A DNA stretch of 43,793 bases from positions 1 through 43,793 of the forward strand of contig JAPYTP010000028.1 of assembly GCA_029941885.1 (NCBI GenBank), given 5' to 3'. Below, one piece after another: positions 1 to 43,793 of the stretch (the first letter of the stretch is position 1; the number at the start of each line of letters is the position of its first letter). The position numbers were made by a program, and so were the translations under genes. The DNA comes from Myxococcota bacterium (GTDB lineage Bacteria; Myxococcota_A; UBA9160; UBA4427). The notes beneath the pieces are model-generated. The model did not search any database, was not told the DNA's origin, and saw nothing but the letters and a program-made list of their open reading frames with translations.

Positions 1-67
1 GTACACGCCTGGACTGGGGTATGCTGCGCGCCCGCGCGCGTAGTGATGATTCGAGGAGACCTCAACC

Positions 68-988
68 CTGGCCGATTCCGCCTCACGACAAGCTTCTTCG
101 CCGCCGTGGCTGCTCCTGGCGGGCGCTGCGATCGGACTCGGAATCGCGACCCTGGGGCTGCTCGAGCGGCGAGAGGATGCCGCAGTGCTCCCGCCCGAGG
201 CCGCAGCCGTCGTGGGCGAGCGCACGATCCGGCGCGTCGACTACCAGCGCGTGCTCGCCGGCGTCGAAGGCGATCTGCGAAACCCCATCGACGACGCCAT
301 GCGCCGCCGAGTACTCGAGCGGATGATCGACGAGGAACTCCTCGTCCAACACGCCCTCGGGCTCGGCCTCGCGGTGATCGATCGAAGGGTCCGGGGCGAG
401 CTGACTTCGGGTCTGATCGACTCGATCGTGAGCGAGGTCGACGCCGAAGAGTCGAGCGAAAGAGAGGTTGCGCGCCACTACGCGGAAAACGTCGACTTCT
501 TTACGCGACCCGGCCGGCTCCGCGCCCGTACGATCTTCTTCTCCGCCCGCCGGGATGAAAGCGATCCGCGCGGGACCGCGAAGATCCGTGCCGCAGAGGC
601 TCGGAATCGCCTGCAAAGAGGTGATTCTGCGATCGAAGTCGAACGGGTCCTGGGCGATTCCCAGATCTCCCCCGTGCCGGACACGTTACTACCGGCCAAC
701 AAGGTCCGTGACTACGTGGGCCCGAAGATCCTCGAGACTCTCGTCGGGTTGGACACGGGAATCTGGAGCGCTCCGATCGCGAGCGGCAGCGGGCTCTACC
801 TGGCCAACGCCATCGAACGCGAGAGCCCGGTCGTCCCGAGACTCGACGAGATCGAGCTCCTGGTGCGCCAGGATCTCAAGCGCCGCCGAGGTGACGACGC
901 GCTCCGCGACTACCTGACCGCGCTGCGGACACAGATTCCCGTCGCGGTCGATGAATCGCTCTTCGAGCCGAGCGACGTTCCTCGCTGA
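68..988 (+). CDS. SurA/PpiC-like peptidylprolyl isomerase-type protein with N-terminal membrane anchor
   Basis: ORF track starts at GTG 185. The same frame continues upstream through a hydrophobic anchor (PWLLLAGAAIGLGIATLGLL) with GAGGAG at 53-58 and CTG at 68. SurA/PpiC-like composition (VVGERTIRRVDYQRVL..ERMIDEELLVQHALGLGL). Confidence 0.6.
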   Translation: MADSASRQASSPPWLLLAGAAIGLGIATLGLLERREDAAVLPPEAAAVVGERTIRRVDYQRVLAGVEGDLRNPIDDAMRRRVLERMIDEELLVQHALGLGLAVIDRRVRGELTSGLIDSIVSEVDAEESSEREVARHYAENVDFFTRPGRLRARTIFFSARRDESDPRGTAKIRAAEARNRLQRGDSAIEVERVLGDSQISPVPDTLLPANKVRDYVGPKILETLVGLDTGIWSAPIASGSGLYLANAIERESPVVPRLDEIELLVRQDLKRRRGDDALRDYLTALRTQIPVAVDESLFEPSDVPR

Positions 989-1076
989 CTCGAGACCGAG
1001 CGAGCGAAAAGGCACGCTCGCTCGACAGGGCGCGAGTGCTCGGCTCGAGAACACTCACGTGATGGCTGGGATTGGC

Positions 1077-1925
1077 CTAGTGACGTGACGTCAGCAGGCC
1101 CTGCATCAGGGTCGCGGTCGTCTCGACGAGTTCCCGCCGGGAGCCTCCGAGATCCTCGATCCAGATGTGATACATCGACAACCGCTCGAGACACGAGGCC
1201 AGGGCGGTCGCTCCGACGAGCGGGTCGACCGGTCCGCCGTCCCATTCGCCTTCCACCTCGGAAGCGGATCGATCGCCGCACGGCCGATGCGCTCCGTGCG
1301 AGCGGATGATCGACTCTTTGAACGCATCGACGAGAGGGAGCATCGCGGCCATGCGCTCCGCGCGAAGGGCGAGATTGCCCTCATCGGAAGCGTTATTTCG
1401 CGCACGCAGGACCGGCGCGAACTTCTCCCAGTGGTCGATCACGAGATTCGCAATCTGGCATCCTCGTTCGTGACCGGCGCGACCTTCCCATTCTCCGGCG
1501 ATCAGCTCGACGATTTCGGGCGTCGCTTCCTTCGCCACGCCCGCGAGGTGCAGCACGACATCTTCGACGTCCTTGAAATATTGGTAGAAGGTGGCCGGGG
1601 AAGATCCGATCCGGCGTGCGATGTCGATGACACGCATGTTTCGCATCGGTTTCTCGGAGAGCAATGCAACGCTCGCTTCCAGGATCTTGCGGCGCGTCTG
1701 CAAGGCACGCGGGCCGAGCGGTCGTCCGGCCTGATCGACGAGGACCTCGTCACTCGGATCCGGAGCATCGGCGATCACGATGGAATTTTCTGCAACGGGG
1801 TGGGTCATGCCGAGAGCATCGTTCTCGCTCAACAGAACTGCATCCTGAAGGGGGTCGGATTCTCGATTTACCGCCGGGCCGGGTGCGTCGTTCGAAGTGG
1901 GCGCTTCAGTCATGTGCCCGAGCAT
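1077..1925 (-). CDS. TetR/AcrR family transcriptional regulator
   Basis: RRKILEASVALLSEKPMRNMRVIDIARRIGSSPATFYQYFKDVEDVVLHL is a typical TetR HTH. Confidence 0.9.
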   Translation of the reverse strand: MLGHMTEAPTSNDAPGPAVNRESDPLQDAVLLSENDALGMTHPVAENSIVIADAPDPSDEVLVDQAGRPLGPRALQTRRKILEASVALLSEKPMRNMRVIDIARRIGSSPATFYQYFKDVEDVVLHLAGVAKEATPEIVELIAGEWEGRAGHERGCQIANLVIDHWEKFAPVLRARNNASDEGNLALRAERMAAMLPLVDAFKESIIRSHGAHRPCGDRSASEVEGEWDGGPVDPLVGATALASCLERLSMYHIWIEDLGGSRRELVETTATLMQGLLTSRH

Positions 1926-2038
1926 ACTCGATCTACATCGGTGTTACGCAGATCAGTTTCCTGAGGGGGCGTCAGAAACGAATGTGTCTGAGTTCACGTA
2001 TTTTTTGATTGATTACTCGATCATGTATGAGAATCCAA

Positions 2039-2061
2039 GATCGACCATTCCGAGGTCGATC
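2039..2061. promoter_or_regulatory. Inverted repeat GATCGAC-N9-GTCGATC, possible operator
   Basis: Perfect 7-bp arms in the intergenic region between the divergent TetR gene and the small ORF at 2236. Confidence 0.35.
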
Positions 2062-2235
2062 GAGTACAGTGTGGGTCAAAAACGCCCACCTGGTTGTCAA
2101 AAACTGTTAATCCCGTAGTTTGGTTCGGGGCGACACCGTCGCGCATGGATTCTGCTTTGGCCCCCGTTCCCGGAGAAATTCAACGGAGTCACGAGTACTC
2201 GTAACCACGAGCGCTCTCGACGAGCAGGAGGTCGG

Positions 2236-2454
2236 ATGGCCAAGCTCACGATCGAAATCGACATGGAAGATCCCCAGGAAACCTGGGACGCCCTCTACCG
2301 TCGCATCGAAGAGTTCAGCGATGACCCCGGGGTCGACAAATCCAAGTCCCCGAATCCGACCGCCATCCCCATGACCTACGACCTGCTACTGGACCCCGAA
2401 CGAGCCACGGGCTCGATCGGCGATCTCTTCGCCGTATTCAGCCGTCCGGACTGA
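2236..2454 (+). CDS. Small hypothetical protein (72 aa)
   Basis: Complete ORF, ATG preceded by AGGAGG-like GCAGGAGGTCGG. Confidence 0.6.
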   Translation: MAKLTIEIDMEDPQETWDALYRRIEEFSDDPGVDKSKSPNPTAIPMTYDLLLDPERATGSIGDLFAVFSRPD

Positions 2455-2464
2455 ATACGTCTCG

Positions 2465-2860
2465 TTACTTCTTCTTCGGCACGATCTTCGGCACGATGAC
2501 GATGCGCGCTTTGGCCATCGGGTGCTGCCTGATGAAGATCTCGTAGGTGCCTGCTTTCTCGAAGGTGTAGTGCCAGCCGTCGCCCGGCTTCTCGAGCGGC
2601 GGGCTCTCCAGCGTTCCCCCCTCGTCGACCACGACGTGTCCACCGGGCATCGCGACCGTATTCGAGAAATGCACGGTCGTCCCCAGGAATAGATTGAGGA
2701 GCGTTGGCTTCAGCTCGTGATGGCTGATTTCGAGCGTCGGTCCATGAGCCCGTGCGACCCCTGTAAGAGCAACGACCAGAGCGGCTACACAAACGGCGGC
2801 GGACCGACGCGGGCAACGGAAACGGATCGTGCGCGCAGCGGGCGAGATTCTCTTTTGCAT
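2465..2860 (-). CDS. Exported cupredoxin-like protein
   Basis: Signal peptide (AAVCVAALVVALTGVARA) and cupredoxin-like beta pattern (TLLNLFLGTTVHFSNTV..YTFEKAGTYEIFIRQHPMAKARIVIV). Confidence 0.65.
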   Translation of the reverse strand: MQKRISPAARTIRFRCPRRSAAVCVAALVVALTGVARAHGPTLEISHHELKPTLLNLFLGTTVHFSNTVAMPGGHVVVDEGGTLESPPLEKPGDGWHYTFEKAGTYEIFIRQHPMAKARIVIVPKIVPKKK

Positions 2861-2962
2861 GGGTCCTCCGGACGGGGCAAAGCCGCACGATCGCATGCCG
2901 CGCCGAGGATGGGTAGGCTTGGCCCGCGCGTTCGCCCCTTTGCCCCATCAGCCGAGTCGTCG

Positions 2963-4351
2963 ATGTCCCCCGCTCCCTCATTCGAACCCGCGCCCGAACC
3001 CTCTCCCCATTCTGAATTCCGCACACTTTTCGGTCTCTCCGCGCCGATTGCCGCCAGCCAGCTCGGCATGATGACGATGGGCGTCATCGACACGATGATG
3101 GTCGCGCGAGTGGGGGCGGCGGAGCTTGCCGCCGTCGCGATCGCGTCGACCTGGGCATGGTCCTCCGGATCCCTCGCCCAGGGAATGGTCCAGGGCATGG
3201 ACCCCTTGGTGAGCCAGGCCCATGGTGCCGGTGACGGCGAGGGAGCCGCCCTCGCCTTGCAGCGCGGACTGATCATCTCCGTCGCCGTGTCGATTCCTCT
3301 CATGCTTCTCTGGATCGCGACCGGACCCGCACTCGTCGGACTCGGGCAGGACCCGGAGGTTTCCGAACTCGCCGGCGCCTACATGCTCGCGCGCCTCCCA
3401 AACGCCCTCGGATTCCTCCTCTTCATCGCGATGCGTCAATACCTCGCGGGTCGAACGCTCACACGACCCGCGATGTGGGCGATGTTCCTGTGCAACGCGC
3501 TGAACGTGTTTCTCAATTGGGTGCTGATCTTCGGCAATCTGGGCTTTCCAGCCCTCGGGCTCGTCGGTGCCGGCCTCGCTACCGGAATCACCAGCGTCGT
3601 GCTTCCGATCCTCCTCTGGGCCTGGATCCTGCGATTCCGGCTCCATGAGGGAGCGTGGCGTCCGTGGGATCGTCGCTCATTCGAATGGAAGGGCATGCTT
3701 CGCTATGTCGGGCTCGGGTTTCCGGTCGGCCTGCAGCTGGCCCTCGAAGCGAATGCTTTCACTCTCGCGATGATCATGGTCGGCTGGATGGGCGTCGTGG
3801 AATTGGGCGCACATCAGATCGTCATGAACATGGCGAGTTTCACCTTCATGGTGCCCCTGGGTATCTCGATCGGGGCTAGCGCTCGCGCCGGCAACCTGAT
3901 CGGTGCGGGCAACGCCGACCAACTTCGCGTCGCCTGCCGAACGGGCTTCCTGATGGGGGCGGGGGTGATGGTCATCGCCGCATTCTGCTTCATCGCCTTT
4001 CGCAACGTGTTGCCGACCTTCTACGGCGCGGAGCCGACTGTCGTCGCGTTGGCTGCGACCTTGCTCCCGATCGCTGGCGCCTTCCAGATCGCCGATGGCG
4101 TCCAGGTCGTGGGCGGCGGGTTGATGCGCGGAATGGGACGACCCAGGGCCGGCGCAATCGTGAACCTGATCGGGTTCTACGCCTTCGGACTCCCCCTCGC
4201 CTATGTGCTCGCATTCCCCCTTGGATTCGGCATGCCGGGAATCTGGTGGGGGCTGGCCGCCGGGCTCGGGGGCGTGGCTCTCATGCTCGTCGTATGGGTC
4301 ACCAGCACCAGTCGACGATCGCTCGACGAGCTGAACGTCCTCTTCGACTGA
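2963..4351 (+). CDS. MATE family efflux transporter
   Basis: Multi-TM protein with MATE/NorM-like features (LFGLSAPIAASQLGMMTMGVIDTMMVARVG..; NLIGAGNADQLR). Confidence 0.92.
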   Translation: MSPAPSFEPAPEPSPHSEFRTLFGLSAPIAASQLGMMTMGVIDTMMVARVGAAELAAVAIASTWAWSSGSLAQGMVQGMDPLVSQAHGAGDGEGAALALQRGLIISVAVSIPLMLLWIATGPALVGLGQDPEVSELAGAYMLARLPNALGFLLFIAMRQYLAGRTLTRPAMWAMFLCNALNVFLNWVLIFGNLGFPALGLVGAGLATGITSVVLPILLWAWILRFRLHEGAWRPWDRRSFEWKGMLRYVGLGFPVGLQLALEANAFTLAMIMVGWMGVVELGAHQIVMNMASFTFMVPLGISIGASARAGNLIGAGNADQLRVACRTGFLMGAGVMVIAAFCFIAFRNVLPTFYGAEPTVVALAATLLPIAGAFQIADGVQVVGGGLMRGMGRPRAGAIVNLIGFYAFGLPLAYVLAFPLGFGMPGIWWGLAAGLGGVALMLVVWVTSTSRRSLDELNVLFD

Positions 4352-4369
4352 GGCCAGCTCGCGAGTCGC

Positions 4370-4981
4370 TCAGTGGATCCGGATCGATTCGACCATCTCT
4401 TCGAACTCGCCCAACATCCGGGGGAGATTCTGCGTCGAGGCCGTGGCGGTCAGGACGAGGGTCTCACCGACATGACGTTGGAGCTGGTACTGAAGCGTCG
4501 TCGTCCCGGGAATCGCGCCATCGAATTGCAGATAGAGCGCCAGTCGATTCGCGAGCACCCGCATCTCACATTGATCGAGCCCGATTGGCCGCCCGAAGAC
4601 CCGCGAGAATTCGCTGGGAAGGACACGGCAGACCCCGGAGAGCTGATTCTCGGTCGAGGGCAGGTCGGCCGGCTGGCGCATGATGTTCACGTTGTCCACG
4701 AAAGACCCCGAGAAGCCCTCGCGGCGATAGAAGATCTCGAGCTGACCGGCCTCGATCCGCTCGAGCACCGCCCGGCGCATCGCCGCCGGGACGGACCCGA
4801 AACGACCGTCCCCTTCGTCCTCGAAGAGCGAGGCATTCGCCGTCACCTCACTCCGGGTCAGCACGAGCCAGACATCCGGAACGCTGATCCCGAAGCCGAA
4901 GCCACTCTCGTAGTCGCCCGCCTGGGCGGGAGCCCCGAACGCTAGAATCGACCCGGCCAGGGCGAGAAACCGCCGCATCAT
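4370..4981 (-). CDS. Exported hypothetical protein
   Basis: ORF with signal peptide MMRRFLALAGSILAFGAPAQA. Confidence 0.65.
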   Translation of the reverse strand: MMRRFLALAGSILAFGAPAQAGDYESGFGFGISVPDVWLVLTRSEVTANASLFEDEGDGRFGSVPAAMRRAVLERIEAGQLEIFYRREGFSGSFVDNVNIMRQPADLPSTENQLSGVCRVLPSEFSRVFGRPIGLDQCEMRVLANRLALYLQFDGAIPGTTTLQYQLQRHVGETLVLTATASTQNLPRMLGEFEEMVESIRIH

Positions 4982-5151
4982 CAACCCCCATCGGCCCAGT
5001 CGACGCACACTTGGGCCCTGCTGCGCTCGTCGGCCCCTCAGCGAAAAGCCTTGAGGCCGGCCCGCACACGAGCCCAGCTGCCGCCGGGACCCGGGGGCCC
5101 GAGCCGCAGGATCAAGGGCCTCTAGACTGCTACTTTGCCAGCGGTTGCCCC

Positions 5152-6492
5152 ATGCTCGATACCTTCCGATCCTTCTTTTCGCCGCCGATCACCGCCGACC
5201 CTGAGCAGAGCACCGCGAAGCTCGCCTGGGTCGTTCGATTGCGTTGGGTCGCCATCGCCGCCCAGCTCCTCTCGATCCTCCCGGCTCTCGAATACCAGGT
5301 TCTCGAGCCCGAGATGCTTCCGCTCTTCTCCGCGATCGTCGCAACCCTCGCCGCCCTCAACATCGGAACCTGGGTCGGTCTGCGACGCGGCACGAAGGGG
5401 AGTCCGGGACACCTGATGATCCAACTGGGTGCGGATATTCTCGGACTCTCCGCGCTCTTGATCCTGACGGGCGGGGCGTGGAATCCGATGGTGCCGATCC
5501 TGTTCGTGCATTCCGTGCTCGGTGCGCTCCTGCTCGAGGGGCGACTCGGACTCATCTTTTTCGGACTCCTGATCGCGAGCCTCGGGATCATCCAGTTCAA
5601 CAGCCACATCCCGCCGGGCCTCTCCGGGACTCTGGTCCCCTCCAATATCCTCTTCCCTGCCCAGATCCTCGTCGCCCTCGTGTTCTGGATCCTGACCGCG
5701 TGGCTCTCTCGCACACTCGACAGTCTGAAGATGTGGTTCGCAGAAGCCCAGGAACGGAAGACGCGAATCGATCGCCTGCGCGCGGTCGGTGCGCTCGCCG
5801 CAGGCCTCTCCCACGAGTTCGCCACACCGCTTAACACCGCACAGCTGCGACTCGCTCGCGTCGGCCGTACGCATGACCTCGCCAATGACGAGGACCTGCG
5901 CACGGCCATCGAAGAGCTCGATCGCTGTGGCGACATCCTGCGACACATGGCGGGCTCTCAGCTTCAGCCCGATCGACTTTCGCTGGAGATCGTCGACCTG
6001 GAATCCTTGGTCCGTCAGGTCTGCGAAAGCGTCGGCCGGGTTCACGACGAGGCGACGATCCGATTCCTGAGCGACGGACGTGGGCCCAAGCCCGTACTCC
6101 TGCCGCCGGTGGCCTTCTCCCAGGCGCTGATCAATCTCGTCGACAACTCGATCGAATCCGGCGGCCCCCGAAGCGAGGTCGAGATCGTGCTCTCCCGAAA
6201 CGGGGCGCGCGCCGAGCTCGCGGTCCAGGATCGCGGATCCGGCTGGCCCGAAGTCGTGCGCCGACACCTGGGCGAACCCTTCGTGACCACCAAGCCTGAG
6301 GGGGTCGGACTCGGGCTCTATTATGTCCACTCCCTCGCGGAGGCGATCGGCGCAGAACTGAAACTCGACGACCGCGAATTCGGCGGAGCAGTCGCCATGA
6401 TGTCGATCCCGATCGTACCCTCCGCGCCCAGCGGTGAGGCGGTCGCCGCATTGACCGTGCCCGCACCCGAGTGGAGAACCCAGAATGGATGA
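5152..6492 (+). CDS. regB: RegB/PrrB/ActS-type redox sensor histidine kinase
   Basis: TM domain with GGAWNPM (matches GGxxNPF-type quinone motif), H-box SHEFATPLNT, conserved Cys in ELDRCGDILRHM, HATPase_c GVGLGLYYVHSLAEAIGA; followed by a RegA-like regulator. Confidence 0.85.
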   Translation: MLDTFRSFFSPPITADPEQSTAKLAWVVRLRWVAIAAQLLSILPALEYQVLEPEMLPLFSAIVATLAALNIGTWVGLRRGTKGSPGHLMIQLGADILGLSALLILTGGAWNPMVPILFVHSVLGALLLEGRLGLIFFGLLIASLGIIQFNSHIPPGLSGTLVPSNILFPAQILVALVFWILTAWLSRTLDSLKMWFAEAQERKTRIDRLRAVGALAAGLSHEFATPLNTAQLRLARVGRTHDLANDEDLRTAIEELDRCGDILRHMAGSQLQPDRLSLEIVDLESLVRQVCESVGRVHDEATIRFLSDGRGPKPVLLPPVAFSQALINLVDNSIESGGPRSEVEIVLSRNGARAELAVQDRGSGWPEVVRRHLGEPFVTTKPEGVGLGLYYVHSLAEAIGAELKLDDREFGGAVAMMSIPIVPSAPSGEAVAALTVPAPEWRTQNG

Positions 6493-7063
6493 GCCGACAT
6501 CGCGAAACTTCACGGATCCGATGGGGAGCAGCGGCCGCGAACGCTCCCTGCTGATCGTCGAGGACAACGACCGCTTCGCCGAAACCCTCGGCTCCGAGCT
6601 GCGCGATCGCGGGTATCTCGTCCAGCGGGCCCGGGACCTCGCCGAAGTCGATGCGATCAAGAATCTCGATGTCGACTTCGCCGTCGTCGATCTGCGACTC
6701 GGAGCCGATTCCGGGCTCGATGCGATCTCGAAGATCCTCGCTCGTTCCCCGAAGGCCAGGATCGTCGTCCTCACCGGCTACGGCAGCATCGCGACCGCCG
6801 TGAAGGCCACAAAACTAGGCGCTGTCGGCTATCTCATGAAACCGACCGATGTCGACCAGGTCGAACGCGCTCTACACGAAGAAGAGGACGAGGAAGGCGA
6901 GGTTCCGATCCCGGACGAGTTCCAGAGCCTCTATCGTCACGAACGAGAGTACATCGAGTTCGTGCTCGCGGAATGTGAAGGCAATATTTCCAAGGCTGCA
7001 CGTCGCCTCGGGCTCCATCGACAGAGCCTGCAACGCAAACTCCGAAAGTACACACCGCAATGA
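6485..7063 (+). CDS. regA: RegA/PrrA/ActR-type response regulator
   Basis: Receiver domain (LLIVEDNDRFAETL, VVDLRLG, VLTGYGS, KP) plus Fis-type HTH GNISKAARRLGLHRQSLQRKLRK; overlaps regB by 8 nt. Confidence 0.88.
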   Translation: MDEPTSRNFTDPMGSSGRERSLLIVEDNDRFAETLGSELRDRGYLVQRARDLAEVDAIKNLDVDFAVVDLRLGADSGLDAISKILARSPKARIVVLTGYGSIATAVKATKLGAVGYLMKPTDVDQVERALHEEEDEEGEVPIPDEFQSLYRHEREYIEFVLAECEGNISKAARRLGLHRQSLQRKLRKYTPQ

Positions 7064-8580
7064 CCTTCGAAGCGAATCGACCCGTCCTGATCGGCGCCGC
7101 TCAATTTTCCCAGCGCGACGTCACCCTCGAAACCGCCCAGAACCCCCTCGACATGTTCGTGCGGATCGCACGCGAGGCTGCCGAGTCGAGTGGCGCGGGG
7201 ACCGGGTTCCTCGAATCGATCGACACGATCGCGATCACCGGGACCGCCGGATGGAAGGCCCAGAATCCGCCGCGGTTGATCGCTGAGGCTCTTGGCGCCA
7301 AGCCGCGAACCGAGTGGGTCGCCTACACCGGGGGCGAGACATCCCTCGCCCTGGTAAACGGCGTCGCAGAGCAGATCACCCGTGGAGAGACCGCTCTCGG
7401 GTTCGTCGCCGGCTGCAACAACATGAAGAGCTTCGCTCTCGCGCAGAAATCCGAGACCAAACTCGATTGGCCGCAGGGCGGCGAGGGCCGCCCCGATCTG
7501 ATCGGAAAGGACGGCCGGGGGAGCAACGCCTTCGAAGCATCCGTCGGGATGGTCATGCCGATTAACATATATCCGCTCTTCGAGAACGGATTGCGTCACG
7601 CTCGTGGGCAATCTCTTGAGGAACATCGCCAGGCCATGGGTGCGCTGATGCATCCCTTCACGCAGACCGCCGCCGCGAACCCCCATGCCTGGTTCCCGAC
7701 CGAGCGGAGTCCGGAAGAACTCGTCACCCCGACGCCGACCAATCGTATGATCTTCTTCCCCTATCCGAAATATCTGAACGCTGTCCTGGTAACGGAACAG
7801 GCCGCGGGCACCCTGATCGCATCACAGGAGATGGCCGAGCGACTCGGCGTGCCACGTGAGAAATGGGTCTATTGGCGCGGTGGAGCCGTCGAAGTCGAGG
7901 ATCCGTGGCACGTCAGCGAACGACCGTCCTTCGACCAGTCTCCCGCGCTCGGTACCTGCCATAACACGGCGCTCGCCAATGCGGGAATCGCGCTCGACGA
8001 AATCGATCTGATCGACTTCTACTCGTGCTTCCCGGTCGCCGTCGCGATGGCTGGCGAAATGCTCGGGCTCGAACCCGGCGATCCCCGAGGCTTCTCCCTC
8101 ACCGGCGGGCTGCCCTACGCGGGCGGCCCGGGAAGCAGTTACAGCTTCCACTCCCTGGCCACCGCGATCGACCGCCTCCAGAAGCAGGAAGCCGAAAGCG
8201 CTCTCGTGACCGGCAACGGTTGGTACCTGACCAAACATTCAGCCAGCGTGCTCTCACGCGTGCCCCACGCGGAGGGCCGCCTACCGAGCGCCGCTCCCGC
8301 GACAGAAGCGACCCGAACGAGATGGAATGCTCCGCCCGTCGTCCTCGACGCGAAACCGGACGGACCCGCCACCGTCGAGACCTACACGATCGGCCACGAC
8401 CGCGACGGCACCCCCAACCAGGGCATCATCATCGGCCGCCTGACCGACACCAACGCCCGCTTCCTCGCCAACACCCCCGCCGACTCCAAGCTGCTCGAGT
8501 CGCTGGAACAGCAAGAGTTGATCGGCACCGAGGGAACCGTCAAACACAACGACGGCAATTCCATTTTCACCCCGGCCTGA
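7060..8580 (+). CDS. Acetyl-CoA acetyltransferase/thiolase-like protein
   Basis: Thiolase-like patterns (RPVLIGAAQFSQRDVT, AGCNNMKSF, DEIDLIDFYSCFPVAVAMAGEMLGL, TGGLPYAGGPGSSYSFHSL); ATGA overlap with regA. Confidence 0.85.
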   Translation: MTFEANRPVLIGAAQFSQRDVTLETAQNPLDMFVRIAREAAESSGAGTGFLESIDTIAITGTAGWKAQNPPRLIAEALGAKPRTEWVAYTGGETSLALVNGVAEQITRGETALGFVAGCNNMKSFALAQKSETKLDWPQGGEGRPDLIGKDGRGSNAFEASVGMVMPINIYPLFENGLRHARGQSLEEHRQAMGALMHPFTQTAAANPHAWFPTERSPEELVTPTPTNRMIFFPYPKYLNAVLVTEQAAGTLIASQEMAERLGVPREKWVYWRGGAVEVEDPWHVSERPSFDQSPALGTCHNTALANAGIALDEIDLIDFYSCFPVAVAMAGEMLGLEPGDPRGFSLTGGLPYAGGPGSSYSFHSLATAIDRLQKQEAESALVTGNGWYLTKHSASVLSRVPHAEGRLPSAAPATEATRTRWNAPPVVLDAKPDGPATVETYTIGHDRDGTPNQGIIIGRLTDTNARFLANTPADSKLLESLEQQELIGTEGTVKHNDGNSIFTPA

Positions 8581-8628
8581 TTTCCACCCCGGTCTGGTGA
8601 AGAGCGCAGATGAGGATCCGATCCGACC

Positions 8629-9321
8629 CTAGAGCTCGAACATCGCCGTAACGGCTTCGAGCGACTCGGGCTGCTTCAAGACGACCCGCCCACGCCCAAG
8701 TTCTACGATCCCCTGCTCCTCCCAGGCCCGCAGCTGCTTGTTCACGCTCTCGCGCGTCGTCCCCACCAGATCCGCCAGATCCTGTTGCGGCATCCTCACC
8801 TCGACCGGACCGCCGACGATCGGCCGCTTTCCGTATTCCGCGGAGAGCGAGAGCAGCCGTTTCGCGATGCGTCCGGGCAGGGGCATCGTCTGCCGATCCT
8901 CCGCGCGATCCGAGAGTTGTCGCACCCGCGCGGCCAGCACGCCTGCCAGTCCGATCGCGGCCTGGGGATTCGTCTCGAGGAAAGGGGTGAGCTCGCGGCG
9001 ATGGAGCGTCAGGAGTTCGGTCGCCTCGACCGCCGTCACCGTCGCCGAGCGTTCTTCGCCGTCGAGAAGGGCGATCTCGCCGATCACTTCGCCCGGACCC
9101 ATCAAGCCGAACATGACGTCCTTTCCGTCGGTACCGGTCGTCGTGACCTTGAGCGAACCGGATAGGATCCCATAAAGCTGATTGCCAGGGTCACCCTTTC
9201 GACACAGCACCTCCTTCGGCTTCAGGTTCTTGATCGTGGTCGATTGGAGCAGGAGGTCGAGTTCCTTCTCGCCCAGGGACGAGAAGATCGAGACGCTGCC
9301 CAGGAGTTCGCGACGGTCCAT
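8629..9321 (-). CDS. Crp/Fnr family transcriptional regulator
   Basis: cNMP-binding-like domain (GDPGNQLYGILSGSLKVT..GEVIGEIALLDGEERSATVTA) and Crp HTH (QQDLADLVGTTRESVNKQLRAWEEQGIV). Confidence 0.92.
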   Translation of the reverse strand: MDRRELLGSVSIFSSLGEKELDLLLQSTTIKNLKPKEVLCRKGDPGNQLYGILSGSLKVTTTGTDGKDVMFGLMGPGEVIGEIALLDGEERSATVTAVEATELLTLHRRELTPFLETNPQAAIGLAGVLAARVRQLSDRAEDRQTMPLPGRIAKRLLSLSAEYGKRPIVGGPVEVRMPQQDLADLVGTTRESVNKQLRAWEEQGIVELGRGRVVLKQPESLEAVTAMFEL

Positions 9322-9330
9322 CGTGGAGTC

Positions 9331-9351
9331 CTCACTTCGAATTCGTGTGAG
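9331..9351. promoter_or_regulatory. Inverted repeat CTCAC-N11-GTGAG containing CGAATTCG upstream of crp/fnr-like gene
   Basis: 5-bp arms located 10 bp upstream of the start codon at 9321; possible autoregulatory site. Confidence 0.25.
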
Positions 9352-9393
9352 TCGAAGCATCGTCGCTACGACAGTGCTCGACCGTGAAGATGT

Positions 9394-10275
9394 TCACACT
9401 CCCGCAGGCTTTTCGCCGGCGGGATCACGGAAGATTCGCACGCGGCCCGTCTGAGTATCGAGCTCCACACGCGGCGCGGGACGAAGGCGCAGCGATCGGC
9501 CTTGCGTGCTCCGCCCGGTCTCGACGTCGAATCCGTATCCGTGCCAGGGGCAGATGACGACGCCGTCATCGATCGGGCATTCCGCGAGGGGCCCTAGCCA
9601 ATGTGGACACTCCACCGAATGAGCGACCGGGCGCCCCCCCAATTCGACGAGCCGAAATCGATGACCTCCGAACTCGATGAGCAGCGGCAGGCGAGGAGCC
9701 AGCTCCGTCCAGGCACCGAGGTCGTTCGACACCGTATCGGAGTCCGCGTGGGAGGATTCCGCCGGCAGACGCTCGCAGTCGCTTGTCGCAGACTTCCCAC
9801 GCCCGGCGAACGCGCGCTCGCGAACCTGCATCATCTCCTCGTCCTGATCCCAGAGTCCGGTGTAGAGCGCCACATAGGCCGTCCCGATCCGATCGAGGTC
9901 ACCCTCGGGAAGTGGCAACACACAGAATTCGACGCGGATCCGAGTGCGACCGGATTCCACGGGTTCGAGCCGGGTCCATATCTCCCCCGGCGACCCGGCC
10001 CCATCGAGCGTGCGCGCGACGTAGTGATTCGCGGGCCGGTCGACGACGAGTTCGAGTTCGGCCCGCCCACCCCCTGGAAACCCGAGATCCGCCTGCCATC
10101 CCCAGTCCCCCGAATCCCGCAGCTCGATCGAGTCGAAGGCCTGGGAATGCAACCAAGGCAGATGTTCCCAGTCGAAAACGTTCTCCCACACCGAGTCCAG
10201 GGATGCCCGGATCTCGCGCTCGTAGACACTCGCGATCACGAGGTCCCGATTCCGATCGAGAGAGCGGGAAGTCAT
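9394..10275 (-). CDS. SRPBCC-Rieske [2Fe-2S] fusion protein
   Basis: N-terminal SRPBCC-like region (VIASVYEREIRASLDSVWENVFDWEHLPWLH) followed by Rieske motifs CPHWLGPL..CPWHGYGFD. Confidence 0.8.
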   Translation of the reverse strand: MTSRSLDRNRDLVIASVYEREIRASLDSVWENVFDWEHLPWLHSQAFDSIELRDSGDWGWQADLGFPGGGRAELELVVDRPANHYVARTLDGAGSPGEIWTRLEPVESGRTRIRVEFCVLPLPEGDLDRIGTAYVALYTGLWDQDEEMMQVRERAFAGRGKSATSDCERLPAESSHADSDTVSNDLGAWTELAPRLPLLIEFGGHRFRLVELGGRPVAHSVECPHWLGPLAECPIDDGVVICPWHGYGFDVETGRSTQGRSLRLRPAPRVELDTQTGRVRIFRDPAGEKPAGV

Positions 10276-10279
10276 CGTG

Positions 10280-12235
10280 TCAGGCACGCGCCGGATCCGT
10301 CTCACCCGCGGAATCGGAGGCGTCCACGTCGGGAGTTTCGGGATGCGGTTCGTCTGGCTCGGCGTTCATCGGCGACGGCTGCCAGCCCCGGTCTCGAAGT
10401 TGGCGCAGGGCATCGTCGCGCTCGGGCAGATGCAATGCGATCGCCACCCGGTCTCCCTCGCGAAACTGCCAGTCCCCGTCCATCACCAGGGTCGCCCCGT
10501 CGCGCTCGACCGCGAGCATGACGAAGTGCTCGCTCATGCCGACGATCGCGATCGATCCCGCCGCCTCCTCTTCCTCTTTTGCGTCGACGGGGATGTGCAG
10601 AAAATACTCCACGCCGACATCTCCGCGACGTCCGCGCACATCCCAGCGTTCGACATCGTGGGGTCCCTCGAAAACGATCTTGGCCTCTCCACTTCCCACC
10701 TGCTCCGACACTAGACCGACCCCCATCTCCGACGTCGCAACGAGTCCATTGGGAACACTGAATCGATCCCGCGCCCGCGACACGAACACGCTGTTCAAAG
10801 TCTTGTTGGCCGTGAGTGCAACCACCGTTCGCACGAAGGCGAAGCGCGCACGCTGCATGACGGTTTCCTGGAGAGCGTCTCCATAGACGACGCTGAACCC
10901 CGCCTCTTGTGCGCGGCGGATGCCGGCGGGGTTCGAGTCGAGAAACACGATCGGAACTCCGCCTCGCTGAAGTTCCTTGCCGAGTGCGAGTCCCAGGGTC
11001 TGGGCGGACAGGATCGCCACCGTGTCTCGACGACGCAGCCGCACGCCCAGTAGATTCCCGATCGGTCCTGCCGTGAGCCCCGCGAGTGTGACCGTCACGG
11101 CGATCGTGAGAAAAACGAGCGCCCGCAATTCGGCGCCACCGGGTAGGCCCGCGCGCTCGAGGTCGGCGGCGACCAACGAGGCGATCGCCGCAGCAACGAT
11201 GCCCCGCGGCGCGACCCACGCCAGGAAGAGACGTTCGCGGGGTGCGAGATCCGTACCGAGAGTCGAGAGCCAGACCCCCACCGGTCGAACGACCACGATC
11301 AGCGCAACGACGACGCCGAGCCCGGCCCAACCGAGAGAGCGAACCTGTTCGAAGCGGACATCTGCGGCCAACACCACGAAGAGCAGGCCGATCAGCATCA
11401 CCGTCAGCTGATCCTTGAACTCTCGCAGGTCGCGCTCGACGGGCGATCGCGTGTTCCCGACCACGACCCCCGCGATCGTGACCGCGAGAACCCCACTATG
11501 CGAGAGCAGCGACTCGGAACCCGCATAGAGCAAGAGGACCGAAGAGAGCACGAACACGTTCTCGAGTCCCTCGGGCACCAGACGCGAGATCCGCAGGGCT
11601 CGGGCGAGCATGAACCCGGCCGCCACGCCGAGAACGGACCCCGCAGCGATTCGCGCGAGTCCCGCCCCACTCTGGGCGAGCAGCAACGATCCCGGATCGC
11701 CGGACAACGCGAGCTTCAAGATCACGACCGACAGGATCGCACCCACCGGATCGATCAGTACGCCCTCCGCCTCGAGGACCGTCGCAACCTTGGGACGCAG
11801 CCGCAGTTCAGAAATGAGGGGACCGACGACGGTGGGCCCCGTGACGATGACGAGGGCACCGAAGAGCAGCGACTCCATCAGCCCCCATCCGATGACGAGG
11901 TGCACGGCGAGGGCGCCGCCGATCATCGTGACGAGGGCGCCCCAGGTGATCAGCCGCCGGATTGCCGCGCCGGATCGACGCAGTCGGGAGATCTCGAGAT
12001 TGAGCCCGCCCTCGAAGAGGATGATTGCGACGGCAAAATCAACGATCGCGTAGAGGCCCGTGCCGAGCTGCCGGGGATCCACCCAGCCCAGCCCGTCTGG
12101 GCCCAGCGAAACGCCGGCAATCAGCAGGAGAACGATCCCGGGGACCCGCAGATGGCGAGCGAGCGCCTGCGCAAACATGCCCGCCAACAGGGCCAATGCG
12201 AACGTCAGTCTCGGATCGGCTATGGCCGTGCTCAT
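10280..12235 (-). CDS. CPA2-type cation:proton antiporter with TrkA-N (RCK) domain
   Basis: Multi-TM exchanger domain (LRVPGIVLLLIAGVSLGPDGLGWVDP, LFEGGLNLE) plus Rossmann-like RCK region (DTVAILSAQTLGLALGKELQRGGVPIVFLDSNP). Confidence 0.88.
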   Translation of the reverse strand: MSTAIADPRLTFALALLAGMFAQALARHLRVPGIVLLLIAGVSLGPDGLGWVDPRQLGTGLYAIVDFAVAIILFEGGLNLEISRLRRSGAAIRRLITWGALVTMIGGALAVHLVIGWGLMESLLFGALVIVTGPTVVGPLISELRLRPKVATVLEAEGVLIDPVGAILSVVILKLALSGDPGSLLLAQSGAGLARIAAGSVLGVAAGFMLARALRISRLVPEGLENVFVLSSVLLLYAGSESLLSHSGVLAVTIAGVVVGNTRSPVERDLREFKDQLTVMLIGLLFVVLAADVRFEQVRSLGWAGLGVVVALIVVVRPVGVWLSTLGTDLAPRERLFLAWVAPRGIVAAAIASLVAADLERAGLPGGAELRALVFLTIAVTVTLAGLTAGPIGNLLGVRLRRRDTVAILSAQTLGLALGKELQRGGVPIVFLDSNPAGIRRAQEAGFSVVYGDALQETVMQRARFAFVRTVVALTANKTLNSVFVSRARDRFSVPNGLVATSEMGVGLVSEQVGSGEAKIVFEGPHDVERWDVRGRRGDVGVEYFLHIPVDAKEEEEAAGSIAIVGMSEHFVMLAVERDGATLVMDGDWQFREGDRVAIALHLPERDDALRQLRDRGWQPSPMNAEPDEPHPETPDVDASDSAGETDPARA

Positions 12236-12409
12236 CTCACCTCGATCGTTCTCTTTACGATTCGCCTCTATCCTGAGCGTTTTCGGATGAACGGCGGACC
12301 GGGTGAACCGTGTTGCGGGGAATCCAGATCGGCGTGTCGCGAGTCGGGGAAGACTCGCTTCCGGTCGGCCTGCGGGATGCACCGCATGATCCCAGGATCC
12401 CACATCGGG

Positions 12410-13687
12410 CTATGAGGGTGAAGCCGCGTCTCGCGCCAATCTGATCCCACTGAACTGCCATCGCGCGTCCGGATAAAAGAAGTTGCGATAGCTCGCTCGA
12501 AGATGCGAGCGGGGCGACACACACGACCCGCCCTTCAAGACGATCTGGCTGGACATGAATTTCCCGTTGTATTCACCCAGGGCGCCTGCGGCCGGGTGGT
12601 AGCCCGGATAGGGAGCGTAGGCGCTCGCCGTCCATTCCCAGACATCTCCGAAGAGTTGCAGCGGACCCTCGTGCCCGGCTCGCGCGAGAGCCCCTTCCGG
12701 ATGGAAACGACCCCCCTCGAGCAGGTTTCCTTCGACCGCGCGGCCAGCCGCCGCGTGCTCCCACTCGGCTTCCGATGGAAGACGACAGTCGGCCCAGCGA
12801 GCAAAGGCATCCGCCTCGAACAAGCTCACGTGACAGACTGGCTCCTCGCTCTGAACCGGTCGCCATCCCGCGAGCGTGAAGGTCCACCAGCGTTCGTCTT
12901 GACGCTGCCAGTAGAGGGGAGCATGCCAGCCGTCGGACCGAACCTTCGAAAATCCCTCTGAGAGCCAGAACTCGGGGCGTCGATAGCCCCCGTCCTCGAT
13001 GAACGCGGCGAATTCGCCATTCCGAATCGGCCGCGAGGCGAGTTCAAAGGGCAGGAGATGGACCCGGTGACGAGGGCACTCGTTGTCGAAGGAGAATCCC
13101 GCGCCTTCGTGGCCGACCTCGACGAGACCGCCCGCGAACTGATGCCACTCGAGAGAGCGGATCGGAACGGCCGCGATCTCTTTCAACTGTCGAAAGGTCG
13201 GCCTGAGCGGATTCTGAGCGAGTAGGTGTTTCACGTCGGTCAGCAGCAACTCCTGGTGTTGCTGTTCGTGATTGATCCCCAGTTCCAGAACGTCGAGCGC
13301 CTCCTGCGAGAGCCCACCCGGATCCTCGAGTAGCGCTGTCATCGCCACTTCGACGTGCGCACGATACTGACCGATCTCCTCGAGACTCGGCCGAGTCAGG
13401 AGACCACGATCGGGACGCGAGTATTGTTCGCCGACGCTGTCGTAGTAGGAGTTGTACAGATATTCGAAGCGGGGATGAAAGGCGCCGTAGCCGGGGCCTT
13501 CCCTCTTGAGGACGAAGGTTTCGAAGAACCAGGTCGTATGCGCGAGATGCCATTTCACGGGGCTCGCGTCGGGCATCGACTGCGCCGCGCAATCCTCGGC
13601 GGTCAGCGTCTCACACAGACGTAGCGTGATCTGTCGAATCGATCGAAAGCGTCGAGCGAGCGATTCGTTTCGCGCGATTCCATTCAT
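12410..13687 (-). CDS. egtB: Ergothioneine biosynthesis protein EgtB-like (DinB + FGE-sulfatase domains)
   Basis: HLAHTTWFFETFVL, ELGINHEQQHQELLLTDVKH and FGE-type tail (GGSCVSPRSHLRASYRNFFYPDARWQFSGIRLARD). Confidence 0.92.
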   Translation of the reverse strand: MNGIARNESLARRFRSIRQITLRLCETLTAEDCAAQSMPDASPVKWHLAHTTWFFETFVLKREGPGYGAFHPRFEYLYNSYYDSVGEQYSRPDRGLLTRPSLEEIGQYRAHVEVAMTALLEDPGGLSQEALDVLELGINHEQQHQELLLTDVKHLLAQNPLRPTFRQLKEIAAVPIRSLEWHQFAGGLVEVGHEGAGFSFDNECPRHRVHLLPFELASRPIRNGEFAAFIEDGGYRRPEFWLSEGFSKVRSDGWHAPLYWQRQDERWWTFTLAGWRPVQSEEPVCHVSLFEADAFARWADCRLPSEAEWEHAAAGRAVEGNLLEGGRFHPEGALARAGHEGPLQLFGDVWEWTASAYAPYPGYHPAAGALGEYNGKFMSSQIVLKGGSCVSPRSHLRASYRNFFYPDARWQFSGIRLARDAASPS

Positions 13688-13766
13688 GCGTCACTCCGCG
13701 AGGGCGAGGCGACAAAGCATAGTCGACGAGGGCGTCCGGGCGATGCAGGCCGCCAAAAAGATCGGC

Positions 13767-14333
13767 CTATCGCGCGCGCACATCACGCGCACGGGGGGGA
13801 GTCACGTGTCGGAGATAGAAGAGCAAATCCGAGAGTGTACCGGGGGCGCGGATGCCCGGGGAAACCATGCGGTTGCCGGGCACGAAGCCGGCGGGATTGC
13901 GGAGGAACGCCGCCAACGACCGATCATCCCATTCGATCGTCGCGGCGATCATCGATGGAGATCCCGAATAGTCGGGCGCAAGGCCGGATAGGCGGCCATA
14001 GACTCCCTGGAGCGAGGGCCCCACTTTCTTGACGGTGCCCGCGAGGTCATGACAGGTCCAGCAGGGGACGGCCACCTGGCGACCTCGCCGGAAACGCGCC
14101 TGCTCCGTATCGCTCATGCGCTCGAGAATCATCGCATCCGGATCGGAGCACCCAACAGCGGCGGCTCCGATGAGAACCACCGCTCCGAGACGGAGTGCGA
14201 CAGGGATCACGCCGGATCGACGGCTCGACCTTCCGATACCTAACATAATACGGATAACACCGTCAACGCCGCCCATAGAGTAGGTCGAGCCGAACCTCTT
14301 GCTCGCTGGGCCGCCCTCCCTCCGACCAGGCAA
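13767..14333 (-). CDS. Class I cytochrome c, probable lipoprotein
   Basis: CWTCH heme motif, lipobox-like AAAVGCSDP, distal Met region MVSPGIRAP. Confidence 0.82.
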   Translation of the reverse strand: MPGRREGGPASKRFGSTYSMGGVDGVIRIMLGIGRSSRRSGVIPVALRLGAVVLIGAAAVGCSDPDAMILERMSDTEQARFRRGRQVAVPCWTCHDLAGTVKKVGPSLQGVYGRLSGLAPDYSGSPSMIAATIEWDDRSLAAFLRNPAGFVPGNRMVSPGIRAPGTLSDLLFYLRHVTPPRARDVRAR

Positions 14334-14823
14334 CCCGCACCTGCCTCTCGCAAGTCCGACAACGCACGACGACCTCGAAGTCGGCTCGCGAGGCGCACCG
14401 CGAATCCGCTACGATCCCGACTACCAATTCCTGCGACCCTCGCCGACACACCCGGCATCGGTAGGACTCGCGAGGTTCGCCACGCCGCGCCGCATCCATC
14501 TGCCCGGCGCCGAGCGCCGAGTCGAGCAGACGCACCTCACTGAAACAGCCATCACAACGAGCGAAGATCGGCAACCAGAACGGAGATTCCACCGGCTCGC
14601 CGCCCTGCATCGGAAGCCGCGCCTCTCTCCAGACCCGAGACAGCGTTCGCCAGAAAAAGCCCCCATTGCCCGTCACCACCCGGGGCCATCCGGAAAGATG
14701 GAAATGATCGATCCCACACGGACAGGCGAGCCCCACGTAGGACATCTCCGCGTCTCGACGTTCCGGGGCGAAAGTCGAGAGCGTCGTATCTCTAACGAGA
14801 TCTCCGAGCAGGGTCGGGTCCAC
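14263..14823 (-). CDS. Hypothetical Cys-rich (zinc-ribbon-like) protein
   Basis: Four CxC/CxxC pairs (CPC, CDGC, CRVC, CRTC); complete ORF, overlaps the N-terminal extension of the cytochrome ORF. Confidence 0.55.
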   Translation of the reverse strand: MDPTLLGDLVRDTTLSTFAPERRDAEMSYVGLACPCGIDHFHLSGWPRVVTGNGGFFWRTLSRVWREARLPMQGGEPVESPFWLPIFARCDGCFSEVRLLDSALGAGQMDAARRGEPRESYRCRVCRRGSQELVVGIVADSRCASRADFEVVVRCRTCERQVRVAWSEGGRPSEQEVRLDLLYGRR

Positions 14824-14870
14824 GAATGGAAATCTACCGCGTTCGAGCGGAGGGCGTGGACCGCTTTCCG

Positions 14871-15149
14871 TCAGTGCTCTCGTTCAGCGAAGATCTTCCG
14901 GATCGCGCGCCGATAATGCTCCGCCTCGGTCAGGTCCGGGTAACGCTCCTGCTCGACGGCGACGCGGCGAGCCACTTCCTCGAGGTCCCCGCCACAGGCA
15001 GAGCGTAGATAGTCGAGGTCCGCGGAAGAAGCGGCCCCGGGCACCCGGTCGCGAAAGCCGACCCGCTTCATGAGTTCCCGACCGGCGGTCGTCGTGGCGA
15101 AGATCGCGAGTGTCGCCCCGACTACGAGAATGAGTATCACTGCGCTCAT
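14871..15149 (-). CDS. Small hypothetical membrane-anchored protein
   Basis: N-terminal TM (MSAVILILVVGATLAIFATTT); 92 aa ORF. Confidence 0.5.
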   Translation of the reverse strand: MSAVILILVVGATLAIFATTTAGRELMKRVGFRDRVPGAASSADLDYLRSACGGDLEEVARRVAVEQERYPDLTEAEHYRRAIRKIFAEREH

Positions 15150-15171
15150 CTGGAAATCCGACGAAGCCCGC

Positions 15172-15474
15172 TCACTCGTCCCTGGCGCCGGTCACCGCAC
15201 CGCCCTCGAGATCGAGATCGAGATCGAGGGTCAAGCGATAGCGGAGTTCCTTGTGCATCCAGACGAAGCCGCCGCAGACGAGGCCGATTGCCCAGGCTTC
15301 TACGAGTAGCGATGGCTGCCAATCCCAGCCGATTGCATAACAACCGACGAGCGGATAGAGCACCAGGAAGAGCAGCCCCTTGTTGACGAGGTACCACATT
15401 GCACCCCGGGCGCGAACGCGTTCCCACCCATTGCGCTCGCCCTCGTTCATCTTCAGCTCATCCGGATTCGGCAT
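15172..15474 (-). CDS. Hypothetical 2-TM protein
   Basis: Two hydrophobic segments; C-terminal LDLDLDLEG tract. Confidence 0.5.
   Translation of the reverse strand: MPNPDELKMNEGERNGWERVRARGAMWYLVNKGLLFLVLYPLVGCYAIGWDWQPSLLVEAWAIGLVCGGFVWMHKELRYRLTLDLDLDLEGGAVTGARDE
15206..15228. repeat. Short GATCGA (6-bp unit) tandem repeat
   Basis: tcgagatcgagatcgagatcgag, in frame, encodes LDLDLD on the minus strand. Confidence 0.6.
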
Positions 15475-15773
15475 CGATGGGCCCCGACCGTGATCGAACG
15501 CTTGAGCGCGTTCCCTCATCTCGATCGGACGAAATCGAGTGGGAGTTGACTCCCACAACGGCGGAATTGCTCAATTCGTGGCTTAAAATCTACATGTTTG
15601 AGATCCAGGCGGATGAAGCGTCCGCTCTAGACGGCGCGAGTCCCGTCCATCAGGAGGCCATTCCCAAATGAATTGGACCACTCCATTCGCGTCCGATTGG
15701 GGCCAGACAACGCCATGCGCATCGGTGAGGATTCGAGCGCACCCGCACGCTGCCTCTGAACGGAGACCCGACC

Positions 15774-16571
15774 GTGGACCGACGACAGACTTTTCGAGAC
15801 CTCCACAAGACGCCCTTCATCATTCCGAACCCCTGGGATCTCGGGAGCGCAAGAGTCCTCGCCTCTCTCGGCTTTCAGGCCCTGGCGACAACGAGTGCTG
15901 GCTTCGCCAATTCCCTCGGTCGCCCCGACGGGCGCGTCACCCGCGACGAGGCGATCGCGCATTCGAGCGCGATCGTCGGGGCGACCCCGCTACCGGTCAG
16001 CGCCGACCTCGAGAACGGTTTCGGCGATTCTCCCGAAGACGTGGCCGAAACGATTCGGCGCGCCCTCGAAGTCGGATTGGCGGGATGTTCGATCGAGGAT
16101 TTCGACACCGCCGAACTCTATGCCCCGGAACTCTCCGCAGAACGAATCCCGGCGGCCGTCGAGGCGAACCAATCGAGCGACTCGCCGCTCCTCCTGACCG
16201 CAAGGGCCGAGAACCATATCCGGGGCAACCCGGACCTGGCCGACACCATCGCGCGGCTACAGGCCTATCAGGAAGCCGGTGCGGACGTCCTCTACGCCCC
16301 GGGCCTCGCGACGACCGAGGAAATCGAGAATCTAACCTCCACCGTCGACCGACCGGTGAACGTCCTGATCATGCCGGGAGGACCCTCGGCGCCGCAGATT
16401 TTCGAGGCCGGAGCAACCCGCGTATCCGTCGGAAGCGCAATCTCGGCGGCGGCCCAGGCCACGATCGTCGAGGCCGGACGTGAACTCCTCGACCAGGGCA
16501 CTCATGAATTCTGGATGAAAGCCGTGGGCAGCATGGGCGTCGTCATGGGAGCGATGTCCTCGGACGACTGA
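15774..16571 (+). CDS. Isocitrate lyase/PEP mutase family protein
   Basis: IIPNPWDLGSARVLASLGFQALATTSAGFANSLGRPDG; SADLENGFGDSPEDVAET; GCSIEDFD. Confidence 0.92.
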   Translation: MDRRQTFRDLHKTPFIIPNPWDLGSARVLASLGFQALATTSAGFANSLGRPDGRVTRDEAIAHSSAIVGATPLPVSADLENGFGDSPEDVAETIRRALEVGLAGCSIEDFDTAELYAPELSAERIPAAVEANQSSDSPLLLTARAENHIRGNPDLADTIARLQAYQEAGADVLYAPGLATTEEIENLTSTVDRPVNVLIMPGGPSAPQIFEAGATRVSVGSAISAAAQATIVEAGRELLDQGTHEFWMKAVGSMGVVMGAMSSDD

Positions 16572-16611
16572 CGCGATCCCACCGGGCCGGGCGTCCACCC
16601 GGGCACGCTCC

Positions 16612-17976
16612 TCAGTCGAGATCTGCCCAGAAGCGGTTGGGATAGATGTCGGCCGCCGGCTGATAGAGCCACTCGTCGCGATAGGCCTTGCGCGCGAGGG
16701 TTCGGATCAACGCGGCATCCTCGAGCTTTCCTGCGCGGATCGCTGCGCAGAGATCGGCATTCCCCTGGTCGACGGAAGTGGGCTTGCTTCCCAGTAGCGC
16801 GCCGATCTCCTGGCTCTCAGTCTCGTCGATCTCCGCGCCATAGCGTCTCTTGCGATCCATGCACTCGATCAGGACCTGGACGTCTCTGGCGCGCTGGGCG
16901 GCAAATGGATCCTCGATCGAGCCTGCGACGTCGTGCTGCTGGGCGTACATCGCCGCCTCCGCAACGACATCGCCCATGCCCACCCCTTCGGGCATCTCCG
17001 GCCGCTCGATCTCGACCTCCATCGCCGCCGCCAACATCTCGCAGGTGGTGCGGTCACCGACGTACCGATAGCAGAGATACCAGGCGAGGGATTCTCTCGG
17101 ATGTGCGTTCAGACAGACGTAGTGGATCGGGATCATCCCCCGCACGTTCTGGTGGACGCTGTAGTACTGGGCGGCGAAACGCGAATAGGGAATTCCGGAC
17201 TCTTCTTCGTAGAGTTCGAAAAGCCCGGATAGTCCGCCACAGGGATTCCACATCTCACGCACGACGATATTCCCGAGATCCTCCATCGGGTCGCCCCAAT
17301 GGCCGATCTCCCAGTCGATGATGGAGCTCACCCGTTCGCCCTGGAACATGAAATTGACCGGACCAGTATCGCCCTGGACCAGCGACACCCGGGCGACTTC
17401 CTTCGGCACGAAGCGCCGCAACCAATCGATGCCATAGGTTGTGAGCGGATCGGTATAGCCGTCGAGGAAATGCTTCCACTGCGCAACGATCACGTCGACT
17501 TCCCCGAGTGCGGTTTCCTCGGCGCTGGTCGGGCGAGGCTCCATGATGTCGTCGAGATCGAGTGCGTCCAGATCGAGTTTGTGCATGCGCGCGACCACAC
17601 GCATGAAGTCTTCCATGATGGCGCGCTGTTCGGTTGGGCTCTCGAGCTTGTCGATATCCGAACGCCCGGGATCCCGGGAGAAGAGCGTCGCGCGCAGGTC
17701 GGCGTTCCATCCATGGACGGTCGTCACCGGAATATCCGTCTGTGCGAGGGCCTGTGTGATTCGCGTCTCGCGTTCGAGGCGTCGCGGATCGACACCGCCA
17801 TCGTCACGCTGCAAGCGAAGGAAGGCCTCGAGAATCGATCCGTCCGGGCGCGTCACGTCGACGACCCAGGCCTCGCGCCGAGCGACGTGGCGATGAAGAC
17901 GGGTCACCTCCCCCCTGCCAACATCGGCGATCCACTCCAGCATGCCCTCGGGCAGATCGTGATTCAGCTCCCCCAT
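16612..17976 (-). CDS. Phosphotransferase (APH-like) family protein
   Basis: VSLVQGDTGPVNFMFQGERVSSIIDWEIGHWGDPMEDLGNI matches the HxDxxxxN/IDWE APH pattern (H replaced by Q at QGD). Confidence 0.88.
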   Translation of the reverse strand: MGELNHDLPEGMLEWIADVGRGEVTRLHRHVARREAWVVDVTRPDGSILEAFLRLQRDDGGVDPRRLERETRITQALAQTDIPVTTVHGWNADLRATLFSRDPGRSDIDKLESPTEQRAIMEDFMRVVARMHKLDLDALDLDDIMEPRPTSAEETALGEVDVIVAQWKHFLDGYTDPLTTYGIDWLRRFVPKEVARVSLVQGDTGPVNFMFQGERVSSIIDWEIGHWGDPMEDLGNIVVREMWNPCGGLSGLFELYEEESGIPYSRFAAQYYSVHQNVRGMIPIHYVCLNAHPRESLAWYLCYRYVGDRTTCEMLAAAMEVEIERPEMPEGVGMGDVVAEAAMYAQQHDVAGSIEDPFAAQRARDVQVLIECMDRKRRYGAEIDETESQEIGALLGSKPTSVDQGNADLCAAIRAGKLEDAALIRTLARKAYRDEWLYQPAADIYPNRFWADLD

Positions 17977-18184
17977 CGCAACCTCCTCGTCCCGCATCGC
18001 GGCTCGCTGCGCCTCACGATCGCAGGTCACCGCGGACGGTATCGCGCCCGGACCGGCCAGGGGACCGCCCCCGGAAGGCTTCAAAATCGACCTCCCCAGT
18101 CTCACACGTGCGGCTATCGTTCATTTCCCGCGCAGCCTCTACCGACCTCCCAATCCGGGAGAAGAGACCAGGAGAACCGACCCC

Positions 18185-19048
18185 ATGGAATTCCAGATCG
18201 CCGAATCGATGTGCGACATCGACCACTATCTGCCCATCGCCCAGGCAGCCGACGAAGTCGGCTTCGGCAGCTTTGGCCTCGGCGACAGCATCTTCTACCC
18301 CGAGACCGCCGAAGGCGACTATCCGTACACCCCGGACGGCAATCGATCCTTTCTCGACAACGCCAAGTTCCTCGATCCCTTTCAGCTCTTCGCGGCGATG
18401 TCCGTCGTCACCACGAATCTGAAATTCTCTGTCGGCGTTCTCAAGCTTCCGATCCGCGATCCGGTGCTCACGGCCAAGCAGGTCAGTTCCCTCGCGGTAC
18501 TCTCGAACGAGCGCTTCATCCTGGGCGTCGGTCTGAGTCCCTGGGTCGAGGATTTCCGGGCTTGCGGACAGGATTGGGATTCTCGCGGTCCGCGTATGGA
18601 CGAGCAGATCCAGATCATTCGGGGCCTCATGAGTGGCGAGTATTTCGAGTGGAAGAGCGAGCACTACGACATCCCGAAGATCAAGATGTGTCCGACACCC
18701 GCCAATTGCCCTCCGATCGTGATCGGCGGACACAGCAAGCCCGCCTATCGTCGCGCTGCGCAGTACGGAGACGGCGTGAATTTCGTCAGCCTGACCGAGG
18801 ACGAACTCGTCGATCGACTCGGGACGGTGAATGAACTCCGCAAGAAATACGGTCGCGAGCACGAGCCCTTCATCGTCTCCGCGGGCATGCCCGCTTTCAC
18901 GATCGACGAGATGAAGCGACTCGAGGAAAGGGGCGTGACCTCCCTCACCGTCGGCTACCGAAACCCCTACGAGCCCGACACGATGAAGCTCCAGGACAAG
19001 GTCGACTGGGTGAAGCGCTTCGGCGACGAAGTGATCGCCAAGTACTAG
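18185..19048 (+). CDS. LLM-class flavin-dependent oxidoreductase (luciferase-like)
   Basis: TIM-barrel LLM pattern (AAMSVVTTNLKFSVGVLKLPIRDPVLTAKQVSSLAVLSNERFILGVG..WVEDF; PPIVIGGHSKPAYRRAAQYGDGVNF). Confidence 0.92.
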   Translation: MEFQIAESMCDIDHYLPIAQAADEVGFGSFGLGDSIFYPETAEGDYPYTPDGNRSFLDNAKFLDPFQLFAAMSVVTTNLKFSVGVLKLPIRDPVLTAKQVSSLAVLSNERFILGVGLSPWVEDFRACGQDWDSRGPRMDEQIQIIRGLMSGEYFEWKSEHYDIPKIKMCPTPANCPPIVIGGHSKPAYRRAAQYGDGVNFVSLTEDELVDRLGTVNELRKKYGREHEPFIVSAGMPAFTIDEMKRLEERGVTSLTVGYRNPYEPDTMKLQDKVDWVKRFGDEVIAKY

Positions 19049-19106
19049 CGATCTCTCCGATCTGTTAGTCGCCTACCGCCTCGATTCCCGGGGCAGCGGA
19101 GGGTTT

Positions 19107-19577
19107 CTAGTCCCGGCCCAGCGCCTTGTTCGCGGGGACGACGGCCCGCATTTGTCGAGCGCGCAGCAAGAGTCGACCGTCCTGGCTCCAAAGCGCGATG
19201 TCCTCGTCCGTCAGGCCCTTTCGGCCGTTCGACAGGCGGTGCCGAACGAGCAGCGGCGTCCGCCCTTCGCAGGGGACGACAGCGCCGTCGGTCCCAAAGC
19301 GGCGATGGAAGTCGAATCGTTCATGCACGTGGGCCATGGAAAAGCCCACCATCTCCGTGTCGGGTTCCATCGGCGGAAGGACATCGGGAAGCGGATCGTC
19401 CAGAAAATCCGGCCCCTCTCCGTTCTCCGAGAAGATCGAGGTCGCGAGCCCGACGAGAGGGTCGCCCGAGGAGATTCGGGCCGAAACCGAGGTCGCGGCG
19501 CGACCCACGCGCTCGACCGAAACGTCGATCGCGATCTCGCCCGGACGGATCGCCGCCAGGAAATGTTGCGACAGCAT
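19107..19577 (-). CDS. Acyl-CoA thioesterase (4HBT-like) fragment, possibly degenerate
   Basis: IAIDVSVERVGRAATSVSARI and C-terminal GLTDEDIALWSQDGRLLLRARQM resemble thioesterase-like proteins; the usual N-terminal and central portions appear absent. Confidence 0.45.
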   Translation of the reverse strand: MLSQHFLAAIRPGEIAIDVSVERVGRAATSVSARISSGDPLVGLATSIFSENGEGPDFLDDPLPDVLPPMEPDTEMVGFSMAHVHERFDFHRRFGTDGAVVPCEGRTPLLVRHRLSNGRKGLTDEDIALWSQDGRLLLRARQMRAVVPANKALGRD

Positions 19578-19605
19578 CCGCGACGGCCGGGCGGGTTCCC
19601 GACCT

Positions 19606-20706
19606 TCACGCCTGTCGGCCCCATTCGATCCAGCGACCGTGGGAATCGCAGTGGGCAAGCACCCTTCGGCCCTTGCGTTCGCCGTCTTCGAAGGCCAGAT
19701 GGTCGACGCGAGAGTCGCCCTTTCCGGTGCTCTCCATGATCACGAGGTCGACCGGCACCTGTCTGCTCGCACGCGCGATCGAGTCGAGCATGGCGAGCAG
19801 TCCCGCACGGGGAATCTGATAGACGACGTGGGTGGCGAAGAGAACGCGGGGGGCATCGATCGGAAGCTTGGCGATCTGATCCTCTAGTTCGCGGATCGCA
19901 TCGCCCTGCTCGATCTCGATCGGCACCGTCGCCGCATGGGCCAGTGCTTCGTCCATCAGGCGTGCACGCTCCGTGTGCTCCGGCCAGATTAATGCCCGCA
20001 ACCAGCGCAGCGCGAGTGGATCCTCGAGATCGATCACATTCAGATCGAGCCCGCGACGGGCTACGATTTCAAGCGATGTGGGCAGCGGTGGATGGACATC
20101 GCCTCGCACCTCACATCTGAGGACCGGTCTCGCGCGGCGTTCCCCCCATACGACGTCGCTCCCCGCCGCGCCGTGATATTCGTAGCGATAGCGATCTAGA
20201 CGCAGATTCAGCCCCGCGCTCGGTCCGATCTCGAGCAGACCGACGCGACCGTGGGCCTCCGCGACCCGAGGCAAGCTCGCAAGAGCGGGTAGCACGATCG
20301 CGCAACGATGAACGACGCAGGTCTGGGTGCGCCCTTCTCGAAGTTTCGGAGCCAGTGTCTCGCGATGCGCGAGGCAGAAGGTGCGAAACGCCGGCCAAGG
20401 CGATTCCTCGGGAATCGGCCCCCCGCTGATCGCTGGGTAGAAGCGCGCCAACGCCTCCGCGGACGGGCCCCGCTTCGGGTCCTCGAGCAGCAGATCCTGA
20501 ACCGAGGCGTAGAACACATTCGGCGCCGGCTGCCCAGTGTCGATCTCGGAGGCCATCGCCAGGAGTTCGTCATCGCCGGCGATCCCGAGCGAGAACACGG
20601 TGTAGGTATCGCAGTCCATCCTCGGCGTCTCGATCTCGCCGAAATAACGGAAGCTCTTCGCGAGTCCCTTCGAGTCGCGCGCGCGCACGTCGGGAAGGTC
20701 GACCAT
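19606..20706 (-). CDS. DUF2332 family protein
   Basis: DUF2332-like features (FRTFCLAHRETLAPKLREGRTQTCVVHRCAIVLPAL, LLEIGPSAGLNLRLDRYRYEY, HGRWIEWG). Confidence 0.85.
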   Translation of the reverse strand: MVDLPDVRARDSKGLAKSFRYFGEIETPRMDCDTYTVFSLGIAGDDELLAMASEIDTGQPAPNVFYASVQDLLLEDPKRGPSAEALARFYPAISGGPIPEESPWPAFRTFCLAHRETLAPKLREGRTQTCVVHRCAIVLPALASLPRVAEAHGRVGLLEIGPSAGLNLRLDRYRYEYHGAAGSDVVWGERRARPVLRCEVRGDVHPPLPTSLEIVARRGLDLNVIDLEDPLALRWLRALIWPEHTERARLMDEALAHAATVPIEIEQGDAIRELEDQIAKLPIDAPRVLFATHVVYQIPRAGLLAMLDSIARASRQVPVDLVIMESTGKGDSRVDHLAFEDGERKGRRVLAHCDSHGRWIEWGRQA

Positions 20707-20744
20707 GACTGTGTCCCTTTCTCGGCTTTCGATCGGGTCTCGAG

Positions 20745-20951
20745 TCAGTCGCGGGCGCGGCCACGTCTTAGCTCGAAGAGCGAGATACCGCACGTTTCGC
20801 AACTCGACTCGTCCCAGATCCGTCTGAAACCCGCGGGCGAGCTTCGAAAGGGCGTGTCACAAGCCGGACATCGCGCCGACCAGACGATCGGCACCCAGAT
20901 GGCGACCTGTCTCAAACGACGAAGTTGCTCGAGTCGTCTGCGTTCCCGCAT
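20745..20951 (-). CDS. Small zinc-ribbon-like protein
   Basis: CPAC..CETC in a 68 aa ORF. Confidence 0.45.
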   Translation of the reverse strand: MRERRRLEQLRRLRQVAIWVPIVWSARCPACDTPFRSSPAGFRRIWDESSCETCGISLFELRRGRARD

Positions 20952-20956
20952 GCCGC

Positions 20957-21721
20957 CTAATCGCCTTCCGGCCGTAGGGCTGCGAGGAACTCGCCGCCCT
21001 CGACCCGCCCGAGGGTCTCCATCCCGTAGCCGGCGCGCGTAGCGACATCGCGCAGATCCGATTCCGACAGATAGAGCCAGGGAAAGGGCTCGCCGTGCCA
21101 GCCGCGATAGCGGGTCGACAGCACGATCTCACCGCGGGTCGGCGATGTATCGCGTTCGTCCCCCTCCCAGGCCTCTCGAAGTTCACTGGAATCGACGACG
21201 AGTTCGGCCCCGGGCGCAAGCAATCCCTTCACGCGATCGAGCAGTCCAACGAGGGTCTCGACGCCCCCCGCGACTCCGATCGTCTGCATCCCGAACAAGA
21301 GCGTGTCGAATCGGCCCAATTCCTCTTCCGAGTCGAGCCTCATCACGTTACACACCCGGGCGTCCGGCACGCCGCGCAGGCGACAGAGCGAGACGGCGAG
21401 GGGACTCACATCGATCGCCACGACCTCGAGGCCCCGCGCGCCGAGGGCCAGAGCATGGCGGCCGGCCCCCGCGCCCACGTCGAGCACTCGTCCCCGACAT
21501 CGGTCGAGGGCGAGCCCATCGAGTTCCGCGAGCTGGCCCTCGAGCGTAAAATATTCTTCCGTCTCGATCGCGAAGGAAGCCCCATCGGCGCGAGTTGCCT
21601 CGACCCGACGAGCCCGACCCGTGTGATGGTGGTCGAGCAGAGCCGCTGCCAGCGGATCCGCCGCTGCCACCCGCCGCGGCCAAAGCCTCGCCAATCGCTC
21701 GAATCGTCCCGCCCCACTCAT
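20957..21721 (-). CDS. Class I SAM-dependent methyltransferase
   Basis: GRVLDVGAGAGRHALALGARGLEVVAIDVSPLAV motif I and following. Confidence 0.9.
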   Translation of the reverse strand: MSGAGRFERLARLWPRRVAAADPLAAALLDHHHTGRARRVEATRADGASFAIETEEYFTLEGQLAELDGLALDRCRGRVLDVGAGAGRHALALGARGLEVVAIDVSPLAVSLCRLRGVPDARVCNVMRLDSEEELGRFDTLLFGMQTIGVAGGVETLVGLLDRVKGLLAPGAELVVDSSELREAWEGDERDTSPTRGEIVLSTRYRGWHGEPFPWLYLSESDLRDVATRAGYGMETLGRVEGGEFLAALRPEGD

Positions 21722-21756
21722 CGCTGTGTCATCCGCACCAGACAGCGCCGGGAAGC

Positions 21757-22251
21757 TCAGGCTTCCGCGAGGTCGAATTTGAGGTGACGGGAGAGATCGC
21801 CGGCGAGCTTGGGCTTCATTCGACGTTCCGTAAAATGCCAGCCGTGTTCGTCGTCGTAGGCGAACTTGTCCTCGTAGTATCCAGTAATGACGCATTGCAG
21901 CGGAAAATCGGGAAGCTGCTGCATAACGGTGAACCGGGAGCGAACATCGGCGCTTCGACCGTCGTCGGCGAACTCGAAGATCAGATTCGTCGTAACGTGC
22001 TGCGTCATCGGCGTACCGTCCTCGTAGAGCTGGGTCGAGCGATCGTAGATCGCCCGGATCTCATCCTGGCCCTCGCCCTGAACCGACCCATCGGGCCCGA
22101 TCATGCGCGCCCGCGAGAAGAGCTCGGCCAGCGCCTCGAAATCACCCCCATCGATTCGCTCGGCATACGTGAACATGATGTTCTCGATCGCCGTTCGCGC
22201 ATTCGCCGGATCCAGCGGGTCCATGTAGACGGCCTCCAAGAAGTGGCTCAT
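21757..22251 (-). CDS. SnoaL/NTF2-like family protein
   Basis: ENIMFTYAERIDGGDFEALAELFSRARMIGPDG..QHVTTNLIFEF..ITGYYEDKFAYDDEHGWHFTERRMKP. Confidence 0.85.
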   Translation of the reverse strand: MSHFLEAVYMDPLDPANARTAIENIMFTYAERIDGGDFEALAELFSRARMIGPDGSVQGEGQDEIRAIYDRSTQLYEDGTPMTQHVTTNLIFEFADDGRSADVRSRFTVMQQLPDFPLQCVITGYYEDKFAYDDEHGWHFTERRMKPKLAGDLSRHLKFDLAEA

Positions 22252-22378
22252 TCGGGAGAGTCGAGAGGACCGAGGAGCGCAGGACGACACCGCGGCAGTC
22301 GGTGAGCTGACGGCCGCTGCGAAAGGCCGCTGGGGGATTGGGGGCGACTCGGGTCGAGAACAGGACGGCTCGAGGCCG

Positions 22379-22633
22379 CTAGACGCCCTCGCCCTGCGGG
22401 AGGTAGACCACAGATTCTTTCACGAATCGCCGCCATTCCTCATCGTCGACCGCTTCCATGTGGTCTTCCATACAGCTCTTGAAGCGGAATCCGCAATTCA
22501 TGCATTCGAGGTAGTGCTGCGACTCGGGACCTCGAGCGGACGAGACTTCGATCTCGGCGCGGACCCACAACCGACTCGGCCGGCCGGCAATTTCGCAGTC
22601 GTCGCAATACAGAGTGAATAAGGAATCGATCAT
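22379..22633 (-). CDS. Small Cys-rich zinc-ribbon-like protein
   Basis: LYCDDCEIAG..YLECMNCGFRFKSC; ATG at 22633. Confidence 0.5.
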   Translation of the reverse strand: MIDSLFTLYCDDCEIAGRPSRLWVRAEIEVSSARGPESQHYLECMNCGFRFKSCMEDHMEAVDDEEWRRFVKESVVYLPQGEGV

Positions 22634-22769
22634 CTGGTTCTCCACCCCTACGATAACCCATTCGCGACGGACCAGACTCGGTAAATTGGGGCGAATTCGA
22701 GCCGGTATCGACACAGCCAGGCGCAGATCGGCGGCAACTCCGAGATCTGACGGTTTAACAGTTCGGCTT

Positions 22770-23084
22770 TCACGAAAAGTCGAAGGTCGCTTCTCCGGCC
22801 CGATCGCGATACGAGACGAGCCCCTGGACACGCAGATCGGTCACCCACTCTCGGGCTCGCCCGATCGCCCGATCGCCCGATCGCGCGATCGCGCGGGCGA
22901 GCGCATCGACGCTGTCGGTACCGCGGATGATCTCCGGGCGATGGACGTCGGCGAGCACCAGCCGACATTGCCAACCCTCCCCTTCCGGACGGGGTTCGGG
23001 TGCCGCGATCGTCAGAGTCAATCGTTTCGAAGAGGTCTCGTTTTCGAACGCGAATATGTCGACGCTAGCGACCGCACCTTTCAC
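22770..23084 (-). CDS. Small conserved-looking protein (DUF6968-like, tentative)
   Basis: GTG at 23084 overlaps the upstream stop as GTGA; EGWQCRLVLADVHRPEIIRGTDSVDALARAI pattern. Confidence 0.5.
   Translation of the reverse strand: MKGAVASVDIFAFENETSSKRLTLTIAAPEPRPEGEGWQCRLVLADVHRPEIIRGTDSVDALARAIARSGDRAIGRAREWVTDLRVQGLVSYRDRAGEATFDFS
22861..22892. repeat. 8-bp tandem repeat, 4 units (CCGATCGC x3 + GCGATCGC)
   Basis: Direct reading: ccgatcgc ccgatcgc ccgatcgc gcgatcgc. Confidence 0.9.
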
Positions 23085-23461
23085 GGCTCCAGCTCCCTCG
23101 GATTGGATCCGTCGTGGCCTTCCAGCGAATCGGATTCCGAGTCGGGGTTCCGGTCGGAACGGGGCCGGTCCGAATGCCCGAGTGCCCGCTCCGGCGCCAC
23201 TCGGTCTCGCACGAGCTGCTTCAACTCTCGCAGCTCCGGAAAGCGCCTTGCCTCGGCTCGATCGAAGAGAATCTGCCCATCGAGGCGGACGATGAAAACA
23301 CCCGCGGTCTCCCCGGGCACCAGCGCTACCTCGGCCAGCTCCAATTCGAAAGTCGTCAGCAATTCCTATGCGGTCCAGCCTGCACGCAGGAGCCATCGGC
23401 AGCCGGTGCAGTACTCGATCTCGATGCGCGGGCTCCTCGGGGCGACCCTCTCCGCATGATA
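23081..23461 (-). pseudogene. SelT/SelW/SelH (Rdx) family gene with in-frame amber codon and no in-frame start
   Basis: Minus-strand translation RIEIEYCTGCRWLLRAGWTA*ELLTTFELELAEVALVPGETAGVFIVRLDGQILFDRAEARRFPELRELKQLVRDRVAPERALGHSD; TAG at 23368-23366; no ATG/GTG/TTG between the upstream TAA (23464-23462) and CxxC. Confidence 0.75.
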
Positions 23462-23588
23462 TTACCCTATCGCTCGAAACCGGGATCGATCCGATTCGAG
23501 GCGCACCGGGCGAGTCGGCTTCGAGCACGGCTTGCTACGTTGGCCGGATCGCGCGGAAGCAGGGCGTCGCGCGGGGGAGGCTCTCCGC

Positions 23589-24500
23589 GTGCCCGAATAC
23601 CCGGACCTCACGGTCTACGTCGAAGCCCTCGAATCCCACGTCGTCGGCGAAATCCTCGAGAGGATTCGGATTCAGAGTCCATCGCTCCTCAAGTCCGTCC
23701 GCCCGACTCCGGCCTCACTCGAGGGCCTCCCGATCCTGGGCATCACCCTGATGGGCAAGCGGCTCGTCTTCGAATTCGAAGCGGAGCGTTTCCTCGTTCT
23801 TCACCTGATGGTCGCGGGGCGCCTTCACTGGAAGAAACGAGGCGTCGCGATTCCACGAAAACGCGCTCACGCGGCCTTCGATTTTCCGGGGGGCAGTCTT
23901 CTCCTCACGGAGGCCAGCAGCAAGAAGCGCGCCTCGCTTCACGTCATCGAGGGGCTGCGAGTGCTGTCCGAGATCGATCCCGGTGGCCTCGAGGTCTTCC
24001 GCGCCGGTCCCGAGGCCTTTCGCGAGGCGCTCGTGCGTGAACGTCACACGCTGAAACGCTCGCTCACGGATCCCCACCTCTTCTCGGGGATCGGAAACGC
24101 CTATTCAGATGAGATCCTGCATCGTGCGGGCCTCTCGCCGGTGAAAATGAGCGATCGTCTGAGCGACGACGAACATGTGCGCCTCTTCGAGAAGACCCGG
24201 GAAGTGCTCGAGGAGTGGACCGCTCGTCTTCGCGCAGAAGCCGGCGACGGCTTTCCCGAGAAGGTCACGGCCTTTCGGCCGGAGATGGCGGTTCACGGCA
24301 AGTATCGCGATCCCTGCCCCGTCTGCGAGACTCCGGTGCAGCGAATCGTTCGCGCCGAGAACGAGGTCAACTACTGCCCCGGTTGTCAGACCGGCGGAAA
24401 GATTCTCGCCGACCGCGCGCTCTCGAAGCTGCTCGGCAAGGATTGGCCTCGCACGATCGAAGAGCTGGAGAAGCGCCGGCCCCGTCTGGTGGGGGAATGA
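23589..24500 (+). CDS. Fpg/Nei family DNA glycosylase/AP lyase
   Basis: GTG start giving N-terminal (M)PEYPDLTVYVEAL with catalytic Pro2; HLMVAGRLHW; GIGNAYSDEILHRAGLSP; zinc finger CPVC..CPGC. Confidence 0.92.
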   Translation: MPEYPDLTVYVEALESHVVGEILERIRIQSPSLLKSVRPTPASLEGLPILGITLMGKRLVFEFEAERFLVLHLMVAGRLHWKKRGVAIPRKRAHAAFDFPGGSLLLTEASSKKRASLHVIEGLRVLSEIDPGGLEVFRAGPEAFREALVRERHTLKRSLTDPHLFSGIGNAYSDEILHRAGLSPVKMSDRLSDDEHVRLFEKTREVLEEWTARLRAEAGDGFPEKVTAFRPEMAVHGKYRDPCPVCETPVQRIVRAENEVNYCPGCQTGGKILADRALSKLLGKDWPRTIEELEKRRPRLVGE

Positions 24501-24534
24501 TTCCAAACACCCGAGGAGAACAACGATCCATCGA

Positions 24535-25197
24535 TCAGTCTTCCGAGGCTTGATCGGCACCCGACAGCATCAATTGCGCGAAGCGCCGGAGGAAGCGTTT
24601 CTGGCGTTCGAGCTGCTCGGGGGCAAGCGGGTCCACCTCGAAGAGCTCGCGTAGCAGGGGAGCCATCGCGAAATGGCCGAGGATGACGTGGATCCAGGCG
24701 GCGACCGCCATCGGCTGCTCGTCGTCGCTCCAGACCGTATCGGGATTGCTCTTCATGGCGGCCAGTCCCTGTGCGACGATCGGGCCGAGCCAGCCGTGCA
24801 CGATATGGGACAAGCTCGCTCCGCCGGTCAGTGACTCGTGCTGGATCAGCTTCGCAATATCCGGGTGTTCGGCCAGATGATCCATGATCGCGTCGAGGAC
24901 ATGGATCGAGTTCTCCTCCGCCTGATCAGCCTGACCGAGACGGTCGATCAATCCAAAGAGCGGCTCGACGCCGCGAGTGAGCACCGCTTCGTAGAGCGCC
25001 TGCTTCCCGTCGAAATGGTTGTAGAGACTGGGCGCCGTCAGGTCGGCTTCCCGGGCGATATCGCGGACTGCCGTTCCCGCCAGACCGCGCTGTGCGAAGA
25101 GCCTCTCCGCGACGTCGAGAATCCGCTCGCGAGTCGATTCTGAATCCACTCCCGTCGAATCCCCGCTGCGCGCTCTGGGTTCGATCGCGTTGGCCAT
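24535..25197 (-). CDS. TetR/AcrR family transcriptional regulator
   Basis: RERILDVAERLFAQRGLAGTAVRDIAREADLTAPSLYNHFDGKQALYEAVL. Confidence 0.93.
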   Translation of the reverse strand: MANAIEPRARSGDSTGVDSESTRERILDVAERLFAQRGLAGTAVRDIAREADLTAPSLYNHFDGKQALYEAVLTRGVEPLFGLIDRLGQADQAEENSIHVLDAIMDHLAEHPDIAKLIQHESLTGGASLSHIVHGWLGPIVAQGLAAMKSNPDTVWSDDEQPMAVAAWIHVILGHFAMAPLLRELFEVDPLAPEQLERQKRFLRRFAQLMLSGADQASED

Positions 25198-25285
25198 CGC
25201 AGTTCCCTCTCCGGAGTGTTGTCGGGTGTTGTCGCCGGATCAGTCTGATGGGCGCGCCCAGCGCCCTCTCGTCTAGGAGAAATAA

Positions 25286-25299
25286 AACAAACGTTCGTT
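25286..25299. promoter_or_regulatory. Near-palindromic TetR-type operator candidate AACAAACGTTCGTT
   Basis: 14-bp palindrome with one mismatched pair, 89 bp upstream of the TetR start codon. Confidence 0.5.
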
Positions 25300-25426
25300 C
25301 GCGAAATTCTTCCTGCTCGCGCACGGCCCGTCAATGGCGGGGCTCGATTCGGGCCTCGCCGCCCCCTGACGTCGTCGCCGTGAAGCGCTGCCGTGAGCCT
25401 CCCCACGACACCACCCGCGATTGCCC

Positions 25427-26092
25427 TCAGTCGACAGTCGTACCGGCCCAGACCGTGCGGTAGAGGGCCACGGCGAGAGAGGAGCCAATGATCGGGGCCG
25501 CCCAGTAGAGCCACTGAAACTCGAGCTGACCGGATATCAGGGCGGGGCCGAGAGAGCGGGCCGGGTTCATCGAGGCTCCCGTGAGGGGCCCTCCGAAAAG
25601 CGCGCACAGACCGACCGTCATGCCGATCGTCAGCCCGGCCGCGAAAGCGGCCAGCCGATGGCCGACCACGCAGGCCAGGATGACGAACATCAAGATCATG
25701 GTGAGCAGGACCTCCATCGCGAAGGCGGGAGCCGGCGCCGCGATCGGAAGCGTCACGCCAAGGGATTTTGAGCTGGGGTAGAGCAGGTGCAGCGTTGCGC
25801 TCGCCGCGATTGCGCCCGCGCATTGGCTCGCGATGTAGGGCACCACCTCTCGTCCTTCGAATTGGCGCGCGAGCCAGAAGCCGATCGTCACCGCCGGATT
25901 GATGTGGGCCCCGGAGACCGGCCCGAAGCCGACCACCATCGCCATCACGATCGCACCGAACACGATCGAGACCCCGATATGGGTCACCGCCCCCCCGCTC
26001 AATTCGTTCGCGACGACGGCCCCCGTCCCCGCAAAGACCAGCCCGAAGGTCCCTAACACCTCGGCCGCCCAGCGCCGTGCTCGTACGTTCAC
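25427..26092 (-). CDS. MIP/aquaporin family channel
   Basis: Two NPA motifs (SGAHINPAVTIGFW and TGASMNPARSLGPAL). Confidence 0.95.
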   Translation of the reverse strand: MNVRARRWAAEVLGTFGLVFAGTGAVVANELSGGAVTHIGVSIVFGAIVMAMVVGFGPVSGAHINPAVTIGFWLARQFEGREVVPYIASQCAGAIAASATLHLLYPSSKSLGVTLPIAAPAPAFAMEVLLTMILMFVILACVVGHRLAAFAAGLTIGMTVGLCALFGGPLTGASMNPARSLGPALISGQLEFQWLYWAAPIIGSSLAVALYRTVWAGTTVD

Positions 26093-26514
26093 GAGGCCCC
26101 CTCTCTCGCGATCTTCCCGCTCCCGCCCACTTCATCCGAAGTGACGGCGGGACCTTCGCTGTGACCGATTCGAAAGCGGTGGCCGTTGTTGTCCTCGATC
26201 GTGAATTCACGCATGCCCCAAGGACGTGAAGCGATTTCTTCGACGATCGTGGCGCCCCGCTCGCGATAGGCCGCGAGGGCCTCGTCGGCGTTTCCGACAT
26301 GGACAAAATTCCACGCAGGCCGGATCTCGCCGCTTTCTTGCGAGAAGAAGACCTCCGTCGCCCCGTGATAGACGGCGCCGTATTCCTCCTCGTAGGTCCA
26401 CGCGATCTTGAAGCCCAGGACATCTCGGTAGTAGGCCTGGGCTTCGCGAACGTCCCGCACTGGAAGCTGGGATGTCCCGAACTGCCAATCGTTCACGCCT
26501 AACGAGTCATCCAT
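26089..26514 (-). CDS. VOC (glyoxalase/bleomycin resistance) family protein
   Basis: QLPVRDVREAQAYYRDVLGFKIAWTYEEEYGAVYHG..REFTIEDNNGHRFRIGH. Confidence 0.9.
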   Translation of the reverse strand: MDDSLGVNDWQFGTSQLPVRDVREAQAYYRDVLGFKIAWTYEEEYGAVYHGATEVFFSQESGEIRPAWNFVHVGNADEALAAYRERGATIVEEIASRPWGMREFTIEDNNGHRFRIGHSEGPAVTSDEVGGSGKIAREGAS

Positions 26515-27127
26515 CTGAGCTCCCTGATCCGCGTCTGCGACCGGTTTCGGGGATCGGAGACCATCCAAACACCTCCTCGAAGCGTTGCCTTCTCGGCGTC
26601 TTCACGGTTTCCGGCGCGCGACGAATATATTCCTCGGCACGCGAAAGCGCCGAACCCGCGAGGCTGTCGAGATGGGAAAGCAGGGAATCGAGGGACGGTG
26701 TCACGAAATTCCCGTCTGGCGCACGGGGCGGTAGCGCGGTCCAGACGACCGCGTCGAGGCTCTGCTCCGCGAGCCATGCCGCAATTCCCGAGCGCACACC
26801 CTCGTCGGTCTCCCCCGAGTTTCGCGGGGACGCATCCCGGGTCTGCACCCCGATCCATTCTCGGAGCCGCGCCGGGGCGATCTTTTCACGGATCCCGAGT
26901 TCCCGGATCGCGTCGTCGACGCTCGCCACTTCCATCCGCACGCAATGGGTCTGGATCGGCATCGCACTCGAGTCGATCACCAATGTGACCCGACCGTCCA
27001 TCGCGACCCGAGAAAATTCGATCGGGAGCATCGGCCCCTCAGCGCGAAACGCCTCCGCCATCGGCAGCGTCCGCGGGTCCCAGACTAGCGATCCCCAACC
27101 GAGGCAGGCAACGCGCGGAGCGTTCAC
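26507..27127 (-). CDS. GGCT-like-fold hypothetical protein
   Basis: N-terminal VACLGWGSLVWDPRTLPM resembles gamma-glutamylcyclotransferase-like YGSL/WGSL proteins; complete ORF. Confidence 0.6.
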   Translation of the reverse strand: MNAPRVACLGWGSLVWDPRTLPMAEAFRAEGPMLPIEFSRVAMDGRVTLVIDSSAMPIQTHCVRMEVASVDDAIRELGIREKIAPARLREWIGVQTRDASPRNSGETDEGVRSGIAAWLAEQSLDAVVWTALPPRAPDGNFVTPSLDSLLSHLDSLAGSALSRAEEYIRRAPETVKTPRRQRFEEVFGWSPIPETGRRRGSGSSDG

Positions 27128-27194
27128 GAGACCACCGGGACGGGATACTCAGGGCGCGGCAGAAGAGGTACCCCGCAGCTCGAGGCAACGTTCC

Positions 27195-28133
27195 TCAGCC
27201 ATGAGCCGCGCGATCGGGCTCGGTCGGTGACTCGTAGCCATAGGTCGGCGATAGCTCTGCCGCAACGAGTTCGTCGATCTGCGTCGACTCGTCATCAGTG
27301 AAATAGTCCTTGTAGCCGCCAACCTTCGCGCGACGAACCTTGTAGGAATCGGGATTGCCCTTCTTGCCAGGCTTCATCCGACCCCCCGCGAGCCAGAACA
27401 CATTCTTCTCTTCGAGCTTTCGCATGTTCTCTAGACTCGCGAACTCGACCGCCTCTGACACGGCCTCAGCGTCAGCGGGTACTCCGTTCGCGAATTCCAT
27501 CACCTGCCGAAGCGCCTCCTCGGGATCCGTGCGCATGTCCTCGTAGCGAATGACCAGCAAGTCGCTGACGTGGTCCGCCTCTCGAGCCCAGAGATTCAAG
27601 AAGTCGATGATCCCGGGAAGGCCGACGTGTTTGTCCATGACGAATTCGAAGGCGGGCACCTCGGTTCCATGCGCCGGGTACTTGTTGAGCTTCTTCTTGG
27701 CCGGGCGCATCCGATGTTGCCACTGGAAATATTGCGAGACCGCGATGTCTTTGGGGTTGCGAACGAGCAATACCACCTTCTTGGGATAAAAGGGGGCCTT
27801 CGAATCGAACTCACCCGTGTAGTCCTTGATGTAGTTGTCGTGCGTGAAGAATATCTTGGGAATCTCGGGGTTTCTGCGGTGGTAGTTGTCGAAGCCGAGT
27901 AGCACTCGCTCCGGGATCGAGAACGTAAGCTGGTAGTAGCGGGAGATCATCACGCGCAACCAGGTTCGTCCACTCTTGCCAAAGGACACGACTGCGACAT
28001 CCGCGCGCTCGAGTCGGCGGGTCTCGTCGCGGCCGCGCAGCCAGCGTTCCAGCCGGATCTTTCGGGCTTCCGGCAGCCAGAAAAGCAGCGCCAGAATCAC
28101 CTCGCGGCTTGCCTTCTTTAGGATCGAGTCCAT
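27195..28133 (-). CDS. PAPS-dependent sulfotransferase family protein
   Basis: 5'-PSB-like VVSFGKSGRTWLRVMISRYYQL and 3'-PB-like KVVLLVRNPKDIAVSQYFQW. Confidence 0.9.
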   Translation of the reverse strand: MDSILKKASREVILALLFWLPEARKIRLERWLRGRDETRRLERADVAVVSFGKSGRTWLRVMISRYYQLTFSIPERVLLGFDNYHRRNPEIPKIFFTHDNYIKDYTGEFDSKAPFYPKKVVLLVRNPKDIAVSQYFQWQHRMRPAKKKLNKYPAHGTEVPAFEFVMDKHVGLPGIIDFLNLWAREADHVSDLLVIRYEDMRTDPEEALRQVMEFANGVPADAEAVSEAVEFASLENMRKLEEKNVFWLAGGRMKPGKKGNPDSYKVRRAKVGGYKDYFTDDESTQIDELVAAELSPTYGYESPTEPDRAAHG

Positions 28134-28303
28134 GATGAGTCACCCCTCGGGTCGGGCGCCGACCGGAGCCGCGGCAATCTATCACAGCTGCCCCATCGTC
28201 TCCCGACAGAAGCGAGTCTTTGTCACCCCGGAAAAAACAAGGGATCCGCTGCGGTGGCCGCGGACCCTCACGAGGGCGAAACTCACGCCCCAAGAGGAAA
28301 CCA

Positions 28304-30610
28304 GTGAACCCGACCCTCGCGCGGTCCCGTCGACCACACTCGAGCGCCACGCTGTCACGCTATCTGATTTCGGAGATGGTTCTGCCCTCGCTGTTTGCGT
28401 TGGTCGCCTTCGGCCTCGTCGTGCTGCTGACCGACCTGCTGGGCTACGTCGACCTGATCGTGAATCGCGGGCTCGGGACGAGCGAAGTGGCCGAGATCGC
28501 CGGTCTTCAGCTCCTCCCGACCCTCGCGCGAACACTCCCCTTTGCCATCCTCGTGGGCTCGCTCGTCGGCCTCGGCCGGCTCTCCGCCGATCGGGAACTT
28601 CTGGCCCTCGAAACCGCCGGTTACTCCGCGCGCCAGCTCGCTCGTCCGGGTCTCCTGTTCGCGTTCCTGGCGACGGTCTTCTCGGTCGTTCTGAGTGTCG
28701 CCATCTCGCCCGCGGCGCAGCGGTTGGTGCGAGACAAGATGATCGAATTGTCAGAAGAAAAGCCCGGTCTGGCACTTCGCGCGGGACTGGCGACGACCCT
28801 CGGCGGTTGGCGCATCGAAGCACGTGAAGTCGAAGACGAAGGCGCACGCCTCGCGGGGGTCCTGCTCTTCATGCCGACCCTCGGCGAAACCGTCTTCTCT
28901 AAACGCGGCGCCGTCCTGGTCGACGAACCCGGCGTGACGGGCTCGAGCGTGCGGAAGCGCCTCATCCTCGAGGATGGAATCGTACTTTCGAACGGCACCG
29001 AGCGCGCCTCGCTGCTGCGCTTCGATCGGATGGAGACGGAGCTTCCGGTGATCGAGGCCGAAGCCGACCTGCCCGTCGACGTGATCGTGACGCTTCCTTT
29101 TGGCGACGTCGTTCGCGCCGTCTGGGAACTCGAGGATCCGGTGGCAGCGCGCCCGGCACTCATCGAGGCCCATCGCCGGGTAGCCCTCGGCGCGGCCGCG
29201 CTGCCCTTCGGACTGCTCGCCATGGGTCTCGCCCTAGGCCGTCGTGATCTCTCCCGCTCGGGTGGCACCGTCATGGGCCTGATCGGCGCGATTGTCTACT
29301 ACGCCCTTGTGCAGTTCTCGGAGAGCATGCTCTACAATCCTAAGATACCCGTCGGACCCGTCGTCTGGTTCCCCAACTTCGTCCTCGTCAGCGTCGCCGC
29401 GGGACTCATCTTCCGCGCCGGCCGGACCGCCTCGGCTTCGGACCGAAGTCACGGCCGTGGCGCCAGCAACCTGCTCGAACGCGCGGGACTCGCTCGCAAG
29501 AAGTTGCGCATGAAGCGGTTCGCGCTCCCTCGCTACGTGAGCAGCCAGTTCATCCGCACGGTGGCCGTCTGCATCGTCGGCCTCGTGTTCGCCTATCTCG
29601 TGATCGATGTCTTCGACAATCTCAAATATTTCAACCAATACGGCGCGACTCTCAGCGAGATCGCACGTTTCTACAGCGCCCGTCTGCCCATCCTTGTCTG
29701 TCGTGTCATCCCGATGGCACTCCTGATCGCGGTCGCCCTCACCATCAGCCTGCTAGGCGAAAATGGCGAACTCCTCGGTATGCGTGCCTGCGGGATCCCC
29801 GTCTTTCGAGTTCTAGCACCGGTGTGGTTGTTATGCGGACTCGCGGTACCCGCCTATCATCTTATCGCCAATGAAATCGTGCCTCATTCCAGCGAAAGAG
29901 CCAAACGACTCAAGGACACTGAGATCAAGAACCGGACCACTGGCCCCGAGCTCCAACGCGAACGTGTCTGGTATCGCGTCGGTTCGCGGATCTACGAAAT
30001 GGGCCGATTGGACCTGCTCGATGGCATCGCGGACTCGGTGACTCTCTATGATCTCGGCGAAGACGGACTGCCGCGCCGACGAACCGACGCGGAACGAGCA
30101 CGCAACATCGGCCGCGACAGCGGATTGTGGCTCCTCGAGAATCCGCGCAGCGTCGAGCTCACCCAAGAGGGCAGACTCACGCGACTGGAGGATGTCGGCC
30201 ATCTCGCAGATTTCGGCGAGGAGACCCCCTCGGATATCGAAACCGCGCACATGACCCCGAGCGATCTTCGACTCGCCCTGGAGGATCCCGACCTCAACCC
30301 ACCCCTCGCATCCGCCTACCGAACGGATCTGCAGATGAAGATCGCGGCCCCACTGGCGTGTCTGCTGTTGCCGTTGATCGTACTCTTCTTCGCCGCAACG
30401 GGACCGCCCTTTCCACGGCCGGTCCACACTCTGATCGCCTGCGCGATCATTGCGGTCAGTCACGCCCTCGCGACGAGTTTCTCGGGATCGATGGGATACG
30501 GTGGCACGCTCGACCCGATCCTCGCCGGCTGGGGTCCGTCCATGCTCTTTGGAGCGATTGCTACGGGAATGGGCTTTCGACTGCGCCGGAAGCTCAGCCG
30601 ACCGGGCTAG
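28304..30610 (+). CDS. LptF-LptG fusion permease (YjgP/YjgQ family duplication in one chain)
   Basis: First half (SRYLISEMVLPSLFALVAFGLVVLLTDLLGYVDLIVNRG..LPFAILVGSLVGLGRLSADRELLALETAGYS) is LptF-like; second half (MKRFALPRYVSSQFIRTVAVCIVGLVFAYLVIDVFDNLKYF..IPMALLIAVALTISLLGENGELLGMRACGI) is LptG-like; no stop between. Confidence 0.9.
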   Translation: MNPTLARSRRPHSSATLSRYLISEMVLPSLFALVAFGLVVLLTDLLGYVDLIVNRGLGTSEVAEIAGLQLLPTLARTLPFAILVGSLVGLGRLSADRELLALETAGYSARQLARPGLLFAFLATVFSVVLSVAISPAAQRLVRDKMIELSEEKPGLALRAGLATTLGGWRIEAREVEDEGARLAGVLLFMPTLGETVFSKRGAVLVDEPGVTGSSVRKRLILEDGIVLSNGTERASLLRFDRMETELPVIEAEADLPVDVIVTLPFGDVVRAVWELEDPVAARPALIEAHRRVALGAAALPFGLLAMGLALGRRDLSRSGGTVMGLIGAIVYYALVQFSESMLYNPKIPVGPVVWFPNFVLVSVAAGLIFRAGRTASASDRSHGRGASNLLERAGLARKKLRMKRFALPRYVSSQFIRTVAVCIVGLVFAYLVIDVFDNLKYFNQYGATLSEIARFYSARLPILVCRVIPMALLIAVALTISLLGENGELLGMRACGIPVFRVLAPVWLLCGLAVPAYHLIANEIVPHSSERAKRLKDTEIKNRTTGPELQRERVWYRVGSRIYEMGRLDLLDGIADSVTLYDLGEDGLPRRRTDAERARNIGRDSGLWLLENPRSVELTQEGRLTRLEDVGHLADFGEETPSDIETAHMTPSDLRLALEDPDLNPPLASAYRTDLQMKIAAPLACLLLPLIVLFFAATGPPFPRPVHTLIACAIIAVSHALATSFSGSMGYGGTLDPILAGWGPSMLFGAIATGMGFRLRRKLSRPG

Positions 30611-30718
30611 CCGAGCATGCTCGGGAGCGCGAAGGCCGAAGACTCGTGCATGTCGAATACAGGGTGAGGTAGATTGCACGAACTGTGATCCGAAGCAGAT
30701 CATGCACTGGGGGCGGGA

Positions 30719-31882
30719 TTGCCGGGTCAGGAAGCGAACCAGAATCCGGCGAGATCGAGCCAGCAGTCGAGCGTTCCGCTCACCTGGCTTCTGATGGGAA
30801 ATCGGGCAGGGGACAACTCCCAGGTCCTTGGGCTCGGAGAGGCCCTCGGCTGGCGTATCGAGGAGAAGCATTTCGCTTTCCAGCCCTACGAGAAGATCGT
30901 GAACCTTCCCTGGGGCGCCCACCTCCTGGGCGTCGCACGCGAGGAGTCCAGCGAGCTCGAGGCGCCCTGGCCCGACGTCGTGATCAGCGCAGGCCGAAAG
31001 AATGAACCGATCGCACGCTATATCCGCAAGCGAGCCTTGCGTGAGGCGGGAAAGCGCGTCCGACTGGTTCATGTCGGGCGCCCCTGGGCCGGCCCACCGA
31101 CCTGGGATCTCGTCATTACGACGCCCCAATATCGTCTACCCCAGGACCCGAATATCGTCCACAACGATACCCCGCTCCACCGGGTCACCCGCGCCCGGCT
31201 CGATGGGGCGGCAGCGAACTGGCGCGATCGCGTAGCCGACCTGCCGCGGCCCCTCGTGGCGGTCCTGTGCGGGGGGAACTCGGGCCCCTACCCTTTCGAC
31301 CGCGCGTCCGGCGAGAGATTGGCTGATCAGGCCGACGCTCTCGCACGGGAATTCGGAGGCTCGCTACTCGTCACGACCAGCGCGCGAACCCTCGACGAAA
31401 CCACCGACGCCCTCTTCTCCCGGATCCAGTCGCCGTCGGTTCTCTATCGCTGGAAGATGGATGACCCCGACAACCCCTTCTTCGCGTTCCTGGGCCTCGC
31501 GGACCGTGTGATCGTAACCGCCGACAGCGTCTCGATGATGGCGGAATCCTGTGTGACGGGGCGGCCGGTCTATCTCTACGACACCGGCGAGGGCAAGACT
31601 TCGATGAAGCATAATCCCTGGCTCGACGGCGTCGGGGAGGCGTCGGAGATCGAGGACGGGACCTCCACGAGCGGATTCAGCCGCTGGCACCTCAAGGCGC
31701 AAATCTACCGCCTGACGATGCGCATGGGTCCACAACGCCTGACGCGCGACATTCGCATCGTCCAGCAGCTCCTGATCGACACGAAGCGCGCGGTCTGGTT
31801 GGGCGACGGGCATCCGGGCTCGGAGCCGCCACCGCTCGAGGACATGGCACGGGCGGTCGCGCGCGTGCGGGCGCTCATCTAG
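30719..31882 (+). CDS. ELM1 (mito_fiss_Elm1/COG3660-like) family protein, copy 1
   Basis: WLLMGNRAGDNSQVLGLGEALGW..PWPDVVISAGRKN..RLVHVGRPWAGPPTWDLVITTPQYRLP..VAVLCGGNSGPYPF..RVIVTADSVSMMAESCVTGRPVYLYD. Confidence 0.85.
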   Translation: MPGQEANQNPARSSQQSSVPLTWLLMGNRAGDNSQVLGLGEALGWRIEEKHFAFQPYEKIVNLPWGAHLLGVAREESSELEAPWPDVVISAGRKNEPIARYIRKRALREAGKRVRLVHVGRPWAGPPTWDLVITTPQYRLPQDPNIVHNDTPLHRVTRARLDGAAANWRDRVADLPRPLVAVLCGGNSGPYPFDRASGERLADQADALAREFGGSLLVTTSARTLDETTDALFSRIQSPSVLYRWKMDDPDNPFFAFLGLADRVIVTADSVSMMAESCVTGRPVYLYDTGEGKTSMKHNPWLDGVGEASEIEDGTSTSGFSRWHLKAQIYRLTMRMGPQRLTRDIRIVQQLLIDTKRAVWLGDGHPGSEPPPLEDMARAVARVRALI

Positions 31883-31912
31883 GCATCGGGCGTCTCTCCG
31901 AGCGAGAACGCG

Positions 31913-32851
31913 TCAGGCCGCGAGTGGAGCCACCCGGTCGAGGATCTCGAACGCATCGTGGCGCACGTGGTTCTGCGACATCTCCCCGCGAATGAAGTCT
32001 TCGCTGACGACACCCTTCTCGACACATTCGCGCAGCAATCCGAAGAAGAAGGCTTCCTGACTCCGGTCCGGATGAGATTTGTAGTCGGGCACGAACGCGT
32101 AATCGCCAAAGAGCCTGCGACGCATGCGCATCAGCCAGCGAAGCGGGGGGAAGAACTTGAACTTGTCGGCGGGGACATAGTCCGCGGACAAGCCGCTCTT
32201 CCAGGGCTGGGTGCGGCGCTTTGTATTGTGAATCAGCATCGTCTTCTCGCTCAGCTGGTCGAAGTCGTTCCATTCGTGCTCGAAGAGGCCGATCTTCGTC
32301 CGATCCTCTGTCTTGAGACCAATCAGGTCCGCGTAGTCGAGGCTTCGTTCGAAGAGCTGATCGAATTGCCGGCGCACGTTCCAATGCGTTAGCTGGGCGC
32401 AGTCGAGGAGCATGACGCTCGTCGCCAGAATTCCTTCCAATCCCTTCGCGCCCGAGCGCGGACGACACATGATCATGTTGCCTTGCATATCGCGATTGAG
32501 CAGTTCCATCACGTCGCCCACAGCGAAGACATCCGGGTCGGTCACGACAGCGCGACCCTGGTAGCCCATCAGCTCGGGCGGCATGAATCGCAGCGGGGTA
32601 AAGGATTGGAGATCGTCGTTCAGCCATACCCGGCTCACGCCATCCCGCAGATACTCGCGCCCCTCATAGCCCCGAAAGAAATCGTAGTCCCGATGCTCGA
32701 TCAGATGGACGTCGAACCCGTCCGGATTCGCGGCCTGCCGCTTCATCGAATACTGGGAAACGAGCGCACCCAGCATCTGCCGATGATTGGTGTGGATGAA
32801 TACGTTCGGTCGATCGTTCGAAACGTGGCTTGACCCATTCGTCGCGGTCAT
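31913..32851 (-). CDS. Putative glycosyltransferase-like protein (GT-A/GT8-like, tentative)
   Basis: RAVVTDPDVFAVGDVMELL (DxD-like) and LIHNTKRRTQPWKSG (H..N..QPWKSG, GT8-like); ATG at 32851. Confidence 0.55.
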   Translation of the reverse strand: MTATNGSSHVSNDRPNVFIHTNHRQMLGALVSQYSMKRQAANPDGFDVHLIEHRDYDFFRGYEGREYLRDGVSRVWLNDDLQSFTPLRFMPPELMGYQGRAVVTDPDVFAVGDVMELLNRDMQGNMIMCRPRSGAKGLEGILATSVMLLDCAQLTHWNVRRQFDQLFERSLDYADLIGLKTEDRTKIGLFEHEWNDFDQLSEKTMLIHNTKRRTQPWKSGLSADYVPADKFKFFPPLRWLMRMRRRLFGDYAFVPDYKSHPDRSQEAFFFGLLRECVEKGVVSEDFIRGEMSQNHVRHDAFEILDRVAPLAA

Positions 32852-32982
32852 CGTTTCGTTCCCTCCTGCACTCACCCGTCGACCGGCTCTCCAGCGAGGA
32901 ACCGCGTCACATCCGCCGGGTGAAACGGGCAACAGGTTATCACAGGCACCCTCTGCGAGCGGGGCCGAGGGCCCGAGATCAC

Positions 32983-34128
32983 TCACTCGCTTCCACCGAC
33001 GAGTGCTCGAATTCGCTCGGCGGCTCGTTCGAGGGCGTCGTCCTCATAGACCGCGGGCAGAACCTCCGGTTCTCCGAGCCATCCCGCCAGACCCATCTCG
33101 ACGAGTCGCCGCGAGATCGCCGTCAGGTCCCGGGAATGGATCGGCCGCCCGATCGCCGCCAGCGCGCGTGCTGCCAGACCCCCGGCTGGAATCGGATCTG
33201 TTCGCGGCGAGGAGGTCTCGAGCAGCCCGACTGCCACGAGCCCGCGCTCGATCGCACCGGCCTCTCGCTCGAGTGGATGGATCCGCAGGGGGCGCCCCAG
33301 CTGTGCGACCTCGACCATCATGGACAGGCTGTCCGCGGTCACCACAAAATCGTCAGCGAGTGCCAGAAGTCCCTGGTAGGGATTCTCCTCCCAAGCCGAG
33401 TCCGGATCGTAGAAGTAGAGTTGAGCCGAATCGGAATACGATCCGCGAAGCCAATTGGCCACGGCTGCAGGAGTCCGCCTGCTCGTCGTTATGTAGAGCG
33501 AGCCGCGTTGGGCGGCGACGACCTCGAGAGTCTTTTCGAGAAGATCCTGCGCCGTTCTGACATCGAATCGAAGGCCACCCGTTGGCCCGCCGACCATCAG
33601 GGCGGTCAACGGAGGGGGAAGCAGGGTCAGGCGCCCCTGCCATGCCTTTTTCGCAGCGGCAAGAGCATCCGGATCTACCTGATTCAGCGGGAACGCATGG
33701 CGTGCCACATTGGGTGCGTCAGAAATAACATAGTGGGCCGCGACTACGATCAGATCGAACTTCTCTGCGCGCCCGCGCGGTTTCCCGATCACGACGAGCC
33801 GCGTTCGTCCCTGCGAGGCCCGTTTTATCCACAAGCCCACGCTCGCCAGCCGCCGGCCCGCCGTAATCACGAGATGGGGCCATGGTCCTTCTAGCGGGTC
33901 AGAGCGATCCCGATCGACGTGATCGAGCGACGCGCGCACGAGCGGCTTTCCGTCCACCCAGGCGGGTGCCACCCGGATCATCTTCTCCTCGAATGCCCAA
34001 CCCACCGCGAGCGCAAGGTTGCGGATTTGCGCGTTGTCGCCGCGCTTCTCACCGACGATGAGCCAAACCCGGGGCGAATCCGCAACCGTTCCCATCCCGC
34101 GAATCGCTCGATCGACTTCTTCGGACAT
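32983..34128 (-). CDS. ELM1 family protein, copy 2
   Basis: VWLIVGEKRGDNAQIRNLALAVGW..PWPHLVITAGRRLAS..LVVIGKPRGRAEKFDLIVVAAHYVI..ALMVGGPTGGLRF..DDFVVTADSLSMMVEVAQLGRPLRIH, the same architecture as copy 1. Confidence 0.85.
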   Translation of the reverse strand: MSEEVDRAIRGMGTVADSPRVWLIVGEKRGDNAQIRNLALAVGWAFEEKMIRVAPAWVDGKPLVRASLDHVDRDRSDPLEGPWPHLVITAGRRLASVGLWIKRASQGRTRLVVIGKPRGRAEKFDLIVVAAHYVISDAPNVARHAFPLNQVDPDALAAAKKAWQGRLTLLPPPLTALMVGGPTGGLRFDVRTAQDLLEKTLEVVAAQRGSLYITTSRRTPAAVANWLRGSYSDSAQLYFYDPDSAWEENPYQGLLALADDFVVTADSLSMMVEVAQLGRPLRIHPLEREAGAIERGLVAVGLLETSSPRTDPIPAGGLAARALAAIGRPIHSRDLTAISRRLVEMGLAGWLGEPEVLPAVYEDDALERAAERIRALVGGSE

Positions 34129-34260
34129 GCCCCCGCCTCGACTGGAAAATACCACCCTCTCCGATCGAGGCCCTTAAAGAGCGTCCACGGCAAGGACATT
34201 CCGGCAGTCCCCGCCGAAGGTACGGATCCCCGAACTCACCACGCCTCGAATCCCTGACCT

Positions 34261-35487
34261 ATGCTCCGGCGCCCGATCGACCCGAGGCTCCAGATGACCG
34301 CAGCCATCCCCGCAATCCGATTCGAAGAAGAAGTCGTCCTCGACGAGGCGCGGCGGCGCGCGAAGCTCGATGATTTCGGCGGCGATCTCTTTCTCGACCC
34401 GATGCGCCGGCTGCTCGAGGGCCTCGAGAACGAGGCGAACCTGCACGCCGTCGGGCGGGTGACCCTATTCGAACGGATCGTCGGGAGCCTGGTGGGGCGT
34501 CTCTCCGCACAGAACTATTTCGTCCGGCATCCCGAGATCCTCGAAGAGGTCATCGTCGCACCAACGGTGATCGTTGGACTCGCGAGAACCGGGAGCACCA
34601 TGATGCATCGGCTCCTCTCCGCCGATCCGAATGTCTACGCCGTACGTTGGTGGGAATGCCGTTCACCCTCGCCCTACCCGGGCTCGGATTGGCGCCACGC
34701 GGATCCGCGGATCCCGGATGCCCACGCCGAGGTCGAAGCGATTCTCGCGGCGGCGCCAGAGCTTGCCTCGATTCATCCCTGGGACGCCGAAGGCCCGGAC
34801 GAGGAGATCATGCTGCTCGAGCACGCCTTTCTGTCCGGTGTGCCTGATGCCTTCTGCAATGTCCCGAGCTATCGGCGTTTCATCCTCGAGAGCGATCTCC
34901 GGGACGGTTACGCGTATATGAAGCGGATGCTGCAGTTCCTGCAATGGCAGAAGAAGGAAGCGGGACACCCCGCGGAGCGATGGATTCTCAAGGCGCCCTT
35001 CCACCTCGGCCGAATCCCCCAGATCTTCGAATTCTTCCCCGACGCGACGATCGTCCAGACTCACAGAGATCCCCTCGAGACTTCCCCGTCGATCGCGAGC
35101 CTCTACTGCTCGACGTGGCGCACGAACGCCGACGACGTGGATCCCCGGATCGTCGGTGAGCAGTGCCTCGAACTGTGGTCCTGGGGAATCGCGAAATGCC
35201 TTGCCGATCGCGACGCGGGTCTCGAAGACCGATTCATCGACGTGCTCTACGAGAATACACGCGAGGACCCGATGGGGTCGATCGAACTGATCTACGAGCG
35301 ACTCGGGCGCCCCTTCACTGATGAGGCCCGCAAGGCGATGAAGCGATGGGGTGACGACAACCGCCGGGACAAGCGCGCCGCTCACGCCTATTCGCTCGAG
35401 GAATTCGGCTATACCCGCGAGGGAATCTGCGAGGCGTTCGACGAATATCGGCAGCGATTCATCGTAGGCGCCGCGACGAGTCGTTAG
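34261..35487 (+). CDS. Sulfotransferase family protein
   Basis: VIVGLARTGSTMMHRLLSADPN (5'-PSB-like), AERWILKAPFHLGRIPQIFEFFPDATIVQTHRDPLETSPSIASLY. Confidence 0.9.
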   Translation: MLRRPIDPRLQMTAAIPAIRFEEEVVLDEARRRAKLDDFGGDLFLDPMRRLLEGLENEANLHAVGRVTLFERIVGSLVGRLSAQNYFVRHPEILEEVIVAPTVIVGLARTGSTMMHRLLSADPNVYAVRWWECRSPSPYPGSDWRHADPRIPDAHAEVEAILAAAPELASIHPWDAEGPDEEIMLLEHAFLSGVPDAFCNVPSYRRFILESDLRDGYAYMKRMLQFLQWQKKEAGHPAERWILKAPFHLGRIPQIFEFFPDATIVQTHRDPLETSPSIASLYCSTWRTNADDVDPRIVGEQCLELWSWGIAKCLADRDAGLEDRFIDVLYENTREDPMGSIELIYERLGRPFTDEARKAMKRWGDDNRRDKRAAHAYSLEEFGYTREGICEAFDEYRQRFIVGAATSR

Positions 35488-36650
35488 GCAGATTCGTGGT
35501 CGAGACGCGCTGCGAGACGCGCGAGTATCTCGTGACCTTCGTCGAAGGCGTCCCGCTTGTCATCAGAATCGAGCCGCGCCAGCGCACTCAGTCCAACCGC
35601 CGGCAAGAGCGCGCACCACGCCGAGGCCTCTGTGAGACCCCGCAGAAAACGACGTCGGTCGATCCGGGGATGTCGCCGGATTCCGCAGGCGAGCGCACCG
35701 ACGGCGATCCACGCTGCAGAAAACTGAAAATGGGAGCGCTCTCGACGATCTGCTTCCTCTCGTCCCACGTCGAGCAGTTGGTGGGCGAGATCGAAGGTGC
35801 GCGGATCAGGCTTGATCCGCCGCGAAGCGGCGTAGGTCGTTGTCTCGAGACCGAGTCGCAACTCTGCGCGAAAGCCGAAATGATCGGATAGGGATCGGTC
35901 TTCTTCGCGAATCCGCGCGGGCTCCGCGAAGAGCAGACGAGCGTCGGCCGAGGTCCACGTGGTCTCCGCGCCAGGGCGCACGAAGAGAAAGTCGATTTGC
36001 TTGTCCTGCCCCGACCGATGGCGCTTGTAGAAATTGGTTCGCGAAAGTGTGGAATGCCGGCTTCCTCCGCCGAGCTCGATCGCCCCCCCCAGGGCGAGAA
36101 AGATCTCGTATTCGGGATCTCCCAATGCGCAGTTGAAGTCGCCGCCCAGGACGGTGGTCCCATCCAGCTCGACCAGGCGAGCGACGATCTGGAGCAGCTG
36201 TGCGGTGCGAACAGCACTGTTCAGCCGCGGACGCGAGCGGCGGTAGCGAGCGTGGAGATGGGTGTTGATGAGCGCCAGCGGTCCAGTCTCCGCTTCGATC
36301 GTCATCGTCTGGAAGCCTTTGCCACCCAGGAACTCCCCCTTGGCAAGGCGCTCCGGATCGCCCCGGAAATGGAATCGATCGAAACGCGCGGACCGGATCG
36401 GCCAGCGGGAAAGGGTCATCAATCCGCCGCTGCCATCGGGCCCCGCTGCCACTTCGAACCCCGCGGCCCGCGCACCGGCCACGAGCGTCTCTCGGACTTC
36501 ATCGGTCCAGGCTTCCTGGATCAGCAGCAGGTCGAGGTCGGATCGGGAGAGCCGGTCGGCGATCACTCTCATGCGCGATGAGACGTCATCCCCGAACCCG
36601 AAGGTCTCGGGGAGCCCCCACACGTTGAAAGTGCCTATACGCAGCGACAC
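35484..36650 (-). CDS. Endonuclease/exonuclease/phosphatase (EEP) family protein
   Basis: LRIGTFNVWGLPE, LLLIQEAW, LINTHLHARY, LGGDFNCALGDPEY, SDHFGFRAEL. Confidence 0.88.
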   Translation of the reverse strand: MSLRIGTFNVWGLPETFGFGDDVSSRMRVIADRLSRSDLDLLLIQEAWTDEVRETLVAGARAAGFEVAAGPDGSGGLMTLSRWPIRSARFDRFHFRGDPERLAKGEFLGGKGFQTMTIEAETGPLALINTHLHARYRRSRPRLNSAVRTAQLLQIVARLVELDGTTVLGGDFNCALGDPEYEIFLALGGAIELGGGSRHSTLSRTNFYKRHRSGQDKQIDFLFVRPGAETTWTSADARLLFAEPARIREEDRSLSDHFGFRAELRLGLETTTYAASRRIKPDPRTFDLAHQLLDVGREEADRRERSHFQFSAAWIAVGALACGIRRHPRIDRRRFLRGLTEASAWCALLPAVGLSALARLDSDDKRDAFDEGHEILARLAARLDHESA

Positions 36651-37005
36651 GCAACCTCCGCGTTCCGTCTTCGAATACCCGTCCTTCTCCATGGTCCGGG
36701 CGGGCCCGCCTGTCCAGAATCTGTGCAAGGAGCAGGCCGGATAACGCGCCCGTTCGGGCCCGTTTCATATCCCCGAGACACCTCCGCGGTCTTCGAGGTG
36801 CACTGCCGATTTCCTGCGCTCCCGCAGACCTGTCGTGAGAGGTCGAAAGTCTCCCAATATGGGAAACGATCGTCCCATTTCCGGCGCTTCCGTTCCTCGT
36901 GAAGAGGATTCGTCGGGGAGGCCCGTTCGCGCCACCAGGCCGCGCGGCCTTCGCTATGGTGCGGCCTCCCTTCGACCCGCGGCCGCGTGCCGCCCCGAGG
37001 AAGCC

Positions 37006-38010
37006 GTGCAAAAGATCGACCTCGCAAGCGAACTCGAAGCCGCCGTCGTCGCGGTTCGCGATGCCGCCACCGTCTGTCTGAGCGTTCAGAAGAACCTCGT
37101 CACGGCCGCGACCCTGGAAAAGAAGGACCGCAGCCCCGTCACCGTCGCCGATTTCGCCTCCCAGGCCCTGGTCTGCTCCTCCCTCGCCGGGAGTTCGAAG
37201 ATCTCCGCGGTGGTCGGCGAAGAGGACGCCGCGGAACTGCGCGACGCCGGCGCGGAAGAGACCCACGACAAGGTCGTCGAGCATGTCCGAAACGTGCGCG
37301 GTGCCGACATCGAAAGCGGCCAGGCACTCGATTGGATCGACCTCGGCGGCGTCACCCCCGACGCGTCAACCCCGCAGTACTGGACCCTCGATCCAATCGA
37401 CGGAACCAAGGGCTTTCTGCGCGGCGAGCAGTACGCGATCGCCCTCGGGCTGCTCGAACATGGCCGCGTCGTCGTCGGCGTCCTCGGCTGCCCGAATCTT
37501 CCGGGGCCCGATGGCCAACCCGGTTGCCTGCTGACCGCCACCCGTGGCGGCGGCGCCCAGATCCGTCCGCTCGCGGCCTCGGGCCGGGACGGCGCCGTGG
37601 ATATCCGCGTGAGCGACATTACAGACACCGCTGCGGCACGCTTCTGCGAGTCCGTCGAGTCCGGTCACAGTGACCAGGGCCAGAGCGCCCAGATCGCCAA
37701 GGCGCTCAACATCACGGCAGAACCCGTGCGCGTCGACAGTCAGTGCAAATACGCGATCGTCGGCCAGGGACAGGCGCAGATCTATCTGCGACTCCCGACC
37801 CGAAAGGATTATCGGGAAAAGATCTGGGATCATGCTGCGGGCTTGATCGTCGTCGAAGAAGCCGGAGGGCGGGTCACCGACGTTCGCGGCAACGATCTCG
37901 ACTTCGGCCACGGCCGCCAGCTCGAGAACAACTCCGGGGTGATCGCGACCAACGGTCCGATCCACGACGAAGTACTGAAGGTCGTCGATCAGTTCGTCGA
38001 CGTCTCGTAG
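37006..38010 (+). CDS. 3'(2'),5'-bisphosphate nucleotidase (CysQ/HAL2-like inositol monophosphatase family)
   Basis: KDRSPVTVADFASQALV, VGEEDAAELR, YWTLDPIDGTKGFLRGEQYAIALGL, IWDHAAGLIVVEEAGGRVTDVRG. Confidence 0.9.
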   Translation: MQKIDLASELEAAVVAVRDAATVCLSVQKNLVTAATLEKKDRSPVTVADFASQALVCSSLAGSSKISAVVGEEDAAELRDAGAEETHDKVVEHVRNVRGADIESGQALDWIDLGGVTPDASTPQYWTLDPIDGTKGFLRGEQYAIALGLLEHGRVVVGVLGCPNLPGPDGQPGCLLTATRGGGAQIRPLAASGRDGAVDIRVSDITDTAAARFCESVESGHSDQGQSAQIAKALNITAEPVRVDSQCKYAIVGQGQAQIYLRLPTRKDYREKIWDHAAGLIVVEEAGGRVTDVRGNDLDFGHGRQLENNSGVIATNGPIHDEVLKVVDQFVDVS

Positions 38011-38022
38011 GACCCTTCTCGA

Positions 38023-38490
38023 TCAGCTCGGCGCGGTCGAAAAATACCAGGCCCAGGGCAACACGAAGAGGTGGAACACCACGCCTGCGACCGCCCAGGG
38101 AAGTTGACTAGCGGAGAGGGCGTCGCGACTTTCAATACCCGTGTGCTCGACCGCGATGCGATTCCCCACGAACCCGAGCGCCGCCCCGGCAGCGATTGGA
38201 ATCGCTCCGACGAAGAGCAGTGGAATCCACATCTCTCGCTGGTGGAGTGGCCCGACCGCCAGATAAGGCGCGAGCAGGACCGCGCCCGGCAACAGCATCC
38301 CGTGACGCGGCATCCAGATCGGTGCGAGTAGCGCCGCCCCGATGTTGAACCCGGCCCGTGCATCGCCCCCCTCGAGGCCGCGCTGGCGTGCCAGTTCCTC
38401 CGCGGATTCGCGTCGACGATGCTGGAGGAAGACCAGGTAGAGGGCGAGTACGCCGAAGGTGATCGAGTAGGCGGCAATGGCGTAGATCAC
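38023..38490 (-). CDS. Hypothetical multi-TM protein with CcmD-like N-terminus
   Basis: MIYAIAAYSITFGVLALYLVFLQHRRRE resembles CcmD; several further TM segments. Confidence 0.55.
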   Translation of the reverse strand: MIYAIAAYSITFGVLALYLVFLQHRRRESAEELARQRGLEGGDARAGFNIGAALLAPIWMPRHGMLLPGAVLLAPYLAVGPLHQREMWIPLLFVGAIPIAAGAALGFVGNRIAVEHTGIESRDALSASQLPWAVAGVVFHLFVLPWAWYFSTAPS

Positions 38491-38621
38491 GTGTCGACAC
38501 TCCGGGAATGGGGGATGCGCTGACCGAGCTTATCATTCTGCGAGCGGCGAGGCGGCTCCGTGGCGGAGCCATCGACCGCGTCGATGTGTTACGTCGGCCG
38601 GCTCGCGAGCCGGTCGCTTGG

Positions 38622-39326
38622 CTATTCGCAGCCAGCCTCACCCGCAGCCGGCGGCGATCCGGCGACGTGGGTTCGGCCGCGTTCCGCCAGCAGTCCTCGT
38701 AACCGCTCCACAGCGTCGACGGCCTGGCTCTTCATCATGCGATCACCGAGGGCGGCAGGAAACGATCCGCCCACCTCTGCTCGAGTGACGTAGGTCGCAC
38801 TCGTCTGGCTCGGACCCCTCGGCCGAAACTCCCAATAACCCTCGGTTGCGAGGCGGAGCACGCCGGCAGCGACCGGCGGCAGCGCACCATTCTCGTCGAC
38901 CCAGCCGATCCGATGGACGCCTGTCGCACGGTCGTCCGTGTGCCGGATTCGAACCGCGAGTTCACGATCCGAAAACATGAAGGGCAGATCGATATAGGTA
39001 TGAACGAGGGCCTCACAGTCGCTGCGTTCGATCAGGCGGCGCTTCTCTCCGGGTGTCGTGCTTCCCGGCAGAGCCATCTCGTCCATCAATGTCACTGCTG
39101 CAACGAGCGGCGGCGCATCCAGGGTGGTTTCGATTCGGAACGCCGGACGCCCCGGCGTCTTCTCGACTTCGACATAGATCGACGATTCCACTCCGCCACG
39201 GGACCGGGTCGAGGCGATCTGCCAGCTCGCTCCCGGCGCGTCGCCGAAGGCCACGCCCGTCCAAGAACCGACCAGGAGCCCGGTCAGCAGAGAAGGCACC
39301 ACAGTCGAGAGGGCGCACCGCATCAA
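38622..39326 (-). CDS. Exported START/SRPBCC-like lipid-binding protein
   Basis: Signal peptide, then GGVESSIYVEVEKTPGRPAFRIETTLDAPPLVAAVTLMDE..FMFSDRELAVRI. Confidence 0.65.
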   Translation of the reverse strand: MMRCALSTVVPSLLTGLLVGSWTGVAFGDAPGASWQIASTRSRGGVESSIYVEVEKTPGRPAFRIETTLDAPPLVAAVTLMDEMALPGSTTPGEKRRLIERSDCEALVHTYIDLPFMFSDRELAVRIRHTDDRATGVHRIGWVDENGALPPVAAGVLRLATEGYWEFRPRGPSQTSATYVTRAEVGGSFPAALGDRMMKSQAVDAVERLRGLLAERGRTHVAGSPPAAGEAGCE

Positions 39327-39424
39327 GATCCTCCGTTCCTACCCTGGCGAGCCCCCCAGCGCGCGCTGCAGCGAGAGGGTAACCTGCTGGAGGGACGCGA
39401 CGAACTAGACAGATTGGAGTCGAC

Positions 39425-39871
39425 ATGGCAGGGACTGCGACGGAATGGACCCCCGAGATGATGCGCGAGCTCGGCACGCGGCACGCGACCCTCGAAACCG
39501 AAGGCGATCTCGACGGGACGATGGCCACGCTGATCGAGGTTCCGGTCTACGAGTTCTGGCCGATGGGGAAGCGGATGGTCGGGCAGGACCGTGTACGGCG
39601 ATATTACGAGCACCTGATCAAGGATTTCATGCCGAGACAGATCGCGTTCACGATGATCGAGGAAACCCTGAGCGCCGGCGCGCTTTCCCAGGAATACAGC
39701 ATCGAGATGAAAGGTCTCGAAGGATCGGAGTTCTACCGGGTACTCGGCGTGCTCTACGCCGCCCCCGACTCCCCGGGGCTGCTCGGAGGCGAACGCATCT
39801 GGGGCAGCGAAGATTTTCTGCACCAGATGATCGGCCCGATCTGGCACGAACTCGAATCGATCGAAGAGTGA
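39425..39871 (+). CDS. SnoaL/NTF2-like family protein
   Basis: DLDGTMATLIEVPVYEFWPMGKRMVGQDRVRRYYEHLIKDFMPR. Confidence 0.75.
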   Translation: MAGTATEWTPEMMRELGTRHATLETEGDLDGTMATLIEVPVYEFWPMGKRMVGQDRVRRYYEHLIKDFMPRQIAFTMIEETLSAGALSQEYSIEMKGLEGSEFYRVLGVLYAAPDSPGLLGGERIWGSEDFLHQMIGPIWHELESIEE

Positions 39872-40174
39872 TCGTTTCGATCGCCGCATCGCCAGTGCCC
39901 CACGCGGTCGTGACCAGGTCGGGATTCACTCCCGATCGGCTCACCCGCGACGCGTAGGCTCGCAATCTGCGGACGCGGGTGTCGCGGCTTCGTGCATCAC
40001 GAGCGAGAAAACGGGGCGCGTCCGATTTCGGGCGCACCCGTACGACGTCGCCTCCCCTTGCGATAGAGTCTCTCCGCGGAAACCGTATCTACGAATCGAG
40101 AGCACTAGACGGCACGACGGATCTCGACGGACCCGTCGCGCTGTCTATCGCGCTGCGAATGTGACAGAGCATCT

Positions 40175-40188
40175 GGCGGAGAACCGCC
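40175..40188. other. Stem-loop GGCGG-AGAA-CCGCC
   Basis: 5-bp perfect stem with 4-nt loop overlapping the stop of the 63-aa minus-strand ORF. Confidence 0.4.
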
Positions 40189-40379
40189 TATCTGCCACCC
40201 GGCACGCGAAGCTGCAACGTCGCACCCTTGGTGGTCGCTTCTAGATTCGACCATTCTGCAAGAAGGCGACAGCGTGTCACCTGCGCGCTGCCAGGCGAAC
40301 CCATCTTGATCTTGAGCTCGCCCTTCGTGCTGTTGTTAAGGCGGTCGATGACCGCCGACCAGTCTCTGACTTTCCTCAT
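40188..40379 (-). CDS. Small orphan hypothetical protein (63 aa)
   Basis: ATG ORF with protein-like composition (GELKIKMGSPGSAQVTRCRLLAEWSNLEATTKGATLQLRVPGGR). Confidence 0.4.
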   Translation of the reverse strand: MRKVRDWSAVIDRLNNSTKGELKIKMGSPGSAQVTRCRLLAEWSNLEATTKGATLQLRVPGGR

Positions 40380-40585
40380 ACCTGAACCTAACGATGTAGT
40401 GAACTGTTACGGACGCCAAGCATAACGATAGCCCGTTGTCGGAGCTAGCCACCCGTATAGTGGAAATATTTTTCCTCCCGACCCCTGACTAGCGTTCGAA
40501 TTCGGTTGAACGAACATATCCAACCGGCCACTCGGGATTCGCATTACATCGAACACCGGATTCTCCTGGACTAATCCTTGAGAAC

Positions 40586-40612
40586 CACCTCAGGGGCACG
40601 AGGTGTCTTTTT
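40586..40612 (+). terminator. Rho-independent terminator-like hairpin
   Basis: CACCTC-AGGGGCAC-GAGGTG followed by TCTTTTT. Confidence 0.55.
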
Positions 40613-40801
40613 GTGAATCGAATTAGGTCTCGAGTGGTGCGTTAGAGAGCGTCGAGCGACTCGATAGGCCAGCACCAACCTGACCATTAGTTTGGAAACG
40701 TCAGAAATTCCCCACGGCGGCAGGCAAGCTGGCACCTAAGACTCGCGCGAAGACTCGTGGTTGCGAATCATCCGATCCGGCCGAGGGCTAGGCGGTACGA
40801 T

Positions 40802-41236
40802 CTACCCGTTGTCGGGGAGATAGGTCTGGAACAACTCGCCGATCTCGGCATGGGAGTGGCGCGGGACCTTGTAGTAGGTGCGAATCACGAGGTCGCCGTT
40901 CTCCTCGAAACGATAGGTCTCGATCGAGAGACCGACGTGTTCTCGGCCATCCGATGTAAAGTGGTTCTCGAGTAGCCAGGCTACCTCGTTGTCGCACACG
41001 AAAAGTGATCCCGGGACGATTTGGAATCGGATATTAGGCTGAAAGAGATCCCACGAATCGGCACAGCAATGGTCGAATCCGACCTTTTCAGGCGTTCCGA
41101 CCGGATCGAGCATCCGGACCATGCCCGGTGCAACCGCCTTGTAGCTATCGATCCAGGCCTGCTTGTCGCCCGCGTTCCAGAGCTTCGGATAGTTCTCGGC
41201 CCAGGTCTTGAGCGCTTCGAATGTGGGTTTGGGCAT
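40802..41236 (-). CDS. SnoaL/NTF2-like family protein
   Basis: FEALKTWAENYPKLWNAGDKQAWIDSYKAVAPGMVRMLDPVGTPEK. Confidence 0.7.
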   Translation of the reverse strand: MPKPTFEALKTWAENYPKLWNAGDKQAWIDSYKAVAPGMVRMLDPVGTPEKVGFDHCCADSWDLFQPNIRFQIVPGSLFVCDNEVAWLLENHFTSDGREHVGLSIETYRFEENGDLVIRTYYKVPRHSHAEIGELFQTYLPDNG

Positions 41237-41302
41237 GGTCTGTGGCTCCTCTCGTAGAGCCCGCCTTCGCGAGCCCACCTGTGGTGCGGCGCGCCGTGCG
41301 GC

Positions 41303-41659
41303 TCAACGCGGGTTCTCGTAGAAAATATAGGAGGTCGAGTAGTCGCTGAACTCGAAATAGACCTTGGACTCCCCGGGATCGGCAGCGTTATTCAGGTTCT
41401 CATCAAGAATCCCGTATCCGAAGCGGTAGGGCCGAGCCTCGTTCGAGGAGGTCCCGGTTGCCGTCGTGAGCTTGTCGATCTTCACAAATCTCTTAATCAA
41501 TTTGTCCCCGGCATAGATCTCGAGCATCCCGTCGGTCCCAGTCCAGTTCTGCACTGCGCGACCGAGTTCGTTCTGGGCTTCCTGAGTGCATCCGAGTCCG
41601 CCTAGGAGAAGACACGCGACCATCGCACGCCCTAGCAGCGAGCCCACGGGGCCTTTCAT
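41303..41659 (-). CDS. Hypothetical lipoprotein
   Basis: Signal peptide with lipobox LLGGLGC. Confidence 0.65.
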   Translation of the reverse strand: MKGPVGSLLGRAMVACLLLGGLGCTQEAQNELGRAVQNWTGTDGMLEIYAGDKLIKRFVKIDKLTTATGTSSNEARPYRFGYGILDENLNNAADPGESKVYFEFSDYSTSYIFYENPR

Positions 41660-41799
41660 TCTTGCACTCCTCATGAATCGGTTCAGATCCATCGCGAAGC
41701 CCGAGGATCTCCATCAGCAAATGGTTTTCGGCCGCCTAGTGTAGTCCTGGAATTCGCGAGCGCCCTCACACACGTCTCCGGCGGGGAGTCCACCCAATC

Positions 41800-42276
41800 T
41801 CAGAGCGGTTTCGACACGAAGAACGTGGGCGGCGACCATCCTTCGAATCCAAACCGCGAATAGAGCCGCCTGGCCGCGTGATTCGAATCATGAACCTCGA
41901 GGGTCATTTTCGCTGCGCCCCGCTCCCGGGCCCTTCGCTCGAGTTCTCTGAGCAACGCGGTTCCGACCCCGAGCCCCCTGGCCTCGGGCAGAACCGAAAA
42001 ATCGTGCAGATTGACCGAGGGGCGACCCGTGAATGTCGAGAAACTCCACACACACACCGCCGCGCCGACGATCCGTCCGTCGCGAGCACCAAATAGCACG
42101 AACGCATTCGGGTGTTCGTGAAGGCCGGGACCGAGGTTGTCCCGGGCCTCCTCGGAGAGCGGTGCATTCTGTCCACCTGGACCCCGCGCATAGGCATCGA
42201 GAATGGCGAAGAGCCTGTCGACGTCGGCGGATTCATCCAGGCGAGCCTCACGGACTTCGATCGTTGCAGCCTCCAT
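41800..42276 (-). CDS. GNAT family N-acetyltransferase
   Basis: LHDFSVLPEARGLGVGTALLRELERRARERGAAKMTLEVHDSNHAARRLYSRFGFEG. Confidence 0.93.
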   Translation of the reverse strand: MEAATIEVREARLDESADVDRLFAILDAYARGPGGQNAPLSEEARDNLGPGLHEHPNAFVLFGARDGRIVGAAVCVWSFSTFTGRPSVNLHDFSVLPEARGLGVGTALLRELERRARERGAAKMTLEVHDSNHAARRLYSRFGFEGWSPPTFFVSKPL

Positions 42277-42293
42277 CGCCGCGTATCTCCCTC

Positions 42294-42689
42294 TCAGTGA
42301 AGCGGCTCTTCATCCCGAGCCCTGCGAAGGACGAAGATCGTGGCCGCGGTCAGGGTCGCCTCGAGTACCAACCCCATCCGATGAAAATCGCCTAGATCTC
42401 CGTCCAGCACGATGCCGATCACCCGGCTCGAAAAGACGGCGCCGATCATCAGGACGGCCAACAGGAGCGCGGGGCGGAACCGATCGCGCGACTGCGCCGA
42501 CCAGACCAGAAATGCGCCGGACCCGATTTGAAATCCGCCATAGGTCGCGCGGATATCGGTCGTCGCGGAGGGCGAGAGCGGTCCGAAGCCGGCGGGCCCC
42601 GTGAGAGCCAGGGGTGCGACGAGATAAGCGATCCCAAAGACGAGTGAGAACAGCCCGAACCCCAGCAAGTAGAACTTCGCAACTTTCAC
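42294..42689 (-). CDS. DUF4345-like membrane protein
   Basis: Four TM-like segments; RATYGGFQIGSGAFLVWSA. Confidence 0.7.
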   Translation of the reverse strand: MKVAKFYLLGFGLFSLVFGIAYLVAPLALTGPAGFGPLSPSATTDIRATYGGFQIGSGAFLVWSAQSRDRFRPALLLAVLMIGAVFSSRVIGIVLDGDLGDFHRMGLVLEATLTAATIFVLRRARDEEPLH

Positions 42690-42729
42690 GCATCGATCCT
42701 CCGTTTTTCCTCGACTGCTACGCTAGGGA

Positions 42730-43793
42730 ATGCTCTGCGCGTCTGCCTTCGGGGCGTACGCCCGCGAGGAGATCCGTTTGGGAACCGACCCCGAAGAGAC
42801 GCCGGCACGAGGCGATTTCGCCTTGGATGAGATGCCCGGGGACGAACTCCACGCGCGACTCCGGTCCTATCGCGAACGCGGCCCGATCGGACCTGCCCAT
42901 TTCCTCGGAATCCCGTGCTTCGTCATCACTGAATACGAAGCGCTCAGCGAGGCCTTCCGCGATGAACACGCGTTTCCCGGGCATCGCATGTACGAACACT
43001 CCTTCGAGCCGGCAATCGGCAAGAGTTTCATCTCGAATCCCGATGCCACCGATCATCTTCGCTACCGCCGGCTCACAACTCCCGCGTTCAGATCACGTGC
43101 CATCACGAACTACGCGAATGAGGGACTCGCCGCTCTCGCAAACGAGCTGGTCGATGAGATCGGAGAACGCGGAGAATTCGATCTGGTCAGCGAATTCACC
43201 GCCCGATTCCCCTACCTCGTCATCACACGAATGCTGGGACTGCCACGGGACCGCGAAGAGGATTTTCACGCTTGGGCCCTCGCCCTGCTCAGTTTTCGTG
43301 ATCAACCCGAGCGCTCCATTGAGGCCAGAGAAGCATTCTCCGAATTCCTCTCGCCGGTCGTCGAGGAACGACGACGCGAGCCTCGCAACGACGTGATCAG
43401 CGAACTCGTCCAGGCCGAAGTCGAGGGTCGTCGCCTGACGGACGACGAGATCTTCTCGCATATCCGGCTGCTCTTCCCTACCGGTGGCGAGACGACGCAC
43501 GGCTCCCTCGGAAATCTCATCTACGCACTGCTGACACACGATGGTCAGTGGCAGAACCTCGTGCGCAATCCCGGACGGATCGACGCGGCGGTCGAGGAGG
43601 GATTGCGCTGGGAGACACCGATTGCCGTGCTCCCCCGCATCAGTCGCAGCGAGCCCATCGAGTTTCGCGGCACCGCGATCCCCGCTGATTCCTGGGTGCT
43701 CTTCGCAGCGGCGGGCGCCAACAGGGACCCGAAGATCTTCGTAGATCCCGACCGCTTCGACCCCGGCCGCGAACAGCCCCCGAACCTCGTCTT
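42730..43793 (+). CDS. Cytochrome P450, truncated by the window edge
   Basis: Frame-1 translation from ATG 42730: HLRYRRLTTPAF (C-helix), LLFPTGGETTHGSLGNLIYALL (I-helix), AAVEEGLRWETPIAVLPRISRSEP (ExxR region), GANRDPKIFVDPDRFDPGR. Not in the ORF track because it has no stop in the window. Confidence 0.92.
   Translation, partial: MLCASAFGAYAREEIRLGTDPEETPARGDFALDEMPGDELHARLRSYRERGPIGPAHFLGIPCFVITEYEALSEAFRDEHAFPGHRMYEHSFEPAIGKSFISNPDATDHLRYRRLTTPAFRSRAITNYANEGLAALANELVDEIGERGEFDLVSEFTARFPYLVITRMLGLPRDREEDFHAWALALLSFRDQPERSIEAREAFSEFLSPVVEERRREPRNDVISELVQAEVEGRRLTDDEIFSHIRLLFPTGGETTHGSLGNLIYALLTHDGQWQNLVRNPGRIDAAVEEGLRWETPIAVLPRISRSEPIEFRGTAIPADSWVLFAAAGANRDPKIFVDPDRFDPGREQPPNLV

Follow-up and report, generated by a model that had tools for sequence, protein, structure and literature searches.

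The window analysed here, a 43,793-nucleotide contig of a Myxococcota bacterium, carries one gene in which an LptF-like and an LptG-like permease are joined on a single chain. This single-chain LptFG permease is probably an old fusion that outlived the separate LptF/LptG pair, is now the only LptF/LptG of its genome and carries LPS export. Canonical LptF and LptG are separate, asymmetric subunits.

Two permease units in one open reading frame

The fusion gene (28304..30610, + strand) encodes 768 aa in a single open frame that runs from a GTG start at 28304, with a fair Shine-Dalgarno sequence (AAGAGGA, duplex -6.0 kcal/mol), to a TAG stop at 30608-30610; from stop to stop, the frame measures 823 aa. 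The PF03739 domain was identified twice within it, at residues 19-369 (profile positions 1-351) and 410-753 (profile positions 1-347), and each half alone scores far above the curated cut-off of 27.9 bits (185.6 bits for the N-half and 186.9 bits for the C-half), which confirms the earlier note's description of one uninterrupted frame with two permease units. The LptF-like half (residues 17-376; 28352..29431, + strand) is composed of three transmembrane helices (TM), a periplasmic beta-jellyroll and three further TM. It is followed by a basic linker of ~26 aa on the cytoplasmic side (residues 377-402; 29432..29509, + strand) and by the LptG-like half (residues 403-768; 29510..30607, + strand). 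Given that the halves are fused on one chain, the LptF:LptG stoichiometry is fixed at 1:1.

The N-half scores higher with the LptF model TIGR04407 (141.7 bits) than with the LptG model TIGR04408 (86.2 bits), and the C-half shows the reverse order (162.1 bits for TIGR04408 versus 76.4 bits for TIGR04407). The curated equivalog cut-offs, 230 bits for TIGR04407 and 240 bits for TIGR04408, are reached by neither half alone, and by the summed halves (248 bits) for LptG (TIGR04408) only. By profile ranking, the right family comes first for both halves, but these are better called LptF-like and LptG-like than strict equivalogs.

The AlphaFold model of the fusion (32-sequence alignment; pLDDT 85.6, pTM 0.80) consists of two halves with six TM and a jellyroll each. 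In the N-half, helices are predicted at residues 15-152, strands at 164-246 and helices at 279-374, and in the C-half helices at 407-541, strands at 552-636 and helices at 666-765, with the TM split 3+3 around the jellyroll in both units. Model confidence is low in the linker at residues 378-400 (pLDDT <50 at residues 378-386 and 393-400), the cytoplasmic placement of which is compatible with the model. In the established topology, the C-terminus of LptF and the N-terminus of LptG are both cytoplasmic, and a short linker is enough to join them. The best Foldseek matches of the model are the LptF and LptG chains of LptB2FG structures, with TM-scores of 0.62-0.85 by target length. The coupling-helix glutamates equivalent to LptF E84 and LptG E88 are residues 98 and 489 of the fusion, and are invariant in 33 of 33 fusions as well as in the separate genes; this conserved Glu of LptF and LptG has been tied to LptB docking (PMC10094684). 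Together, the invariance of E98 and E489 and the matches to solved LptF and LptG chains support a genuine fusion of LptF (N-half) with LptG (C-half). A chain with one dead half was ruled out, as both halves are complete, constrained and modelled.

While the interpretation as an LptF-LptG fusion with two intact halves stood, the accompanying suggestion that internal initiation could yield free LptG was not supported. In that case the fusion and free LptG would both be made and the working complex would consist of separate chains, which we regard as very unlikely. An in-frame ATG is present at 29510, the N-terminus read from there is well LptG-like (MKRFALPRYVSSQF), and the ATG also lies in the RMKR motif of genus-mates. 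However, it has no Shine-Dalgarno sequence (duplex -1.1 kcal/mol, equalled or bettered by 73% of the in-frame codons) and is conserved within the genus only, the linkers of other fusions mostly lacking Met (any Met occurs in just 9 of 34 fusion linkers, mostly those of the window's genus). From the Shine-Dalgarno score and linker conservation, ATG 29510 was judged an in-frame Met that is probably no start.

Recurrence and ancestry of the fusion

The distribution of such fusions, a check raised by the earlier note, was followed in a set of 61 genomes comprising the window's own and its relatives. The fusion was found in at least 33 of the 61, across six families of one order of Myxococcota (eight of nine genomes in the genus, 10 in the family's other genera and 15 in five other families). 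These 33 include the fusions of G035 (L052), the frame of which is interrupted, and of G014 (L047), which is cut by a contig end. Among the matches listed, about 18 relatives have separate genes only, and a few genomes were left out of this classification. The linkers of 34 fusions have a median length of 26.5 aa (14-47) and a median net charge of +5, and are mostly basic. A scan of plasmids with the profile returned single-unit matches only and no two-unit fusion.

This recurrence bears on whether the single frame could stem from an error of assembly or sequencing, or from the recent loss of a stop between two ordinary genes. The source is a MAG, and the lptF and lptG genes of E. coli overlap tip to tail, so that one error could join them. 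However, the same in-frame fusion is found in at least 33 genomes with linkers that differ in length, and also on a 363-kb contig of a relative, the Deltaproteobacteria MAG SP3084 (Myxococcota according to NCBI; L013), at 81% identity, the one locus obtained in a scan of genome contigs. Both explanations are therefore ruled out, and we give them a negligible probability. A frameshift or stop near the junction, named by the earlier note as a case against a fusion, is likewise countered by the same in-frame fusion across relatives. Because the two-unit frame recurs, it reflects neither chance nor a stop lost in assembly.

Selection is purifying in both the N-half and the C-half, with dN/dS of 0.07-0.22, and values are higher in the linker where measurable. 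A tree of 117 domains including E. coli LptF and LptG (quick IQ-TREE run with SH-aLRT support, root not inferred) resolves a single clade of 33 N-halves (97), on the E. coli LptF side, and a single clade of 33 C-halves (99), on the E. coli LptG side. The separate genes group in an LptF clade (35 rows, 99) and an LptG clade (14 rows, 98) of their own. Distances among the N-halves are correlated with those among the C-halves (Mantel r 0.835, 0/2000 permutations). This pattern is expected if the halves were fused once, long ago, and have been passed on together since; such a fusion, coexisting with the separate pair, would be the simplest reading.

Separate lptF and lptG lost, other LPS genes kept

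The separate lptF of relatives is part of the LPS locus, together with lpxB, waaA, lpxK, a Kdo/WaaP kinase gene, heptosyltransferase genes and an HldE-like gene, and their separate lptG adjoins ribF and a secretion ATPase gene. Most relatives with the fusion also keep both. In the window's genome, the PF03739 search gave no match beyond the two units of the fusion. This genome keeps LpxA, LpxI, LpxB, WaaA, LpxK, WaaP and heptosyltransferases, and its LPS locus is contiguous and intact (lpxA, lpxI, lpxB, waaA, lpxK, waaP, two heptosyltransferase genes, GT2 and HldE-like). The separate lptF, however, is not present in its syntenic position, which lies between waaP and the heptosyltransferase gene (L103:10897-11135, G000:C18) and holds lptF in genus-mate G001; no convincing remnant was recognized in the ~240 bases of this site. 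Next to ribF, a truncated and frameshifted remnant of lptG is found (L107:6142-6583, G000:C47), which covers residues 2-99 and 115-154 of 381 in different frames, the rest being gone; five genus-mates (G001-G005) have an intact lptG. Since the flanks of the remnant are 84-96% identical to G001, the contig comes from the same lineage and contamination is unlikely. The search for stand-alone lptF or lptG in the host, as proposed earlier, thus yielded no intact copy, lptF being absent and lptG a pseudogene. The fusion is a lineage-wide paralogue of the separate LptF/LptG pair, the pair having been lost in the window's genome. The fusion is the sole LptF/LptG found there, and hence most likely the sole LPS-export permease. 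As the host genome is an incomplete MAG (92.4% completeness and 6.2% contamination, in 500 contigs), it could contain a further, unassembled copy of lptF or lptG.

Genes for the cognate LptB (354.9 bits), LptA (57.7 bits) and LptD (67.7 bits) were identified in the window's genome, together with a candidate LptC gene that is a weak match (E 0.028) directly upstream of lptA. A single LptB above the cut-off was found in this genome (G000) and in most relatives tested. The LptA proteins of the order (L054:7395-8501, - strand; L055:6083-7102, + strand; L056:4747-5835, + strand) have ~340-370 aa, with an additional N-terminal domain of ~170 aa ahead of the LptA jellyroll. This domain had no convincing Pfam match, and the LptA structure prediction was of low confidence.

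Gene neighbourhood of the fusion

Directly downstream of the fusion, on the same strand, lies an ELM1-family glycosyltransferase gene (30719..31882, + strand; PF06258, 198.6 bits), an adjacency conserved in the genus, and a second gene of this family is found at 32983..34155 (- strand; PF06258, 201.4 bits). The ELM1 family includes the inner-core Kdo transferase KdoT (PMC12856342), which puts a third Kdo onto Acinetobacter LOS (PMC12856342, PMC10936431). Divergent from the fusion is a sulfotransferase gene (27195..28133, - strand; PF00685, 89.2 bits) that is conserved beside it in the genus and, as cluster 15, is present at 10 fusion loci. After the ELM1 genes, positions 34261-38010 of the window encode a second sulfotransferase of the same cluster (34261..35487, + strand; PF13469, 132.6 bits), an endonuclease/exonuclease/phosphatase-family protein and an inositol monophosphatase-family protein, which together may form a cluster for a glycolipid that carries sulfate or inositol.

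Genes found beside the fusion in deeper relatives include those for a nucleotidyltransferase, a CDP-alcohol phosphatidyltransferase, KdsA and an MsbA/HepA-like ABC exporter, and among the neighbours of the fusions there are also diacylglycerol-kinase-like, sulfotransferase and glycosyltransferase genes. KdsA is encoded at several fusion loci, and no neighbour gene is universal among the fusion loci compared. The neighbours in deeper relatives leave room for a second substrate where both systems are kept.

Proposed role and alternative explanations

In the proposed mechanism, the LptF-like and LptG-like halves would fold as a pseudo-heterodimer with the short basic linker between them in the cytoplasm, and the two coupling helices would dock onto an LptB dimer. 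Driven by ATP, the cavity would then collapse and lift a lipid A-based glycolipid (LPS/LOS) from the inner membrane, to be passed on to LptC-LptA-LptD, the jellyroll bridge. The fusion would predate the diversification of the order and have coexisted with the separate LptF/LptG pair, until the window's lineage lost the pair and LPS export fell to the fusion as the only LptF/LptG permease. The structure of the gene, the identity of its domains, their conservation and selection, the loss or decay of the separate pair and the persistence of LPS and other lpt genes are direct findings; we infer the assembly with LptB, LPS as the substrate and the sufficiency of the fusion. That the fusion would carry LPS export is suggested by the separate pair being gone while the lipid A, Kdo and heptose genes remain.

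Alternatively, the fusion could be dedicated to another glycolipid, such as one that is sulfated or linked to phosphoinositol, as a second exporter of the Lpt type that uses the same LptB and bridge as the separate LPS exporter. The window's lineage would then have either lost LPS export or moved LPS onto the fusion secondarily. Most fusion-bearing relatives also hold the separate lptF and lptG, and this usual retention of both argues for distinct roles. Moreover, lptF lies in the lipid A/Kdo locus and the fusions lie among CDP-alcohol phosphatidyltransferase, sulfotransferase and other such genes, and in the ~18 relatives with separate genes and without a fusion the latter is dispensable. Yet the window's genome is without the separate pair and keeps its lipid A, Kdo and heptose genes, KdsA is found at several fusion loci, and the gene closest to the fusion encodes a glycosyltransferase of the ELM1 family, to which the LOS enzyme KdoT belongs (PMC12856342). 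With no neighbour being universal, no substrate is pinned down by the neighbourhood. On balance, we consider this explanation unlikely. A tentative possibility, to which we give slightly more weight, is that across the order the fusion serves as a parallel exporter of another surface glycolipid through the shared LptB and bridge, and that in the window's lineage it also took over LPS after the canonical pair decayed.

Comparison with known systems

The fusion shares the PF03739 fold, the coupling-helix Glu and the LptF/LptG identity with the LptB2FG LPS extractors of E. coli, Pseudomonas, Klebsiella, Acinetobacter and Vibrio, the structures of which rank first among its PDB matches in both sequence and fold comparisons. 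In contrast to the separate subunits of these solved complexes, it is one chain with a linker (14-47 aa among the fusions), and by fold comparison it is ~17-20% identical to the solved chains. It also lacks the basic cluster in TM1 of E. coli LptG, which we take to be K34, K40 and K41 and which is replaced by D/K/Y in the window's fusion. At the K34 position, D is invariant in the fusions and E is mostly found in the separate LptG of the order, so that the cluster is not general in this order. As a marker of LPS versus another substrate it was set aside as uninformative, since the separate LptG of the order is also without it. A basic cluster in TMH1 of LptG, for the lipid A phosphates, is confirmed in the literature without residue numbers (PMC10094684).

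The separate LptF and LptG of the order belong to the same families and have the same likely LptB partner, but are encoded by unlinked genes, form their own clades and are lost in the window's genome. Fused parts on one chain are common in ABC transporters, as in TMD-NBD fusions (PMC10094684). Half-size ABC exporters and similar systems resemble the fusion in having transporter parts on one chain; here, however, two membrane subunits are joined and the ATPase is separate. A literature search of partial coverage found no paper describing an LptF-LptG fusion. Domain databases may already contain PF03739 architectures with two units. The parts are known, and what is new is the single-chain form and its probable takeover from the separate pair.

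The natural tether sets which half meets which, and a tethered LptFG could ease structural and single-molecule work on LPS entry through one LptF:LptG interface. The order itself offers a natural experiment, with genomes that have two LptFG systems, the separate pair only, the fusion only (the window's genome) or none, which makes the question of a second LptFG for a second lipid testable and shows how a paralogue can take the place of an essential transporter. Six genomes of the window's family (G011, G018, G024, G026, G028 and G029), five of which belong to a single genus (g11), gave no LptF/LptG match; either LPS export or LPS itself may have been lost in them. In the fusion of G005 (L019, contig C111), the N-half has a gap in the jellyroll, with profile positions ~220-275 missing. 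Some genomes carry two different fusions that fall into separate sub-clades of the tree, namely G001 (L014 on C49 and L015 on C9), G027 (L030 and L031) and G056 (L041 and L048).
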